Part shown: positions 1 through 64,000 of the stretch, piece after piece
Layout: each line of letters starts with the position of its first letter
Numbering within the stretch: the first letter of the stretch is position 1
The notes under the pieces: model-generated
Database searches by the model: none
What the model saw: only the letters and a program-made list of their open reading frames with translations
Told to the model about the DNA's origin: nothing
Translations under genes and position numbers: made by a program
From: an uncultured Actinomycetes bacterium
Lineage (GTDB): Bacteria; Actinomycetota; Actinomycetes; Nanopelagicales; Nanopelagicaceae
Direction: 5' to 3'
Assembly: GCA_937876245.1 (NCBI GenBank)
Contig: CALEGP010000009.1
Coordinates: 40,527-104,526, forward strand
DNA length: 64,000 nucleotides

Positions 1-7
1 TTAAATA

Positions 8-250
8 CTAATTATTTAAAAACTTTTCCAGCAAGTCCGTCGAAAGATTTTCATCAATTCGAAAGGCCCGTTGAAATGACCGACGTTCCTTTGCAACATC
101 GAAACACTTCCGATGGAGCCAAGCACCACGACCAAATTTACGGCGATCTTCATCAGGCAAAACCTGATTTCCAACCTGAACTACTCGAAGTAGTTCGCTG
201 AAGTTCTCTCGCTTACGACAAGCAATGCAGCTCCGAATCGGAATCGGCAT
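8..250 (-). CDS. ylxR: YlxR family RNA-binding protein (DUF448)
   Basis: An 80-residue protein of the YlxR family, small nucleic-acid-binding proteins encoded between nusA and infB in many bacteria; some members bind the RNase P RNA. The N-terminal RSCIACRKR segment and the central GRGAW motif (about residues 40-44) are the family hallmarks. The ATG at 250 gives the standard family N-terminus. It follows nusA in the transcription direction after an 89-bp gap, and infB would be expected just beyond the left edge. Family assignment is firm; the molecular role in this organism is inferred. Confidence 0.93.
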   Translation of the reverse strand: MPIPIRSCIACRKRENFSELLRVVQVGNQVLPDEDRRKFGRGAWLHRKCFDVAKERRSFQRAFRIDENLSTDLLEKFLNN

Positions 251-339
251 TTCTTATCCCTCACAATTTCAAACTATCAGGGGCCAACCTTACTCGTGAA
301 ATTGCCTGGCATCCAATTCTCTGGTCGGCTTCCCAGTCC

Positions 340-1422
340 TTAGGCGGGAGAATCCTCAGTCGAAAGAGCAATTCCCCCGCCTTCAAGTAATGGTTGTGAG
401 TCGGGCGAGTCCGATGGGGATTCCACCTCAATTTTCGGGGGTTTTTCAATTCGCTCCACCGGGTTGTCAGGATGAATATCAATACGCCATCCAGTCAGTC
501 GGGCAGCAAGCCTTGCATTCTGACCATCCTTGCCAATAGCAAGTGAGAGTTGGTAATCAGGAACGACAACCTTCGCTGACTTTGTTTCTAGGTCAACGAC
601 TTCACAACTAGAGACTTTTGCCGGAGCTAAAGCATTTGCCACATAGACCGCCGGATTCTCGGAATAATCAACGATGTCAATTTTTTCCCCATTTAGCTCA
701 TCCATTACCGCTTTAGCTCGAGCACCTAGTGGGCCAATAAGAGCACCTTTAGGGCTAACACCAGAACGATGCGAACGTACCGAAACCTTGCTACGGAAAC
801 CCGGTTCACGGGATACGCCAACAATTTCTACAATCCCATCTTTGAGCTCGGGAACTTCGAGAGAGAAAAGTGTTTTAACCAGTAATGGATGCGTTCTAGA
901 GAGCGTAATTTCTGGCCCCTTTAAGCCTTGCTTAACATCAACAACAAAGCATTTAATCCGATCACCATGGCGATAAGTTTCAGTAGGAACTTGCTCGTTT
1001 GGCGGAATTTTTCCTTCGGCGCGACCTAAGTCAACATAAACCAAGGTTTCATCTCGGCCCTGCTGGATTACTCCAGAAATTACATCACCAACACTTGCGG
1101 AAAATTCTTCAACCACATCTGCATCTTTGGCTGCACGCATTCGCTGTTTAATTTCTTTGCGTGTGATTGACTGAATTACATCTTGAAAACCCTCAGGCAT
1201 GTGCGTGATGGTCTCAGTATAAATACCTTCATCGTTAAATTTTGGAACGTGAATCAAAATTTCACCATCAACGCGATTTAAAACTGCTCGTCCTTGTGGC
1301 ATAGCATCAAGTAAAGCTACATATGCTTCTGTAACAGCATTTTCAATAGCGCTAATCATTTTTTCTAGAGGAATCTCTTTTTCAATAGTGAGCGCAATCA
1401 ACGCATCAACATCGACGCTCAT
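340..1422 (-). CDS. nusA: Transcription termination/antitermination protein NusA
   Basis: NusA binds RNA polymerase and nascent RNA and modulates pausing, termination and antitermination. The 360 residues show the family order: an N-terminal RNAP-binding domain (about 1-105), an S1 domain (about 110-180, containing GDVISGVIQQGRDETLVYVD) and two KH domains, with the second carrying SLAIGKDGQNARLAARLTGW. There are no C-terminal acidic repeats, as is usual outside Proteobacteria; the last 30 residues are a Pro/Ser/Glu-rich tail. The start ATG overlaps the rimP stop (ATGA), so the two are translationally coupled. Confidence 0.97.
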   Translation of the reverse strand: MSVDVDALIALTIEKEIPLEKMISAIENAVTEAYVALLDAMPQGRAVLNRVDGEILIHVPKFNDEGIYTETITHMPEGFQDVIQSITRKEIKQRMRAAKDADVVEEFSASVGDVISGVIQQGRDETLVYVDLGRAEGKIPPNEQVPTETYRHGDRIKCFVVDVKQGLKGPEITLSRTHPLLVKTLFSLEVPELKDGIVEIVGVSREPGFRSKVSVRSHRSGVSPKGALIGPLGARAKAVMDELNGEKIDIVDYSENPAVYVANALAPAKVSSCEVVDLETKSAKVVVPDYQLSLAIGKDGQNARLAARLTGWRIDIHPDNPVERIEKPPKIEVESPSDSPDSQPLLEGGGIALSTEDSPA

Positions 1423-1877
1423 TCGCTTTCCTCATTCTTGAGCGGCTTGAATTCGATCTCGATCATTGCTCGTTTGATATCTTGGAATGATATTGATTGC
1501 CTTCCAATTAGCACCTCAGTTTCAGTGCTCTCTCCAATGCGCCCGCCAATTTCCTGACCGCTAAACAAAGTCACATTTATCAGACGTTCAATATTTTTGC
1601 GCCAGTGTCGAGGCTTAGTAAGTGGCCGGTCTAGCCCTGGCGAGGTAACTTCTAAGGTGAATGCGCCCTCACCAACTGAGGCAAGAGTTTCGATAACTTC
1701 AGATATCTGCTTAGTTACTGCGGTGACTTGATCTAAATTTAAATGCTCATCGCTATCTACGATAACGGTAATAATTTTCACCTTGCCAGCAGTTGTTATT
1801 GTTAACTCTTCTAGATAATTGCCCGTTGTACTAATAATTGGCTCAATAACAGCGCTAATTTCCTCGTTTAATGACAT
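1419..1877 (-). CDS. rimP: Ribosome maturation factor RimP
   Basis: RimP assists maturation of the 30S subunit. The 152-residue length, the N-terminal alpha/beta domain and the conserved VTSPGLDRPLTKPRHW segment (around residues 78-93) identify it. A GGAAAGG-like ribosome-binding site lies upstream of the ATG. It is the first gene of the rimP-nusA-ylxR group; the next gene upstream, the TSUP permease, ends 27 bp before it on the same strand, so either readthrough or a local promoter is possible. Confidence 0.95.
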   Translation of the reverse strand: MSLNEEISAVIEPIISTTGNYLEELTITTAGKVKIITVIVDSDEHLNLDQVTAVTKQISEVIETLASVGEGAFTLEVTSPGLDRPLTKPRHWRKNIERLINVTLFSGQEIGGRIGESTETEVLIGRQSISFQDIKRAMIEIEFKPLKNEESE

Positions 1878-1904
1878 CTCTTATAACCTTTCCGATATTA
1901 AGTT

Positions 1905-2672
1905 TTAATTTGCCAGCCAATCGTAACCCACTTTTGCGATCAGAATTATCGTCACAGCTAGAAATACCTTTCGAACCAGAGGCGAGCCGCCCCTGATTGC
2001 AAGCCTTGACCCGATTATGGCCCCGCACACATTGCATACTGCGAGCAATAAGCCCAATTTCCACCAGATATGTCCGGTAATCTGGAAAGAGATGAGCGCT
2101 CCAAAATTTGTGGCGATATTTACCAACTTGGCAGTCGCAGAAGCCCTAAGGAATGCGTAACCAACTAAGCCGACCAGAAGAAAAACTAGAAAAGTTCCAG
2201 TTCCGGGTCCAAAAATTCCATCATAGAAACCAATGGTCAGGCCCGAAGCCAGAACGATTTGATGGCGCCGGCGTTGACTAAATTTTAGATTCTCCTTTAT
2301 CCCAAGTTCGGGCTTAAACCAGGTATAAAGAGCAACGCTGATGAGTAAGAAAATAATCAAAGGCTGGAAAATAGCAGTTGGGAACAAGCTTGCAAGTCTG
2401 GCACCTAGTACTGAACCAAAGAAGGCCGGGAGCGCCATATAGCAAGTAACTCTTAAATCTGGCTTAACTTTTCTAAAGTAATTTGCTGCCGCAGATGAAG
2501 TACCGAAGATTGAGATGACCTTGTTTGTTCCAAGAATTAGCGGGATCGACTTCTCAGGTAGCCCAATTAATAGCGCGGGAAGTTGGACTAAGCCACCACC
2601 GCCAGCAACAGCATCCACAAAACCAGCAAATCCTGCAGCTATTGCTAGGAAAACTGCAGTTTCTATTCCCAT
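1905..2672 (-). CDS. TSUP-family (TauE/SafE) membrane permease
   Basis: A 255-residue polytopic membrane protein of the TSUP (TauE/SafE, YfcA-like) family, whose characterised members export or import sulfite, sulfoacetate, taurine-derived or other organic anions. The two homologous halves are visible: GFAGFVDAVAGGGGLVQLPA near the N-terminus and IGFYDGIFGPGTGTFLVFLL in the middle, each followed by hydrophobic helices. It lies 4 bp after proS on the same strand and 27 bp before rimP, an unusual passenger in a housekeeping operon. The substrate cannot be read from the sequence. Confidence 0.88.
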   Translation of the reverse strand: MGIETAVFLAIAAGFAGFVDAVAGGGGLVQLPALLIGLPEKSIPLILGTNKVISIFGTSSAAANYFRKVKPDLRVTCYMALPAFFGSVLGARLASLFPTAIFQPLIIFLLISVALYTWFKPELGIKENLKFSQRRRHQIVLASGLTIGFYDGIFGPGTGTFLVFLLVGLVGYAFLRASATAKLVNIATNFGALISFQITGHIWWKLGLLLAVCNVCGAIIGSRLAIRGGSPLVRKVFLAVTIILIAKVGYDWLAN

Positions 2673-2676
2673 TTAA

Positions 2677-4407
2677 TTAAGAATTTAAAACCTTAGTACT
2701 AATTTCAGTTACTGCCTTCAGTAATTCAATTTCCGTTTTCTCGCCAGTGCTTCGAACTCTAAATTCAACTTTGCCTTCGGCAAGCGCCTTGCCTACTATG
2801 ACAATAAAAGGAATTCCGATTAATTCTGCATCTTTGAATTTCACGCCCGCACTTGGTTCACGGCGATCATCGAACAATATTCGAAGACCCTTCTCCTCTA
2901 AATCTTCAGCCAAAGTAAGGGCCGCTCTAAAGACTTCATCTTCTTTTCCGGTCGCAACAATGTGTACATCAGCAGGAGCGATTTCGCGGGGCCAAGATAA
3001 ACCTATTTCATCATGTGTTTGTTCGGCAATCGCAGCGACAGCCCGAGAAACTCCAATTCCGTACGAGCCCATTGTTACTACTTGAGACTTGCCATTCTTG
3101 TCGAGAACAGTTAAATCAAGGGCTTGAGCATATTTTCGGCCTAGTTGGAAAATATGACCAATTTCTATTGCCCGATCAATCACAACTGGGCTCTCACACT
3201 TAGGACATAAATCTCCGGCGCGAACTTCTGCTGCCTCGACATATTTTTCAACTTCGAAATCCCGCCCATTCGTTACAAATCGAGCATGGGTGTCTCTCTT
3301 ATTTGCACCAGTTATCCAATGAGACCCTGGAAGGACTCTTGGGTCGGCCAAGAGTTGAACGCCCAGTTTTTTAGCATCCTGAGGTCCAACATAGCCTTTA
3401 ACAAGACCAGGAAACTTCGCAAAATCGGAATCCTCAAAGAGCCTGAGCTCTTGTACGCCAGGTAGATTCGCCTGCAATCTCTTTAAATCTACTTCCCGGT
3501 CTCCCGGAACCAAAACAGAGATCGCCTTATCATCTGCAATGAGTAGAACATTTTTAAGCGTATCGGAAGCTTGATGCCCAGAACCAAACTTAGAATTCAA
3601 AAGCTCTACTAGCGAATCTATCGTTGGAGTATTAGGTGAATCAAATGCCTCCATATTTGCGGGTAGAGCTGTGGAAGTCGGCTCAACTTTTGTTACCATC
3701 GCTTCAACATTTGCGGCATAACCACATTTCTCGCAAAGCACATAAGTATCTTCGCCTGTTGAACATGGGGCTAAGAATTCCTCCGACCCAGAACCGCCCA
3801 TAGCTCCAGATATTGCAGACACAATATTGTACTTAAGGCCCAGTCGATCAAAAGTTTTAATGTATGCATCACGATGCTGATTGTAAGATTTAACTAATCC
3901 CTCATCATCAATATCAAAAGAGTAAGAATCCTTCATTACAAATTCTCGCCCTCGAATTATTCCGCTCCGAGGCCTGGTCTCATCGCGAAATTTTGTTTGA
4001 ATTTGATAAATTGAAAGTGGCAGATCTTTATATGAGGAATATTCGCCTTTAACCATCAAAGTAAACATTTCCTCATGAGTTGGGCCTAATAAGTAGTCAT
4101 TTCCCTTACGATCCTGAAGTCTGAATAAATCTGAACCGTACTCTTCCCAACGCTTGGTTTTCTCATATGGTTCACGAGGTAAGAGGGCTGGAAAATGAAC
4201 TTCTTGAAAGCCTGCCTCGTCCATCTCTTCTCGAATGATTCGCTCAATATTTCGATAGGTGATGTAACCGAGAGGAAGCCAAGAATAAACTCCTGCCGCA
4301 ATTCGCCTCACATATCCGGCTCGAACTAGTAACCGGTGACTAGCTACCTCAGCATCTGCTGGATCATCACGAAGGGTGCGCAGTAACAAAGTAGACATTT
4401 TTAGCAT
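2677..4407 (-). CDS. proS: Prolyl-tRNA synthetase (bacterial type with editing insertion)
   Basis: Charges tRNA-Pro with proline. The 576-residue class II synthetase shows motif 2 ([20 protein letters not shown]), motif 3 ([17 protein letters not shown]) and, between them, the YbaK-like INS editing domain (about 225-400) typical of bacterial-type ProRS, followed by an anticodon-binding domain ([15 protein letters not shown] onward). A TAGGGT box six bases before the ATG suggests a leaderless transcript. A second in-frame Met (residue 4) is a possible alternative start. Confidence 0.97.
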
Positions 4408-4413
4408 GGGCTT

Positions 4414-4419
4414 ACCCTA
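4414..4419 (-). promoter_or_regulatory. -10 box of a probable leaderless proS promoter
   Basis: TAGGGT on the minus strand followed by exactly six bases and the proS ATG. In Actinobacteria a TANNNT box ending about 6 nt before the start codon marks transcription that begins at the A of the ATG. No purine-rich ribosome-binding site is evident. The same arrangement recurs through this window, which supports it. Confidence 0.6.
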
Positions 4420-4435
4420 TCTAATGCGCTATATA

Positions 4436-5587
4436 TTAATTAGCAGTAACGCTCGGTGTTCCACTGGCAACTCCTGCTGCCTGCATTTCTTCGGCCAATC
4501 TCATTGCCTCTTCGATAAGAGTCTCCACTATCTGGCTTTCAGGAACGGTCTTAATCACTTCACCTTTTACAAATATCTGACCTTTTCCATTGCCTGAAGC
4601 AACACCAAGATCCGCTTCCCTTGCTTCTCCTGGACCATTAACAACACAGCCCATAACGGCAACCCGAAGCGGGACAGTCATTCCTTGTAAACCTGCTTGC
4701 ACCTTTTCCGCCAAAGAATAGACATCAACTTGGGCGCGACCACACGATGGGCAAGAGACTATTTCAAGTTTTCGCTGGCGAAGGTTTAGAGATTCTAGAA
4801 TTGAAATTCCAACTTTGACTTCCTCGACCGGTGGCGCCGAAAGTGAAACTCGAATTGTGTCACCAATCCCTTCCGCCAAGAGAATTCCAAAGGCGGTCGC
4901 TGACTTAATCGTGCCTTGAAAAATTGGCCCTGCTTCAGTTACGCCAAGGTGAAGTGGGTAATCGCATTTGCTTGCCAGTAGCCGATATGCCTGAACCATT
5001 GTCACTGGGTCATGATGTTTCACTGAAATTTTAATATCACTAAAACCGTGCTCCTCAAAGAGCGAGGCTTCCCAAAGTGCTGATTCGGCAAGTGCTTCAG
5101 GTGTAGCTTTTCCATATTTTGCAAGTAACCGAGGATCAAGTGAACCCGCATTAACCCCAATTCGAATAGGAATTCCGGCATCTCCTGCGGCCTTGGCGAC
5201 TTCTTTAACTTTGTCATCAAACTGCTTAATATTTCCTGGATTAACTCGAACAGCTGCACAGCCCGCATCAATCGCCGCAAATATATATTTTGGCTGAAAA
5301 TGAATATCGGCAATTACTGGAATTTGAGATTTCTTTGCGATCTGTGCCAAGGCATCAGCATCATCCTGGGTTGGAACCGCTACCCGAACAATCTGACATC
5401 CTGATGCAGTTAGTTCAGCAATTTGCTGCAAAGTGCTATTTACATCCGAGGTAAGGGTCGTACACATTGATTGCACGCTTACCGGCGCATCTCCGCCCAC
5501 CAGGACTTTCCCAACTTTCAATTGTCGACTCTTGCGCCTAGGCGCTAGCGTCTGGATTGGGGTGCCAGGCATTCCGAGATTTACCAT
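4436..5587 (-). CDS. ispG: 4-hydroxy-3-methylbut-2-enyl diphosphate synthase (flavodoxin/ferredoxin)
   Basis: IspG (GcpE) carries out the penultimate step of the MEP isoprenoid pathway, reducing MEcPP to HMBPP with a [4Fe-4S] cluster. The 383 residues include the N-terminal TIM barrel and the C-terminal cluster-binding part with [10 protein letters not shown] and the [15 protein letters not shown] motif. With dxr and the site-2 protease it forms the widespread dxr-rseP-ispG order. The ATG at 5587 gives the expected N-terminus; a TAGGAT box six bases upstream suggests an internal leaderless promoter in addition to readthrough from rseP. Confidence 0.97.
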
Positions 5588-5593
5588 GGTTGC

Positions 5594-5599
5594 ATCCTA
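5594..5599 (-). promoter_or_regulatory. -10 box of a probable leaderless ispG promoter
   Basis: TAGGAT lies six bases upstream of the ispG ATG (GCAACC between). It sits in the 17-bp gap after the rseP stop codon, so it would give ispG a second promoter within the dxr-rseP-ispG run. Confidence 0.55.
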
Positions 5600-5604
5600 G
5601 ATTA

Positions 5605-6819
5605 TTAGTTGAGATTTATTGGATTAAAAATATCGGCAGCCAGCAAAAGGAGGGAGAGGACAGCCAGCACTGCAAAAACTGCCAGCGTCAAAGGCAACAT
5701 TTTTTCCAAATCTATAGGGCTAGGAGCGCTCACTTTTCGACGTCTCGCACTAAGTCGCCGAAAACCATCGACAATGGCAATAGCCATGTGCCCGCCATCT
5801 AAAGGTAATAGCGGAAGCAAATTAAATACGCCAACAAAAATATTCAGGCTGGCAATAATAATCAGAAAAGTAGCAATTTTTTCTCGTGAAGCCAGATTTG
5901 GATCACTAGCCGTTTGAGCGCTGACTCTGGCGACACCAACTACGCCAACTAATCCCTGCGCATCTCGCTTCTCATTTCCAAATGTCTGACGAACAAGAGC
6001 CGGGATCCTCGCCGGAAGTGAAATCAGAGAAGTTACGCTATTTACCAGCAAATCCTTAGTTATTCTCGCGCTGTTGACGATAGCTTTAATTGGGGCATCT
6101 TTATGCGTGCCAAGTTTATTGATAACCCCGATATAACCAATTTCCTTACCGTCCAAAATTCTTAGTGCCGGAGTAATCGCAAGTTCTAATTTCTCACCGT
6201 TTCGTAGGACCGAAAAAATAATCTCTCGATTCCCAGAAGCCCTGATTTTCGCAACTGCATCGGTCCAATTCACATGCTCCTTGCCATCGATGGCGACTAT
6301 CTCATCCCCAGCAAATAACCCAGCGATTTTCGCAGGTGAGGGCTCTGAATTTGCCGTGCACTCTGAATCCGAAATTCCGCTTGAACTACTTAAAAGACAA
6401 GGAACCACTTCGCCAATTTTATTAGTAACGGTTGTGACACCGACACCGGAAAGTAATAGCACTAAAATTAAAAAACCAAGAACAAAGTGAAGAAAAGAGC
6501 CGGCACCAAGCACGATTAAACGCTTGGGAACTGAGGCTAAATAAAATGCCCGTCCCTTATCTTGATCAGTCATTTCTTCATTAACTGACATCCCCGATAT
6601 TCGACAGTAACCTCCGGCCGGAATGGCTTTAATGCCAAATTCAGTTTCACCCCGTTGGAATGACCAGATTCGTTTTCCAAATCCTAGGAAAAATTCAGTA
6701 ACTTTCATGTGAAATTTCTTTGCAGTCAAGTAATGACCAGCTTCATGAACCATCACAGAGAAGAGAAGTGCAACTATAAAAGCTAGGACTCCGATGAAAC
6801 TTAAACCTGGAAAATTCAC
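5605..6819 (-). CDS. rseP: M50 family site-2 zinc metalloprotease (RseP/RIP1-like)
   Basis: A 404-residue intramembrane protease. The zinc motif HEAGH is at residues 25-29 inside the first membrane helix. A periplasmic-side PDZ region (about 160-230, GLFAGDEIVAIDGKEHVNW) follows, then the second catalytic segment NLLPLLPLDGGH with the aspartate ligand. Relatives cleave anti-sigma factors (RseP; Rip1 in mycobacteria). The start is GTG, overlapping the dxr stop (GTGA), so the pair is coupled. The actual substrate is unknown; the gene symbol is by family and synteny. Confidence 0.9.
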   Translation of the reverse strand: MNFPGLSFIGVLAFIVALLFSVMVHEAGHYLTAKKFHMKVTEFFLGFGKRIWSFQRGETEFGIKAIPAGGYCRISGMSVNEEMTDQDKGRAFYLASVPKRLIVLGAGSFLHFVLGFLILVLLLSGVGVTTVTNKIGEVVPCLLSSSSGISDSECTANSEPSPAKIAGLFAGDEIVAIDGKEHVNWTDAVAKIRASGNREIIFSVLRNGEKLELAITPALRILDGKEIGYIGVINKLGTHKDAPIKAIVNSARITKDLLVNSVTSLISLPARIPALVRQTFGNEKRDAQGLVGVVGVARVSAQTASDPNLASREKIATFLIIIASLNIFVGVFNLLPLLPLDGGHMAIAIVDGFRRLSARRRKVSAPSPIDLEKMLPLTLAVFAVLAVLSLLLLAADIFNPINLN

Positions 6820-7964
6820 TTATGCTCCTGTACTAATTGGTTGGCGATAATTCTCGAATCATTCTCGATGGCACTGACATCAGATAATTCACGAATTGTT
6901 ACCGGCGAATTTCCGCCTAACTTTTGCACACTGGCTTCAACAATCTCAATAATTTGCATGAATGAAATCTTTCCTGCCAGAAAAGCATCTACCGCTACCT
7001 CATTGGCTGCGTTAAGGATCGCCGGTAAACCTCCACCCAACTCACCACATCTGCGGGCTAGTTCAATGGCCGGGAACATGGCACTGTCTATTGGTGAAAA
7101 ATCCCAGGAGTGAGCTTTGCTCCAATCAACTGGAAGCGTTGCCTTAGGAATTCGATTTGCACCCGAAATTGCGTATGCGATTGGACCTTTCATATTCGGT
7201 GGACTGGCTTGAGCGATCGTTGACCCATCCCTAAATTCGACCATTGAGTGAACAACAGATTGCGGGTGGATAACAGCGCTGATTTTGGAATACGGTAGAT
7301 TGAAAAGGTAGTGGGCTTCAATTATTTCAAGCCCCTTATTCATAAGTGTTGCGGAATTTACAGTAACAACTGGGCCCATCGCCCAAGTTGGATGATTAAG
7401 CGCATCGGCCACTGTTATATCTGAAAAATCTTTTCGTTCCCTAAACGGTCCGCCACTAGCAGTCAAAATTACTTTGTTCACTTCAGAAGATTTTCCGCTC
7501 AAGAAACATTGATATAGCGCTGAATGCTCGGAATCAACAGGAATAATCCGCTCTGAACCATATGCCATAACCAAATCACCACCTGCAACTAGTGATTCTT
7601 TATTAGCAAGAGCGACTTTATTTCCAACCGCCAACGCGGCAAGAGTTGGGCCAAGACCAACAGAACCTGTGATGCCATTCAAAACAACGCCGCACGTTAT
7701 CGATGCAATTTCTGAGGCTGCCAAGGGTCCATCGATCACATGAGTATTACCCAAGAGGGAAATCAGTTCATCACGCCTACCCGTAGTTCCGACCACCGGT
7801 ACAGAAAATTTTCTTGCTTGTTCTGCCAAAAGTTGAATGTTCTTTGAACCGGAAGCCAAACCAACGACTCGAAATCTATCCGGATTTTCCTCGACTATCT
7901 CTAGCGCTTGAATCCCAATAGATCCTGTTGAACCCAAAATCACCAAATCAATGAGTTCGCCCAT
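6816..7964 (-). CDS. dxr: 1-deoxy-D-xylulose 5-phosphate reductoisomerase
   Basis: Dxr converts DXP to MEP, the committed step of the MEP pathway, with NADPH and a divalent metal. The NADPH-binding GSTGSIG motif is at residues 11-17, and the metal/substrate region includes VDSEHSALYQC and the ASGGPFRE loop. Length (382) is normal. It heads the dxr-rseP-ispG group. The 19-bp gap to the divergent gabT contains a -10 box for each gene. Confidence 0.97.
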   Translation of the reverse strand: MGELIDLVILGSTGSIGIQALEIVEENPDRFRVVGLASGSKNIQLLAEQARKFSVPVVGTTGRRDELISLLGNTHVIDGPLAASEIASITCGVVLNGITGSVGLGPTLAALAVGNKVALANKESLVAGGDLVMAYGSERIIPVDSEHSALYQCFLSGKSSEVNKVILTASGGPFRERKDFSDITVADALNHPTWAMGPVVTVNSATLMNKGLEIIEAHYLFNLPYSKISAVIHPQSVVHSMVEFRDGSTIAQASPPNMKGPIAYAISGANRIPKATLPVDWSKAHSWDFSPIDSAMFPAIELARRCGELGGGLPAILNAANEVAVDAFLAGKISFMQIIEIVEASVQKLGGNSPVTIRELSDVSAIENDSRIIANQLVQEHK

Positions 7965-7970
7965 TGTCCT

Positions 7971-7976
7971 ATTCTA
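7971..7976 (-). promoter_or_regulatory. -10 box of a probable leaderless dxr promoter
   Basis: TAGAAT followed by AGGACA and the dxr ATG (six bases). On the other strand the same bases form part of TATTCT, the candidate -10 of gabT, so the two divergent promoters overlap. Confidence 0.6.
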
Positions 7977-7983
7977 AGGATGA

Positions 7984-9360
7984 ATGTCAAAAACTATTAC
8001 CTCAGATACACTTTCTTCCATGAATATCGGCCCTAATATCCCCCAGGAACGACGCATTCTCACAGCTATTCCTGGTCCAAAATCTCAGGAAATCATCAAA
8101 CGTAGAAGTGAAGCAGTCTCTGCCTCACTCGGAATGGCAATTCCTATTGTGGTTGAGAAAGCTGGCGGTGGAGTAATAGTTGATATTGATGGGAATTCTA
8201 TTATTGATATGGGCGCCGGAATCGCAGTTGTCAATGTCGGCAATAGCGCCGATCGCGTAGTTGAAAATGTGATCAAGCAAGTTCAAGCCTTCACGCATAC
8301 ATGTTTCATGGTTGCCCCCTATCTTGGATATATTGAAGTTTGTGAAGCACTAAATCGATTGACTCCAGGAACTCATAAGAAAAAATCAGTTTTATTGAAC
8401 TCTGGCGCCGAAGCCGTTGAAAATGCCATCAAAATAGCCCGTGCATATACCAAGCGCCCGGCAGTTGTTGTTTTTGAACATGGATATCACGGCCGAACTA
8501 ACTTAACAATGGCAATGACGGCAAAAAATATGCCATACAAAGAGGGATTCGGCCCCTTTGCGAGTGAAATTTATCGCATGCCTATGGCCTATCCATTTAG
8601 ATTCACTGGTGATGCCCAGAAATGCGCGGTTGAAACGCTAGAGACTGTAACTCATAAAATCGAGAAGGAAATTGGCGCGAGAAATGTTGCGGCAATTGTG
8701 ATTGAACCAATTCAAGGTGAAGGTGGATTCATCGTTCCGCCTAAAGGGTTCCTTCCCGGTCTTGCGAAATTTGCAAAGGATAATGGAATCGTCTTTGTCG
8801 CCGATGAAGTCCAAACTGGTTTTGGCCGAACAGGAAAAATGTTTGCGATAGAACATGAAAACGTAGATGCTGATTTGATTACAACTGCAAAAGGAATTGC
8901 TGGTGGTTTTCCTCTAGCGGCGGTAACCGGACGTGCAGAAATGCTGGATTCGGTTCATGCCAGCGGCCTTGGTGGAACATTTGGCGGAAATCCAGTTGCC
9001 TGTGCCGCTGCACTTGGTGCAATTGCGACAATTGAAGAAGAGGATTTGGTCAACCAAGCAAATGTAATTGGTGAAATTATGGTAACTGCCCTAGCAGATA
9101 TGGCTAAGAAATATTCAGTGATTGGTGAAATTCGTGGAGCTGGCGCCATGCAAGCTATTGAGTTAATAAAACCCGGAACCATTGAGCCAAATAGCGAAGC
9201 CATGAGCGAAGTAATTAAATACTGCCAACAAAAAGGCGTATTAATTTTGAGTGCTGGTACATATAGCAACGTAATTAGATTACTGCCGCCCCTCGTAATT
9301 CCTGTGCACTTACTTAAGGAAGCTTTGGAAATTATTGATGAGGCATTCGCTACGCTTTAA
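7984..9360 (+). CDS. gabT: 4-aminobutyrate aminotransferase (class III PLP)
   Basis: Transfers the amino group of GABA to 2-oxoglutarate, giving succinate semialdehyde and glutamate. The 458-residue class III aminotransferase has the PLP aspartate in VADEVQTGFG (D274) and the Schiff-base lysine in TAKGIAGG (K303). The N-terminal TAIPGPKSQEIIKRR segment resembles actinobacterial GabT proteins, which favours GABA over ornithine or acetylornithine as substrate. It begins the polyamine island, divergent from dxr. A second possible start is the Met at residue 13. It ends 4 bp inside the convergent FAD-oxidoreductase gene. Confidence 0.88.
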   Translation: MSKTITSDTLSSMNIGPNIPQERRILTAIPGPKSQEIIKRRSEAVSASLGMAIPIVVEKAGGGVIVDIDGNSIIDMGAGIAVVNVGNSADRVVENVIKQVQAFTHTCFMVAPYLGYIEVCEALNRLTPGTHKKKSVLLNSGAEAVENAIKIARAYTKRPAVVVFEHGYHGRTNLTMAMTAKNMPYKEGFGPFASEIYRMPMAYPFRFTGDAQKCAVETLETVTHKIEKEIGARNVAAIVIEPIQGEGGFIVPPKGFLPGLAKFAKDNGIVFVADEVQTGFGRTGKMFAIEHENVDADLITTAKGIAGGFPLAAVTGRAEMLDSVHASGLGGTFGGNPVACAAALGAIATIEEEDLVNQANVIGEIMVTALADMAKKYSVIGEIRGAGAMQAIELIKPGTIEPNSEAMSEVIKYCQQKGVLILSAGTYSNVIRLLPPLVIPVHLLKEALEIIDEAFATL

Positions 9361-10769
9361 GAATCAAATCCAAGTCCGAGGCGATCTAGTAATTTAAGCC
9401 AAATATTGCGCTTGCCTTGGTTTTCATCAGATTTATTTATTGACCACTGAGTTAATCTAATAAAAATAAATTTGAAGGGCTCGGGAGGAAATGGCAGTGG
9501 TTTCTTTCGAACCATACGCAACTGAGTTCTTTCATTTTCTTCACCGTCCAATAAATCCAACATAACCTGGGCGCCAAAACGCGAAGCACCAACACCGAGC
9601 CCGGTAAAGCCCATTACATAAGCCACACGCCCCCGGTAGGCCTTTCCCCAAAATTGCGAGAAGCGAGAGCAGGTATCAATTGCACCGCCCCAACCATGCG
9701 TAAATTTAATTCCTTTTAGCTGTGGGAAAGTTTCCAGAAAAGCTTGAGCCAAGTGAGCATAAGTCTCGGCGCTTGATTCGTATTCGTGTCGGACTTTGCC
9801 ACGGAAATTATAAATTGCGTCATAACCACCCCACAAAATTTCATTATCTTTCGTTAATCTATAATAATGGAATTGATTACCCGCCTCGGAAAGTCCTTCT
9901 CTATCTTTCCAACCAATAGATTTCATTTGGGCAGGCGTTAAAGGCTCGGTTACTAATTGAAAATCGTAAACAGGAACTACGTACTTATTAGCACGTTTAA
10001 CCAAAGACTTGAAAACATTTGTGGCTAGGGCAACTTTCTGGGCATGCACAGTTCCATATGGCGTATGAACAATTATTCCTTTACTAGTTCGCTCTAACCA
10101 TTGGGCGCTGGTATTTTCATAAATTTTCACGCCGTTGGTAATACAGGCTTGCTCTAATCCCCAAACTAATCGAGCTGGATCCACCAGTGCAGTTCCATCA
10201 GGATCCCATAACCCGCCCACCGAAAGCGGAGAATTCACTCGAGACTGAATTTCTTCTTGCGTTAAAATCTCGACGTTATCGCCAAATGAATTTCGCAAAT
10301 TCGCTTCTTCAATTATGTCTTCCATCTGCCACTCTTCGTTTGCAACACGAATTTCACCAGTCAGTTCGAATTGGCAATCGATGCCATACTTCTTTATTGT
10401 TTCCTCAATTCCAACCAAATTTTCACGGCCGAGGCGCTCAATTACCGCCATTTCGTCCTTGAATCTCAGATACCCATTCATAAATCCATGAGTTAGTGAG
10501 TAGCTACAAAATCCTCCATTACGCCCAGATGCTCCTGAGCCAGTCTCTAACTGCTCAATAATTATCACGTTGCGCTCAGGATTTTTCTCTTTCGCTAACA
10601 GCGCAGTCCACAAGCCCGTATATCCGGCACCAACTATGCATAAATCGGCCGTAACTTCACCAATTAAAGTTGGGTGAGTATCTGGTTCAAGTGGATCAGA
10701 ATCTAACCAATACAACTGCGGCTGCATATGCGAAAGATGTTTCAGGTAAAAAGGATCGATGTCCGCCAT
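9357..10769 (-). CDS. FAD-dependent amine oxidoreductase (DAO family, PuuB-like)
   Basis: A 470-residue flavoprotein of the D-amino-acid-oxidase superfamily. The Rossmann motif GAGYTG lies near residues 47-52, with the dinucleotide-binding helix following, and the conserved [10 protein letters not shown] segment comes about 30 residues later. Relatives include gamma-glutamylputrescine oxidase (PuuB) and glycine/sarcosine oxidases. The setting between gabT and potABCD points to oxidation of a polyamine or a derivative, yielding an aldehyde for the nearby dehydrogenase. It is a paralogue of the gene at 16518. No clear ribosome-binding site precedes the ATG; a 6-bp GC hairpin sits just upstream. 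Confidence 0.8.
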   Translation of the reverse strand: MADIDPFYLKHLSHMQPQLYWLDSDPLEPDTHPTLIGEVTADLCIVGAGYTGLWTALLAKEKNPERNVIIIEQLETGSGASGRNGGFCSYSLTHGFMNGYLRFKDEMAVIERLGRENLVGIEETIKKYGIDCQFELTGEIRVANEEWQMEDIIEEANLRNSFGDNVEILTQEEIQSRVNSPLSVGGLWDPDGTALVDPARLVWGLEQACITNGVKIYENTSAQWLERTSKGIIVHTPYGTVHAQKVALATNVFKSLVKRANKYVVPVYDFQLVTEPLTPAQMKSIGWKDREGLSEAGNQFHYYRLTKDNEILWGGYDAIYNFRGKVRHEYESSAETYAHLAQAFLETFPQLKGIKFTHGWGGAIDTCSRFSQFWGKAYRGRVAYVMGFTGLGVGASRFGAQVMLDLLDGEENERTQLRMVRKKPLPFPPEPFKFIFIRLTQWSINKSDENQGKRNIWLKLLDRLGLGFDS

Positions 10770-10776
10770 CGTGTAA

Positions 10777-10792
10777 TCCGGGCAAACCCGGA
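10777..10792 (-). repeat. GC-rich hairpin directly before the FAD-oxidoreductase start
   Basis: TCCGGG-TTTG-CCCGGA, a perfect 6-bp stem with a four-base loop, ends 8 bases before the ATG at 10769. It lies between a Shine-Dalgarno-like AAGGGG and the start codon, so it may tune translation. It lacks a T-tract, so an intrinsic terminator is unlikely. Confidence 0.5.
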
Positions 10793-10805
10793 ATCACCCC
10801 TTCAA

Positions 10806-10883
10806 TCACAACTTAAGTTGGCCCGGGTCCTCCGGAGTCCTACCCCATAACGCAGAACTTCTTGCAAGTCTGTTGTTCATCAT
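10806..10883 (-). other. Possible 25-codon leader ORF with clustered palindromes
   Basis: In the 129-bp gap between potC and the FAD oxidoreductase, an ATG-ATG start opens a 25-codon reading frame ending in TGA. Its 3' half carries three perfect palindromes: CTCCGGAG, CCCGGG and the 12-bp CAACTTAAGTTG. The peptide has no recognised motif and no strong ribosome-binding site. It could be a leader peptide, a structured RNA, an operator array or chance. Too short for the ORF track. Confidence 0.25.
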
Positions 10884-10898
10884 GGATACAGTTAAAGT

Positions 10899-11681
10899 TT
10901 AACGCACCCTCTTGCGATTTACCAGTTGTCCTGCAATTACGATTAGCAGCGCGCCTAAGAACATCACTGAGCCAACTACATTTGCTTGAGGCGGTACGCC
11001 CCTCGTAGCTGATACCCAGACAAATTTCGGGAAAGTACTCACAGTGCCTGAATTGAAATTTGTAATAATGAAATCATCAAACGAAAGCGCGAAGGATAAA
11101 AGGGCGGCGGCAGCGATTCCTGGTAGCACCAATGGGAAAGTTATTCTCCTGAAAGTCTCGAATTCATTGGCGTAAAGATCTCTCGCCGCCTCTTCTAGTT
11201 TCGGATCAAGCCCAGCGATGCGCGCCTTTACTGTAACAACTACAAAAGAGATACAAAACATCACATGCGCGATAACAGTCGGCCAAAATCCAGGATTAAT
11301 TCCAAAGTTTAGGAACATGGCCAGCAAAGATGCGCCCAAAACAATCTCCGGGGTCGCCATTGGTAGAAAGATTAAAAGGTTTACGCTGCTTCTGCCCTTA
11401 AATGCGTGTCTGCCTATTGCAAATGCAATCATTGTTCCGAGAATGGTAGAAATCGAAGTGGATATGAATCCGATTCGTAGTGAATTTCCCAAGGCCGCAC
11501 AAATTCCGTCAGCATCACAGGGGTTAAGCCAATTATCAAAGGTGAAGCCTTGCCAATTTATATTACGTTTCTTGGTTATGTTGAAAGAGAAGACTATCGT
11601 GTAAGCCACTGGAATAAATATATAAAGCAACGCAAAACCGGCATAGATCCGGATCATATTTTTAGAAAGCCATTTTCTCAT
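10899..11681 (-). CDS. potC: Polyamine ABC transporter permease PotC
   Basis: One of the two inner-membrane permeases of a spermidine/putrescine-type ABC importer. The 260 residues contain about six hydrophobic helices and the cytoplasmic EAA loop, here EAARDLYANEFETFRRITFP, that contacts the ATPase. Its start overlaps the potB stop (ATGA-type). It is the last gene of potD-potA-potB-potC. Assignment to PotC rather than PotB rests on position and the C-terminal SFDDFIITNFNSG segment typical of PotC/PotI. Confidence 0.92.
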   Translation of the reverse strand: MRKWLSKNMIRIYAGFALLYIFIPVAYTIVFSFNITKKRNINWQGFTFDNWLNPCDADGICAALGNSLRIGFISTSISTILGTMIAFAIGRHAFKGRSSVNLLIFLPMATPEIVLGASLLAMFLNFGINPGFWPTVIAHVMFCISFVVVTVKARIAGLDPKLEEAARDLYANEFETFRRITFPLVLPGIAAAALLSFALSFDDFIITNFNSGTVSTFPKFVWVSATRGVPPQANVVGSVMFLGALLIVIAGQLVNRKRVR

Positions 11682-12583
11682 ACGAGTTCATCCGTTCCAG
11701 TTTTTCTAATATAAACCGAAACTATAATCAAAATAATTGCCATCAATATAAATGAAAGTGCAGCTGCCGTTGGGTAATCGACGACCCTAAAGAAGCGAGA
11801 ATCAATGACATTTCCGATCATTTTAGTATTCGGATTTCCTAAAATCGAGGCATTTATATAGTCGCCTGATGCAGGGATGAATGTTAATAAAGTTCCTGCT
11901 ACCACCCCAGGCATGGAGAGCGGAAGAGTTACTTTTCTGAAAGTATTCAATCCATTAGCAAATAAATCCCCCGACGCTTCTATCAACTTGGGATCAATAC
12001 GTTCCAAGCTGGCATATATAGGAAGCGTCATAAATGGTAAGAAGTTGTAAGTAAGCCCCATAATTACCGAAAAGCTAGTCGCCGTAATGGTGTCTCCAAC
12101 CTTCATTATGTGGAGGTTCTGTAAAACCGTGACCACAGGACCTTGCGACCCAAGAATTTGTTTCCAAGCTAAAGTCCGCAACAAGAATGAAGTAAAGAAT
12201 GGCGCAATAACCATTATCAACAAAATATTCTTCATTGCTCCACTTCGAAATGCGATTGCATAAGCAAGCGGGTAGGAAATTGCTAGAGCCAGAAGAGTTG
12301 CAATCAAAGCATAGATAAAAGAGCGATAGAACTGATCCTGGTTCTCAACAAATGCGTCAACATAATTTAGGAATCGCCATGTTTGATCAAAAGATCCAGT
12401 TTCATATGAAGCCGAGCGAGTCTTCGTTGAGGTTGTCGCTAAATTAAGTATGGGCAAAATAAAGAAAGTAAAAAGCCAGAGAAGTCCAGGTATTAAGAGA
12501 AGATACGGGGTGAAATCCAATTTGATATTTTTCAGCAGACTTGGTGTCTGCTCTTTTTGCAAAGTTTTCAAATTACTCTCCAT
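11678..12583 (-). CDS. potB: Polyamine ABC transporter permease PotB
   Basis: The second permease of the polyamine importer, with about six membrane helices and an EAA-type loop (IEASGDLFANGLNTFRKVTLP). The ORF track begins at a TTG (12592); the ATG at 12583 is the better start and still overlaps the potA stop, as expected for a tightly coupled operon. That gives 301 residues. The FIPASGDYINASILG stretch is typical of PotB/PotH proteins. Confidence 0.92.
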   Translation of the reverse strand: MESNLKTLQKEQTPSLLKNIKLDFTPYLLLIPGLLWLFTFFILPILNLATTSTKTRSASYETGSFDQTWRFLNYVDAFVENQDQFYRSFIYALIATLLALAISYPLAYAIAFRSGAMKNILLIMVIAPFFTSFLLRTLAWKQILGSQGPVVTVLQNLHIMKVGDTITATSFSVIMGLTYNFLPFMTLPIYASLERIDPKLIEASGDLFANGLNTFRKVTLPLSMPGVVAGTLLTFIPASGDYINASILGNPNTKMIGNVIDSRFFRVVDYPTAAALSFILMAIILIIVSVYIRKTGTDELV

Positions 12584-13673
12584 CGAGAGCAAAGGTGAAA
12601 CGTGGTTCCCAAGTTAATGAAACCGGATCGCCTTTCTTTATATTAGGGGCGCCGCCATCATTCTGCTCGAAAACCATAATCTCTTGCTTCCAAGGCATTT
12701 CAACCATGTATTGGGTACTTACGCCAACGAATGAAATATCTGTGACAACTCCTCCCGCAAGAAGATTGCCCGGTAACTCAGAGCCAACATCATGAATTCT
12801 GAATTTCTCAGGTCTTACGCCGATTTTTACCGACGATGTAGAGGCATTATTGCGGGCTGTAGGCATAGTAAATTTAATGCCATGCGCCACAATCGTAGTC
12901 TCGCCATTCGCTTCAGACTCCACTGTTCCTTGAAGGAAGTTGGATTGACCCAAAAAGTTAGCGACAAATATTGTTTTTGGATTTTCGTAGAGCTCGCTTG
13001 GCGAACCGAGCTGCTCAATTTTTCCGTTATTCATAACTGCAATGGTGTCAGCCATAGTCATGGCCTCTTCCTGGTCATGAGTCACGTGAATAAAAGTGAT
13101 TCCTACTTCGGTCTGAATCCACTTTAGTTCTATCTGCATTTGACGCCGAAGCTTTAAATCTAGCGCACCTAGCGGTTCATCTAAGAGAAGAACGGCTGGA
13201 CGATTGACAATAGCGCGAGCAACGGCAATCCGTTGTTGCTGTCCACCTGAAAGCTGAGCTGGCTTGCGATCCTTTAGATGTCCAAGTTCGACAAGTTCAA
13301 GAGCCTTCATCACTGTTTCATTGACATCTTTGATGCCGCGGCGGCGTAAACCAAATGCCACATTTTCAAAAATTGATAGGTGAGGAAAGAGTGCATAGTT
13401 CTGAAAAACCGTATTGACGGGGCGACTATAAGATTTAAGATCGGTAATATTTTTATCTCCGATACTTATCGAGCCACTTGTTGGTTCTTCCAGACCTGCA
13501 ATCATTCGTAGGGTGGTGGTTTTGCCACACCCCGAAGGACCCAAGAGGGCAAAGAATGAACCTCTTGGGATAGTAAGAGTTAAATCGTCAACAGCTGTAA
13601 AGTCTCCAAATTGCTTTGTTAAATTTACTAACTTCAGATCTCCCTGAACAAATTTAGAGACTTCATCAGCCAT
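12573..13673 (-). CDS. potA: Polyamine ABC transporter ATP-binding protein PotA
   Basis: The ATPase subunit of the importer, 366 residues. Walker A GPSGCGKTT is at 45-53, the ABC signature LSGGQQQR at 141-148, Walker B VLLLDEP at 161-167, and the switch histidine is in IHVTHDQEEA. The C-terminal 120 residues form a TOBE regulatory domain (IGVRPEKFRI), as in PotA. It lies between potD and potB with a 2-bp gap to potD. Confidence 0.94.
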   Translation of the reverse strand: MADEVSKFVQGDLKLVNLTKQFGDFTAVDDLTLTIPRGSFFALLGPSGCGKTTTLRMIAGLEEPTSGSISIGDKNITDLKSYSRPVNTVFQNYALFPHLSIFENVAFGLRRRGIKDVNETVMKALELVELGHLKDRKPAQLSGGQQQRIAVARAIVNRPAVLLLDEPLGALDLKLRRQMQIELKWIQTEVGITFIHVTHDQEEAMTMADTIAVMNNGKIEQLGSPSELYENPKTIFVANFLGQSNFLQGTVESEANGETTIVAHGIKFTMPTARNNASTSSVKIGVRPEKFRIHDVGSELPGNLLAGGVVTDISFVGVSTQYMVEMPWKQEIMVFEQNDGGAPNIKKGDPVSLTWEPRFTFALDGE

Positions 13674-13675
13674 AC

Positions 13676-14875
13676 TTAGTTTCCGCTGGCTATCTGGAAA
13701 GCCTCAGAGAATTTAACTTCTTCTTCAGGGCTTAATGAACGAAATACTGAAACTTTTGACAGAGTTGCTTCGTCAGGGAAAATCATATTGTTGCTAGCAA
13801 GTGTTGGATCGATTTTTTCCATTTCTGCCTGCGCACCAACAACAGGACAGATGTAGTTAACCCAGGCAGCAACTTCAGCTGCAACCTTTGGATCGTAGTA
13901 ATAATCCATTAGCTTCTCGGCATTTGATTTATTGGTTGAGGTAGATGCAATCATCATGTTATCGCTCCAGAGAGTTCCGCCGGACTCTGGGATACCAAAT
14001 TGATATTTGTCACCCTCTTCCGCATTAAGTGAGAAGATATCCCCGCTCCAACCAATGACAGCAACGGCATCACCAATCGCCATATCTTCAAGATAGTCAT
14101 TTCCTTTAACTTGGCGAATAATTCCATCGCTAACCTGCTTCTCAAAGAAATCAATACCGTTCATAAATTCATCTTCGGTGAATGGCTTAGTAATATCTAC
14201 CCCTTGGTACTGCAAAATGATTCCCATGGTGTCGCGCATCTCGCTTAGTACTTCAATTCTGCCCTTATATTTCTTATCAAAGAGTTGATCTAGGGAGTTA
14301 ATTCCGCCGGGTACAAGTTGCTTATTCCAGCCAAAACCAGCAAAACCAGATTGCCAGGTCATGGACTGCTTACGACCCGGGTCAAAACCAACGTTGCTCA
14401 AACTTGGAAGAATATTTCCCTTATTTGGCATATTCCCAGCATCTAAAGTTTGGGTATACCCCAAGCGAATCCAGCGATCGGCCATCCAGTCTGTCAGTGT
14501 GACAATGTCATAACCAATATCTTTGCCGAGCTTAAGTTGTCCTTGAACTTTTCCGTAAAATTCATCGTTATCATTCACATCTACTAAATAATCTACATTT
14601 ATTCCAGTTGAAGAAATAAAACCTTCAAGGGTGGGATAAGTCCTTGAGCCATTAACTCTCTTGGCATCCAGGTAGGCCGCCCAGTTTGCCCAACGAACTG
14701 TTCCGCCGACATCTGAAGGTATTGTTGTTGCAACTTCAGAGCTCGATTTTGCACCACAAGAGGCCAAGAAAGCTGCAGCCGAAAGTCCGCCGACGCCAGC
14801 AAAAAGCTTTCGTCTACTTACCTGGGCATTAATAATTGATTTTGCTGCTAGCGATAGTGAACTTTTATCTTTCAT
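13676..14875 (-). CDS. potD: Polyamine-binding lipoprotein PotD (Tat-type signal)
   Basis: The extracellular substrate-binding protein of the importer, 399 residues. The N-terminus has a twin-arginine motif SRRKLF (20-25), a hydrophobic stretch and a lipobox LASC ending at Cys40, so it is probably exported folded and lipid-anchored. The mature part is a type 2 periplasmic-binding fold with the WADRWIRLGYTQTLD and LSEMRDTMG segments of PotD/PotF proteins. GAGGAG precedes the ATG, unlike the many leaderless genes here, so this operon has a real 5' UTR. Whether putrescine or spermidine is preferred cannot be told. Confidence 0.9.
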   Translation of the reverse strand: MKDKSSLSLAAKSIINAQVSRRKLFAGVGGLSAAAFLASCGAKSSSEVATTIPSDVGGTVRWANWAAYLDAKRVNGSRTYPTLEGFISSTGINVDYLVDVNDNDEFYGKVQGQLKLGKDIGYDIVTLTDWMADRWIRLGYTQTLDAGNMPNKGNILPSLSNVGFDPGRKQSMTWQSGFAGFGWNKQLVPGGINSLDQLFDKKYKGRIEVLSEMRDTMGIILQYQGVDITKPFTEDEFMNGIDFFEKQVSDGIIRQVKGNDYLEDMAIGDAVAVIGWSGDIFSLNAEEGDKYQFGIPESGGTLWSDNMMIASTSTNKSNAEKLMDYYYDPKVAAEVAAWVNYICPVVGAQAEMEKIDPTLASNNMIFPDEATLSKVSVFRSLSPEEEVKFSEAFQIASGN

Positions 14876-15014
14876 GCTTTGGACTCCTCATGGGTTTGAT
14901 TTGCAAAAGTAAAAACCTTGAATTTTCTATTTAGTTTTAAGACAGTTATCTCAGATCTGCTCGTAAGCGACTTTATTATTGCCTAATTTTGGCTGAAATT
15001 GCCAATTTTCCTGC
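14876..15014 (-). promoter_or_regulatory. Promoter/leader region of the potDABC operon
   Basis: This 139-bp gap lies between the aldehyde dehydrogenase stop and potD. A TGAGGAGT ribosome-binding site lies 5-6 bp before the potD ATG. At 14989-15005 the inverted repeat TTGGC-N7-GCCAA occurs, and GCC/GGC triplets recur every ten bases there, which could be an operator. No terminator with a T-tract is visible. Confidence 0.4.
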
Positions 15015-16442
15015 CTATACTCCCAAATTTGTCATAACATGCTTAATTCGGGTGTAATCCTCAAAACCATAGCTTGAGAGATCCTTGCCATATCCTGACC
15101 GCTTAAATCCGCCATGGGGCATCTCGGCAACGATTGGAATATGAGTATTAATCCACACGCACCCAAAATCAAAGGCTTTGGCCATTCTCATGGCTCGGCC
15201 GTGATTTGAAGTCCAGACGCTAGAGGCCAATCCGTAAGCCACGCCATTGGCCATTGAGACTGCTTGAGCCTCATCCTTGAATTTCTGGACAGTGATTACT
15301 GGTCCAAAAATTTCATTTTGAATCATCTCGTCATCTTGGCGTAAACCTGCGATTACCGTGGGTGCGAAGAAATAACCTGGGCGATCCACCTTTGAGCCTC
15401 CCGCCATGATCTTGGCATGGCTAGGGGTGCGCTCGACGAAACCAGAAACTCTTGCCAATTGGTCAGCGTTATTAAGGGCGCCATATAGGACATCCTCTGA
15501 TGGCCCACCCGTGGCAATGTTTGTCTTGGCCTGAGCTGCCAGTAGTTCGACAAATTTGTCGTATACGCCCTCCTGAACCATTACTCGAGTGGCTGCTGTG
15601 CAATCTTGGCCAGCATTGAAATATCCAGTGATAGCAATATTCTCAGCGGCATTTTCTAAATCTGCATCGTCAAAGACAACCACTGGCGCTTTTCCGCCTA
15701 ACTCAAGGTGAACTCGCTTCAATTCGGATGCAGCTGATTTTGCCACTTCGATGCCTGCTCGAACTGATCCAGTTATCGAGACCATCGCCGGAGTCTTATG
15801 TTCAACCAGAGCGCGACCAGTTTCACGGTCACCGCAGATTACATTGAAGACCCCGGTTGGCAGAAACTCTGACATCACTTTGGCCATGAAGACTGTTGAA
15901 GCTGGAGTCGTGTCACTTGGTTTAAGCACAACTGTGTTTCCAGCTGCAATTGCTGGTGCCCACTTCCAAACTGCCATCATCATTGGATAATTCCAAGGTG
16001 TCACTTGTGCACAAACGCCGATTGGCTCTCTTCGAATAAAGGAGGTCATTCCCCGCATGTACTCCCCGGCAGATTTACCTTCCAGGTTTCGGGCGGCCCC
16101 AGCGAAGAATCGAATTTGATCCAACATTGGTGGAACCTCTTCAGAGGTGGTGAGAGAAATTGGTTTACCAGTATTCTCAACTTCAATCGCAATCAACTCT
16201 TCACTTCTAGCTTCAAGCGCATCTGCAATTTTTAATAGCGCGCGCTGTCTCTCTGAAGGCGTCGAATCTCGCCAATCAACAAAAGCTCTGCTCGCCGCGC
16301 TTAGGGCTAGATCTACATCTTCAGCAGTAGAAACCGGCGCAGTCGCATAGGCCGTTCCTAGAGCTGGATTAATAATTTCACTAGTTGCGCCAGATTTTGC
16401 GGGCACTGATTTACCATCAATAAAATTAAGTATCTTTTCCAT
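15015..16442 (-). CDS. Aldehyde dehydrogenase, probably gamma-aminobutyraldehyde dehydrogenase
   Basis: NAD(P)-dependent aldehyde dehydrogenase of 475 residues. Catalytic Glu247 is in HLELGGKAP and nucleophile Cys281 in FNAGQDCTAAT; the cofactor motif TPWNYPMMMAVWKWAPA is typical of YdcW/PatD-type enzymes that oxidise 4-aminobutanal to GABA. The ORF track extends to 16676, but those 78 extra codons run through the divergent oxidoreductase gene and lack family similarity; the ATG at 16442 gives the normal N-terminus. A TAATCT box seven bases upstream supports that start. Function in polyamine catabolism is inferred from context. Confidence 0.88.
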   Translation of the reverse strand: MEKILNFIDGKSVPAKSGATSEIINPALGTAYATAPVSTAEDVDLALSAASRAFVDWRDSTPSERQRALLKIADALEARSEELIAIEVENTGKPISLTTSEEVPPMLDQIRFFAGAARNLEGKSAGEYMRGMTSFIRREPIGVCAQVTPWNYPMMMAVWKWAPAIAAGNTVVLKPSDTTPASTVFMAKVMSEFLPTGVFNVICGDRETGRALVEHKTPAMVSITGSVRAGIEVAKSAASELKRVHLELGGKAPVVVFDDADLENAAENIAITGYFNAGQDCTAATRVMVQEGVYDKFVELLAAQAKTNIATGGPSEDVLYGALNNADQLARVSGFVERTPSHAKIMAGGSKVDRPGYFFAPTVIAGLRQDDEMIQNEIFGPVITVQKFKDEAQAVSMANGVAYGLASSVWTSNHGRAMRMAKAFDFGCVWINTHIPIVAEMPHGGFKRSGYGKDLSSYGFEDYTRIKHVMTNLGV

Positions 16443-16449
16443 GGCGCAA

Positions 16450-16455
16450 AGATTA
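16450..16455 (-). promoter_or_regulatory. -10 box of a probable leaderless aldehyde dehydrogenase promoter
   Basis: TAATCT followed by seven bases and the ATG at 16442. It lies in the 75-bp divergent gap shared with the FAD oxidoreductase at 16518 and supports the shorter start of the dehydrogenase. Confidence 0.5.
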
Positions 16456-16506
16456 CGCCGACTTCTTGAGAATGTGTACCACTTGATGCCAAAATTCTTA
16501 AGGCCA

Positions 16507-16512
16507 TAGGAT
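16507..16512 (+). promoter_or_regulatory. -10 box of a probable leaderless FAD-oxidoreductase promoter
   Basis: TAGGAT followed by GAGGC and the ATG at 16518 (five bases). The GAGG could instead act as a weak Shine-Dalgarno sequence, so the leaderless reading is less certain here. Confidence 0.4.
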
Positions 16513-16517
16513 GAGGC

Positions 16518-17870
16518 ATGTCTAGCGAAAAAGCTTCCGCGAGCACGGGTATCTCTGAAAGCTCGCTTTGGTGGAGAAGTGTCGAGCGGCCCATTTTTAC
16601 ACCGGGGCCAATTTCCAAATACTGGGATGTTGCTATTATCGGTGGCGGATTTAGCGGCCTCTGGACAGCTCATCATTTAAAGGTAAATAACCCTGAACTC
16701 TCCATTGCAATTTTTGAGGCCAATTTTGTGGGATCCGGGGCCAGCGGAAGAAATGGTGGTTGGATTTCTGCGCTCTTCCCTGTTGACAAGGAAAAACTGA
16801 GAAAGAGAGATAGTGAAGGCGCCATTGATTTACTCTTTAAAAATCTAGAGGCAAGCGTAGTAGAGATTGGATCATTTGCCAGAGCCGCCAATATTGAATG
16901 CGGCTACTCCAAATCAGGAACATACAACGTTGCTAGAAATTTAGGCCAGCTTGCCAGAATCAAAAATAAAATTGCGAGAGAAAGTATTTTTCTAGATAAA
17001 ATTGAAATCTCAGAAAAAATCAATATGAGCGGCGCCCTAGGGGGTGCATTCAATCCAAATTGTGCTTCTGTAAATCCCTATCAATTACTAACTGGCCTTG
17101 CCCAAGATCTCGAAGCCAAGGGGGTTTCCATATATGAGCAGGCAAGAGCAGAGGTAACGGGCAGGAATATCAACGTTCACTTTCAAGAAGAAGAGATTCT
17201 CGTAAATACTAAATACACGGTACGAGCTATTGAGGCATATCATTCACAAACGAGGGATCAAGTTCCGATTTATTCTCTAGTTGTTGCCACCGAACCAATC
17301 CCAAGTGAGCTCAGGAAGCTAATTGGAATATCTGATGGTGAAACTTTCTCGGAAGAAAAACACACGGTCACTTATGCACAACTTACAGAGGATCACCGCC
17401 TGGTCGTAGGCGGTCGGGGTGCCCCCTACATCTTCGGCTCCAAACGTTCGGATTCAAATGAATCGCTCGAAACAGTGCACCAGAAGTTAAAAGCCATGGT
17501 GATCGAATGGTTCCCGCAACTTGAAAATATTAAATTTACCCACAGTTGGGGCGGTGCGGTCGGTGTCACAAGAAATTGGGCGCCCTATGTAACTTGGGAT
17601 GGTTCTATTGCCACAATGGGTGGATATGCGGGTGACGGACTTGGCCTTTCATATCTAGCCGCAAATTCGGTTGCTGATCTTATTTGTAGAAAAAATAGCG
17701 AAAGAGCAACTCTGCTATATGTAAATTCTCCTAAAAAGCGATGGGAGCCCGAACCGCTACGATGGATTGGTATAAATGCATTTATTGCCGCTACTAAAGC
17801 TGCAGATTATGAAGAGAAATTAACTGGAAGAGCGAGCTTAATTGCCAAAGCCCTAAATAAATTATTTTAG
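16518..17870 (+). CDS. FAD-dependent amine oxidoreductase (DAO family), paralogue
   Basis: A 450-residue flavoprotein of the same family as the gene at 9357. It has the Rossmann motif [12 protein letters not shown], then [11 protein letters not shown], and near the C-terminus [18 protein letters not shown], matching KFTHGWGGAIDT of its paralogue. It is divergent from the aldehyde dehydrogenase, so its product may be an aminoaldehyde handed to that enzyme. Which amine it oxidises (putrescine, glutamylputrescine, spermidine or another) is not determinable. It overlaps the convergent rlmN by 9 bp. Confidence 0.8.
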
Positions 17871-18971
17871 ATTCTCATTTGCCGCCAATTGACCGCAAGC
17901 TCCATCAATTTCACGCCCTCTGGTGTCGCGTACCGTTACGGGAACTTTGTAGCTTTCCAGAATCCGAACGAATTCTGCTTCATCTTCAGCTCTTGAGGCA
18001 GTCCATTTTGAGCCGGGCGTTGGATTTAATGGAATTAAATTCACATGAGCATTTCTATTCCTCAATAGCCTTCCCAATAAATCTGCCCGCCATGCTTGGT
18101 CATTGATATCTCGAATAAGGGCATACTCAATGGAATAACGGCGACCAGTTTTAGCTTCATACTTATCTGCTGCGGCCAATACCTCTCGCACTTTCCATCT
18201 CGAGTTAATTGGCACCAAGGTGTCGCGAAGTTCATCATCGGGAGTATGTAGGGAAACGGCGAGAGTTACCGGAATGCCTTCCTCGCATAGTTTCTCTATT
18301 CCATTAACCAAGCCGACCGTTGAAAGCGTTACAGAACGTGCGCCAATTCCTAGACCATCTGGTTGCGCTGTCGTAATATTTCTAATAGAGCGAATAACGG
18401 CGTTGTAATTTGCCATTGGTTCGCCCATGCCCATGAAAACTACATTAGACAGTCGGGTCTCGCCGCCAGGCAATTCACCATCTGCACATATTTTTGCTGC
18501 TGCCACGACCTGGGCGGTGATTTCTCCTGCAGTTAAATTTCGAGTGAGGCCGCCTTGACCCGTAGCGCAAAATGGACAGTTCATCCCGCAACCTGCCTGT
18601 GAAGAAATACAGACTGTGGTCCGATCTGAATAGCGCATTAAAACGCTCTCCACCAAGACTCCATCGTGGAGTCTCCACAGATCTTTTCTGGTCTTGCCGC
18701 TATCGGTAGTTACAGATTTTACAAGAGTAATCAATTTAGGGACGAAGGCCTTAGCTAAGGTTTCTCGGAGATCCTTTGGAATATCACTCCAGCTTTCGGT
18801 GTCATCGTTGTAATGTGTAAAGAAATGAACTGCCATTTGATTTGCACGAAATTCTGGAATTCCTAACTCGACAGCCAGTGCTTTACGCTCGGTTATGTCG
18901 AGATCAGCAAAGTGTTTAGGTGGCTTGACGCGCTGCTTTGGCTCGTCAAAAACCAATTTGATTTCAGTCAT
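17862..18971 (-). CDS. rlmN: Dual-specificity 23S rRNA/tRNA methyltransferase RlmN
   Basis: Radical-SAM enzyme that methylates C2 of A2503 in 23S rRNA and A37 of some tRNAs. The 369 residues contain the CX3CX2C cluster (Cys128, Cys132, Cys135 in CGMNCPFC), the [12 protein letters not shown]-binding motif and the C-terminal methyl-carrying cysteine in [11 protein letters not shown]. It overlaps cdsA by an ATGA-type junction and is the last gene of rpsB-tsf-pyrH-frr-cdsA-rlmN. Confidence 0.97.
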
Positions 18972-19819
18972 AAATTAAAGTGCTTAATAAATTCGAAGGC
19001 AAACCAGACAGCTGGCCCAGTAAATAATGCGGAATCAATTCGGTCAAGAATTCCGCCATGGCCAGGCAGAAAGCTTCCCATATCTTTAATGGCCAAATCA
19101 CGCTTAACTGCAGATTCAATTAAGTCACCACAAGTCGCAGTTACAACTGCAACCACTCCTATTGCAGCACCAATCCACCAGTCATGATCGAGCAAAAATT
19201 GAAATACCAGTGCGGATCCAATGGTCGTCACAATTATCGATCCAATCAAACCTTCCCAAGTCTTCTTCGGGCTGATGTGGGGCGCCAATGGATGCTTTCC
19301 AAGAAGTACTCCAAAAATATAGGCAAAAGTATCGTTGCAACTCACGAGAACGACGAGAGTAAATATTCGAGAAAGGCCATTTTTGTCGTGAGCTAGCAAT
19401 AAAATAAAACCACCAAGGAAAGCCAGATAAAACATAGCAAATGTAGCTGCCGCTGATTTACGGATAAAGTCCTTTGGGCTTTTGAAAAGAATATAAACCA
19501 ATAAGTTCGGGATTGCTATTGCGCCCGCAACTGCAAGCCCAGAAACACGACCATACCAAGCTGCAGCGAGCAATGTAGTTACGGCAAGTGCGATTGCATT
19601 TTCAGGTAAATCAATCCCTCCTGCTTTATAGGCGCGAACCAGTTCGCGAGAAGCAAGAAGTATCGTGGCCCAAGCAAAAATAGCAAAAAGAATCTGAAGA
19701 AAAGATATTGTCAAAAAAACTACGGCAAGAATTAAGACAGAAACCAAAATGGATGGACCTAGTTTGCGCCCAGCTCTGGCATTTATCGCCTCATTAAACG
19801 AATGAAAGTCTGCCATCAT
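18968..19819 (-). CDS. cdsA: Phosphatidate cytidylyltransferase
   Basis: Makes CDP-diacylglycerol from phosphatidate and CTP for phospholipid synthesis, in the membrane. The 283 residues contain about eight hydrophobic segments and the C-terminal CDP-diglyceride synthase signature [19 protein letters not shown]. The start ATG overlaps the frr stop (TAATG). Position between frr and rlmN matches other Actinobacteria. Confidence 0.95.
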
Positions 19820-20382
19820 TAAACTTCGAGAAGTTCGGCTTCCTTGTGCTTTAACAGCTCATCAATCTTTGTTACATGATCAGATGTAATTTTTTCAAGA
19901 TCTTTTTCACCGCGCGATACATCATCCTTGCCCGCTAAGCCATCCTTCTCTAATTTCTCCATTGTCTCTTTTGCGGTGCGACGAATATTGCGGATTGAAA
20001 CTCTAGAATCCTCGGCCTTCGTCCGAGCAACTTTTATATAGTCTTTGCGCCGTTCCTCGGTCAACTGTGGAAAATTAACTCTGATAACTCCCCCGTCAGA
20101 TGCCGGATTAACCCCTAAGTCAGATTCCCGAATAGCCTTCTCAATCGCCGCAGACGCGCCTTTATCAAAGGGAGAGACAATAGCCATGCGTGGCTCAGGC
20201 ACTTGAAAAGATGCCAGTTGCGAAAGTGGAGTCATGGCCCCGTAATAATCGACAACAATCTTGGCAAACATTGCTGGATGTGCGCGGCCTGTGCGAATTG
20301 CCCCGAAATCTTCTTTGGCAACCTCTACAGCCTTGTCCATTTTTGAAGTTGCATCACCTAGAGCTGTTGAAATATCACTCAT
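19819..20382 (-). CDS. frr: Ribosome recycling factor
   Basis: Splits post-termination ribosomes together with EF-G. The 187 residues show the typical three-helix-bundle sequence, with AIRTGRAHPAMF near the N-terminus and VRVNFPQLTEERRKDYIKVA-like sequence in the middle. AAGGGGAG precedes the ATG. It lies 18 bp after pyrH in the rpsB operon. Confidence 0.97.
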   Translation of the reverse strand: MSDISTALGDATSKMDKAVEVAKEDFGAIRTGRAHPAMFAKIVVDYYGAMTPLSQLASFQVPEPRMAIVSPFDKGASAAIEKAIRESDLGVNPASDGGVIRVNFPQLTEERRKDYIKVARTKAEDSRVSIRNIRRTAKETMEKLEKDGLAGKDDVSRGEKDLEKITSDHVTKIDELLKHKEAELLEV

Positions 20383-20400
20383 AATCTCCCCTTACAAACT

Positions 20401-21117
20401 TTACGAAACTAGAGTTCCGACGCTATCGCCGCTAACCGCGCGGGCAATATTGCCCTTATTTTTTAAATCGAAAATAACAATAGGTAGATTATTTTCCCGG
20501 CACAAACTAAATGCTGCGGCATCTGCCACTGCTAGAGACTTTGAAAGTACTTCATCAAAGCTGATACTTTCATATTTGACCGCTGATTTATCCTTCTTTG
20601 GATCGGCAGAATAAACTCCGTCTACACCGCTCTTGGCAAGCAGAAGTGCTTCGGCAGAAACTTCCAGTGCTCGTTGCGCAGCCACAGTATCCGTTGTGAA
20701 AAATGGCATTCCTGCTCCCGCCCCAAAGATAACAACCCGTCCTTTTTCCAAGTGACGAATTGCTCTGCGAGGAATGTAGGGCTCAGCAACTTGGCCCATT
20801 GTTATGGCAGTTTGTACTCGAGTGTCAATACCTTCTTTTTCTAAAAAATCTTGTAGCGCTAAACAGTTCATGACCGTTCCAAGCATTCCCATGTAGTCAG
20901 CGCGAGCGCGATCCATACCTCGTTGTTGAAGTTCGGCGCCTCGGAAGTAATTACCGCCACCGACAACGATTCCAATTTGTACGCCGCTACGGACAACATC
21001 TGCAATCTGGTTTGCTACATCGTGCACGACATCAGGATCTACACCAATGCCTTTCTCTCCGCCAAATACCTCGCCAGAAAGTTTAAGGAGCACTCTCTTG
21101 TAACCTTTGCGGGCCAT
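20401..21117 (-). CDS. pyrH: UMP kinase
   Basis: Phosphorylates UMP to UDP. This is the hexameric bacterial amino-acid-kinase-fold enzyme, not the eukaryotic type. The 238 residues include [13 protein letters not shown] (ATP-binding N-terminus), [10 protein letters not shown] and the [11 protein letters not shown] region. AAGGAG lies 9 bp before the ATG. The next gene upstream is tsf. Confidence 0.97.
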
Positions 21118-21166
21118 AGCTGAGTGCTCCTTATCTACTAACTTTGTTAACTTCTAATAGGCGAGA

Positions 21167-21994
21167 TTACTGTCCAACTCGGAATCGGTGAAATGCCGAC
21201 ACGGCTGTCTTAGCCTCATCTGCGATTTGTTGAACCGTTTTCTTGGCATCCTTGGCGAAAGATTGCTCTAACAAGCTAACTTCCTTCACGAAGCCAGTAA
21301 CCCGACCTTCGACAATCCTGGCTATTGATGCCTCTGGCTTACCCTCTGCGCGGGCAGTCTCTTCGGCAATACGGCGCTCGCTTTCAATGTGCTCAGCAGG
21401 AATATCTTCACGCCGAACAAATTGTGGAGCAAAAGCAGCGATGTGCTGGGCAATATCTTTACCCGCTTCAGCAGCATCTTTGGCAAGTTGAACCAAAACT
21501 CCGACCTGTGGTGGCAAATCTGGACTAGTGCGGTGCAGGTAAAGGGAAACTGGTGAACCTTGAAGAACTGCAATACGGCGAAGCTCGATCTTTTCGCCCA
21601 GAGTCGCATTTCCTTCATCAATTGTTCTCTGAACAGTTTTACCATTTGCCAACGTTGAGGCATGGAATTGAGCCAAGTCACCGATTTTGCTTGCGAGCAA
21701 ATGTGCCAGTAACTCATTTGCTAACTCTTGGAAACGATCACCTTTTGCAACAAAATCTGTCTCGCAATTTAGCTCGAGCATTACGCCAACATCACCTTCG
21801 GCCTTAGCAAGCACCAAGCCATTTGATGTCGTGCGGCCTTCGCGCTTAGTTACACCTTTTTGTCCCTTAACCCGAATGATTTCAACGGCCTTTTCAAAAT
21901 CGCCATCAGCTTCATCCATTGCCTTTTTGCAATCAAGCATCCCGGCAGCAGTTGCTTCACGTAATTTTTTTATATCTTCTGCTGTGTAAGCCAA
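21167..21994 (-). CDS. tsf: Elongation factor Ts
   Basis: Nucleotide-exchange factor for EF-Tu. The 275 residues begin with the UBA-like domain (TAEDIKKLREATAAGMLDCKKA) and contain ELNCETDFVAKGDRF, a family signature. The start codon is TTG (not ATG), preceded by GGGAGAA about nine bases upstream, and it lies five bases after the rpsB stop. A TTG start may keep EF-Ts output below that of S2. Confidence 0.96.
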   Translation of the reverse strand: MAYTAEDIKKLREATAAGMLDCKKAMDEADGDFEKAVEIIRVKGQKGVTKREGRTTSNGLVLAKAEGDVGVMLELNCETDFVAKGDRFQELANELLAHLLASKIGDLAQFHASTLANGKTVQRTIDEGNATLGEKIELRRIAVLQGSPVSLYLHRTSPDLPPQVGVLVQLAKDAAEAGKDIAQHIAAFAPQFVRREDIPAEHIESERRIAEETARAEGKPEASIARIVEGRVTGFVKEVSLLEQSFAKDAKKTVQQIADEAKTAVSAFHRFRVGQ

Positions 21995-21999
21995 TTTAA

Positions 22000-22854
22000 T
22001 TATTCTCCCGCTACTTGTGTTGTTTCTGAAGCTCTCTCTGGAGTTGCTTCAGGTGTTACCTCTGGAGTTGCTTCAGACTTATTTAGCATTTCTTTTTCCA
22101 CGTCAGTTAGTGGCTCTGCCTCTTTAGCCACTGGTGCTGCGACCTTATCGGCAGCTGCTGCAGCTGCTGCAGAACGGGCTTCAAGGCCAGCGACAGCGGC
22201 ATCGGTGATAACCCTAGTTAGGAGGGCAATTGAGCGAATGGCATCGTCATTTCCAGGAATTTTGTAATCAACTTCATCTGGATCGCAGTTTGTATCCAAG
22301 ATTGCGACAACTGGAATACCGAGCTTGTGTGCTTCTGCAACAGCAAGGTGCTCTTTTTTGGTGTCTACAACCCAAATCGCGCTTGGCAACTTAGTCATGT
22401 TGCGAATACCTTCAAGGTTCTTTGTTAGCTTCTCGCGCTCACGGCGAAGAACTAGAAGTTCTTTCTTTGTTAAAAGCTGGTCATTTGAATTCTCAAGAAG
22501 TTCTAGTTCCTTAAGACGTTGAATTCGCTTATATACGGTTGGGAAGTTTGTAAGCATTCCACCGAGCCAGCGCTCTGTAACGTAAGGCATTTGAACGCGA
22601 GCAGATTGAGCCTTAATTGGCTCGTGCGCTTGCTTTTTTGTTCCTACAAAAAGGATGTGTCCGCCTTTTGCAACGGTGTCCCTAATGAATTCGTAAGCAC
22701 TATCAATTAGTGCAAGTGATTGTTGAATATCGATGATGTAAATACCGTTGCGCTCGGCAAATATGTAGCGCTTCATTTTCGGATTCCATCGACGGGTCTG
22801 GTGTCCGAAGTGGACTCCGCTATCGAGAAGTTCTCGCATTGATACAACCGCCAT
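22000..22854 (-). CDS. rpsB: 30S ribosomal protein S2
   Basis: Primary binder of the small subunit platform region. The 284 residues start with [25 protein letters not shown], the family hallmark. The C-terminus carries an Ala-rich then Pro/Glu/Thr-rich tail ([11 protein letters not shown]) beyond the conserved fold, partly encoded by a 16-bp direct repeat. A strong AAAGGAG precedes the ATG. It is the first gene of the operon and has a long structured leader. Confidence 0.97.
22037..22076. repeat. 16-bp direct repeat inside rpsB tail
   Basis: The sequence tctggagttgcttcag occurs at 22037-22052 and again at 22061-22076, a period of 24 bases. It encodes the repeated E-A-T-P-E units of the S2 C-terminal tail, so the tail may vary in length by eight-residue steps between strains. 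Confidence 0.8.
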
Positions 22855-22922
22855 GGCGGCACACTCCTTTTTTGCAGATTGCGATTAAGCAAAATGCACT
22901 CGGTTGATGACCTAACAACTTG

Positions 22923-22971
22923 TTCGGTCCCTAGTGTCTTAACACCGACCGCTTAAGTTAAGCGGACCGAA
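22923..22971 (-). promoter_or_regulatory. Three-way-junction leader of rpsB (candidate S2 autoregulatory element)
   Basis: In the 252-bp gap upstream of rpsB the minus-strand RNA can form a closing stem TTCGGTC/GACCGAA (7 bp) enclosing two hairpins: CCGCTTA-ACT-TAAGCGG and GTGT-TAAG-ACAC. The arrangement is a compact three-way junction about 70 nt before the ATG. Many S2 leaders bind the S2 protein to repress translation; that role here is inferred. The rest of the gap holds the promoter region, which I cannot define reliably. Confidence 0.6.
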
Positions 22972-23106
22972 ATGGTTAATTAGATATTGACTAGAAGCTG
23001 CAATCTAATAAGACACGTGAAGTCACAGATCTTGCGATTTGTGCTGGGATAATCCTAAAGGATGTATGGGCATGCTAATTACCTTCTTCCTCGCTCCTCA
23101 GATTAA

Positions 23107-24006
23107 CTACGCTCGAGGATGAGCCTGTTGATATGCCTTTTTTAGCCGTTCAGGTGAAACATGCGTATAGATCTGAGTTGTCGCTAGTGAGGAGTGCCCC
23201 AAAATCTCCTGCACCGTCCGAAGATCTGCCCCTCCTTCAAGCAAATGGGTGGCAGCGGTATGTCGAAGGCCATGCGGACTCATATGCGAATCAATAGCTT
23301 GCATTGCGCGATAAACAACCTCGCGGACAGTCCTTTGATCCATGCGTTTGCCTCGCGCTCCAAGAAAGACTGCATCTTCTGAACTCTCATTAAGGAGTTC
23401 AACTCGACCAACTTCTAACCAATTTTGCAGAGCGCGCATTGCCGGAAGCCCAACCGGAACAACCCGCTCTTTATTTCCTTTGCCTAAAACCTGAAGGGTA
23501 TTTCGCGACATATCAATATCGCGAATATTTAAGCCACAAATTTCAGAAACTCGAGCCCCTGAGGCATAAAGAACTTCAATTATCGCCAGGTCCCGGATAT
23601 TTATCGGATTCGGCTCCTCTCCTGCTTTTGCCGAAATAGCCGCCAGAACAATCTCGGTTTGCGAACGAGTTAAAACTTCAGGAAGGGTCTTGTGCGCCTT
23701 AGGTATCGCAAGATTTGACCCTATATCCGTTGGAATCCACTTTTGACTTGCCGCCCAATAAGTAAAGGCTCGAATCGAAACAATTCTTCGAGCCAGCGTC
23801 GCTCGAGAAATTCCTGTTGATTGCAAATTAGCTAGCCAAGAACGAATATGCGTTATTTGGAGATCAGAAAATTCAGAAATGCCTAATTTTTCAATATGAG
23901 ATAAGAAAGATTCAAGATCACTTACATAGCCGCGAATAGAATTATCGGCCAAATTACGAACTAGCGCCAAGTGCTCCTCGTATTTAGCAACTAACTCAGA
24001 GCTCAT
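23107..24006 (-). CDS. xerC: Site-specific tyrosine recombinase XerC
   Basis: Resolves chromosome dimers at dif together with XerD. The 299 residues have the N-terminal SAM-like DNA-binding domain (about 1-90) and the catalytic domain with Arg in ASGARVSEICGL, the HGLRHTAATHL box (H and R) and the nucleophile Tyr in TTQIYTHV. Its position upstream of rpsB is the usual actinobacterial place for xerC, so it is a housekeeping recombinase rather than a phage integrase. A TAGCCT box lies six bases before the ATG. Confidence 0.92.
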   Translation of the reverse strand: MSSELVAKYEEHLALVRNLADNSIRGYVSDLESFLSHIEKLGISEFSDLQITHIRSWLANLQSTGISRATLARRIVSIRAFTYWAASQKWIPTDIGSNLAIPKAHKTLPEVLTRSQTEIVLAAISAKAGEEPNPINIRDLAIIEVLYASGARVSEICGLNIRDIDMSRNTLQVLGKGNKERVVPVGLPAMRALQNWLEVGRVELLNESSEDAVFLGARGKRMDQRTVREVVYRAMQAIDSHMSPHGLRHTAATHLLEGGADLRTVQEILGHSSLATTQIYTHVSPERLKKAYQQAHPRA

Positions 24007-24012
24007 ACCTCA

Positions 24013-24018
24013 AGGCTA
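24013..24018 (-). promoter_or_regulatory. -10 box of a probable leaderless xerC promoter
   Basis: TAGCCT followed by TGAGGT and the xerC ATG. A -35-like TTCGAC lies 17 bases further upstream, a good spacing. The box overlaps the stop codon of cimA. TGAGG could serve as a short-spaced ribosome-binding site, so this is not unambiguous. Confidence 0.5.
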
Positions 24019-25599
24019 CTCGGGTTTTCTTCCTTGTCGAAGTAAGCCATATGTAACAGAATCTTCAAGCGCCATAACTGAGGCAGCTATAACATTTTCA
24101 TGAACTCCAATTGTGCTCCACTCTGCTGCGCCATCGCTTGTTTCAACGAGTACTCGAGTCACGGCGCCGGTTCCCAACCGCCCCTCAAGAATTCGGACTT
24201 TGTAATCAGTGAGCTCCAGCTTCTCTAACTCTGGATAAAACTTAAGTAAGCCGGAGCGAAGAGCTGTATCAATTGCATTAACTGGTCCATTGCCTGAACC
24301 CTCCGATTCAATCTCTTTACCGCCAGCAGATATTGTGAGAAAAGCCTTTGAAGTCACGTTGTTATTTACATCGCGACTTACAGTCGTGTCCCACTTCTCA
24401 ACTTTGAAGAAAGTTGCCCGCTTGCCATCAATCTCTTCTCGAAGTAAAAGTTCAAATGAAGCATCGGCTGCTTCAAAAGTAAATCCGCGTGACTCCATCT
24501 CTTTTACACGCTCGACGACTCGTCCTAGAACGCTTTTATCCTCGCCAATTTCAATTCCAAGTTCCTGAGATTTAAGTTCTATAGATGCTCTGCCTGCCAT
24601 CTCAGAAACCAACATTCGCCGATCATTGCCAACCGAAGAAGGATCTTCATGTTGATACATAGCTGGATCAACTTTTATCGCACTTGCATGCAGCCCTGCT
24701 TTATGCGCAAAAGCTGAAACTCCAACATAAGGTTGGCGTGCGCTAGGAGCAACATTGGTAACTTCAGCAACTGCATGAGAAATTCTAAATGCTTCGCGAA
24801 GTGCCCCGTTCGGAAGAACGCTCTGCTTCTTCTTTAGTTCTAAGTTGGCAATAATGCTGACCAAGTCGGCATTACCAGTGCGTTCACCATAGCCATTTAA
24901 AGTTCCCTGCACATGTGTTACACCAGCAGAAATTGCAGCGAGCGAATTGGCAACCGCGCACCCCGTGTCATTGTGGCAATGAATTCCCAGTCTGGCACTT
25001 GAGGCACTCAAAACATCATGCACAACTTGTGAAAGTTCATCAGGCAACATTCCACCATTGGTGTCACAGAGTGCAATTACATCGGCCCCAGCTTCAGCAG
25101 AAACGCGGACGACTTCAAGTGCGTAAGCGCGATTAGATTTGTAGCCATCAAAGAAATGCTCGGCATCTAGAAATACTCTCTGGCCTCCGGCGCGCAAAAA
25201 TTCAATTGACTCTTTGATCATTGCCAAATTCTCATCAAGATTAGTTTTCAGTGCGAGATCTACGTGGCGATCATGACTCTTGGCTACAAGAGTTACCCCT
25301 GCCGCCCCAGAATCTTGAAGGGCTCGCAACAACACATCATCTGCAGCCTTAATATTTGGTCTACGGGTGGCGCCAAAGGCCATAAATGTTGCATTCTTTA
25401 ATTTAAGTTCCGTTTTCGCCCGCTTAAAAAATTCCGTGTCCTTCGGATTGGCTCCCGGCCAACCACCTTCAATAAAACCAACGCCTAGCTCATCTAAGTG
25501 GCGTGCAATAGCCAGCTTGTCATGAACCGAAAGATTCAGCCCTTCTTGCTGGGCGCCATCTCTAAGCGTTGTGTCATATATGTGAAAATTGTCATTCAT
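24016..25599 (-). CDS. cimA: (R)-citramalate synthase
   Basis: Condenses pyruvate and acetyl-CoA to citramalate, the entry to 2-oxobutyrate for isoleucine without threonine deaminase. The 527-residue DRE-TIM metallolyase has IYDTTLRDGAQQEGLNLS at the N-terminus, the metal site GIHCHNDTGCAVANS and a C-terminal LeuA-type regulatory domain (about 390-527). Length and sequence fit CimA/homocitrate-like enzymes better than LeuA, and the neighbours ilvE, leuB (which can process methylmalate) and ilvBNC support this. It abuts ilvE with no gap. Confidence 0.88.
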   Translation of the reverse strand: MNDNFHIYDTTLRDGAQQEGLNLSVHDKLAIARHLDELGVGFIEGGWPGANPKDTEFFKRAKTELKLKNATFMAFGATRRPNIKAADDVLLRALQDSGAAGVTLVAKSHDRHVDLALKTNLDENLAMIKESIEFLRAGGQRVFLDAEHFFDGYKSNRAYALEVVRVSAEAGADVIALCDTNGGMLPDELSQVVHDVLSASSARLGIHCHNDTGCAVANSLAAISAGVTHVQGTLNGYGERTGNADLVSIIANLELKKKQSVLPNGALREAFRISHAVAEVTNVAPSARQPYVGVSAFAHKAGLHASAIKVDPAMYQHEDPSSVGNDRRMLVSEMAGRASIELKSQELGIEIGEDKSVLGRVVERVKEMESRGFTFEAADASFELLLREEIDGKRATFFKVEKWDTTVSRDVNNNVTSKAFLTISAGGKEIESEGSGNGPVNAIDTALRSGLLKFYPELEKLELTDYKVRILEGRLGTGAVTRVLVETSDGAAEWSTIGVHENVIAASVMALEDSVTYGLLRQGRKPE

Positions 25600-26685
25600 T
25601 TAGCAAACCTTCACATTCCAGCCATGTTTATCTTCAATTAGTCCGTGCTGAATTCCAAGGATGGTTTCCCGAATTTGAGCTGTAATTGGTCCTGGTTTTC
25701 CGTCGCCGGTATTCCATGTTCCGAATTGACTCTTAGCTGCACCAATCGCGCTGACAACAGCCGCGGTACCACACGCAAATATTTCAGTTATTTCACCGCT
25801 AGCTACTCCGTCTCGCCAGTCATCAATTGAGAACATTACTTCCTCAACTTTATAACCTAAATCTTTGGCGACAGTAAGAATCGAATCTCGAGTTATTCCA
25901 GGCAGTAATGTTCCCGTTAATTTTGGCGTGATGATAGTCGCATCTTCTCCAGAACCCTTAATGAAATAGAGATTCATGCCGCCCATCTCTTCAACCCAGC
26001 GGCGTTCTACTGCATCTAACCAAACTACTTGATCGCAACCTTTGGTCGCTGCCTGTTTTTGCGCTACAAGTGAAGCCGCATAATTCCCACCACACTTTGC
26101 CTCCCCGGTTCCACCAATAGCTGCACGAACGTATTCGGTTGAGATCCAGACAGTGACTGCTTCTGCCGCATTAAAATATGCACCTGCCGGAGTTGCAATA
26201 AGCATATACATTGCTCTGTTTGAAGGGCGCACTCCAAGGCCAACTTCGGTTGCAAACATAAATGGCCGGATATATAGCGATTCGCCAACCTTGGTTGGAA
26301 CCCACTTCCTATCTTCCTTAACCAAAGTCGTAATCGTCTCGATAAATTCGGGAACGCTAAGCTCTGGCAGGGCCAAACGAGCCGCGCTTCTGGCAAATCG
26401 CCCGGCGTTTGCATCGGGCCGAAAGAGCGAAATACTGCCATCTGGTTGTGAATACGCTTTCATTCCCTCAAATATTTCTTGACCATAATGAAAAACTGCC
26501 GTTGCTGGATCAAGAGTAATTGGACCATATGCCTTCAACTCGGCATCACCCCAGCCCTCTGCTTCACTCCAATTAGCAACTATCATGTTATCTGTGTAGT
26601 ACTTTCCGAATCCGCCCGCTGCAATTTTCGACTGACGATCAGCTTCGGTAGCTGGGGTTTGATTTGGGGTTAAATTTATTTTCAT
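25600..26685 (-). CDS. ilvE: Branched-chain amino acid aminotransferase
   Basis: Fold-type IV PLP aminotransferase that makes the final step to valine, leucine and isoleucine. The 361 residues include [28 protein letters not shown], and the [17 protein letters not shown] stretch typical of the longer IlvE subgroup of Actinobacteria. The start overlaps the leuB stop (ATGA), showing coupling, and cimA follows directly. Confidence 0.95.
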
Positions 26686-27719
26686 TTCACACCAGCTGCT
26701 AGCGCATCTCCGATTTGAGAAGTACTTCTTTTGGCTTCTCCGCGACTTAACAAATCTGCAGCAACTGCTCGTTCGATATCTGCGGCGGCATCATGCAAGC
26801 CAAGATGTGAAAGCATCATTGCCACTGACATTACAGTCGCGGTGGGATCAGCAAGCGATTTACCAGCAATATCTGGTGCCGAACCATGAACTGGCTCGAA
26901 CATTGATGGGAATTCACCAGTTGGGTTGATATTTCCCGAAGCAGCAAGGCCGATACCGCCACAAATTGCAGCGGCAATATCAGTCAAAATATCGCCAAAA
27001 AGATTATCAGTTACAACGACATCAAAACGCTCTGGGTTGCTAACGAAGAACATAGCTGCCGCATCCACATGCAAATAATCGGTTTCTACATCTGAAAATT
27101 CTTTTGCTACCTCGTTAAAAGTGCGCGTCCAAAGTCCACCGGCGCGAGTTAAAACATTATTTTTATGTACAAGAGTCAATTTTTTTCTCGGCCGATTTTG
27201 GGCACGAACAAATGCATCACGGATAACTCTCTCAGCACCGCGTCGAGTATTTAGACTTTCCTCAGTGGCGATTTCATCTTTAGTGCCATAGGCAAGTGAC
27301 CCACCGGCGCCAACATATGGCCCCTCAGTTCCTTCTCGAACGACAATAAAATCAATTGAACCAGAATTAACCAGCGGTGATTTAACGCCAGCATGCAACT
27401 TTGCCGGTCGTAGATTTATGTAATGATCAAATGCGAAACGCAATTTCAGAAGCAGGCCGCGTTCTAGCACGCCACTTGGAACTGATGGGTCCCCAACTGC
27501 GCCAAGAAGAATGACGTCGGCTTTAGCCAATTCGGCCATAACAGAGTCAGGAAGTACTTCCCCAGTTTTGTGCCAGTAATTAGCACCCAACTCATAGTCG
27601 GTCTGGCTAAAAGTAACCTCGTATTTGGCAGCTACGATGGCCAGAACCTTGAGCCCTTCAGTAATAACCTCAGGTCCAATCCCATCTCCTGCAATTACCG
27701 CTAAATTAATATTTTTCAT
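26682..27719 (-). CDS. leuB: 3-isopropylmalate dehydrogenase
   Basis: Oxidatively decarboxylates 3-isopropylmalate in leucine synthesis, and in the citramalate route may also handle methylmalate. The 345 residues start [18 protein letters not shown] and contain the metal/substrate segment [19 protein letters not shown] and the C-terminal [18 protein letters not shown]. The ORF track starts three codons earlier at a TTG; the ATG at 27719, one base after the serA stop, is the natural start. Confidence 0.96.
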
Positions 27720-27720
27720 T

Positions 27721-30355
<2,635 letters not shown>

Positions 30356-30401
30356 TTAGATGTTAGTTTTGGATATTGGAGATATTGGGTAATCTTATTT
30401 T

Positions 30402-30956
30402 TTATTTCTTATCTTCTGAAATCGAGCCTGGTTTTAGACCTCTAGACATAGCTACCAAGCCTGATTGGACGAGTTCCAAGATGCCATATGGCTCAAGGAC
30501 TCGAAGCAAGGCAGATATTTTCTCGGTATTTCCGGTGGCCTCTATAGTTACTGCATCCTGTGCCACATCCACTACTTTGGCCCGAAAAAGCTGAACCGTC
30601 TCTAATACTTGAGAGCGCGTTGTCACATCCGTTGCAACTTTAACCAGCAAAAGTTCGCGCTGCACTGAAATAACTGGATCAAGCTCGGTGATACTAATTA
30701 TATTAATCAACTTATCCAATTGGGCGATGACCTGCTCTAGAGCATGGTCTTCAACATTTATGACAATCGTCATCCTTGAAAAATAAGGATTCTCGGTTGC
30801 CCCAACAGCCAGAGAGTCAATGTTGTAACCGCGACGAGAGAAGAGCGATGAAACTCGAGCAAGTACGCCTGGACTATTCTCTACTAAAACCGAGAGAGTG
30901 CGAGTCGAGGATGTTGAATGTGATGCGGTCGGTGCATCTGGATGTGATTGAGTCAT
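30402..30956 (-). CDS. ilvN: Acetolactate synthase small (regulatory) subunit
   Basis: Regulatory subunit that confers valine feedback on acetolactate synthase. It has an ACT domain (TLSVLVENSPGVLARVSSLFS), then LDKLINIISITELDP and the C-terminal ALS domain. The ORF track begins 15 codons earlier inside ilvB; the ATG at 30956 with AGGAG seven bases upstream, and one base after the ilvB stop, is the proper start (184 residues). Confidence 0.95.
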   Translation of the reverse strand: MTQSHPDAPTASHSTSSTRTLSVLVENSPGVLARVSSLFSRRGYNIDSLAVGATENPYFSRMTIVINVEDHALEQVIAQLDKLINIISITELDPVISVQRELLLVKVATDVTTRSQVLETVQLFRAKVVDVAQDAVTIEATGNTEKISALLRVLEPYGILELVQSGLVAMSRGLKPGSISEDKK

Positions 30957-30957
30957 G

Positions 30958-32703
30958 TTATAGCTCCTGTGAATCCCAGATGGGGGCAAGTGAACGAGCA
31001 TTAACTATTTCATCGTTAGAAGCTCCGGCAGCAACCATTGGCCAAACCATCGCATCCCGATGAACGCTGAAGTCGACTACTACCGGACGATCGTTAATTT
31101 CCATCGCCTTAGCAATAGTTTTATCGACATCATCCGTTGAGTCACATGTTAATCCGACACAACCCATAGCCTCGGCAAGTTTTGCAAAGTCAGGAATACG
31201 TTTCGAGTGAAGTTCAGTATTTGAGTAACGCTCATTGTAAAACAGAGTTTGCCATTGGCGAACCATCCCAAGACTTTCATTATTGATAACGGCAACTTTT
31301 ATTGGAATGTTATTTAGGGCGCAAGTAACTAGCTCTTGATTGGTCATCTGGAAACAACCATCTCCATCAATTGCCCATACCGTTGTATCAGGAGCACCAA
31401 CTTTTGCTCCCATCGCTGCTGGAACTGCGTATCCCATGGTTCCAAGTCCGCCAGAGTTAAGCCAAGTGCGAGGATTTTCATATGAAATAAATTGTGAAGC
31501 CCACATTTGGTGCTGTCCAACTCCTGCAACATAAATAGAATCTGGACCGGAGATCTTTCCAATTCGCTCAATTACATATTGCGGTGAAACGCTTCCATCT
31601 GTCGGCTGGTCATAGCCCAGCGGGAACCTAGAACGCCAGCCATAGGCTTGTTTCAACCATGCTGATATATCTGGTTGGCTTTTTTTGAATTCACTCTTTA
31701 TCGCAGGAATCAAAGCTTCAATTGTTAATCTAAGATCTCCAATTAATGCAACATCTGCCGCACGATTCTTGCCAATTTCGGCAGGATCTATATCTGCATG
31801 GATAATCTTTGCTCCTGGCGCGAAAGTCGAAAGTTTTCCTGTTACGCGGTCATCGAAACGAGCGCCCAGCGTGATTAATAAATCTGCTTTTTGTAGTGCA
31901 GTTACTGCCGCCACGGTTCCATGCATACCAGGCATGCCAAGATGTTGCGGATGCGAATCCGGAAAAGCACCACGAGCCATGAGAGTTGTGACAACTGGTG
32001 CACCAGTTAACTCAGCAAGTTTCACTAGTTCTTTGTGGGCTCCAGATTTTATAGCACCACCACCAACATAAAGTACTGGGGCTTTTGATTGTGCAATCAG
32101 TGCTGCTGCATCGCGAATTGATTCAGGAGTTGCCTCTATCTTTGGGTGATAGCCACCTAGCTCAATAGTTCTAGGGTAATTAAACTCAGTGCGCATCTGC
32201 AGCGCATCTTTTGCAATATCTACTAATACTGCTCCTGGTCGACCAGTTGATGCGATATGAAAAGCTTCAGCAATTGCACGGGCAATATCCGATGGGTCAG
32301 TGACAAGGAAGGAATGCTTTGTTACTGGCATTGTTATTCCACGAATATCTGCCTCTTGAAATGCATCTGTGCCAATTGCGCCAGAGGCAACTTGACCAGT
32401 AATTGCAACTATTGGCACGGAATCCATTTGTGCATCGGCAAGTGGTGTAACAAGATTTGTCGCTCCTGGTCCTGAAGTTGCAATACAAACTCCGACTCGA
32501 CCCGTTGCTTGGGCATAACCCGTTGCTGCGTGACCTGCGCCCTGTTCATGTCTAACTAAAATATGACGGATTTTGCTATCAAAAATCGGATCGTATGCCG
32601 GAAGAATTGCGCCACCAGGGATACCGAACATGACATCAACGCCAGATGCTTCCAACGCTTTCACAAGGGCGCTCGCCCCCGTCATCTTTGTTGTCTCGCT
32701 CAT
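30958..32703 (-). CDS. ilvB: Acetolactate synthase large (catalytic) subunit
   Basis: ThDP- and FAD-dependent enzyme that makes acetolactate (valine/leucine) or acetohydroxybutyrate (isoleucine). The 581 residues include the catalytic Glu region [18 protein letters not shown], the FAD segment and the ThDP motif [19 protein letters not shown]. The ATG at 32703 with GGGAG seven bases upstream is preferred to the TTG two codons earlier used by the ORF track. It lies behind the leader peptide and hairpins described separately. Confidence 0.97.
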
Positions 32704-32747
32704 GTTCAACTCCCTTCCTATGTTTTTGTCAGCGGATAAATGCGAAA

Positions 32748-32769
32748 CCCCTCAGTTTCCACTGAGGGG
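32748..32769 (-). terminator. Attenuator hairpin upstream of ilvB
   Basis: CCCCTCAG-TGGAAA-CTGAGGGG on the minus strand, a perfect 8-bp stem with a six-base loop, followed by TTTCGCATTTAT. The T-tract is interrupted, so termination may be partial. It lies 23 bases after the leader-peptide stop codon, the place expected for the terminator of a transcription attenuator. Confidence 0.7.
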
Positions 32770-32771
32770 TA

Positions 32772-32804
32772 GCACACGGACTAGTTTTTCACTAGAGCGT
32801 GCGC
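32772..32804 (-). promoter_or_regulatory. Pause-type hairpin overlapping the ilv leader stop codon
   Basis: The RNA can pair GCGCACG with CGUGUGC (one G-U) and, inside, CUAGU with ACUAG around GAAAA. The leader stop codon UAG is part of this stem, so a ribosome completing or stalling in the leader would change which hairpin forms. Confidence 0.5.
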
Positions 32805-32830
32805 TCACCAATTACCACGACTGAAATCAT
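32792..32830 (-). CDS. ilv operon leader peptide (MISVVVIGERTL)
   Basis: A 12-residue reading frame, ATG to TAG, in the 215-bp gap before ilvB; too short for the ORF track. Seven of twelve residues are Ile, Val or Leu (I-S-V-V-V-I...L), the amino acids made by this operon. It is followed by a pause-type hairpin and a terminator-like hairpin, the layout of ribosome-mediated attenuation known for ilvB operons of Corynebacterium and Streptomyces. Its ATG lies six bases after the -10 box, so the leader itself appears to be translated from a leaderless mRNA. Confidence 0.75.
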   Translation of the reverse strand: MISVVVIGERTL

Positions 32831-32836
32831 GCCTTA

Positions 32837-32865
32837 ATTCTCCCTTGCCCCTTGCATTTGGTCAA
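32837..32865 (-). promoter_or_regulatory. ilvB operon promoter (-35 TTGACC, -10 GAGAAT)
   Basis: TTGACC at 32860-32865 and GAGAAT at 32837-32842 with a 17-bp spacer, followed by six bases and the leader-peptide ATG. The spacing is optimal for a housekeeping sigma factor. It lies downstream of ilvD, so ilvBNC-serA-leuB-ilvE-cimA can be controlled apart from ilvD. Confidence 0.7.
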
Positions 32866-32918
32866 CCCCAGAGTTAACTATCTCACTATTTAGAAGTAAG
32901 AAATCTTGAGCAACTTGC

Positions 32919-34595
32919 CTAGCCGCAGACCGCTCCCTTTGAAGCCGAACCAACAATCTTCGAATATTTCGCCAAGACTCCGCGCTTATATTTATGTGGA
33001 ATTGGGCTGAAATATTTACGGCGCTCTGTTAATTCGGCCTCATCGACCAAGAGATCAAGGGTTCGCGCAATGGTGTCGATACGAATTAAATCACCATCTT
33101 TAATGAAGGCAATTGGGCCGCCATCAACCGCCTCTGGCGCAACATGGCCTACGCAGAGCCCAGTACTTCCACCACTAAAGCGGCCATCGGTCAGAAGCAA
33201 GGTAGTTTTTCCTAGCCCAGCTCCTTTGATCGCGCCGGTAATCATCAGCATTTCACGCATTCCGGGTCCACCTTTTGGACCTTCATAACGAATAACTACA
33301 ACGTCGCCCGCTTTTATAGTGCCATCTTCTAGCGCTTCCATCGCTGCTTGTTCACGTTCAAATACCCGTGCTGGGCCCTCAAATTTTTCTACCTCAATGC
33401 CGGCAGTTTTACAGACTGCGCCATCTGGAGCGAGTGAGCCACCAAGAATCGTAATTCCAACGGCAGTGGAGAGCGGAGATTTAATGGCGTGCAAAACTTC
33501 GCCATCAGGATCTAGCGGCGCGATATCCGCCAAGTTTTCAGCCATTGTTTTGCCAGTTACTGTTAAACAATCACCATGCAAATACCCTGCATCCAATAAC
33601 GCACGCATAACGACTGGAATTCCGCCAACTCGATCTATATCGGTCATTACATATTTGCCAAAAGGTTTAAGGTCGCCCAATAATGGAACTCTTGATCCGA
33701 TTCTATGAAAATCTTCAAGAGTTAAATCAACTTCTGCCTCATTCGCAATCGCGAGCAGGTGCAGAACAGCATTAGTCGAGCCACCAAGAGCCATCACTAC
33801 TGTGATTGCATTTTCGAATGCTTTCTTTGTCAAGATTTGGCGAGTCGTGATTCCTTTTCGGATAAGTTCGACAACTGCGGCGCCAGATTTAACTGCGTAA
33901 TCATCGCGGCGGCGATCAACTGCTGCTGGTGATGCAGAGCCAGGAAGTGAGAGCCCGATTGCTTCTCCGACGGCAGCCATTGTGTTTGCTGTATACATAC
34001 CGCCACAAGCGCCCTCTCCAGGACAGATGGCTCGTTCAATTTTATCAACCTGTTCTTGTGAAATAAGTCCGCGAGCGCAAGCACCAACTGCTTCGAAGGC
34101 ATCAATAATGGTTACATCTTTTCCATCAACATTTCCTGCCAGCGTAGTTCCGGCGTAAACAAAGACTGAAGCGACATCAATTCGAGCAGCTGCCATCATC
34201 ATTCCTGGCAATGATTTATCACACCCAGCAAAAGTAACCATGCCATCAAGGCGTTCAGCCTGCATTACCGTCTCTACTGAATCAGCGATTACTTCGCGTG
34301 AGACCAGCGAGAAGTGCATTCCTTCATGGCCCATAGAAATGCCATCAGAAACCGAAATCGTTCCGAATTGCATTGGGAATCCGCCAGCATCAATAACCCC
34401 TTTACGGGAAGCTTTTGCTAAACGATCGAGTGAAAGATTGCAAGGTGTAATTTCATTCCAAGAGGAGGCAATTCCGATTTGTGGTTTAGCAAAATCTTCA
34501 TCGCCCATTCCGACTGCACGTAGCATTCCTCGAGCTGGCGCACGTTCCATTCCATCGGTAACTAAACCTGAACGTGGCTTCATTGAATTGCTCAT
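32919..34595 (-). CDS. ilvD: Dihydroxy-acid dehydratase
   Basis: Fe-S enzyme that dehydrates dihydroxy acids to the 2-oxo acids of valine and isoleucine. The 558 residues include the cluster cysteine in [12 protein letters not shown] and [16 protein letters not shown], with [19 protein letters not shown] near the C-terminus. AAGGAG lies nine bases before the ATG, partly inside the end of gatB, which is 3 bp upstream. It precedes the ilvB promoter, so it may be transcribed mainly with gatB. Confidence 0.97.
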
Positions 34596-34598
34596 GCG

Positions 34599-36110
34599 CT
34601 ATTCTCCTTGACCTAAGTGTCTCAATAATAACTCCCGAACCTTTGCCGCGTCGGCTTGACCACCTGTGGCTTTCATGACAGCGCCAATTAACGCACCAGC
34701 TGCCGGAATATTTCCACCGCGGACTCGCTCTGCAGTATCTGGCTGTGCAGAAATTGCACTCTCGATTGCCAACATTAGGGCGGTATCATCAGATACAACT
34801 TTCAAGCCGCGCTTTTCGATAACTTCCTTTGGTGATCCCTCGCCGTTTACTACGCCCTCAACGACTTGTCGCGCCAATTTATCCGTGAGCTCGCCAGCAA
34901 CTATTAAAGCAATAATCTCGGCAACAAATTCTGTAGTGATTAGTGAAGTCGGAAGAACTTCTTTCTCGTTTGCGAGACGTGAAATTTCGCCAAGCCACCA
35001 AGTTCGAGCTCGAGTTGGCTCGGCGCCAAGTTCTATTGTTTCTTCAACAACATCCAGTAGTTCAGCATTTACTAGCGATGTCATCTCTTTGTCAGGGCAA
35101 TCCCACTCAGTTTGCAATCTCTTGCGCCGAATAGATGGCTTCTCTGGAATCCTCTTTCGAAGTTCTTCGATCCAATTTGCATCTGGAGTGATTGGAACTA
35201 AATCTGGTTCTGGAAAATAACGATAATCTTCGGCCTCTTCTTTTGAACGACCAGGGCGAGTTTGCCCGCTCTCTTCCAAGAAGTGTCTAGTCTCTTGAAC
35301 AATTCTCTCTCCTGCTTGCAGGCGATTGGCTTGTCGCTCAATCTCACCCGATACTGCGCGTTCGACAGAGCGCAGAGAGTTAACATTTTTAGTCTCACTT
35401 CTTGTTCCCAGTTCACCTGAACCAATTGGCGCGAGCGAAAGATTTGCATCGCAGCGAAGTGATCCCTGCTCCATCTTTACATCCGAGACTCCCAAGGAGC
35501 GAAGAATGTCACGTAGCTCGGTCACATATGCCCGAGCGACTTGCGGTGCGTACTTTCCAGTCCCTGGAACAATTCGAGTGACAATTTCAACTAGCGGGAT
35601 ACCTGCGCGGTTGTAATCTAGAAGTGAGTACTCTGCGCCATGAATTCGTCCAGTTGAACCGCCAACGTGAAGTGATTTACCAGTGTCCTCTTCCATGTGA
35701 ACTCGCTCAATATCCACTCGAAAAACTTTAGCCCCGTCGTCAGTTTCAACTTCTACATCGAGATACCCATCCACGCAGATTGGTTCGTCGTATTGTGAAG
35801 TTTGGAAATTCTTTGGCATGTCAGGATAGAAATAATTTTTGCGAGCAAAACGGCTGTAAGGCGCGATGGAACAGTTAAGTGCTAGACCTATCAAAATCGA
35901 ACTTTCAATTGCTTTTGCATTGACTACTGGAAGTGCTCCAGGCAAACCTAAACAAACTGGGCAGGTCTGAGTGTTCGGCTCTGCGCCAAATTCCGTCGCA
36001 CATGAACAGAACATTTTTGACTTGGTATTTAACTCCACGTGAACTTCTAAACCAAGTGTCGGTTCATATTTTTCGGTGGCCGCTTTATAGTCGAGATAGT
36101 CGAGCGTCAT
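34599..36110 (-). CDS. gatB: Asp/Glu-tRNA amidotransferase subunit B
   Basis: Component of GatCAB, which amidates Glu-tRNA-Gln and/or Asp-tRNA-Asn. From the ATG at 36110 it has 503 residues, with the catalytic cradle ([18 protein letters not shown]), the conserved HMEEDTGKS motif and the C-terminal YqeY-like tail domain. The ORF track extends 17 codons into gatA; the start chosen overlaps the gatA stop as TAATG, typical of translational coupling. Confidence 0.96.
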
Positions 36111-37612
36111 TACGCCACCCCACCCAACTCTGGAATATTTGCAAGCAATGGTTTGCCCCACTTAGAAAGTAAGGCCGCTTCAAGAGTTCCACCAACACGA
36201 TAGAAGCGATCGTCTTGCATGACTGGCGCCATTATTTGTAAGCCGACTGGAAGTCCATCCTCATCTGCCAAGCCAACGGGAAGACTCATTCCACCAATAC
36301 CAGCCATATTTACTGGAATTGTCGCAATATCGCTGAGATACATAGCGACTGGATCCTCGCTCTTTTCGCCAATTTTAAATGCTGTTGTCGGAGTAACTGG
36401 AGATACTAAAACATCAGCCTGGCCAAATGCTTTTTCAAAATCCTGCTTAACAAGAGTTCGAACTTTTTGCGCAGAGCCATAATATGCGTCGTAGTAGCCT
36501 GAAGAAAGCGCATAAGTTCCGAGAATAATTCGCCTCTTAACTTCTTTTCCGAACCCCGCTTCACGAGTGATACTCATGACTTCTTCCGCACCTTTTGAAC
36601 CGTCGTCGCCAACACGCAGGCCGTAACGCATTGAATCAAAGCGAGCCAAGTTGGATGAGGCTTCTGATGGTGCAATTAGATAGTAAGCAGCAAGAGCGAA
36701 CTCAAAGCTAGGGCAAGAAACTTCAACAATCTCAGCACCGGCAGCAACTAATAGTTCCAGCGATTCACTAATTCGCTGACTAACACCCGCTTGAAAACCA
36801 GGACCACTAAGCTCTTTAATCACTCCGATTTTCATTCCCTTAACATCAAGGCGTTTAGCCGCCGCTACTACTTGCGGGATCGGTGCATTAATACTTGTTG
36901 AGTCGCGTTCGTCATGTCCAGCAATAACTTCATGAAGCAGCGCTGCATCTAGAACCGTGCGACCAAATGGACCAACTTGATCCAGGCTTGATGAGTAAGC
37001 AACAACACCATATCTAGATACGCCACCATAAGTTGGCTTCACACCAACAATTCCAGTTAACGCCGCAGGTTGGCGAATAGAACCACCGGTATCTGTACCA
37101 ATTGCCAATGGGGCTTCGAACGCTGCTACTGCCGCAGCGGATCCACCGCTAGAGCCTCCAGGTGTTCTTGAAAGATCCCACGGGTTTTGTGTTGTTCCAT
37201 AAGCCGAATTTTCAGTTGATGAGCCCATTGCAAATTCATCCATGTTAGTTTTACCAAGAATAACTACGCCGGCTTCTTTCAATTTTGTAACAACGGTTGA
37301 ATCATATGGAGGTCGCCATCCTTCAAGGATTTTAGAGCCTGCCGTTGTCGGGATGCCTTTCTGGGCCAAAATATCTTTTAGCGCTAGCGGAACACCGGCA
37401 AGTGGCGAAAGTTTTTCGCCTCTAACACGCTTTGCATCCACTGCTGCTGCCTGAGTAAGGGCGCCCTCTGCGTCGACATGAAGAAAAGCAGAGACTTTTC
37501 CATCTACATCGGCGATTCTATCCAAATGTTGTTGCGTCAATTCGACCGAAGAATATTCTTTCTTGGCCAATGAATCTGCCATTTCCGATGCGCTTGAATA
37601 AATATTTGTCAT
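36110..37612 (-). CDS. gatA: Asp/Glu-tRNA amidotransferase subunit A
   Basis: Amidase-signature subunit that releases ammonia from glutamine for GatB. The 500 residues contain the catalytic Lys in [10 protein letters not shown] and the Ser-cisSer pair in [15 protein letters not shown], followed by [16 protein letters not shown]. It overlaps gatC upstream (ATGA-type) and gatB downstream. Confidence 0.97.
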
Positions 37613-37905
37613 TCTTCACCAAGAATTTGTGGCACTTTAAATCGGCCATCAATTTTTGCTGGCGCACCAGAAAGTGCTTCAGAATTTGTAAGACTTGGTT
37701 TTACGACATCGTCCCGGAAAATATTGGTCATTGCCAGCGGATGTGATGTTGGTTGGATATCTTGCGTTGCGACCTCTTGGACCCGCTTTACCGCGCTAAG
37801 AATATGGTCCAGTTCTGTTGCCATGTGATCTAGTTCAACTGGGGTCATTTCGACTCTAGCAAGCTTGGCCAAGTGCGCGACATCTTCTCGAGAAATTGCA
37901 GTCAT
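37609..37905 (-). CDS. gatC: Asp/Glu-tRNA amidotransferase subunit C
   Basis: Small stabilising subunit of GatCAB, 98 residues. The [17 protein letters not shown]-terminal segment and the [16 protein letters not shown] region are characteristic. First gene of gatCAB; a TAAGGT box lies six bases before the ATG, and no ribosome-binding site is visible. Confidence 0.95.
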
Positions 37906-37911
37906 AGCCGA

Positions 37912-37917
37912 ACCTTA
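37912..37917 (-). promoter_or_regulatory. -10 box of a probable leaderless gatCAB promoter
   Basis: TAAGGT, then TCGGCT, then the gatC ATG. It lies in the 43-bp gap after proA and is a clean example of the window-wide leaderless pattern, since no purine-rich stretch lies between box and start. Confidence 0.6.
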
Positions 37918-37948
37918 TCGCGGGCCTCGACTTACCAATAAATTGGAC

Positions 37949-39217
37949 TTACGCGCGAATTTGACCAGTCCCGGTAACAATCCATGTTGTTGTGGTCATT
38001 TGTTCTAGGCCCATTGGACCACGGGCGTGAAGTTTCTGATTCGAGATGCCAATTTCGGCGCCGAATCCCATCTGCTCGCCATCAGTAAATCGTGTGGATG
38101 CATTCACCATTACGGCAGCACAATCGCTTAGCGCAATGAATTTGGCGGCGTTCGCCTCGGATTCTGTAACTATTGCCTCGGTATGTTTTGTGCCGAATTT
38201 CGCAATGTGGTCCGCTGCCGCAAGTAGCGAAGGGACTACTCCAATATTCATTTCTAAGGCGTTGTATTCGGTTGCCCAGTTCTCGCCAGTCGCAAGATTC
38301 GTTGAGATATGGTTTTCGCTAGCAATTTTTGTGACTTCTTCGTCCACATTGAGTTTCACTTTGGCACTTTGAAGTGCGGCTAAAACTAATGGTAGAAATT
38401 TCACCGCAACGCTTTCGTGGACCAGAAGCGTTTCAGCGGCGTTGCAAACACTTGGTCTATGTACTTTAGAATTTATGACTATCGGTAGCGCCTTATCAAG
38501 ATCTGCCTCCGCATCCACATAAACATGACAAACCCCAGCACCGGTTTCAATGGTTGGAACCGTTGAATCATCTACAACTGTACGAATCAGCGCGGCACTT
38601 CCTCGAGGAATCACCAAATCAACTTCACCTCTGGCGTGTAGTAGCGCAGTTACAGTTGATCGATCATCAGATGGAACTAATTGGATTGCATCTGGCGAGA
38701 TATTTGTCTTGGCAAGGGCTCGGCGCATGACATTGACTAAAACTTCATTACTTTGAGCAGCGCTAGATGATCCACGCAGCAGGGCGGTATTTCCAGACAT
38801 CAGCAAAATTATTGCGGCATCGACAGTCACATTAGGTCGCGCTTCATAAACCATGCCTACAACGCCGAAGGGAACTGATATTTGTTTCAGATGAAGGCCA
38901 TTTGGAAGTGTACTTTCCCGCAAAGTCTTTCCAAGTGGACTTGATAATTTTGAAACCTGCCTTGCCCCATCTGCCATTTCACTGATTCGAGCGGCTGTGA
39001 GCAAAAGCCGGTCCTGCATTGACTCAGCCATATTTTCAACCCTGGCTCTGGTCATATCTTTTGAGTTAGCCGACAAGATCTCTATCTCACTTGCGCTTAG
39101 TTCCTCGGCAATTCGAATCAAGGCATCTGCTCTATCGCTATCACTTGCAGCAATTAAGGTACGTGCGGCAAGCCTGGCTCTTTCGGCTATTTCGGAAATT
39201 ATCGCGGTGGCATCCAT
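37949..39217 (-). CDS. proA: Gamma-glutamyl phosphate reductase
   Basis: Reduces glutamyl 5-phosphate to the semialdehyde in proline synthesis. The 422 residues of this aldehyde-dehydrogenase-fold enzyme include VPFGVVGMVYEARPNVTVDA and the catalytic cysteine in HRPSVCNAAETLLVH. Normally adjacent to proB, here separated from it by one divergent gene. A TAGGCT box lies six bases before the ATG. Confidence 0.96.
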   Translation of the reverse strand: MDATAIISEIAERARLAARTLIAASDSDRADALIRIAEELSASEIEILSANSKDMTRARVENMAESMQDRLLLTAARISEMADGARQVSKLSSPLGKTLRESTLPNGLHLKQISVPFGVVGMVYEARPNVTVDAAIILLMSGNTALLRGSSSAAQSNEVLVNVMRRALAKTNISPDAIQLVPSDDRSTVTALLHARGEVDLVIPRGSAALIRTVVDDSTVPTIETGAGVCHVYVDAEADLDKALPIVINSKVHRPSVCNAAETLLVHESVAVKFLPLVLAALQSAKVKLNVDEEVTKIASENHISTNLATGENWATEYNALEMNIGVVPSLLAAADHIAKFGTKHTEAIVTESEANAAKFIALSDCAAVMVNASTRFTDGEQMGFGAEIGISNQKLHARGPMGLEQMTTTTWIVTGTGQIRA

Positions 39218-39223
39218 GTTCCT

Positions 39224-39229
39224 AGCCTA
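39224..39229 (-). promoter_or_regulatory. -10 box of a probable leaderless proA promoter
   Basis: TAGGCT, six bases (AGGAAC), then the proA ATG. Only eight bases separate it from the -10 box of the divergent serine hydrolase, so the two promoters lie back to back. AGGA is too close to the ATG for a normal ribosome-binding site. Confidence 0.55.
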
Positions 39230-39237
39230 GAGCCTTC

Positions 39238-39243
39238 TACTCT
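39238..39243 (+). promoter_or_regulatory. -10 box of a probable leaderless serine hydrolase promoter
   Basis: TACTCT, six bases (TCAACC), then the ATG at 39250. There is no ribosome-binding site in the gap. The -35 region would fall inside the 5' end of proA. Confidence 0.55.
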
Positions 39244-39249
39244 TCAACC

Positions 39250-40410
39250 ATGAAACGTTTATTTCGGATTCTGCGAAATTCCTTGCTTATTCTTCTTGCC
39301 TTAGGGGTAGCTTTAACTGGGTTTACCAGGTTCATTCATTACCCAAATCCGATTGATTCGATAAAGCTCGGGCTTGCGCCAGCATCTAAGACTCCGACTC
39401 TAATGCCCTGGCACACGATTGAACCATCAGCTAATCCAATCGATTGGCCAACTAGCAGTGAAAATACTCCGAGAACGGTTACCTGGAAAGGTAAAGAAAT
39501 TAACTGGCAAGACTTCTTGGACCGAACCAATACGAATGCATTTTTGCTGGTAAGAAATGGAGTTATCACCTACGAGTACTACAGCAACGGATTTAATGAA
39601 GCTTCGCAACTTCCTTCATATTCGGTTGCCAAAACTATGACCTCAATTATTGCAGGCCAGTTGATAGCTCAAGGAGAGTTGAAGGAAAGTGATAAGTTCA
39701 TTGATTATTTCCCAGAATTAAAATCTGGGACTTCCTTTGACCGGGTAACTGTTCAAACTTTGCTAGACATGCAAAGCGGCGTGGGTGTTTCTGATAATTA
39801 TCCAACTGGGCCAGCCGGTTGGGGAGTTGCAATTGCGCAGATGTATGCGACCACCGATATTGATTGGTTTATGAAGCACAATCGCAAAATGGCATTCGAG
39901 CCAGGATCGAAATCGGAATATCGCAGTGTCGATACTCAGATGTTAGGCATGATTATTAAGGCCATTACCGCGGAACCTATTGCCGACTATTTTAGTAAAA
40001 ATGTTTGGCAACCGATAGGAGCAAAATACCCAGCAACTTGGAATGTCGATCGTTTAGATGGAATTGAAAAAACGTTCTGCTGTTTCAATGCAACTGCTCG
40101 TGATTACGCGAAAGTGGGATTGGCCATCGTAAATGGTGGACAAGTCGGTGCAAAGCAAATCATCGATCCAGTCTGGCTCAAAAGACTTAAAACTCCCGTT
40201 ACAAAACTTGATCATAACTGGGGGTATGGCGCATTCGTCTGGCATCCATTCCCTGGCATCAGTCAGGCCGAAGGATTACACGGGCAATATATTTTTATTG
40301 ATCCTAAAACCAGGACTGTGATTGTTAAACTTTCAGATAACCCAACCGGTACAGACGAAACTGTTGCCACGGCGAAAGTATTGCTTCAGGTAGTTAAAAA
40401 AACTAGTTAG
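39250..40410 (+). CDS. Serine hydrolase of the beta-lactamase/class C family, membrane-anchored
   Basis: A 386-residue protein with an N-terminal hydrophobic segment (about 8-27) that would export or anchor it. The class C serine hydrolase motif S-V-A-K is at 125-128, and a YRS motif (about 220) takes the place of the catalytic tyrosine triad; a C-terminal HGQYIFIDP stretch may supply the KTG-like HxG box. Relatives include 6-aminohexanoate-dimer hydrolases, esterases and D-aminopeptidases, so a true beta-lactamase is not implied. It is the only plus-strand gene in this region and splits proA from proB, overlapping proB convergently by 8 bp. Confidence 0.82.
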   Translation: MKRLFRILRNSLLILLALGVALTGFTRFIHYPNPIDSIKLGLAPASKTPTLMPWHTIEPSANPIDWPTSSENTPRTVTWKGKEINWQDFLDRTNTNAFLLVRNGVITYEYYSNGFNEASQLPSYSVAKTMTSIIAGQLIAQGELKESDKFIDYFPELKSGTSFDRVTVQTLLDMQSGVGVSDNYPTGPAGWGVAIAQMYATTDIDWFMKHNRKMAFEPGSKSEYRSVDTQMLGMIIKAITAEPIADYFSKNVWQPIGAKYPATWNVDRLDGIEKTFCCFNATARDYAKVGLAIVNGGQVGAKQIIDPVWLKRLKTPVTKLDHNWGYGAFVWHPFPGISQAEGLHGQYIFIDPKTRTVIVKLSDNPTGTDETVATAKVLLQVVKKTS

Positions 40411-41170
40411 AAGTGAAGAGAGTTCCAACATCTTTACCTGCCAAGCCATCTTGCAAGTGGGCTAGATTGGTTAGGAGCATCGTCGCTCCACAAGATATAG
40501 CGATTTCAGCTGCCTGAATTTTTGTAACCATTCCGCCACTTCCCACCCCAGAAGAACCAACTCCACCAATCAGAGCCGAGTCTAAGTCTGCAAAATTCGA
40601 TACCTTCGCTATTCGATTTGCTCCTGGCTGTGATGGTGGAGCATCATAAAGCGCATCGATATCTGAAACTAGTACGAGCAAGTCCGCCCCAATTAATTGC
40701 AAAACAAGTGCAGCAAGTCGATCATTATCACCGAGGCGTATTTCCTCAGTTCCAACAGAATCGTTTTCATTAATGATTGGCACTACGCCAAGCTCTAGTA
40801 GTCGTAGCAAAGTTCTCTTTGCATTCTCTTTGTGCATTTCTCGTGATAGATCATCTCCGGTTATGAGCACCTGTGAGGAAACTATATTGTGACGAGTAAA
40901 TTCTTCGCTGTACTTAGCAATTAGAAGTCCTTGCCCAACTGAAGCAGATGCTTGCTGTGTAGCAAGGTCTGTTGGACGCGTCTTTAGCCCAAGTGGTGCC
41001 ATGCCTGCAGAAATTGCCGCTGAAGTTACGACGATGACTTCATTTCCATCACTCTTAAGAGTAGCTACGACATCTACAAACTTTGTCACAGCCTGCGCGT
41101 TTAAGGATGTACCTGCATCTCCGGTAAGTGTCGATGACCCAACTTTGATAACAATTCGCCTAGCGCTCAT
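40403..41170 (-). CDS. proB: Glutamate 5-kinase, short form without PUA domain
   Basis: Phosphorylates glutamate in the first step of proline synthesis. The 255 residues comprise only the amino-acid-kinase domain (VIKVGSSTLTGDAG, NENDSVGTEEIRLGDNDRLAA, GSGGMVTKIQAAEIA). The C-terminal PUA domain of about 100 residues found in many bacterial ProB proteins is absent, with a clean stop, so this is a short natural form and not a frameshift as far as I can see. It overlaps the obg stop by one base. Confidence 0.94.
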   Translation of the reverse strand: MSARRIVIKVGSSTLTGDAGTSLNAQAVTKFVDVVATLKSDGNEVIVVTSAAISAGMAPLGLKTRPTDLATQQASASVGQGLLIAKYSEEFTRHNIVSSQVLITGDDLSREMHKENAKRTLLRLLELGVVPIINENDSVGTEEIRLGDNDRLAALVLQLIGADLLVLVSDIDALYDAPPSQPGANRIAKVSNFADLDSALIGGVGSSGVGSGGMVTKIQAAEIAISCGATMLLTNLAHLQDGLAGKDVGTLFTSN

Positions 41171-42660
41171 CAGTTAACTTCCGTTTCAACTTCCATAACT
41201 ATCTGAGGTGTGTTCGGATTATCCGTGTTGTATTCCCATTGCATTGCAATTTCGTCATCACTCAATTGGTCATCAACTAAATCTTCAACATAGCGTCCGG
41301 CCCATGGTGACTCCAGGCGTAAATCGCCACCTCGAGGACCAGCGAGCAATTCGGCACCAGCTTCGATCGAAGGTTCCCAATCGAATATAACGGCATTATC
41401 ACCTTCGCCAATGCGAACTTCATCTTTAGCCTTCGCACCTTTTTTAAGAAGCTCCTTTTCAACTCCCAAAGTTGCAAGTCGATCTGCTAGGTAACCAATT
41501 GCCTCGGTATTACCAAAGTCTGTTTGCTTAACCCATCGCACCGGCTTATCGCCAAGAACAGTGAATGAGCCATCCGTATTTGCCGTAACAGTGAAGCCTG
41601 AATTTCCAACTGCGACCGGACGTAATACAATTCGTGCTTTTTCGACGAGCGCTTCAGCTTTACGGGCTTCCTGAATAATTCTTGCCATTGCATAATTAAG
41701 TTCGGTCAAACCAATGTGAGCTGCCGCAGAGATTTGATAAACCTGATATCCGCGAGCTTCTAAAATTGGCTGAACCATATCTGCCATAGCTTTTCCATCT
41801 GGTAAATCCACTTTGTTAAGCGCTATTAATCGTGGGCGCTCGGCAAGTCCACCATAATGTGAAAGTTCTTCTTCGATTATGTCGAAATCTCTCACTGGAT
41901 CTCGATCTGTCTCCAACGTTCCACAATCCAGCACGTGTACTAGCGCTGCGCATCTTTCAACATGGCGCAAGAACTCAAGTCCTAACCCCTTGCCTTCAGA
42001 GGCACCAGGAATTAGCCCCGGTACATCGGCCACAGTAAAACGGGTATCACCCGCCTGTACGACGCCAAGATTTGGTGCAAGTGTTGTAAATGGATAGTCA
42101 GCGATTTTAGGTTTCGCCGATGAAATTGAGGCAATTAGCGAAGACTTTCCAGCGGAAGGAAAACCAATTAATCCAATATCAGCCACGCTCTTAAGTTCAA
42201 GAATTAGAGTGCGCTCTTCACCTGGTTCACCTTTAAGAGCAAAACCTGGGGCACGACGCTTCGATGAAGAGAGGCCGGCATTTCCAAGTCCACCTTTACC
42301 GCCCTGGGCAGCAACAAAGCGAGTTCCGATTCCTACTAAGTCAGCAAGAACTGTTCCTTCTTTATCCTTAATCACGGTGCCGTTTGGAACAGGCAAAATT
42401 AAATCTTTTCCTTCTCGGCCGTTGCAATAGTCGCCATAGCCAAGTGAGCCGTTAGTTCCACGCCGATGCGGAGAATGATGGAAATCCAAAAGTGTTGTAG
42501 TGCCCTGGTCAACGAAGAGAATTACATCTCCCCCTCGACCACCGTTACCACCGTCGGGTCCGCCAAGGGGCTTAAATTTTTCACGGTGAATGGAGACACA
42601 GCCATCGCCGCCGCTTCCTGCAAAGGCGTGGAGAGTTACACGGTCAACGAACGTTGCCAT
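41170..42660 (-). CDS. obg: GTPase Obg/CgtA
   Basis: Essential ribosome-associated GTPase that takes part in 50S assembly and stress control. The 496 residues show the glycine-rich Obg fold (about 1-158), the G domain with [24 protein letters not shown] and NKVDLP, and a C-terminal OCT domain (about 340-430) plus an acidic tail. AAAGGAG precedes the ATG. Downstream of rplU-rpmA, as in most Actinobacteria, but with a strong terminator in between. Confidence 0.97.
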
Positions 42661-42702
42661 TTATTTTCTCCTTTCATTTTAAAATTCTTTCAAAATAAAA
42701 AT

Positions 42703-42727
42703 GCGGGCCCGCAAGTCGCGGGCCCGC
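42703..42727 (-). terminator. Strong intrinsic terminator after rpmA
   Basis: GCGGGCCCGC-GACTT-GCGGGCCCGC, a 10-bp all-GC stem, followed on the minus strand by ATTTTTATTTT. Each arm is itself a perfect palindrome. It should end rplU-rpmA transcripts, so obg-proB needs its own promoter or works from readthrough; no clear promoter is visible in the 40 bp before obg. Confidence 0.85.
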
Positions 42728-42745
42728 AAAAAAATTAACCGCGGG

Positions 42746-43009
42746 TTAGGCGACTGCAGCTACGGGGACGATATTTACAACCTTGCGACCGCGAGCGCGA
42801 CCGAATTCGACTGCCCCTGCAGAAAGTGCAAAAAGAGTGTCATCTTTACCGATACCAACATTTTGTCCTGGGTGAAAAACTGTTCCACGTTGGCGAACCA
42901 AAATTTCGCCGCTCTTAACAACTTGTCCGCCATAGCGCTTAATACCTAAGTACTGAGCATTTGAATCGCGACCGTTACGTGTGGAGGAGACTCCCTTTTT
43001 ACTTGCCAT
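42746..43009 (-). CDS. rpmA: 50S ribosomal protein L27
   Basis: An 87-residue large-subunit protein near the peptidyl-transferase centre. It starts [29 protein letters not shown], a standard L27 N-terminus without the cleavable extension of Firmicutes. It follows rplU by 16 bp. Confidence 0.97.
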
Positions 43010-43025
43010 TTGTTATTCGCCTGCC

Positions 43026-43334
43026 TTATTTCGTAATCGCGGTGATCTTCACGCGCGTAAGTTGGGAACGGAAACCTTGACGACGGCGATAGCCAGTCTT
43101 GTTCTTATAGCGAAGGATGTCGATCTTTGGACCTTTTAGCTCTTCAACAATTTCACCAGTAACTTTTACACCAGCAAGTGTCTTGGCGTCAGAAGTTATA
43201 TCTGATCCTTCAACAACTAGTAGCGCCGGGAAAGAAACAGCTGCACCGGTTTTTGCATCGATACGATCGACAATAACTGTGTCGCCTACGGCAACCTTCT
43301 CTTGACGGCCGCCTGCTTTTACAATCGCGTACAC
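43026..43334 (-). CDS. rplU: 50S ribosomal protein L21
   Basis: A 102-residue protein that binds 23S rRNA. The C-terminal [21 protein letters not shown] is the family signature. The start codon is GTG with GGAAAGG seven bases upstream. It begins the rplU-rpmA unit; the 101-bp gap to the rne stop contains hairpins that may regulate it. Confidence 0.97.
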
Positions 43335-43435
43335 GGTGACACCTTTCCAAATACATCTAATTGGTTTACAACTTTAGCCAGGAAGCTGGCAGAGGGTAAG
43401 GATACGGAGAGCTTCACCCTTAGGTCAAACTGGTC
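43335..43435 (-). promoter_or_regulatory. rplU 5' region with hairpins (candidate L21 leader)
   Basis: On the minus strand, after the rne stop, the RNA can form AAGGGT...ACCCT (about 43394-43423) and then a tight GCCAG-CTTC-CTGGC hairpin (43377-43390), 43 bases before the GTG start. L21 leaders are known in other phyla as autoregulatory structures; no similarity to them is claimed here. Neither hairpin has a T-tract, so terminator function is unlikely. Confidence 0.35.
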
Positions 43436-45616
43436 CTACGCAGGGGTAATTACCCCTGTGCTAACAGCTCGGCGGCGGCGCTTTGCGGGCGGGGCCTTAA
43501 CTTCAGCGATTTCTGCACTTTCAGGTGTTTCATCTGCCACTTTGGCTCCGACTAGCTTTTTCGATCTAGTCGGTTTCTCAGGAGCTTCAGCTTTCTCAGG
43601 GCTACTTTCGTGAACCTGAGGGACATAGCGTTGTTCCATATCTTTCTCAAGAGAGACCTTTTTGACGGGCTCAGAATGAATATGTATTCCACGCCCACCA
43701 CAACTTTCGCAAGTTGTAGAGAAAGCCTCGATTAAACCTTGGCCCACGCGTTTTCTAGTCATTTGGACCAAGCCAAGTGAGGTTACTTCAGAAACTTGGT
43801 GCTTGGTACGATCACGACCCAAAGATTCAACTAATCTGCGAAGTACTAAATCTCGGTTTGATTCAAGCGTCATATCAATAAAGTCAATTACGACAATTCC
43901 ACCCATATCGCGCAAGCGAAGTTGGCGAGCAATTTCTTCAGCCGCCTCTAAGTTGTTCTTAGTTACAGTCTCCTCAAGATTTCCACCCTTGCCAATAAAC
44001 TTTCCGGTGTTTACATCAATGACAATCATGGCTTCAGTACGATCAATTACCAGCGAACCACCTGACGGTAGATAAACCTTGCGATCAAAAGCCTTAGCAA
44101 GCTGCTCTTCGATTCGATTCTCTACGAACAAATCGCGAGCTCCGGTCCACTTTTCAATCTTGGCTGTAAGTTCTGGCGCTATATGGCCGAGGTAACTATT
44201 AATGTCATCCCAAGCTTGATCACCTTGGACGATTAACTTATTAAAATCTTCGTTAAAGATGTCGCGAATTACTCGAACTGTTAAATCAGGTTCTGAGTAA
44301 AGAAGAGAAGGAGCTGAAGCGCCAGATTCCTGTGACTTCTTTTCGATATCTTCCCATTGTGCTTTAAGCCGTACCACATCGCGCTCAAGCTCTTCCTCGC
44401 TTGCACCTTCCGATGCGGTACGAACAATTACGCCGGCGTCATCGGGAATCAGGTTTTTCAATATTGTCTTTAATCGAGATCGTTCTTGCTCTGGGAGGCG
44501 ACGACTAATTCCACTCATCTCCCCGCTTGGAACATAAACCAAATATCTACCAGGAAGAGAAATCTGGCTAGTTAGGCGTGCACCCTTCTGGCCAATTGGG
44601 TCTTTAGTGACTTGAACCAGCACAGATTGTCCAGTTTTCAATACATGTTCTATTTTGCGTGGTGCACCATCTGCAAGTCCAGCCGTATCCCAGTTAACTT
44701 CACCCGCGTACAGAACTGCATTTCGGCCCTTGCCAATATCAATGAATGCTGCCTCCATTGAAGGCAGTACATTCTGTACTTTTCCAAGATAAACATTGCC
44801 GACATATGAAATATTGCTGTTTCGATTTACATAATGCTCGACCATTATCTTGTCTTCGAGAACCGCGATTTGTGTTCGATCTCCTGTTTGGCGAACCAAC
44901 ATCTGGCGATCGACATTTTCTCTGCGAGCCAAAAATTCGGATTCAGTAATTACTGTTCCACGACGGCGAACAAAATCTCTAGGTTCGCGCTCTCTGCGAT
45001 TTCCACGTTCACTTCTGCTATTACGGTTGCGATTTCCACGTTCAGGACGGGTTGGTTGATCTTCGCGAACACGTGGCTCTCTAACTTTGACAACCGTGAT
45101 TACGCCATCTTCTTCAACAGTCTCGCCTGGTGTTGCACCATCACCTTTTGCTCTTCGGCGGCGGCGACGGCGGGGCGAAGCAGTGCTCTCGGAATCTCCA
45201 CTTTCTTCGTCAGTAATTTCTCCGGCATCTAATACTTCATCACTCTCAGACTCGTGCTTTTCAATTGCATCGTCTTCATCTCTAGCTCCTCGGCGACGGC
45301 CTCGGCCACCTCGGCGACGTCTTCGTAATTGCGAATCTTCACTCTCACTTACTTCACTAGATTCTTCAACTACTTCGGCAACCTTCGCCTTAGCTGACTT
45401 CTTTGGCGCAACATCTCCTGGCGCAGCCTGAAACATCGGAACTGGAATCTTGGGGGCGGCAACCTTCTTAGCTTTCTTCTTCTCAGCAGATTCACTCTCT
45501 TGAACATCAGGTGAGCTATCGACTGCTTTTTCAACTTCTGCGATTTGAGCTGCTGCAGCTTTTGCCGCAGATTTTTTGCTTGCGCGCTTACGCGCACCTT
45601 TTGGCACTATAGCCAT
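43436..45616 (-). CDS. rne: Ribonuclease E/G family endoribonuclease
   Basis: Endonuclease for mRNA decay and rRNA/tRNA processing. The 726 residues have a long N-terminal low-complexity part (about 1-230: Lys/Ala-rich, then acidic, then RRRRRGGRGRRRG basic runs), an S1 domain (about 265-345), the catalytic DNase-I-like region with two metal aspartates (IDVNTGKF and VVIDFIDM) and the zinc-link cysteines in CESCGGRG. Having the disordered extension on the N-terminal side is the actinobacterial layout, opposite to that of E. coli RNase E. Upstream lies a 182-bp gap with the mre-operon terminator and presumably the rne promoter. Confidence 0.94.
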   Translation of the reverse strand: MAIVPKGARKRASKKSAAKAAAAQIAEVEKAVDSSPDVQESESAEKKKAKKVAAPKIPVPMFQAAPGDVAPKKSAKAKVAEVVEESSEVSESEDSQLRRRRRGGRGRRRGARDEDDAIEKHESESDEVLDAGEITDEESGDSESTASPRRRRRRRAKGDGATPGETVEEDGVITVVKVREPRVREDQPTRPERGNRNRNSRSERGNRREREPRDFVRRRGTVITESEFLARRENVDRQMLVRQTGDRTQIAVLEDKIMVEHYVNRNSNISYVGNVYLGKVQNVLPSMEAAFIDIGKGRNAVLYAGEVNWDTAGLADGAPRKIEHVLKTGQSVLVQVTKDPIGQKGARLTSQISLPGRYLVYVPSGEMSGISRRLPEQERSRLKTILKNLIPDDAGVIVRTASEGASEEELERDVVRLKAQWEDIEKKSQESGASAPSLLYSEPDLTVRVIRDIFNEDFNKLIVQGDQAWDDINSYLGHIAPELTAKIEKWTGARDLFVENRIEEQLAKAFDRKVYLPSGGSLVIDRTEAMIVIDVNTGKFIGKGGNLEETVTKNNLEAAEEIARQLRLRDMGGIVVIDFIDMTLESNRDLVLRRLVESLGRDRTKHQVSEVTSLGLVQMTRKRVGQGLIEAFSTTCESCGGRGIHIHSEPVKKVSLEKDMEQRYVPQVHESSPEKAEAPEKPTRSKKLVGAKVADETPESAEIAEVKAPPAKRRRRAVSTGVITPA

Positions 45617-45754
45617 AACCTTAAATCCTCATCTAAAAAATAATCTTGGTAAAACTTCCTTTTGAAAGCTTTTGCATCTGCTGCTACCTCGAGTAATTAA
45701 GGCCTTCAGGGCCGCTCGGAGCGCGAAACGCTAACCAAATTATTGCCTAAAAGC

Positions 45755-45781
45755 GGCCGAAAGACCAACTTTGGCTCGGCC
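45755..45781 (-). terminator. Probable terminator of the mreBCD-mrdA-rodA operon
   Basis: GGCCGA...TCGGCC with an inner GCCAA-AG-TTGGT pairing, beginning 18 bases after the rodA stop and followed by CGCTTTTAGG. The T-run is short (four), so efficiency is uncertain. It separates the shape operon from rne in the 182-bp gap; the rest of that gap has no gene and contains a GAGGA ribosome-binding site for rne. Confidence 0.5.
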
Positions 45782-45798
45782 TAGAGGGAAATATTTAA

Positions 45799-46950
45799 TC
45801 ACCGGGTGCGTAAATGGACGTTTTGGATAAGCCCAAGGCCAATTAAATTCGCAAACATGCTCGAACCACCATATGAGATAAATGGCAGAGGAACGCCCGT
45901 CATAGGAACCATACCCATTGTCATTCCAATATTTTCAAAAGTTTGGAATGCAAGCCAAGCAATTACTCCGACGCAGACGAGTCGGCCAAATAAATCATTT
46001 GTACGGCGGGCGATTGTGAAGGATCGGTAAAACAGCAAACCGAAGCAGAGCAAAATGAATCCACTACCTAAAAACCCTAATTCTTCTCCTGCTACCGTAA
46101 AAATAAAATCTGTATGTTGCTCCGGAACAAATCGGCCATTCGTTTGCGGTCCGTTAAATAGCCCCTTACCAGTAATTCCACCAGAACCGATCGTGATTCG
46201 GGATTGGCGAAGTTGATAGCCAGTTGCCTGAGGATCGGCAGAAGGGTCCACAAACGATTGCAACCTAGCAATTTGGTATTCGCTTACTACTCCCATTTTC
46301 ACCGCAGTAAATCCGCCCATGACAGCAAGCAAAAGTAACCCAACGACCCAACGAGTTGGGGCACCCGACGTCCCAATCATTACAACGATAGCAGCGCTGA
46401 TAATTACAACTGTTCCTAAATCTGGCTGCAACAAAATAAGCGCAACTGGAATAGCTGCAATGGCAAGAGCTTTTAACACATCTTGATCGGTTGGATTTGC
46501 ATCAATATCGCGCTTTTCGGCCAAGATCATTGAAATACCAACAATGATTCCTATTTTTGCCAACTCAGCAGGTTGGATTTGAAAGCCGCCAGGAAATGAA
46601 ATCCAAGCCTTAGCGCCATTTATTTCGCTGCCAAGTCCAGGAATTAACACAACAACTAAACCAAAAACTGCGAGACCCCAAACAATCGGTGTATAGGCAC
46701 GAAGTAACCGATAATCAATAAGTGTTGTTCCATATGCAAGCAAACCACCAATCAAAATATTAATGACATGTCGCTTTAAATAATATTGTGGGTCAAGACC
46801 TTGGGCTTCAAACCAACTCTTAGTCGCTGCATAAACAAGCAATGTGCCCATGACTAAGAGTGCGGCAACGCTAAGAGTAAGAAGGCGATCAAATCCTACG
46901 AAATTTTCGCGAAATTTATCGCGCCGACTATGTTGGTTATATATGGTCAT
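45799..46950 (-). CDS. rodA: Rod-shape SEDS glycosyltransferase RodA
   Basis: SEDS-family peptidoglycan polymerase that works with PBP2 in side-wall growth. The 383 residues contain about ten membrane helices and the family's C-terminal signature GMVPMTGVPLPFISYGGSSM. The start overlaps the mrdA stop (ATGA-type). Choice of RodA over FtsW rests on the mreBCD-mrdA context. Confidence 0.93.
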   Translation of the reverse strand: MTIYNQHSRRDKFRENFVGFDRLLTLSVAALLVMGTLLVYAATKSWFEAQGLDPQYYLKRHVINILIGGLLAYGTTLIDYRLLRAYTPIVWGLAVFGLVVVLIPGLGSEINGAKAWISFPGGFQIQPAELAKIGIIVGISMILAEKRDIDANPTDQDVLKALAIAAIPVALILLQPDLGTVVIISAAIVVMIGTSGAPTRWVVGLLLLAVMGGFTAVKMGVVSEYQIARLQSFVDPSADPQATGYQLRQSRITIGSGGITGKGLFNGPQTNGRFVPEQHTDFIFTVAGEELGFLGSGFILLCFGLLFYRSFTIARRTNDLFGRLVCVGVIAWLAFQTFENIGMTMGMVPMTGVPLPFISYGGSSMFANLIGLGLIQNVHLRTR

Positions 46951-49031
46951 GGTGTTACCAATTTAACGTTTTTGGGATCAACTTTAGGCAATTTCGTAGG
47001 GATACCATTTGGAAAAATTTTCTTAGTTGGATCAATTGCTCCATCTACCACGCCATAAAGGGCTGCATAGATATCTCTAACTCCCACTGCAGAAATTGAT
47101 GACCCGAAACCACCCTGACTAACAACCATAACAACTGCATATTTCGGCTTCTTAATAGGGGCAAAGGATGCAAACCAAGAGGTGTCGTCTTTAGCGCTTC
47201 CATCTTTATTTTTACTCAAATCCTGACCTGTTCCAGTTTTTCCGGCAACAGTTACCGGGAAGCTAGAAAATACCGCAGCTGCAGTTCCATCGGTAACAAC
47301 AGAGCGAAGTGCTTTGTGTAGAAACTTAACAGCTTTTTTTGGCAACATATTTTCCGCAACAACTTGGGGGGTAAATTCCTTGACAACTTCACCATTAGAT
47401 TTAACAACTGCTCTAGCTACTTCAGGCTTATAGATAGTCCCACCATTTGCGATTGCGGCATAGGTCTGAACCATTTGGATAGGTGTCATCAAAGTATCGC
47501 CTTGCCCTATCGAGAAGTTAACGGCATCTCCAGCACGAATTATATTTCCATCAAGACAATTCTCTCGGGCAATTTCAATTAAGTATGGCGTCAAATCTGA
47601 TTTCTTGGCACGTTTCTTAAAATTACAATAATAGTTCTTATACTCCTGATAAAAGTTCTCTTTCCACTGCCGATCAGGAAGGCGTCCCGAGGCTTCGCTT
47701 GGTAAGTCAATTCCAGTAACTTTTCCTAACCCAAATCCCCTAGCTGCTGTAAAGAAATAGTCATGCAAGCCCGAGTGAGGCGATAGGCCGCCATCTCGAA
47801 CCCATTCATCGTAAGCAATTTTATACCAAATAGTGTCGCAAGAAACAGCAATCGCCTTCTGCATATTCATTGTGCCCTGAGATTTAAGTTCGAAGTTACC
47901 GAATTCGCGATCACCAATTTGTACTCTTGATGGACATTTATATGTGCTGTTCATGTCATAACCAGCATCCATCGCAGCAACAACTGAAATTGTCTTAAAT
48001 GTTGAAGCAGGGGCGTACATTCCTTGTAGAGGTCTGGAGAGTGCCGGCACTCCAGAATCTTCACTATATAAATTCTTTGCTTGAGATTGTGTCAAGCCGA
48101 CTTGCCAGATATTTGGATCATAAGTTGGATAGGAAGCAAGAGCCAATATTTTCCCGCTGTTTACATCCATGACAATTGCAGCTCCGCCATCAGCTCGGTA
48201 GCCCAAGGATTTCGATCTCAATACCGAAGTTCTAAGAGCCTCTTCAGTTGCGGCTTGGAGTCTGGCATCCAAATTTGTAACCAGGTTAAAACCAGATATC
48301 GCAGGCGTACTTTTTGCCTGACGAGTAACTGATTCCACACGGTCAACTGTTACCGTCTTAATTCCAGCTCGGCCCCGAAGGTAATCGTCATACTCAAATT
48401 CCAAGCCATCTTTCCCGATGCTTTCCTCACGGTAATAATTTTTACCGGAATTAAGCAAATCGGTTTCGCTGACGGATCCCACATAACCTAAAACATGAGC
48501 AGCATTCTCTCCTGCCATTGCTGGATAGCTGCGCACTGGAATAGATCTTGCGCTGACCCCAGGAAATAGATCAGAATTTTCCAAAACCTTTAGCGCCTGC
48601 TCCTTAGTCGCAGTTCTAGTTACTGGAATTGGCTGGAATCGTGTGCCCTTCCAGCATCCAGCATTTTTTGATGAAGGTAACTCTCCACAAAGTCTTGTAG
48701 TGATAAAAACGCTCTCAGGTTTTTTCCCCACTAATTTTGCAACACGGTTAAGAACGTTAAGTCCCTTGTTAGGCAACTTATCAATTGTGCTTCGATCTAC
48801 TGAAATAACTAATCCTGGCCGATCCATCGCCAGAGGGATGCCCGAGCTATCTACAATTGCACCTCGAATTGCTGGATTTACGACATCTCTGCTCTGAATA
48901 CTCAACGCGGCATCTTGATACTTAACGCTTGCTGAAACTTGCAAGTAAAAGAGACGACCCCCAAGTGCAAGCATCAGTGAGAAAATCAATGCCTGAACAA
49001 TAATTAAATTCAGCCGGGAACGAAGGTTCAT
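46947..49031 (-). CDS. mrdA: Penicillin-binding protein 2 (class B transpeptidase)
   Basis: Cross-links peptidoglycan during elongation as partner of RodA. The 694 residues start with one membrane helix (about 8-30), then the PBP dimerisation domain and the transpeptidase domain with S-T-F-K in APASTFKTISVV, the SxN-type motif and KTGTGQD. The C-terminal domain is of the class B type. It overlaps mreD upstream by one codon junction. Length is normal for PBP2. Confidence 0.94.
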   Translation of the reverse strand: MNLRSRLNLIIVQALIFSLMLALGGRLFYLQVSASVKYQDAALSIQSRDVVNPAIRGAIVDSSGIPLAMDRPGLVISVDRSTIDKLPNKGLNVLNRVAKLVGKKPESVFITTRLCGELPSSKNAGCWKGTRFQPIPVTRTATKEQALKVLENSDLFPGVSARSIPVRSYPAMAGENAAHVLGYVGSVSETDLLNSGKNYYREESIGKDGLEFEYDDYLRGRAGIKTVTVDRVESVTRQAKSTPAISGFNLVTNLDARLQAATEEALRTSVLRSKSLGYRADGGAAIVMDVNSGKILALASYPTYDPNIWQVGLTQSQAKNLYSEDSGVPALSRPLQGMYAPASTFKTISVVAAMDAGYDMNSTYKCPSRVQIGDREFGNFELKSQGTMNMQKAIAVSCDTIWYKIAYDEWVRDGGLSPHSGLHDYFFTAARGFGLGKVTGIDLPSEASGRLPDRQWKENFYQEYKNYYCNFKKRAKKSDLTPYLIEIARENCLDGNIIRAGDAVNFSIGQGDTLMTPIQMVQTYAAIANGGTIYKPEVARAVVKSNGEVVKEFTPQVVAENMLPKKAVKFLHKALRSVVTDGTAAAVFSSFPVTVAGKTGTGQDLSKNKDGSAKDDTSWFASFAPIKKPKYAVVMVVSQGGFGSSISAVGVRDIYAALYGVVDGAIDPTKKIFPNGIPTKLPKVDPKNVKLVTP

Positions 49032-49549
49032 CTGTGATCACTTGAAGCCAAGGTGAAAGATCTAAATTTGGCCAGACCTGGAAGTAAAATTGGTGAAAAT
49101 AACAGTATCCAAAGCGCATTACCAAAAATAATCTGGAAATTAACCGCCATATTTCCGTTATTTTCGCCAAGAATTATTCCAAGTAATAGAAAAATTATGA
49201 GAGTGAAACTCACACCGACTGTTACAAATAAAACAAATGCCAAAGGTCTTTCAGTGAAATCACCGATACTCTCTCGATTTCTTGAAAATAAGAATCCCAC
49301 GATTGTAAGAATTAGCGCCCACTTACCAAGGGGTGAGTCAGTAGAAGGAGAAAGATCTTGAATAATTCCGCCTATAAAACCTAAGGCGATTGCGCCAAAT
49401 CTATCCTCAAGGGCCATTAATCCGAGTAGAGCGCATAGGTAAAATGAAAAAGTAGCAATTGGAAATTGGATCTTAGAAATAGCAGATTCTTGAATAATAA
49501 AGAGTGAAGAAAGTAATAACCCATTAATCCCTGCTCGTGACCAACTCAA
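49028..49549 (-). CDS. mreD: Rod-shape membrane protein MreD
   Basis: A 173-residue protein with about five to six hydrophobic helices and the family pattern GFIGGIIQDLSPSTDSPLGKWAL. It belongs to the elongasome with MreB and MreC. Sequence conservation of MreD is generally low; its place between mreC and mrdA, overlapping both, makes the call firm. Confidence 0.9.
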   Translation of the reverse strand: MSWSRAGINGLLLSSLFIIQESAISKIQFPIATFSFYLCALLGLMALEDRFGAIALGFIGGIIQDLSPSTDSPLGKWALILTIVGFLFSRNRESIGDFTERPLAFVLFVTVGVSFTLIIFLLLGIILGENNGNMAVNFQIIFGNALWILLFSPILLPGLAKFRSFTLASSDHR

Positions 49550-50490
49550 TTCTTAGCCTTGCTTGTCGGTACTGGCGAAACTTCAGGAACTGGAGATTGT
49601 GTTACATAAATCGTCTCCGTTGGCACTGGCGTCGGAACTGGAACCAAGGCATCTTTGGGTCCTCCGTTATAACTTTTAACTATTATGGAGACCACACCCA
49701 AACTTCCAAGGGATGAATAACTTCTTACGCTTGCTTCTTGAGTTAGTGTTCCTGTCGTATTTTTTACCGCTTTTACATATCCGACCGGCAGCCCAGGTAT
49801 GAATGGTCTGTCATTATCACTTCCAAGTGAGAGCAAAACATCGCCTACTTCTATACTCCCGGAAGGATCAAGTAATTTCAGCGTGTAGTTACTTCCCCCC
49901 TCGCCCAGAAGGACACCCACGCTTTGACTTCGAGCTATCCGGACTCCAACACGAAAAGTTGGATCATTCATTAACAACACAATCGAAGAAGTGGCTGTCG
50001 TGCTTTTCACAACTCCGACTAAACCGAGTTCTCCCATGACCGTCATGTCTTTTTTAACGCCATCATTCGATCCGGAGTCGATTGTGATTGTCTGACTAAA
50101 AGTCGAAGAACTGCCTTTGCCGATTACTCGAGCTGAGACTACTTTGTAACCACCACGACCTGCTAAATCTAAAACGCTCTGCAATTTCTTTAGCTGGCCC
50201 GCAGTGTCCTTATTAAATATCGCTTTTTTGCGAAGTTTAATATTTTCTTCTTCCAATATTTTTAGCTTGTTCTTTGTTGCACCAAAACTCTTAATGTCCG
50301 AGAAGAAATTGCCTACTGGGGTAAATAGATCAGATACGCCTCTTTGAAATGGTGCCAAAATAGTTTGAGTTACCGACCTCGAATTCTGCGTAAAACTCAC
50401 ACCGCGCAAATCGAGCGTGATTAGAAAAAGCGAAGTGACTAGGAGAATTACAAGTAAAAGCCGTGAGCGATTGCTTCCACCAGCTGCCAC
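49546..50490 (-). CDS. mreC: Rod-shape protein MreC
   Basis: Elongasome scaffold on the outer face of the membrane, 314 residues. One N-terminal helix (about 12-30), then a coiled coil (about 70-110, KNKLKILEEENIKLRKKA) and the two beta domains with VIGKGSSSTFSQTITIDSGSNDGV. The C-terminal 40 residues are Pro/Val/Thr-rich and probably disordered. It lies 12 bp after mreB. Confidence 0.93.
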   Translation of the reverse strand: MAAGGSNRSRLLLVILLVTSLFLITLDLRGVSFTQNSRSVTQTILAPFQRGVSDLFTPVGNFFSDIKSFGATKNKLKILEEENIKLRKKAIFNKDTAGQLKKLQSVLDLAGRGGYKVVSARVIGKGSSSTFSQTITIDSGSNDGVKKDMTVMGELGLVGVVKSTTATSSIVLLMNDPTFRVGVRIARSQSVGVLLGEGGSNYTLKLLDPSGSIEVGDVLLSLGSDNDRPFIPGLPVGYVKAVKNTTGTLTQEASVRSYSSLGSLGVVSIIVKSYNGGPKDALVPVPTPVPTETIYVTQSPVPEVSPVPTSKAKN

Positions 50491-50502
50491 TTTATAAACT
50501 CC

Positions 50503-51546
50503 TTAACGGCGAGGTTCAGAAATCAAGACTTTTTCTAAAGCTTCAAATTCCTCGACGCACTTTCCTGAGCCTTCAGCAACGGCCTGCAATGGACGTTCGC
50601 TAATGTGAACCGGCATTCCAGTTTCATGGCGAAGTCGCTCATCTAAACCGCGAAGAAGCGCGCCACCACCAGTTAATACAATTCCACGATCCATTAAATC
50701 GCTGGCCAATTCTGGCGGTGTCTTATCAAGAGTACTTTTAACAGCATTAACGATTTGGTTTACTGGATCTTCAAGTGCCCTGCGAATCTCTTCAGCCGAG
50801 ACGCGAATTGTTTTTGGAAGCCCAGTTGCAAGATCTCGGCCACGAATTTCGGCATCTGGTTCGCCAGGTAGTTGATAGGCAGAACCAATGGCCATCTTGA
50901 TTTCTTCAGCAGTTCTCTCGCCCAATAAGAGCGAATATTCGCGCTTAACCCAATCGATAATCGCTTGATCAAGCTCATCCCCGCCGATGCGTATCGAGAG
51001 CGCAGTAACAATTCCACCTAATGAAATAACTGCAACTTCCGTCGTGCCTCCACCAATGTCTACAATCATATTTCCAGTTGGTTCATGAATTGGTAGACCT
51101 GCACCAATAGCAGCTGCCATAGGTTCTTCAATTATGTAAACCTTGCGGGCGCCGGCCGCATATCCTGCATCCTTAACAGCGCGCTGTTCTACTCCAGTAA
51201 TTCCTGACGGAACACAAACTACAATTCGAGGCTTTGCTAGATAACGACGACGGTGAACTTTTTGGATAAAGTAGCGAAGCATCCGTTCGGTTGTGTCGAA
51301 GTCTGCGATAACACCATCTTTAAGTGGACGAATTGCCACAATATTGCCAGGCGTGCGTCCAATCATTCGCTTAGCTTCAATACCTACAGCAAGAATTCCA
51401 CCGGTGTCTTGATTTACTGCAACAACACTTGGCTCATTGAGAACAATTCCACGCCCACGAACATAGACGAGAGTATTTGCGGTTCCTAAGTCGACTGCCA
51501 TATCTCTTCCGATAAATGACATGCGATTTGGGTTCTTTTTGCTCAT
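50503..51546 (-). CDS. mreB: Rod-shape actin homologue MreB
   Basis: Cytoskeletal ATPase that guides side-wall synthesis. The 347 residues show the phosphate-1 motif [10 protein letters not shown], phosphate-2 [13 protein letters not shown] and the adenosine motif [13 protein letters not shown]. Presence of complete mreBCD, mrdA and rodA predicts a rod or curved-rod cell. It begins the operon; GAGAGG precedes the ATG, and ndk ends 14 bp upstream. Confidence 0.97.
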
Positions 51547-51560
51547 TTGAGACCTCTCAA

Positions 51561-51995
51561 TTAATTTAACTCGGGGAAAAATATTTCGATTTCACGTAGC
51601 GCTGACTGGGTTGAATCAGAGCCGTGAACAATATTTTGTACAACTTTTGTTCCTTGATCACGAGCAAGATCACCACGAATTGTTCCAGGTTCAGCAGTTG
51701 TTGGATCCGTAGCTCCGGCCAATTTTCTAAAACCTTCGATTACGCGATTGCCTTCAGCGATTATTGCAACGATTGGCCCAGAGAGCATAAATTCAAGAAG
51801 TGGTTCATAAAAAGGTTTGTCTACATGCTCCTCATAATGTTTTGCCAAAATTTCACGAGTTGGTTCCATCATTTTAAGGCCAACAACTTTATAACCCTTT
51901 GATTCAACGCGGCTTATCACTTCACCTATTAATGATCTGCGGACACCATCTGGTTTTACCAAGATAAGCGTGCGCTCTATTTTCTCTGGATTCAC
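51561..51995 (-). CDS. ndk: Nucleoside diphosphate kinase
   Basis: Balances NTP pools by phosphotransfer through a histidine. The core includes [13 protein letters not shown] and the active-site histidine in NIVHGSDS. The ORF track starts at a TTG (52022), giving nine extra residues; the GTG at 51995 gives [12 protein letters not shown] (144 residues), closer to the family, and has a TAGACT box seven bases upstream, as expected for a leaderless gene. I therefore prefer it, with moderate confidence about the exact start. Confidence 0.93.
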
Positions 51996-52002
51996 AGGCA
52001 GC

Positions 52003-52008
52003 AGTCTA
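52003..52008 (-). promoter_or_regulatory. -10 box of a probable leaderless ndk promoter
   Basis: TAGACT, seven bases (GCTGCCT), then the GTG at 51995. No Shine-Dalgarno sequence is present. Supports the shorter ndk start. Confidence 0.5.
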
Positions 52009-52049
52009 ATGCGAGCTCGCAAAAGCTCTTAATCCTTGATTTTTGACTG

Positions 52050-52382
52050 TCATTTGAGTGGTATTTGTCGCAAAAGCTCGGCCCGGATGGCCTCGCCTTT
52101 CCTGCCGACAAGAAATGCGCTAATCCAGAGGCCGGCAAATAGCGCCCCCATGAAATACATCGGCGTTACAACTGTGCCATATGCAATCATGGCCATTTGT
52201 AAACCTGTCCCTAATATCCAGCCAATTTTATATTTCATTAATCCAGCACAAATTAAAAGCGCGATGGCTAAAGCTCCACCAATTGAAAGTGCGCCACCGC
52301 CATGTTCACCCATCGCAAGCAAAACCGCAAAACCCATAACAAATGCTTCCATCGTCAATACCGCAGCACTTAGAACTCTCAT
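52050..52382 (-). CDS. DUF4233 small membrane protein
   Basis: A 110-residue protein with about three to four hydrophobic helices, encoded between folC and ndk in many Actinobacteria and assigned to DUF4233. The function is unknown. It overlaps folC by an ATGA-type junction, so it is translated together with it. The FLVGRKGEAIRAELLRQIPL tail is cytoplasmic by charge. Confidence 0.8.
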   Translation of the reverse strand: MRVLSAAVLTMEAFVMGFAVLLAMGEHGGGALSIGGALAIALLICAGLMKYKIGWILGTGLQMAMIAYGTVVTPMYFMGALFAGLWISAFLVGRKGEAIRAELLRQIPLK

Positions 52383-53749
52383 TTCCCTGCGCCCGCCTCA
52401 TTACTTGTTCCAATTTTTCGCAAAATTACTCGAGCTGATCCCGCTGTTACCACAGAACCGGTCACCACCACAGCACTAACCCCATCGCTTACTTGATTTA
52501 TGAGAGTAGCTTGTTCCATCGCATAAGTTATTGCTGAGCGCAAATCATTTTCTTGAAATACTCGATCTTGACCAAAAACTGCAACTGCCTCCTTGAAAAG
52601 TTGAGCAACAGGAAGCGCCCGGGATGACTCGGATTGCGTAACAACAATTCGATCGACTACGGGCTCCAACGCCTTTAAAATTCCTACTCCATCTTTTTCG
52701 CTTAAAATTCCCAAGACACAGAAAATTGATTCAAAATCAAATTCGGTACTTAAAGTTTGAGCCAGCGCTTTTGCTCCATGTGGATTGTGTGCCGCATCAA
52801 TTATTACTGTTGGGTCTCGATGCAAAATTTCTAGGCGTCCGGGTGAAACAACGCTTGCGAAAGCACTTCGCACTAACTCCTCATCCAATTTAACTCCGGC
52901 AAATGCCTCAACCGTTGCTATTGCAATCACGGCGTTTGCGGCCTGGTGTGAACCATGAAGGGGTAAATAAATATCGGAGTACTCCCCATAAATACCTTTT
53001 ATGGCGAGCAGCTGTCCGCCGACCGCTAAATTCCGATTGAGTAGTGCAAACTCGATTCCCTCACGATATGGGATTGCAGATTTCTCTAAAACTTTCTCCA
53101 GAAGGATTCGCGCGACTTCCGGCTCTTGGGCCGCCAGAACTACGTGAGATTCTGGCTTAATAATTCCAGCTTTAGTTCTTGCAATTTCTTCAATTGTTTC
53201 CCCCAGAAACTCCGTATGATCCAAGCCGATAGGCATTAATACCGAAACAGCGCTCTGAACAACGTTTGTCGCATCCCAATCCCCGCCCATTCCAACTTCG
53301 ATAATTCCTACATCAACTGGATGCTCTGCAAATGCCACAAAAGCCAGTGCAGTTAGTGCTTCGAAATATGAAATCGGAACAGCGGATTTTGCATCTATTA
53401 ACTCAAGATAGAGCGCAATATCGTTATAGGTTGCAATAAATTCGGCAGCTGAGATTTGAGAGCCTTTTATCGAAATTCTTTCCAAAAAACTTTCCAAATG
53501 TGGACTCGTGAAGCGGCCAGTGCGGTAATCAAGTTCGGTTAATAGCGCATCAATCATCCGCGACGTACTTGTCTTACCGTTAGTCCCACCAATATGAATT
53601 GTTGGAAAGGAGAGCTGTGGCGAACCAAGTGCATCGACAAGAGGCGCAATTCTTTCTAGTGAAGGATCAATCTGACTCTCTGGCCAACGTTCCATCAATG
53701 AGGCCTCGATAACTTTTAAGATCTCGAGATCTTCTGCCGAGTTCATCAT
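52379..53749 (-). CDS. folC: Folylpolyglutamate synthase / dihydrofolate synthase
   Basis: Adds glutamate to folates and possibly dihydropteroate. The 456-residue Mur-ligase-like enzyme has the P-loop IGGTNGKTSTS, then VGIIEVGMGGDWDATN and the C-terminal DAAHNPHGAKALA motif. It overlaps the valS stop. The bifunctional role is assumed because no second folC is seen here. Confidence 0.94.
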   Translation of the reverse strand: MMNSAEDLEILKVIEASLMERWPESQIDPSLERIAPLVDALGSPQLSFPTIHIGGTNGKTSTSRMIDALLTELDYRTGRFTSPHLESFLERISIKGSQISAAEFIATYNDIALYLELIDAKSAVPISYFEALTALAFVAFAEHPVDVGIIEVGMGGDWDATNVVQSAVSVLMPIGLDHTEFLGETIEEIARTKAGIIKPESHVVLAAQEPEVARILLEKVLEKSAIPYREGIEFALLNRNLAVGGQLLAIKGIYGEYSDIYLPLHGSHQAANAVIAIATVEAFAGVKLDEELVRSAFASVVSPGRLEILHRDPTVIIDAAHNPHGAKALAQTLSTEFDFESIFCVLGILSEKDGVGILKALEPVVDRIVVTQSESSRALPVAQLFKEAVAVFGQDRVFQENDLRSAITYAMEQATLINQVSDGVSAVVVTGSVVTAGSARVILRKIGTSNEAGAGK

Positions 53750-56349
53750 TTCTTGGGCAGCGCGGCAAGCTGTAATAAAATGCTTTCAATGTCAGCCGTT
53801 GTCTGGGTTAGTCGAGCTCTAATTTCTTGGACTACTTCGATAGGTGCTTTTGCCATGAATCCTTCATTTTCTAATTTTACTTTTGCGGTTGCTCGATCTT
53901 TCTCAGCCGTGGCCAGATCCTTGGTAAGTCGTGCACCTTCGGCAACAATATCGATTGCTCCCGTTAAATCGAATTCTACTTTGACTTTTCCTACTTCTAT
54001 GGCTGCACCAGGTGAACCGGTTAGTTTTTCTATTCGGCATACTTGGCGAATTGCTGATTCGTAGGGGCTCAGCGCATTCAGACCAATTAAATTTGCGCCA
54101 ATTTTCGTCGAAGTTTTGATTCCTTGATCATTTCGAAATCTACGAACCTCAGTTATGAGATCGCGAAGTTGGCCCACGATTTGTTTTGCTTCCTCGCTTC
54201 TATTCTCAGGGTTTGCAGCTGGCCATGAAGCAGTAACTAAAGTTTCACCTCCAGTGAATGAGCACCAAAGCTCTTCGGTGATAAATGGCATGACTGGGTG
54301 CATTAAGCGAAGAAGTTGATCCAGGACATGACCCAATACCCGTTTTGAGTTATCAGCAGTCGTGCCACCTTTCGCAAATGTCGCCTTTGAAAGCTCGAGG
54401 TACCAGTCACATAAATCATCCCAAGCGAAGTGATAAATAATTTCGCAAGCTTTCGCAAATTCGAATTTCTCAAATAACTGGTCTACAGAATCCACTGTCT
54501 CATCAAGCCGAGTCAATATCCATTGATCGACAGCATTGAGAGAATCAAATTTCGGCAGTTCACCAGTTGTGTTGGCGCCATTCATGATTGCAAAACGCGA
54601 TGCATTCCAAAGTTTTGTTGCAAAATTTCTAGCTCCACCTATCCATTCTTCAGCGATGGCTTGATCAGTTCCAGGATTTGCTCCTCGAGCAAGGGTGAAA
54701 CGCAGCGCATCTGAACCATATTTATCCATGAATTCAATTGGGTCGACAGTATTGCCGCGAGATTTACTCATCTTCTTGCCAAAACGATCTCGAACTAAAC
54801 CGTGCAGAGAAATTGTATGGAACGGCGCTATCCCGTCAGTGACAAATAGTCCAAGAAGAACCATTCGAGCGACCCAGAAAAACAATATGTCATAACCCGT
54901 TACTAGGACACTCGTTGGGAAAAACTTTGCAAGATCATCAGTCTTATCTGGCCAGCCTAAAGTTGAAAATGGCCAAAGCCCCGAAGAGAACCAAGTATCT
55001 AGAACATCTGGATCTTGAATATATCCAGCAGGCGGCTTCTCGTCAGGTCCGCATACTACGACTTCACCATTAGGTCCATAATAAACTGGAATTTGATGTC
55101 CCCACCAAAGCTGGCGCGAAATACACCAGTCATGCATGTTGTCGACCCAATCAAAATAACGTGGTGCAAGTTCTTCTGGTTCAATTTTAATTCTTCCATC
55201 ACGAACTGCATCCCCGGCCGCTTTCGCAAGTGGTGCAACTTTCACAAACCATTGTTTCGAAAGTCTTGGTTCGACAGTCGTGTCACACCGTTGGCAGTGA
55301 CCAACCGCGTGAACATATGGCCGTTTCTCAGCAACAATACGCCCCATTTTGCGAAGTTCTTCTACTACTTCCTTCCGGGCGTCGAATCGATCCATGCCAT
55401 CAAATCGAGTTCCCGAATTCTCCATAATTCCGTGTTGGTTCATAATGATTGGCATTTCAATTCCATGTCGCATTGCCATTTCGAAGTCATTGGGGTCGTG
55501 TGCACCGGTTACTTTTACTGCTCCGGTTCCAAATTCTGGATCAACTAATTCATCGGCAATAATCGGAATCATGCGATTTACGAGCGGCAATAAGACGAAT
55601 TTCCCAACCATGTCCTTATAGCGTGGATCATCTGGATGAACCGCTACAGCGCCATCGCCCATCATTGTCTCTGCGCGAGTTGTTGCAACCACAATAGAAA
55701 TATCGTCATCACCATAACGAACTTGAACAAATTCACCCGAGTCATCACTGTGTTCAACTTCAATATCTGAAAGCGCAGTCAGACACCTTGGACACCAGTT
55801 GATGATTCGTTCGGCGCGATAAATTAAATCTGCTTCATAAAGTCTCTTAAATATTTCAAGTACTGCTTTGGATAATCCCGCATCCATAGTAAAACGCTCT
55901 CGTGACCAATCGACCGAATCACCAAGGCGCTTCATTTGGTCCAGAATCAATCCACCGGATTCTGCTTTCCATTCCCAAACTTTTGCCGCAAATTCCTCGC
56001 GACCCAGATCGTGCCTAGACAAACCAGCCGCGGCAAGTTGCTTTTCAACAACGTTCTGCGTTGCGATTCCGGCATGATCCATTCCAGGAAGCCAGAGGGC
56101 TTCAAAACCTTTCATGCGTTTCATACGAATTAAAATATCTTGAAGCGTGTGATCAAGTGCGTGCCCGATGTGAAGACTTCCAGTGACATTGGGAGGTGGA
56201 ATTACAATCGTGAAAGGTGGTTTCGTTGATTTGGCATCAGCGGTGAAGTAACCTGCTAAGAGCCATTTTTGATAGAGCGGTGCTTCGATGTCGGCAGGAG
56301 TAAATGTCGCCGCTAACTCTTTTTTATTAGATTTATTGCCTTCGCTCAT
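53746..56349 (-). CDS. valS: Valyl-tRNA synthetase
   Basis: Charges tRNA-Val and edits threonyl-tRNA-Val. The class I HIGH motif is in SLHIGHALDHT, the KMSKS motif in KKMSKSRGN, a CP1 editing domain lies between, and the C-terminal coiled coil (about 800-867) is present. The ORF track's 19 extra N-terminal codons run back into the clpX gap; the ATG at 56349 (867 residues) is preferred. TAGACT lies eight bases upstream, possibly a near-leaderless promoter. Confidence 0.97.
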   Translation of the reverse strand: MSEGNKSNKKELAATFTPADIEAPLYQKWLLAGYFTADAKSTKPPFTIVIPPPNVTGSLHIGHALDHTLQDILIRMKRMKGFEALWLPGMDHAGIATQNVVEKQLAAAGLSRHDLGREEFAAKVWEWKAESGGLILDQMKRLGDSVDWSRERFTMDAGLSKAVLEIFKRLYEADLIYRAERIINWCPRCLTALSDIEVEHSDDSGEFVQVRYGDDDISIVVATTRAETMMGDGAVAVHPDDPRYKDMVGKFVLLPLVNRMIPIIADELVDPEFGTGAVKVTGAHDPNDFEMAMRHGIEMPIIMNQHGIMENSGTRFDGMDRFDARKEVVEELRKMGRIVAEKRPYVHAVGHCQRCDTTVEPRLSKQWFVKVAPLAKAAGDAVRDGRIKIEPEELAPRYFDWVDNMHDWCISRQLWWGHQIPVYYGPNGEVVVCGPDEKPPAGYIQDPDVLDTWFSSGLWPFSTLGWPDKTDDLAKFFPTSVLVTGYDILFFWVARMVLLGLFVTDGIAPFHTISLHGLVRDRFGKKMSKSRGNTVDPIEFMDKYGSDALRFTLARGANPGTDQAIAEEWIGGARNFATKLWNASRFAIMNGANTTGELPKFDSLNAVDQWILTRLDETVDSVDQLFEKFEFAKACEIIYHFAWDDLCDWYLELSKATFAKGGTTADNSKRVLGHVLDQLLRLMHPVMPFITEELWCSFTGGETLVTASWPAANPENRSEEAKQIVGQLRDLITEVRRFRNDQGIKTSTKIGANLIGLNALSPYESAIRQVCRIEKLTGSPGAAIEVGKVKVEFDLTGAIDIVAEGARLTKDLATAEKDRATAKVKLENEGFMAKAPIEVVQEIRARLTQTTADIESILLQLAALPKK

Positions 56350-56357
56350 AGGGGTTG

Positions 56358-56363
56358 AGTCTA
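56358..56363 (-). promoter_or_regulatory. -10 box of a possible near-leaderless valS promoter
   Basis: TAGACT, eight bases (CAACCCCT), then the valS ATG. Spacing is two bases longer than the usual six in this window, so a 1-2 nt leader is likely. The 16-bp gap after clpX contains no ribosome-binding site. Confidence 0.4.
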
Positions 56364-56365
56364 GA

Positions 56366-57673
56366 TTAAGCGCTCTTCTCTTCCGAATCCTTGGTGGCCT
56401 TATCAACCTTACTTTGACGTTTTAGGCTCCCAGCAGGGCGATTTACCAATATCGGAACGGCTTCTTTCAGTACTACTTGTGGCGTAATTATCACCTTTGC
56501 CACATCTGATTTCGATGGAATTTCATACATCACCCCAAGCAAAGTTTCTTCCATGATTGCACGAAGCCCTCTTGCACCTGTTCCGCGCTTGATGGCGAGG
56601 TCAGCAATGACCTCTAGCGCTTCCATGGAAAATTCAAGTTCAACATCATCGAGTTCGAACAGCTTCTGATATTGCTTAACTAGAGCATTCTTTGGTTCGG
56701 TAAGAATTTCCATAAGCGCAGGGCGATCCAAGTTTTCAACGCTCGTGATGATTGGCAGTCTGCCAATAAATTCTGGAATCATGCCGAATTTCAATAAATC
56801 TTCTGGCATAACATCTGAAAAGTAATCCTTCGCAGCATTTTCTTCTGCGCTCTGCAAGGTCGCGTTAAACCCGACACCAGCTTTACCTTTACGTCCTTCA
56901 ATAATTTTTTCTAGGCCGGCAAATGCTCCGCCTACTATGAAGAGAATGTTCGTAGTATCAATTTGAAGAAATTCTTGATGTGGGTGTTTGCGGCCACCCT
57001 GAGGAGGGACTGCCGCAGTTGTGCCTTCTAAAATTTTCAGAAGCGCTTGCTGTACGCCTTCGCCTGACACATCACGCGTGATTGAAGGGTTCTCGCTCTT
57101 GCGGGCAACTTTATCAATTTCATCGATATAAATAATTCCGGTTTCAGCTTTCTTAACATCATAATCTGCGGCCTGAATCAATTTAAGCAAAATATTTTCT
57201 ACATCTTCTCCGACATAACCGGCTTCGGTTAGAGCAGTTGCATCAGCAATCGCAAAGGGAACATTTAAGATTCGCGCTAAAGTCTGAGCTAGAAGTGTTT
57301 TTCCGCATCCCGTTGGACCAAGGATTAAGATATTTGATTTAGATAATTCAATTGATTCATCGCGTTTTGATTCACCCGATTGCACTCGTTTGTAATGATT
57401 GTAAACAGCAACTGAAAGTGATTTCTTTGCCCGATCCTGGCCAACGACATATTGATCTAAAAATTCATATATTTCTTGAGGTTTAGGGAGTTCAGTAAAG
57501 CCAAGAGAACTGGTCTCTTCGAGCTCTTCGATAATGATTTCATTGCAGAGTTCAATGCACTCATCGCAAATATAAACTCCAGGGCCAGCGATTAACTTCT
57601 TGACTTGCTTCTGGGTTTTACCGCAGAACGAACATTTCAACAGGTCGCCTGATTCTCCGATGCGCGTATTCAT
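56366..57673 (-). CDS. clpX: ATP-dependent Clp protease ATP-binding subunit ClpX
   Basis: AAA+ unfoldase that feeds substrates to ClpP. The 435 residues have the N-terminal zinc domain ([11 protein letters not shown]...CDECIELC), Walker A GPTGCGKT, Walker [10 protein letters not shown], the LSGEGVQQ-type [14 protein letters not shown] and the ClpP-binding IGF-loop. It follows clpP2 after an 81-bp gap and has its own candidate leaderless promoter. Confidence 0.97.
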
Positions 57674-57679
57674 AAGAGA

Positions 57680-57685
57680 AGGCTA
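57680..57685 (-). promoter_or_regulatory. -10 box of a probable leaderless clpX promoter
   Basis: TAGCCT, six bases (TCTCTT), then the clpX ATG. No purine-rich ribosome-binding site intervenes. Same hexamer as the xerC box. Confidence 0.6.
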
Positions 57686-57754
57686 GGACTTTCCCCCTAA
57701 TCTTGCGGGCAAATCCCAGCCTAACTCTGTTCGCTTATAGGCGAATTCTATTTC

Positions 57755-58399
57755 TTATTCTTTGGCAGATGCCTTACGGCTCACCATTACTTGATCAATA
57801 AGACCATATTCAACTGCTTCTGCTGCAGTAAGAATCTTGTCTCGCTCAATATCTTTTGTAATTTCTTCTGCGCTCTTTGTGGTGTGCTTAACCAACATCT
57901 CCTCAAGCAAGGTCCTCATACGCATAATTTCACGGGCTTGGATTTCGATATCAGATCCTTGGCCGCCACCTTCGCTATATGGCTGGTGGATCAATATCCG
58001 GGCATGCTCAAGGGCGTAACGCTTTCCTTTGGCGCCACCAGCAAGAAGTATTGCTGCCGCAGATGCCGCTTGTCCCAAACAGACTGTCATTACATCAGGG
58101 CGCACAAATTGCATGGTGTCATAAATTGCAGTCAGCGCCGTAAAAGATCCACCTGGTGAATTTATGTACATCATAATGTCGCGGTCAGGATCCATTGATT
58201 CCAGCGTTAACAGCTGGGCCATAACGTCGTTCGCCACAGTGTCATCGATAGCTTGGCCTAAGAAAATAATACGCTCTTCAAATAACTTCGTGTACGGATC
58301 TAAGCGCTTGTAACCATATGAAGTCTTTTCTTCAATGGTTGGAAGCACGTATCGACTAGTTAAATCGTTCACTTTATTCATCTCCATATTGTTTATCAT
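57755..58399 (-). CDS. clpP2: ATP-dependent Clp protease proteolytic subunit ClpP2
   Basis: Serine protease subunit, 214 residues. Nucleophile Ser is in [11 protein letters not shown], the His in [14 protein letters not shown], and the Asp follows in the C-terminal ERDKIL region. Actinobacteria usually carry two ClpPs that assemble into a mixed ClpP1P2 complex. The start overlaps the clpP1 stop (ATGA). Confidence 0.95.
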
Positions 58400-59013
58400 T
58401 TTGCAGTTCCACCACTTCCTGAAACCTGTCCAGCAGAGCGGACAACATGGTCAACAAAGCCATAATCTTTTGCTTCCTCTGCCGTAAACCAACGGTCGCG
58501 ATCTGAATCGGCTTCGATAGTCTCAGGCTTTTGGCCAGTGTGGAATGAAATCAATTCAGCCATTTTCTTCTTAGTAAATGACATCTGCTCCGCTTGAATT
58601 TTGATATCTGATGCTGTGCCCCCGATACCGCCTGAAGGTTGGTGCATCATGATTCTTGCATGTGGAAGTGCGTAGCGTTTTCCGGCTGCTCCTGCACAAA
58701 GCAAGAACTGACCCATAGAAGCCGCAAGGCCCATTGCAACTGTTGCAACATCATTCTTGATGTATTGCATCGTGTCATAAATCGCCATACCCGCAGAAAT
58801 TGATCCACCAGGCGAATTTATGTAAAGAAAAATGTCTTTATCTGGATCTTCAGCGGCCAGAAGAAGTAATTGGGCTGAGATCGCGTTCGCCATCGAATCT
58901 TCAACGACTGAACCTAGGAAGATAATGCGCTCTTTTAACAGACGGTTATAGACCTGATCATCTAGGCCGCCACTTGGTGCTGATCCCGCGAGACGCGGTG
59001 TAATGAGATCCAC
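58396..59013 (-). CDS. clpP1: ATP-dependent Clp protease proteolytic subunit ClpP1
   Basis: The first ClpP paralogue, 205 residues. Ser in [12 protein letters not shown], His in [15 protein letters not shown], Asp in SDRDRWF. The start codon is GTG with a strong AGGAGGAAGTT before it. The 135-bp gap upstream to tig is the likely promoter region; Clp operons of Actinobacteria are often driven by ClgR, but I could not match a ClgR operator. Confidence 0.95.
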
Positions 59014-59148
59014 AACTTCCTCCTGAATATTTATTTAAGTAGTAATGACACTAACAATGTTTCGGGGAAAATGCTTCCGCAATTCGACAAATACCTCGCT
59101 CGAGCTGTTCGCCCTAAGAGAAAGGCTAGAGAAAGACAGGTAAAAGAA

Positions 59149-60462
59149 TTATTCGGCGTCCGTTGGAGCAGGTTCAGCTATCTCAGCCGCCTCAGCTTCT
59201 TTAGGTGCCAATTCTTCAAGGTCAACTTTCTTGCCTGAAGTCGTTACGACCTTCACGCGAGCAAGAACTCCAGCCAGCGCCTTCGCTCTTGAAACCTCTG
59301 CAACCATGGTTGTAATTTGGCCCGCATCAGATACTTCCTTGATGAACTGATCTGGCGTCATTCCATAACGCTGAGATGCGCGGACTAGGTATTCAGTCAA
59401 TTCGTTCTCATTAACTGAAACTCTTTCGGCCGCAACAATATTGTCGAAGAGGATTTCTTGTGTTAGGGACTTGGTAACTTCTTCAGTTACTTCCTTGCGA
59501 TGCTCAGCATCCTCAAGGCGCCCTTCCTTTTCAAGATGTTCATTTACTTCATCTTCAATAATGTTAGCTGGGAGTGGAATTTCTACTTCTGCAATTAACT
59601 TTTCAACCAAAAGATCGCGGGCATGCGAGCCCTGTTCAAGGTGCTTCACGCGTTCAAGTCGGGCCTGTATGTCGGTTCGTAATTCTGCGAGAGTCTCAAA
59701 TTCAGAGCCCAACTTTGCAAACTCATCATTTAACTCTGGGAGATCGCGATGTTTTACCGCCTTAACAGTCGCATCCACTGCGCCCTTCTCGTCATCTTTT
59801 TGACCAACGAGTTGAGTGTCGAAGCGTTTTGATTCGCCAGCCTTTAAGCCAATTAGTGCTTCATCTAGGCCATCAACCATGCGGTTTGTGCCTACCTCGT
59901 AAGAAATATCATTAGCTGTTCCGCCATCAACGGCCTCACCATTGATAGTTGCAATCAAATCCAGTGAAACAAAATCACCATTCTCTACAGCTTTTTCAAC
60001 TGTAGTTAAGGTACCGAAGCGAGCACGCAACAAGTCAACTTGCTCGGCAACTTCATCATCGGAAATTACAACATCTTCAACCGTCAGAGTAATCTTTGAA
60101 AAATCTGGAAGTTTAAGTTCTGGGCGAACATCAACCTCTGCGGTAAATGAGAACTTCTCCCGGTCAACCAATTCAGTGATTTCAATATTTGGTCGTCCTA
60201 TAACAAAAACGTTCTGTTCTTTTAGCGCTGCAGCATAAAATGGTGAGATCGAAGAGTTGATTGCCTCATCCAAAATTGCCGGACGGCCAACGCGTTGCTC
60301 AACCATTGCTTGCGGAACTTTGCCTTTGCGAAAACCAGGGATGTTAATGCGCTCACCGAGCGACTTGTAAGCAGTTGCAATATGGGGCTCGAGTTCTTCG
60401 AAATTTACTTCAACTGAAAGTTTTACCCGTGTTGGGGAGAGAGTTTCAACTGCACTTTTCAC
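59149..60462 (-). CDS. tig: Trigger factor
   Basis: Ribosome-bound chaperone with prolyl isomerase activity, 437 residues. The N-terminal ribosome-binding loop GFRKGKVPQAMVEQRVG (signature FRxGxxP), a central FKBP-like domain (about 160-240) and the C-terminal arms are present, with an acidic tail. The start codon is GTG with AGGAG four bases upstream. It begins 33 bases after the 3' end of tRNA-Pro on the same strand. Confidence 0.96.
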   Translation of the reverse strand: MKSAVETLSPTRVKLSVEVNFEELEPHIATAYKSLGERINIPGFRKGKVPQAMVEQRVGRPAILDEAINSSISPFYAAALKEQNVFVIGRPNIEITELVDREKFSFTAEVDVRPELKLPDFSKITLTVEDVVISDDEVAEQVDLLRARFGTLTTVEKAVENGDFVSLDLIATINGEAVDGGTANDISYEVGTNRMVDGLDEALIGLKAGESKRFDTQLVGQKDDEKGAVDATVKAVKHRDLPELNDEFAKLGSEFETLAELRTDIQARLERVKHLEQGSHARDLLVEKLIAEVEIPLPANIIEDEVNEHLEKEGRLEDAEHRKEVTEEVTKSLTQEILFDNIVAAERVSVNENELTEYLVRASQRYGMTPDQFIKEVSDAGQITTMVAEVSRAKALAGVLARVKVVTTSGKKVDLEELAPKEAEAAEIAEPAPTDAE

Positions 60463-60495
60463 GTTGCTCCTAGCGTCATTTATTAATCAGATTTC

Positions 60496-60571
60496 TGGTC
60501 GGGGCGAGAGGATTCGAACCTCCGGTCTCCTGCTCCCAAAGCAGGCGCGCTAGCCACTACGCTACGCCCCG
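60496..60571 (-). tRNA. tRNA-Pro (anticodon UGG)
   Basis: On the minus strand the sequence folds as a standard cloverleaf: acceptor CGGGGCG/CGCCCCG, anticodon arm CCTGC-TTTGGGA-GCAGG with UGG at the anticodon, a GGTTCGAATCC T-arm and discriminator A. The 3' CCA is encoded. UGG can read all proline codons in a reduced tRNA set. Confidence 0.95.
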
Positions 60572-60626
60572 CGGCGTAAGTAGGAATTCTAAACCCTAAA
60601 TTCCCTCTCTCAAACCAAGGTAAAAA

Positions 60627-60651
60627 GGGCCCGAGGTTTCCCCCGAGCCCC
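60627..60651 (-). terminator. Intrinsic terminator after the purine permease
   Basis: On the minus strand GGGCTCGGGG-pairs with CCTCGGGCCC (10 bp including two G-U pairs, short AAA-type loop), followed by TTTTT. It lies about 20 bases after the permease stop codon and insulates it from tRNA-Pro and tig. Confidence 0.8.
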
Positions 60652-60672
60652 TTAAATTGCTAATTTACCTAA

Positions 60673-62109
60673 TTATCCGATCCAGGCATTAATTGGAGAG
60701 GTAAAGAAGTAGACCATGAATAGGATGGAGACCAAGAAGAGCAGCGGATGAACTTCCCGACGACGCCCTTGAATGATGCGAATCACAACATGGGAAACAA
60801 ATCCTGCGCCGATTCCTACAGAAATATTGTAGGTAAATGGCATCAAGATAATTGTTAGGAATGCAGGAATAGCAATTCCCTGATCAGCCCAATCCAAGTT
60901 CTTGATCTGTGTCATCATCAAGAATCCGACGACAACCAGTGCTGGAGTTGCGGCTTCGTATGGAATCACGGCAACTAGGGGGGCAAAGAAAGTAGTCAAC
61001 AGGAATAGAACTCCGGTTACAACCGATGCTAAGCCTGTACGAGCACCTTCCCCAACACCTGCAGCCGATTCGATATAGCTGGTGTTAGAAGAAATGCTTG
61101 CGGCGCCACCGGCCATTGCCGCCACGGAGTCAACGAAAAGAATCTTGTCGTTGTGTGGAACATTGCCTTCACCGTCAATTAAACCTGATTCATGGCCAAT
61201 TGCAGTAACAGTTCCTACCGTGTCAAAGAAGTCAGATAGCAATAGCGTAAATACCAGAAGAATTGCAGCTACGGCAGAAATCCGTCCAAATGAACCGAAG
61301 AGACTGAAGTGTCCAAGGATTCCAAAATCAGGCGCCGCGATAATGTCTGAAGGCATTTTAGGAACATTCAATCCCCAGCCCTTTGGATTTACATTTCCTG
61401 TGGCACCATCAAAGTTTGGTCCAATTTTAAATGCGGATTCGACTGCAATTGCGATAACCGTTGCAACAGCGATTGCAATAAGAATCGCGCCCTTAACTTT
61501 CTTCACCATCAAGCCAATCATCAAGAAAAGGCCAAATGCGAAGACAATAACTGGCCAGCCGACAAGAGTTCCGTTGTCGCCAAGTGTTACTGGTACTGGA
61601 CCAGAACCCGTGCGACGAACAAATCCTGCATCAACCAAACCAATAAGTGCAATGAAAAGACCGATACCAACCGAGATTGCGATCTTAAGTTGTGCCGGTA
61701 CGGCACGGAAAACTGCTGTTCTGAAACCAGTCAATACAAGAATTGTGATGATCAATCCTTCAAGCACAACAAGTCCCATTGCATCGGCCCATGACATCTT
61801 CGAAGCGATACCAACTGCTACGAAAGTGTTCAGACCTAAACCTGTTGCGAGCGCAAGTGGAAAGTTTCCAACTACGCCCATCAGGATTGTGAGAATTCCT
61901 GCCACTAGCGCAGTTGTTGCTGCAATAGCCGCAAGATTAGGAGTGTCTCCACCTCCGAGGAACTTTCCGTCGGCATCTTTTGAAAGACCGATGATCAACG
62001 GGTTAAGTGCCACGATATAAGCCATCGTGAAGAATGTGACGAATCCGCCACGAACTTCTCGGCCTACGGTTGAGCCACGTTCAGATATTTTGAAGTAACT
62101 ATCTAGCAT
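60673..62109 (-). CDS. NCS2-family permease, AzgA-like (hypoxanthine/guanine/adenine)
   Basis: A 478-residue membrane transporter with 12-14 predicted helices. The N-terminal STVGREVRGGFVTFFTMAYI and the internal FSDFFDTVGT-like LLLSDFFDTVGTVTAIG are signatures of the AzgA/GhxP branch of nucleobase:cation symporters. The ORF track adds 21 residues at the N-terminus; the ATG at 62109 with AGAAGGG seven bases upstream is preferred. Purine substrate is inferred from the subfamily. It has a long, structured 5' region. Confidence 0.9.
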   Translation of the reverse strand: MLDSYFKISERGSTVGREVRGGFVTFFTMAYIVALNPLIIGLSKDADGKFLGGGDTPNLAAIAATTALVAGILTILMGVVGNFPLALATGLGLNTFVAVGIASKMSWADAMGLVVLEGLIITILVLTGFRTAVFRAVPAQLKIAISVGIGLFIALIGLVDAGFVRRTGSGPVPVTLGDNGTLVGWPVIVFAFGLFLMIGLMVKKVKGAILIAIAVATVIAIAVESAFKIGPNFDGATGNVNPKGWGLNVPKMPSDIIAAPDFGILGHFSLFGSFGRISAVAAILLVFTLLLSDFFDTVGTVTAIGHESGLIDGEGNVPHNDKILFVDSVAAMAGGAASISSNTSYIESAAGVGEGARTGLASVVTGVLFLLTTFFAPLVAVIPYEAATPALVVVGFLMMTQIKNLDWADQGIAIPAFLTIILMPFTYNISVGIGAGFVSHVVIRIIQGRRREVHPLLFLVSILFMVYFFTSPINAWIG

Positions 62110-62397
62110 GGACGAACCCTTCTGATTTTGGTATCGGGGGTGTTTGCGACCCCGTGGGCATTCACGGCGCACAAGCCGGAGGAAGATAAAAGTGAGATTA
62201 GTCCTTACTAATTAGTAGGTCTCGAAAACACGCCCCAAATCTAAGAGAAAATTCATGCGTATTTGCCCTATTTAACTGGATAGGCATTTACCCCGCCCGG
62301 GCCGTGTAAACCGAATAGGTGAGTTATTCGTCCCTGTCTGAGGAGTCAAACCAATTACCTTTCGCCTGATCCAGCGGCTGCAGCCTGTGCGGCTTGG
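62110..62397 (-). promoter_or_regulatory. Leader/promoter region of the purine permease
   Basis: This 288-bp gap holds no gene. Near the start codon two hairpins share bases: CCGTG-AATGCC-CACGG (62152-62167) and GGGGT-CGCAAAC-ACCCC (62137-62153), so they compete. Farther up lies the perfect 12-bp palindrome TACTAATTAGTA (62206-62217), a possible operator, and a CGAATA-ACTCACC-TATTCG hairpin (about 62311-62329). I could not match the known purine or xanthine riboswitch consensus. Confidence 0.4.
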
Positions 62398-63558
62398 TTA
62401 GCCGTTAATCGCCGAGTCTGTATAGGCGTAAACACCACCCGAGGATTTAATCTTCGAGAAGTTATTAAAAATGTATTTCATATTTTGATTTGAAGGATCG
62501 AAGGTGTTGATCCATTTGCAGTCGTTGAAATAGGAACCATTGACGAGCTTCTCTTCGGTAATTAGTCCCCGCTCCATCATCAGAATCATTGCGGCAGCCT
62601 GCGGGTGTGTGTTTGAGTCAAGCTTCATGTTTGGCTCGGTGACCAAAGAGGCATGCAATCTAGCTAGAAGTCTCTGTTTGTGATCCGTTCTTCCCTCGTT
62701 CTTTGCTGCCATGTAGTGGCCAAAGTAATCGGCAGTACCTTCGGCAAACCAACGCATATAGTTCATCTTGTCTTCCTCTATCTTGAGGATTGGCGAACAT
62801 CTATTTAGAAGGTAGTTTGACATTCCATGATATGCCTCATGGAAGAAGGTTGTCTTTGCAGTGTATTTTGATTGCTCAGCAGTCCATGCCATCGTCACAG
62901 ACCTCGCATTAAAACACGGATCTGGTGCCGTTGCGACGTTGGCAGCTCCCTTGATCCATCGTTCGACTCGATCTGCACCATCGCTCAGATCAGCAGCAGA
63001 TTGCTCGCAGCCAATAGCAGCGTTAGCGACGAGGGAAGTCTGCCAAGTTCTGAAGTAGTTGGAGGCATCTTTAATTTCTGACGCGCTCAAAATATCGCTG
63101 TGTTCCGCGAAGGGGTCTCCCCCAAAAACTCCAGGGTCTGGCTCGTCATCCAGCTGCACACCAATGGGCCAAATTAATGACAAGAAGGATGTCGGCGGAT
63201 TTTTCATTTTGGCGATAGCGGCTTTAGTCCAGGCTAATAGTTCGTTGCTCGTAATTCCTGAAGCAAAACTTTTAGCCTCAAAAGTTGGGATTATGACTGA
63301 TTTTTGTACTGGATCAGAGCTATTTTCTTTTTCCGAAGCTTTATCTTTTACACCTGAGGCCGTGACTACTTTTGCCTCTTTGCGCCATACCAACTTCTTG
63401 CCTTTGGCTGTGCAAGTAAATTCCTTATTCTTCTTAACTTTTATCTGTCCAACTACTTTGCATTTAGCTCCAGCTTTAACCGCAGCGCTTACCGGCACAG
63501 CCGTCGCACTTACGGACAAGACGAGAATGGTCAGAACTCCTATTAAGCGTAACTTCAT
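62398..63558 (-). CDS. Secreted putative zinc metallopeptidase (HEXXH protein)
   Basis: A 386-residue protein with a signal peptide (about 1-26, cleavage near VSAA). A short basic two-Cys module follows (CKVVGQIKVKKNKEFTC, residues 33-49), then a Ser/Glu-rich linker and a domain with HEAYH at 240-244 and a downstream glutamate in AEGTADYFG (E273), the spacing of gluzincin-type zinc peptidases. I do not recognise a named family. Extra cysteines may form disulfides. A TATAGT box six bases before the ATG makes a strong leaderless promoter. Confidence 0.65.
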   Translation of the reverse strand: MKLRLIGVLTILVLSVSATAVPVSAAVKAGAKCKVVGQIKVKKNKEFTCTAKGKKLVWRKEAKVVTASGVKDKASEKENSSDPVQKSVIIPTFEAKSFASGITSNELLAWTKAAIAKMKNPPTSFLSLIWPIGVQLDDEPDPGVFGGDPFAEHSDILSASEIKDASNYFRTWQTSLVANAAIGCEQSAADLSDGADRVERWIKGAANVATAPDPCFNARSVTMAWTAEQSKYTAKTTFFHEAYHGMSNYLLNRCSPILKIEEDKMNYMRWFAEGTADYFGHYMAAKNEGRTDHKQRLLARLHASLVTEPNMKLDSNTHPQAAAMILMMERGLITEEKLVNGSYFNDCKWINTFDPSNQNMKYIFNNFSKIKSSGGVYAYTDSAING

Positions 63559-63564
63559 ACCTTG

Positions 63565-63570
63565 ACTATA
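63565..63570 (-). promoter_or_regulatory. -10 box of a leaderless promoter for the secreted HEXXH protein
   Basis: TATAGT, six bases (CAAGGT), then the ATG. A TTAACC -35-like hexamer lies exactly 17 bases upstream and is part of the heptamer repeat. This is the closest to consensus of the leaderless boxes in the window. Confidence 0.65.
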
Positions 63571-63574
63571 GGCC

Positions 63575-63609
63575 GTTAAAGGTTAAGGGTTAAGGGTTAA
63601 GGGTTAAAA
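63575..63609. repeat. Heptamer tandem repeat (GTTAAGG)
   Basis: Five 7-bp units on the plus strand: GTTAAAG, three perfect GTTAAGG, and GTTAAAA. Read on the minus strand it is CCTTAAC repeats, each supplying a TTAACC hexamer. It lies immediately upstream of the -10 box of the secreted-protein gene and overlaps no gene; it ends beside the stop of the 49-codon ORF. Confidence 0.9.
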
Positions 63610-63759
63610 TTAGTTATTTTTATTCTTAAACCATGCCCAGGCCCAAATACCAAGAAACATAAAGGCCGAGAACGGATAAAAAATAATACATGCAATCACG
63701 AGCAGGACAAGAAGGATTCTTTGTTGCTTACTCAGCTCGCTCCAGCTAATTCTTCTCAT
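63610..63759 (-). CDS. Small membrane protein, 49 residues, unknown function
   Basis: An ATG-to-TAA reading frame missed by the ORF track because of its length. The N-terminus is polar and basic (MRRISWSELSKQQR), followed by about 26 hydrophobic residues (ILLVLLVIACIIFYPFSAFMFLGIW) and a basic tail, so a single-pass or hairpin membrane protein is likely. No family is recognised and no clear ribosome-binding site precedes it. The amino-acid pattern looks natural, but it could be a chance ORF. Confidence 0.5.
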   Translation of the reverse strand: MRRISWSELSKQQRILLVLLVIACIIFYPFSAFMFLGIWAWAWFKNKNN

Positions 63760-63946
63760 GGCTAGATCGTCCCACTAATGTGCCAATAAGGCGTTGAAAA
63801 TAAGAAAAATACCAGTGATTTGCCAGATCCGAAGGAGATCAGTGGTTTTCTACCGTGGCGTAAGGTGTAACATCTCCCCTGGATTCACGCTTAAAATCGT
63901 GAGTCTGCACGATACATTTCTGTCTTGCGCTTAGATTTTAACAAGT
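63760..63946. other. Intergenic region upstream of tRNA-Gly
   Basis: About 187 bp without a supported gene. On the plus strand GGAGAT and ATCTCC can pair over a 31-base interval, and TTCACG.../CGTGAG form a small stem, which may be part of the tRNA leader or promoter region. I see no definite promoter boxes. Confidence 0.3.
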
Positions 63947-64000
63947 GCGGGTGTAGCTCAATGGTAGAGCCCCAGCCTTCCAAGCTGGCCATGCCGGTTC
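63947..64000 (+). tRNA. tRNA-Gly (anticodon UCC), cut by the window edge
   Basis: The first 54 bases of a plus-strand tRNA: acceptor GCGGGTG, D-arm with TAGCTCAATGGTAGAGC, anticodon arm CCAGC-CTTCCAA-GCTGG with UCC, variable loop and the start of the T-arm (CCGGTTC). The rest lies beyond the window. Confidence 0.9.

Follow-up and report, generated by a model that had tools for sequence, protein, structure and literature searches.

Introduction

Leader regions upstream of ilvB have been described in Corynebacterium, Mycobacterium and Streptomyces (PMC1262725), and an ilvB-II motif has also been reported (PMC10272879). Experiments support the attenuation mechanism in C. glutamicum, for which a boundary-trinucleotide model is available (PMC11857589), as well as read-through in M. 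tuberculosis when branched-chain amino acids (BCAA) are scarce (PMC13236596). Mapped transcription starts revealed that ilvL is leaderless in S. lividans (PMC8079986) and C. diphtheriae (PMC5784534), while in C. glutamicum the start maps within 1 nt of the leader start codon (PMC11857589). Leaderless ilvL mRNAs were therefore already known.

Here we describe an ilvB leader found in a window of 64,000 nucleotides (the whole stretch of DNA analysed), where it is flanked by ilvD and ilvB on the minus strand. The genome carrying this ilvL-ilvB locus is a Nanopelagicales (acI-type) metagenome-assembled genome (MAG) of 1.52 Mb; among named relatives, MAGs and single cells of the Nanopelagicales are the closest to it. 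The Nanopelagicales are abundant freshwater bacteria with streamlined genomes, and we found no paper on amino-acid regulation by attenuation in this group. The original prediction, made from the sequence of the window, had referred to ilvB attenuation in Corynebacterium and Streptomyces, and the literature agrees on this point (PMC1262725). We conclude that the locus is, with high probability, an attenuator of the ilvL type known from actinobacteria, in which the ribosome controls transcription. Since this type of switch is known from Streptomyces and Corynebacterium, the locus is a well conserved, new lineage of already known ilvL attenuators and not a new mechanism, and leaderless translation, too, had been seen for ilvL before.

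Comparison with described attenuators

The locus resembles the C. glutamicum ilvBNC attenuator and ilvB-II (PMC11857589, PMC10272879) in its short leader with Val/Ile/Leu codons, a transcription start (here predicted) beside the start codon, and a hairpin (P1) that covers the end of the ORF immediately before a terminator (P2), with a shared boundary between both, upstream of ilvBNC. In contrast to C. glutamicum, the leader has 12 codons instead of 15, a different sequence and a regulatory run without Leu. The overlap between P1 and P2 amounts to 3 nt here and is missing in 22 out of 103 family genomes, no anti-antiterminator was seen in this locus, and the operon additionally contains serA, leuB, ilvE and cimA. 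Similarly, Streptomyces ilvL (MRTRILVLGKRVG; PMC8079986, PMC1262725) encodes a leaderless leader peptide followed by a terminator upstream of ilvB, but its regulatory codons read Ile-Leu-Val-Leu instead of the Val/Ile run found here, where the -10 element is GAGAAT; the two also differ by a shorter P1 region. The M. tuberculosis ilvB1NC attenuator (PMC13236596), compared by description only, combines a BCAA-rich uORF (LVVI) with a leader terminator that is read through under BCAA shortage, although its leader, unlike the one described here, is 166 nt long. The mycobacterial polycysteine uORF attenuators (Canestrari 2020, cited in PMC13236596) share a leaderless amino-acid-sensing uORF, but they respond to cysteine and, according to PMC13236596, act by translation attenuation.

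A Val/Ile leader ORF is conserved upstream of ilvB

The ilvL leader peptide gene (MISVVVIGERTL, 12 codons) occupies positions 32830..32792 of the minus strand and ends with a TAG stop codon at 32794-32792. It reads ATG ATT TCA GTC GTG GTA ATT GGT GAG CGC ACG CTC TAG, with GTC GTG GTA ATT as regulatory codons. The ORF, pointed out in the original prediction as an unlisted leader with branched-chain codons before ilvB, was indeed present, and a uORF in the same promoter frame was kept in 105 out of the 106 family genomes with a readable ilvB start when the relatives were checked for loss of the ORF or of its branched-chain codons. At least three consecutive Val/Ile/Leu codons were found in 102 of these 106 genomes compared to 0.28% of the family shuffles, and a promoter-positioned ORF with such a run of at least three appeared in 42 out of 20,000 shuffles of the window region. 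The three leaders without a run of three belonged to genus g6 (MLSRISVRLERAS). For one genome (G008), the family scan picked a different ORF, although its proper leader is present.

Across the family, the Val codons varied synonymously (GTG, GTA, GTC and GTT) while the Val/Ile run was maintained. The runs comprised 320 Val, 174 Ile and 36 Leu codons; given this dominance of Val and Ile codons, sensing in the family appears to be directed at these two amino acids more than at Leu. The only genome without the uORF, G057, lacked the promoter and the 5′ arm of P1 as well, but kept the terminator P2 before ilvB. Its altered region lies around 8776-9335 of C191 (L137), and the gap may be a deletion or a misassembly.

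Promoter spacing predicts a leaderless leader mRNA

The promoter TTGACC-N17-GAGAAT-N6 ahead of the leader ATG, as originally proposed, was found on the minus strand, with the -35 hexamer TTGACC at 32865-32860, the -10 hexamer GAGAAT at 32842-32837, a 17-nt spacer between them, and TAAGGC between the -10 and the ATG. The -35 sequence TTGAC was present in 103 out of 105 family genomes, and its location 17-18 nt upstream of the -10 was near-universal. Among 105 family leaders, the distance from the -10 to the start codon was 6 nt in 89, 5 nt in 9 and 7 nt in 7. In addition, 103 out of 104 leaders carried a T at -7 and 90 an A at -11. With 6 nt separating the -10 from the ATG, transcription is expected to begin at the A of this codon (+1; 32830, minus strand), a position predicted from promoter geometry, and the ilvL mRNA would thus be leaderless.

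GGGAG ends 9 nt upstream of the leader ATG of the window, and the uORF could therefore be read from a leadered mRNA, or from an ilvD read-through transcript, with GGAGAAT acting as a Shine-Dalgarno sequence instead of a -10. We regard this as very improbable, since Shine-Dalgarno-like 4-mers preceded only 39 out of 104 leaders compared to 99 out of 104 ilvB starts, whereas T(-7), A(-11) and TTGAC were conserved as described above, and the starts mapped for ilvL in S. lividans, C. diphtheriae and C. glutamicum indicate a leaderless mRNA or a start at 1 nt.

A covarying hairpin precedes the terminator

The leader region folded better than 200 out of 200 dinucleotide shuffles (z -4.21). The hairpin P1 (32805-32771, minus strand) consists of an 8-bp GC-rich outer stem (AGCGCACG/CGTGTGCT) and a 5-bp inner stem, and spans the ilvL stop codon. 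Its stability across the family was far above that of shuffles (mean energy z of -3.5). When the pairing was checked across relatives, P1 covaried, with compensatory changes in 7 out of 12 pairs and 23 double-changed cells versus 8.7 in shuffles, and 85% of its cells were paired compared to 19-52% when the partner was slid. Covariation by tool was counted for P1 only; MAFFT/RNAalifold misregisters P2 because the stems differ by one base pair, and the P2 pairs were counted by script. Folding of the plus strand yielded mirror hairpins that are uninformative on the gene strand.

P2 (32770-32747, minus strand) is an intrinsic terminator stem, ACCCCTCAGT-GGAA-ACTGAGGGGT. The original prediction had given this hairpin 8 bp, and we counted 10 (ACCCCTCAGT/ACTGAGGGGT). 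The remaining elements were found in the predicted order on the same strand: an interrupted U-tract (TTCGCATTT, 32746-32738), the Shine-Dalgarno sequence of ilvB (AGGAAGGGAG, 32719-32710) and the ilvB ATG at 32703. Our family scan detected P2 in 103 out of 105 genomes. P2 escaped a simple terminator scan of the window owing to its interrupted T-run; many relatives carry an uninterrupted TTTT or longer after P2. Conservation with compensatory changes indicates that the leader codons, P1 and P2 are under selection.

Since ilvD lies directly upstream of this region on the same strand, both in the window and in 21 out of 23 Nanopelagicales loci, P2 could merely be the terminator of ilvD, the ORF before it being incidental. 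This is extremely unlikely: a promoter and a Val/Ile ORF separate ilvD from P2 in 105 out of 106 genomes and, among other actinobacteria, the leader was still found in 43 out of 53 loci although ilvD was absent within 3 kb in 40 out of 57.

The position of P1 fits a ribosome-mediated attenuator. Counted from the first codon of the Val/Ile run, the start of P1 mostly lay 13-17 nt downstream and, relative to the stop codon, in the range from 11 nt upstream to 5 nt downstream. Consequently, a ribosome at the run would leave P1 free, while a ribosome at the stop would cover its 5′ arm. Provided that P1 hinders P2, control would thus run in the correct direction. The hairpin at the stop codon noted in the original prediction was thus confirmed as a covarying structure, but the pause-only role assigned to it was not, and P1 is better read as a ribosome-sensitive switch hairpin. 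In the mechanism that we propose, RNA polymerase would initiate at the first base of the ilvL start codon and a ribosome would load at the leaderless 5′ end. When Val- and Ile-tRNAs are charged, the ribosome would reach the stop and mask the 5′ arm of P1, leaving P2 free to stop the polymerase ahead of ilvB. Under a shortage of Val or Ile, the ribosome would stall on GTC GTG GTA ATT, around 13-17 nt before P1, so that P1 could fold and encroach on or crowd the base of the abutting P2. With P2 blocked, the polymerase would read through into ilvBNC-serA-leuB-ilvE-cimA.

P1 and P2 abut without a detectable antiterminator

The distance between the two hairpins was strongly constrained. The P1-P2 gap was 0 in 81% and at most 1 in 96% of the family, versus 21% and 35% in shuffles. 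In the window, P1 could be extended into the base of P2 by pairing GGU (32809-32807) with ACC (32770-32768), which creates the 3-nt overlap mentioned above and resembles the boundary-trinucleotide model of C. glutamicum (PMC11857589). Outside the family, the stem finder recovered P2 in only 12 out of 43 leaders, 5 of them with a gap of 0.

A classical 2:3 antiterminator of the trp/his type was sought by comparing duplex energies with shuffles, and no conserved helix exclusive with P2 was found in the family: the upstream RNA paired with the arms of P2 no better than shuffles did, and with the 5′ arm worse. The predicted minimum-energy fold contained both P1 and P2. We infer that P1 hinders the closing of the basal pairs of P2, either by taking or by crowding them. 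In a more specific version, the switch would dispense with an antiterminator helix altogether, and P1 would sterically block the basal pairs of P2 in the RNA exit channel; we find this version doubtful. Equally tentative is its corollary that the position of the ribosome would decide only whether P1 exists, in a manner conserved across the Nanopelagicales. If so, a spacer of 3-6 nt between P1 and P2 would lead to constitutive termination with both hairpins intact. The absent antiterminator helix, combined with the conserved zero-length junction, raises a simple and testable question on antitermination.

The leader extends to other actinobacteria

To search beyond the family, we used a covariance model (R1) based on 41 family leaders and, owing to the misregistered P2, only 9 pairs. 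The search covered 54 other actinobacterial loci (401 kb, both strands), one of which (L059) is labelled Nanopelagicales. All 23 matches fell at the ilvB leader and none elsewhere in these loci; individual E-values, from 3e-5 to 0.85, were modest, but the positional agreement was strong. Two of the matched loci were from Streptomyces (L063 and L071), with marginal E-values. In the genome of the window, R1 matched only the ilvB leader. None of the Rfam families (all 4227) matched at gathering score.

Under the same rules as in the family, a leaderless-type BCAA leader was identified in 43 out of 53 other actinobacterial loci and in 0 out of 2,120 shuffles. Together with the spacing kept in the family, this suggests that a leaderless start is typical of ilvL in general rather than peculiar to two model organisms. 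In high-GC actinobacteria (L026-L083), the leader runs used GTA, CTT and ATT, for instance ATT CTC GTA GTA CTT; such codons should be rare in high-GC genomes and may sharpen the sensing.

A conserved operator-like site adjoins the promoter

The original prediction had identified the promoter of this control region but missed a conserved operator next to the -35. A 15-mer resembling the operator of NdgR/LtbR-type regulators of the IclR family (TTCTAAATAGTGAGA, 32881..32895, minus strand) lies 15 bp upstream of the -35. It matches the NdgR/LtbR consensus KTYCRSMWYSYGRRM (taken from PMC8222616) at 12 out of 15 positions, a score also reached by 20% of the shuffled family regions; matches of at least 12 out of 15 occurred in 72% of the family genomes versus those 20%, mostly at identical spacing to the -35. 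A 16-bp palindrome, present in the window in a degenerate form (TGAGATAGTTAACTCT, 10/12; 32870..32885, minus strand), lies 4 bp upstream of the -35. In 83 out of 105 family genomes, the sequence TGAGAT-N4-ATCTCA was separated from the downstream -35 by exactly 4 bp. Exact copies number roughly one per genome, and almost all of them are at ilvB. Of 43 other actinobacteria, 14 carried a variant of the palindrome at this position, compared to an expectation of 0.085. The frame TGAGAT-N4-ATCTCA does not fit the NdgR/LtbR consensus, while the frame shifted by one half-site, TCTC-N7-GAGA, does.

The genome contains a single IclR-family gene (L224:958-1738, G000:C38), divergent from leuC and 40 bp apart from it, with a possible TCTC-N7-GAAA site between the two. 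This gene was present in 11 out of 11 relatives tested. By its family and its position beside leuC, the encoded protein is a candidate NdgR/LtbR; ndgR of Streptomyces is likewise divergent to leuC, and ilvB is among the targets bound by NdgR in S. coelicolor (PMC4340878).

These observations also suit a reading in which promoter control by an NdgR/LtbR-type protein dominates and attenuation by the leader is weak or vestigial. The fixed distance of the operator-like site from the -35, the single IclR-family gene next to leuC and the binding of NdgR to ilvB speak for it, as does S. coelicolor, where altering the codons of the ilvB leader is reported to have left regulation unchanged (PMC1262725). 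Nevertheless, the leader codons, P1 and P2 are conserved with compensatory changes, as expected under selection, and in the window it is the operator that is degenerate while the attenuator is intact; many relatives carry a perfect operator. Both layers could also act jointly. We therefore judge dominant promoter control to be quite unlikely and favour ribosome-mediated attenuation, to which promoter control at the predicted site is likely added, with an NdgR/LtbR-type regulator probably setting promoter strength. The locus thus suggests that a streamlined lineage has retained both layers of branched-chain control.

The probably attenuated operon

The genes downstream of the leader, all on the minus strand, were named by NCBIfam profiles. 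They encode the acetolactate synthase large subunit (ilvB, 30958..32703; NF005860, 1063 bits) and small subunit (ilvN, 30402..30956; NF008864), ketol-acid reductoisomerase (ilvC, 29306..30340; NF004017), phosphoglycerate dehydrogenase (serA, 27721..29352, start uncertain; TIGR01327, 592 bits), 3-isopropylmalate dehydrogenase (leuB, 26682..27728; NF002898), branched-chain aminotransferase (ilvE, 25600..26685; NF009897) and citramalate synthase (cimA, 24016..25599; TIGR00977, 624 bits). The order ilvBNC-serA-leuB-ilvE-cimA, originally proposed as the operon, was kept in 11 out of 11 family genomes checked, serA included. From ilvB to cimA, neighbouring genes either overlap or have no more than 61 nt between them, and the interior of the operon contained fewer promoter- and terminator-like sites than shuffles did. 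Both features make it likely that ilvB to cimA form one transcript, perhaps with internal promoters. The membership of serA in this gene order suggests that serine synthesis may be tied to Val/Ile supply; an ilvBserA1 arrangement is also named in PMC1262725.

Downstream of the operon, xerC (23107-24006, minus strand) begins 9 nt past cimA and is close behind the operon in several family genomes. This chromosome-dimer recombinase gene may also be on the attenuated transcript.
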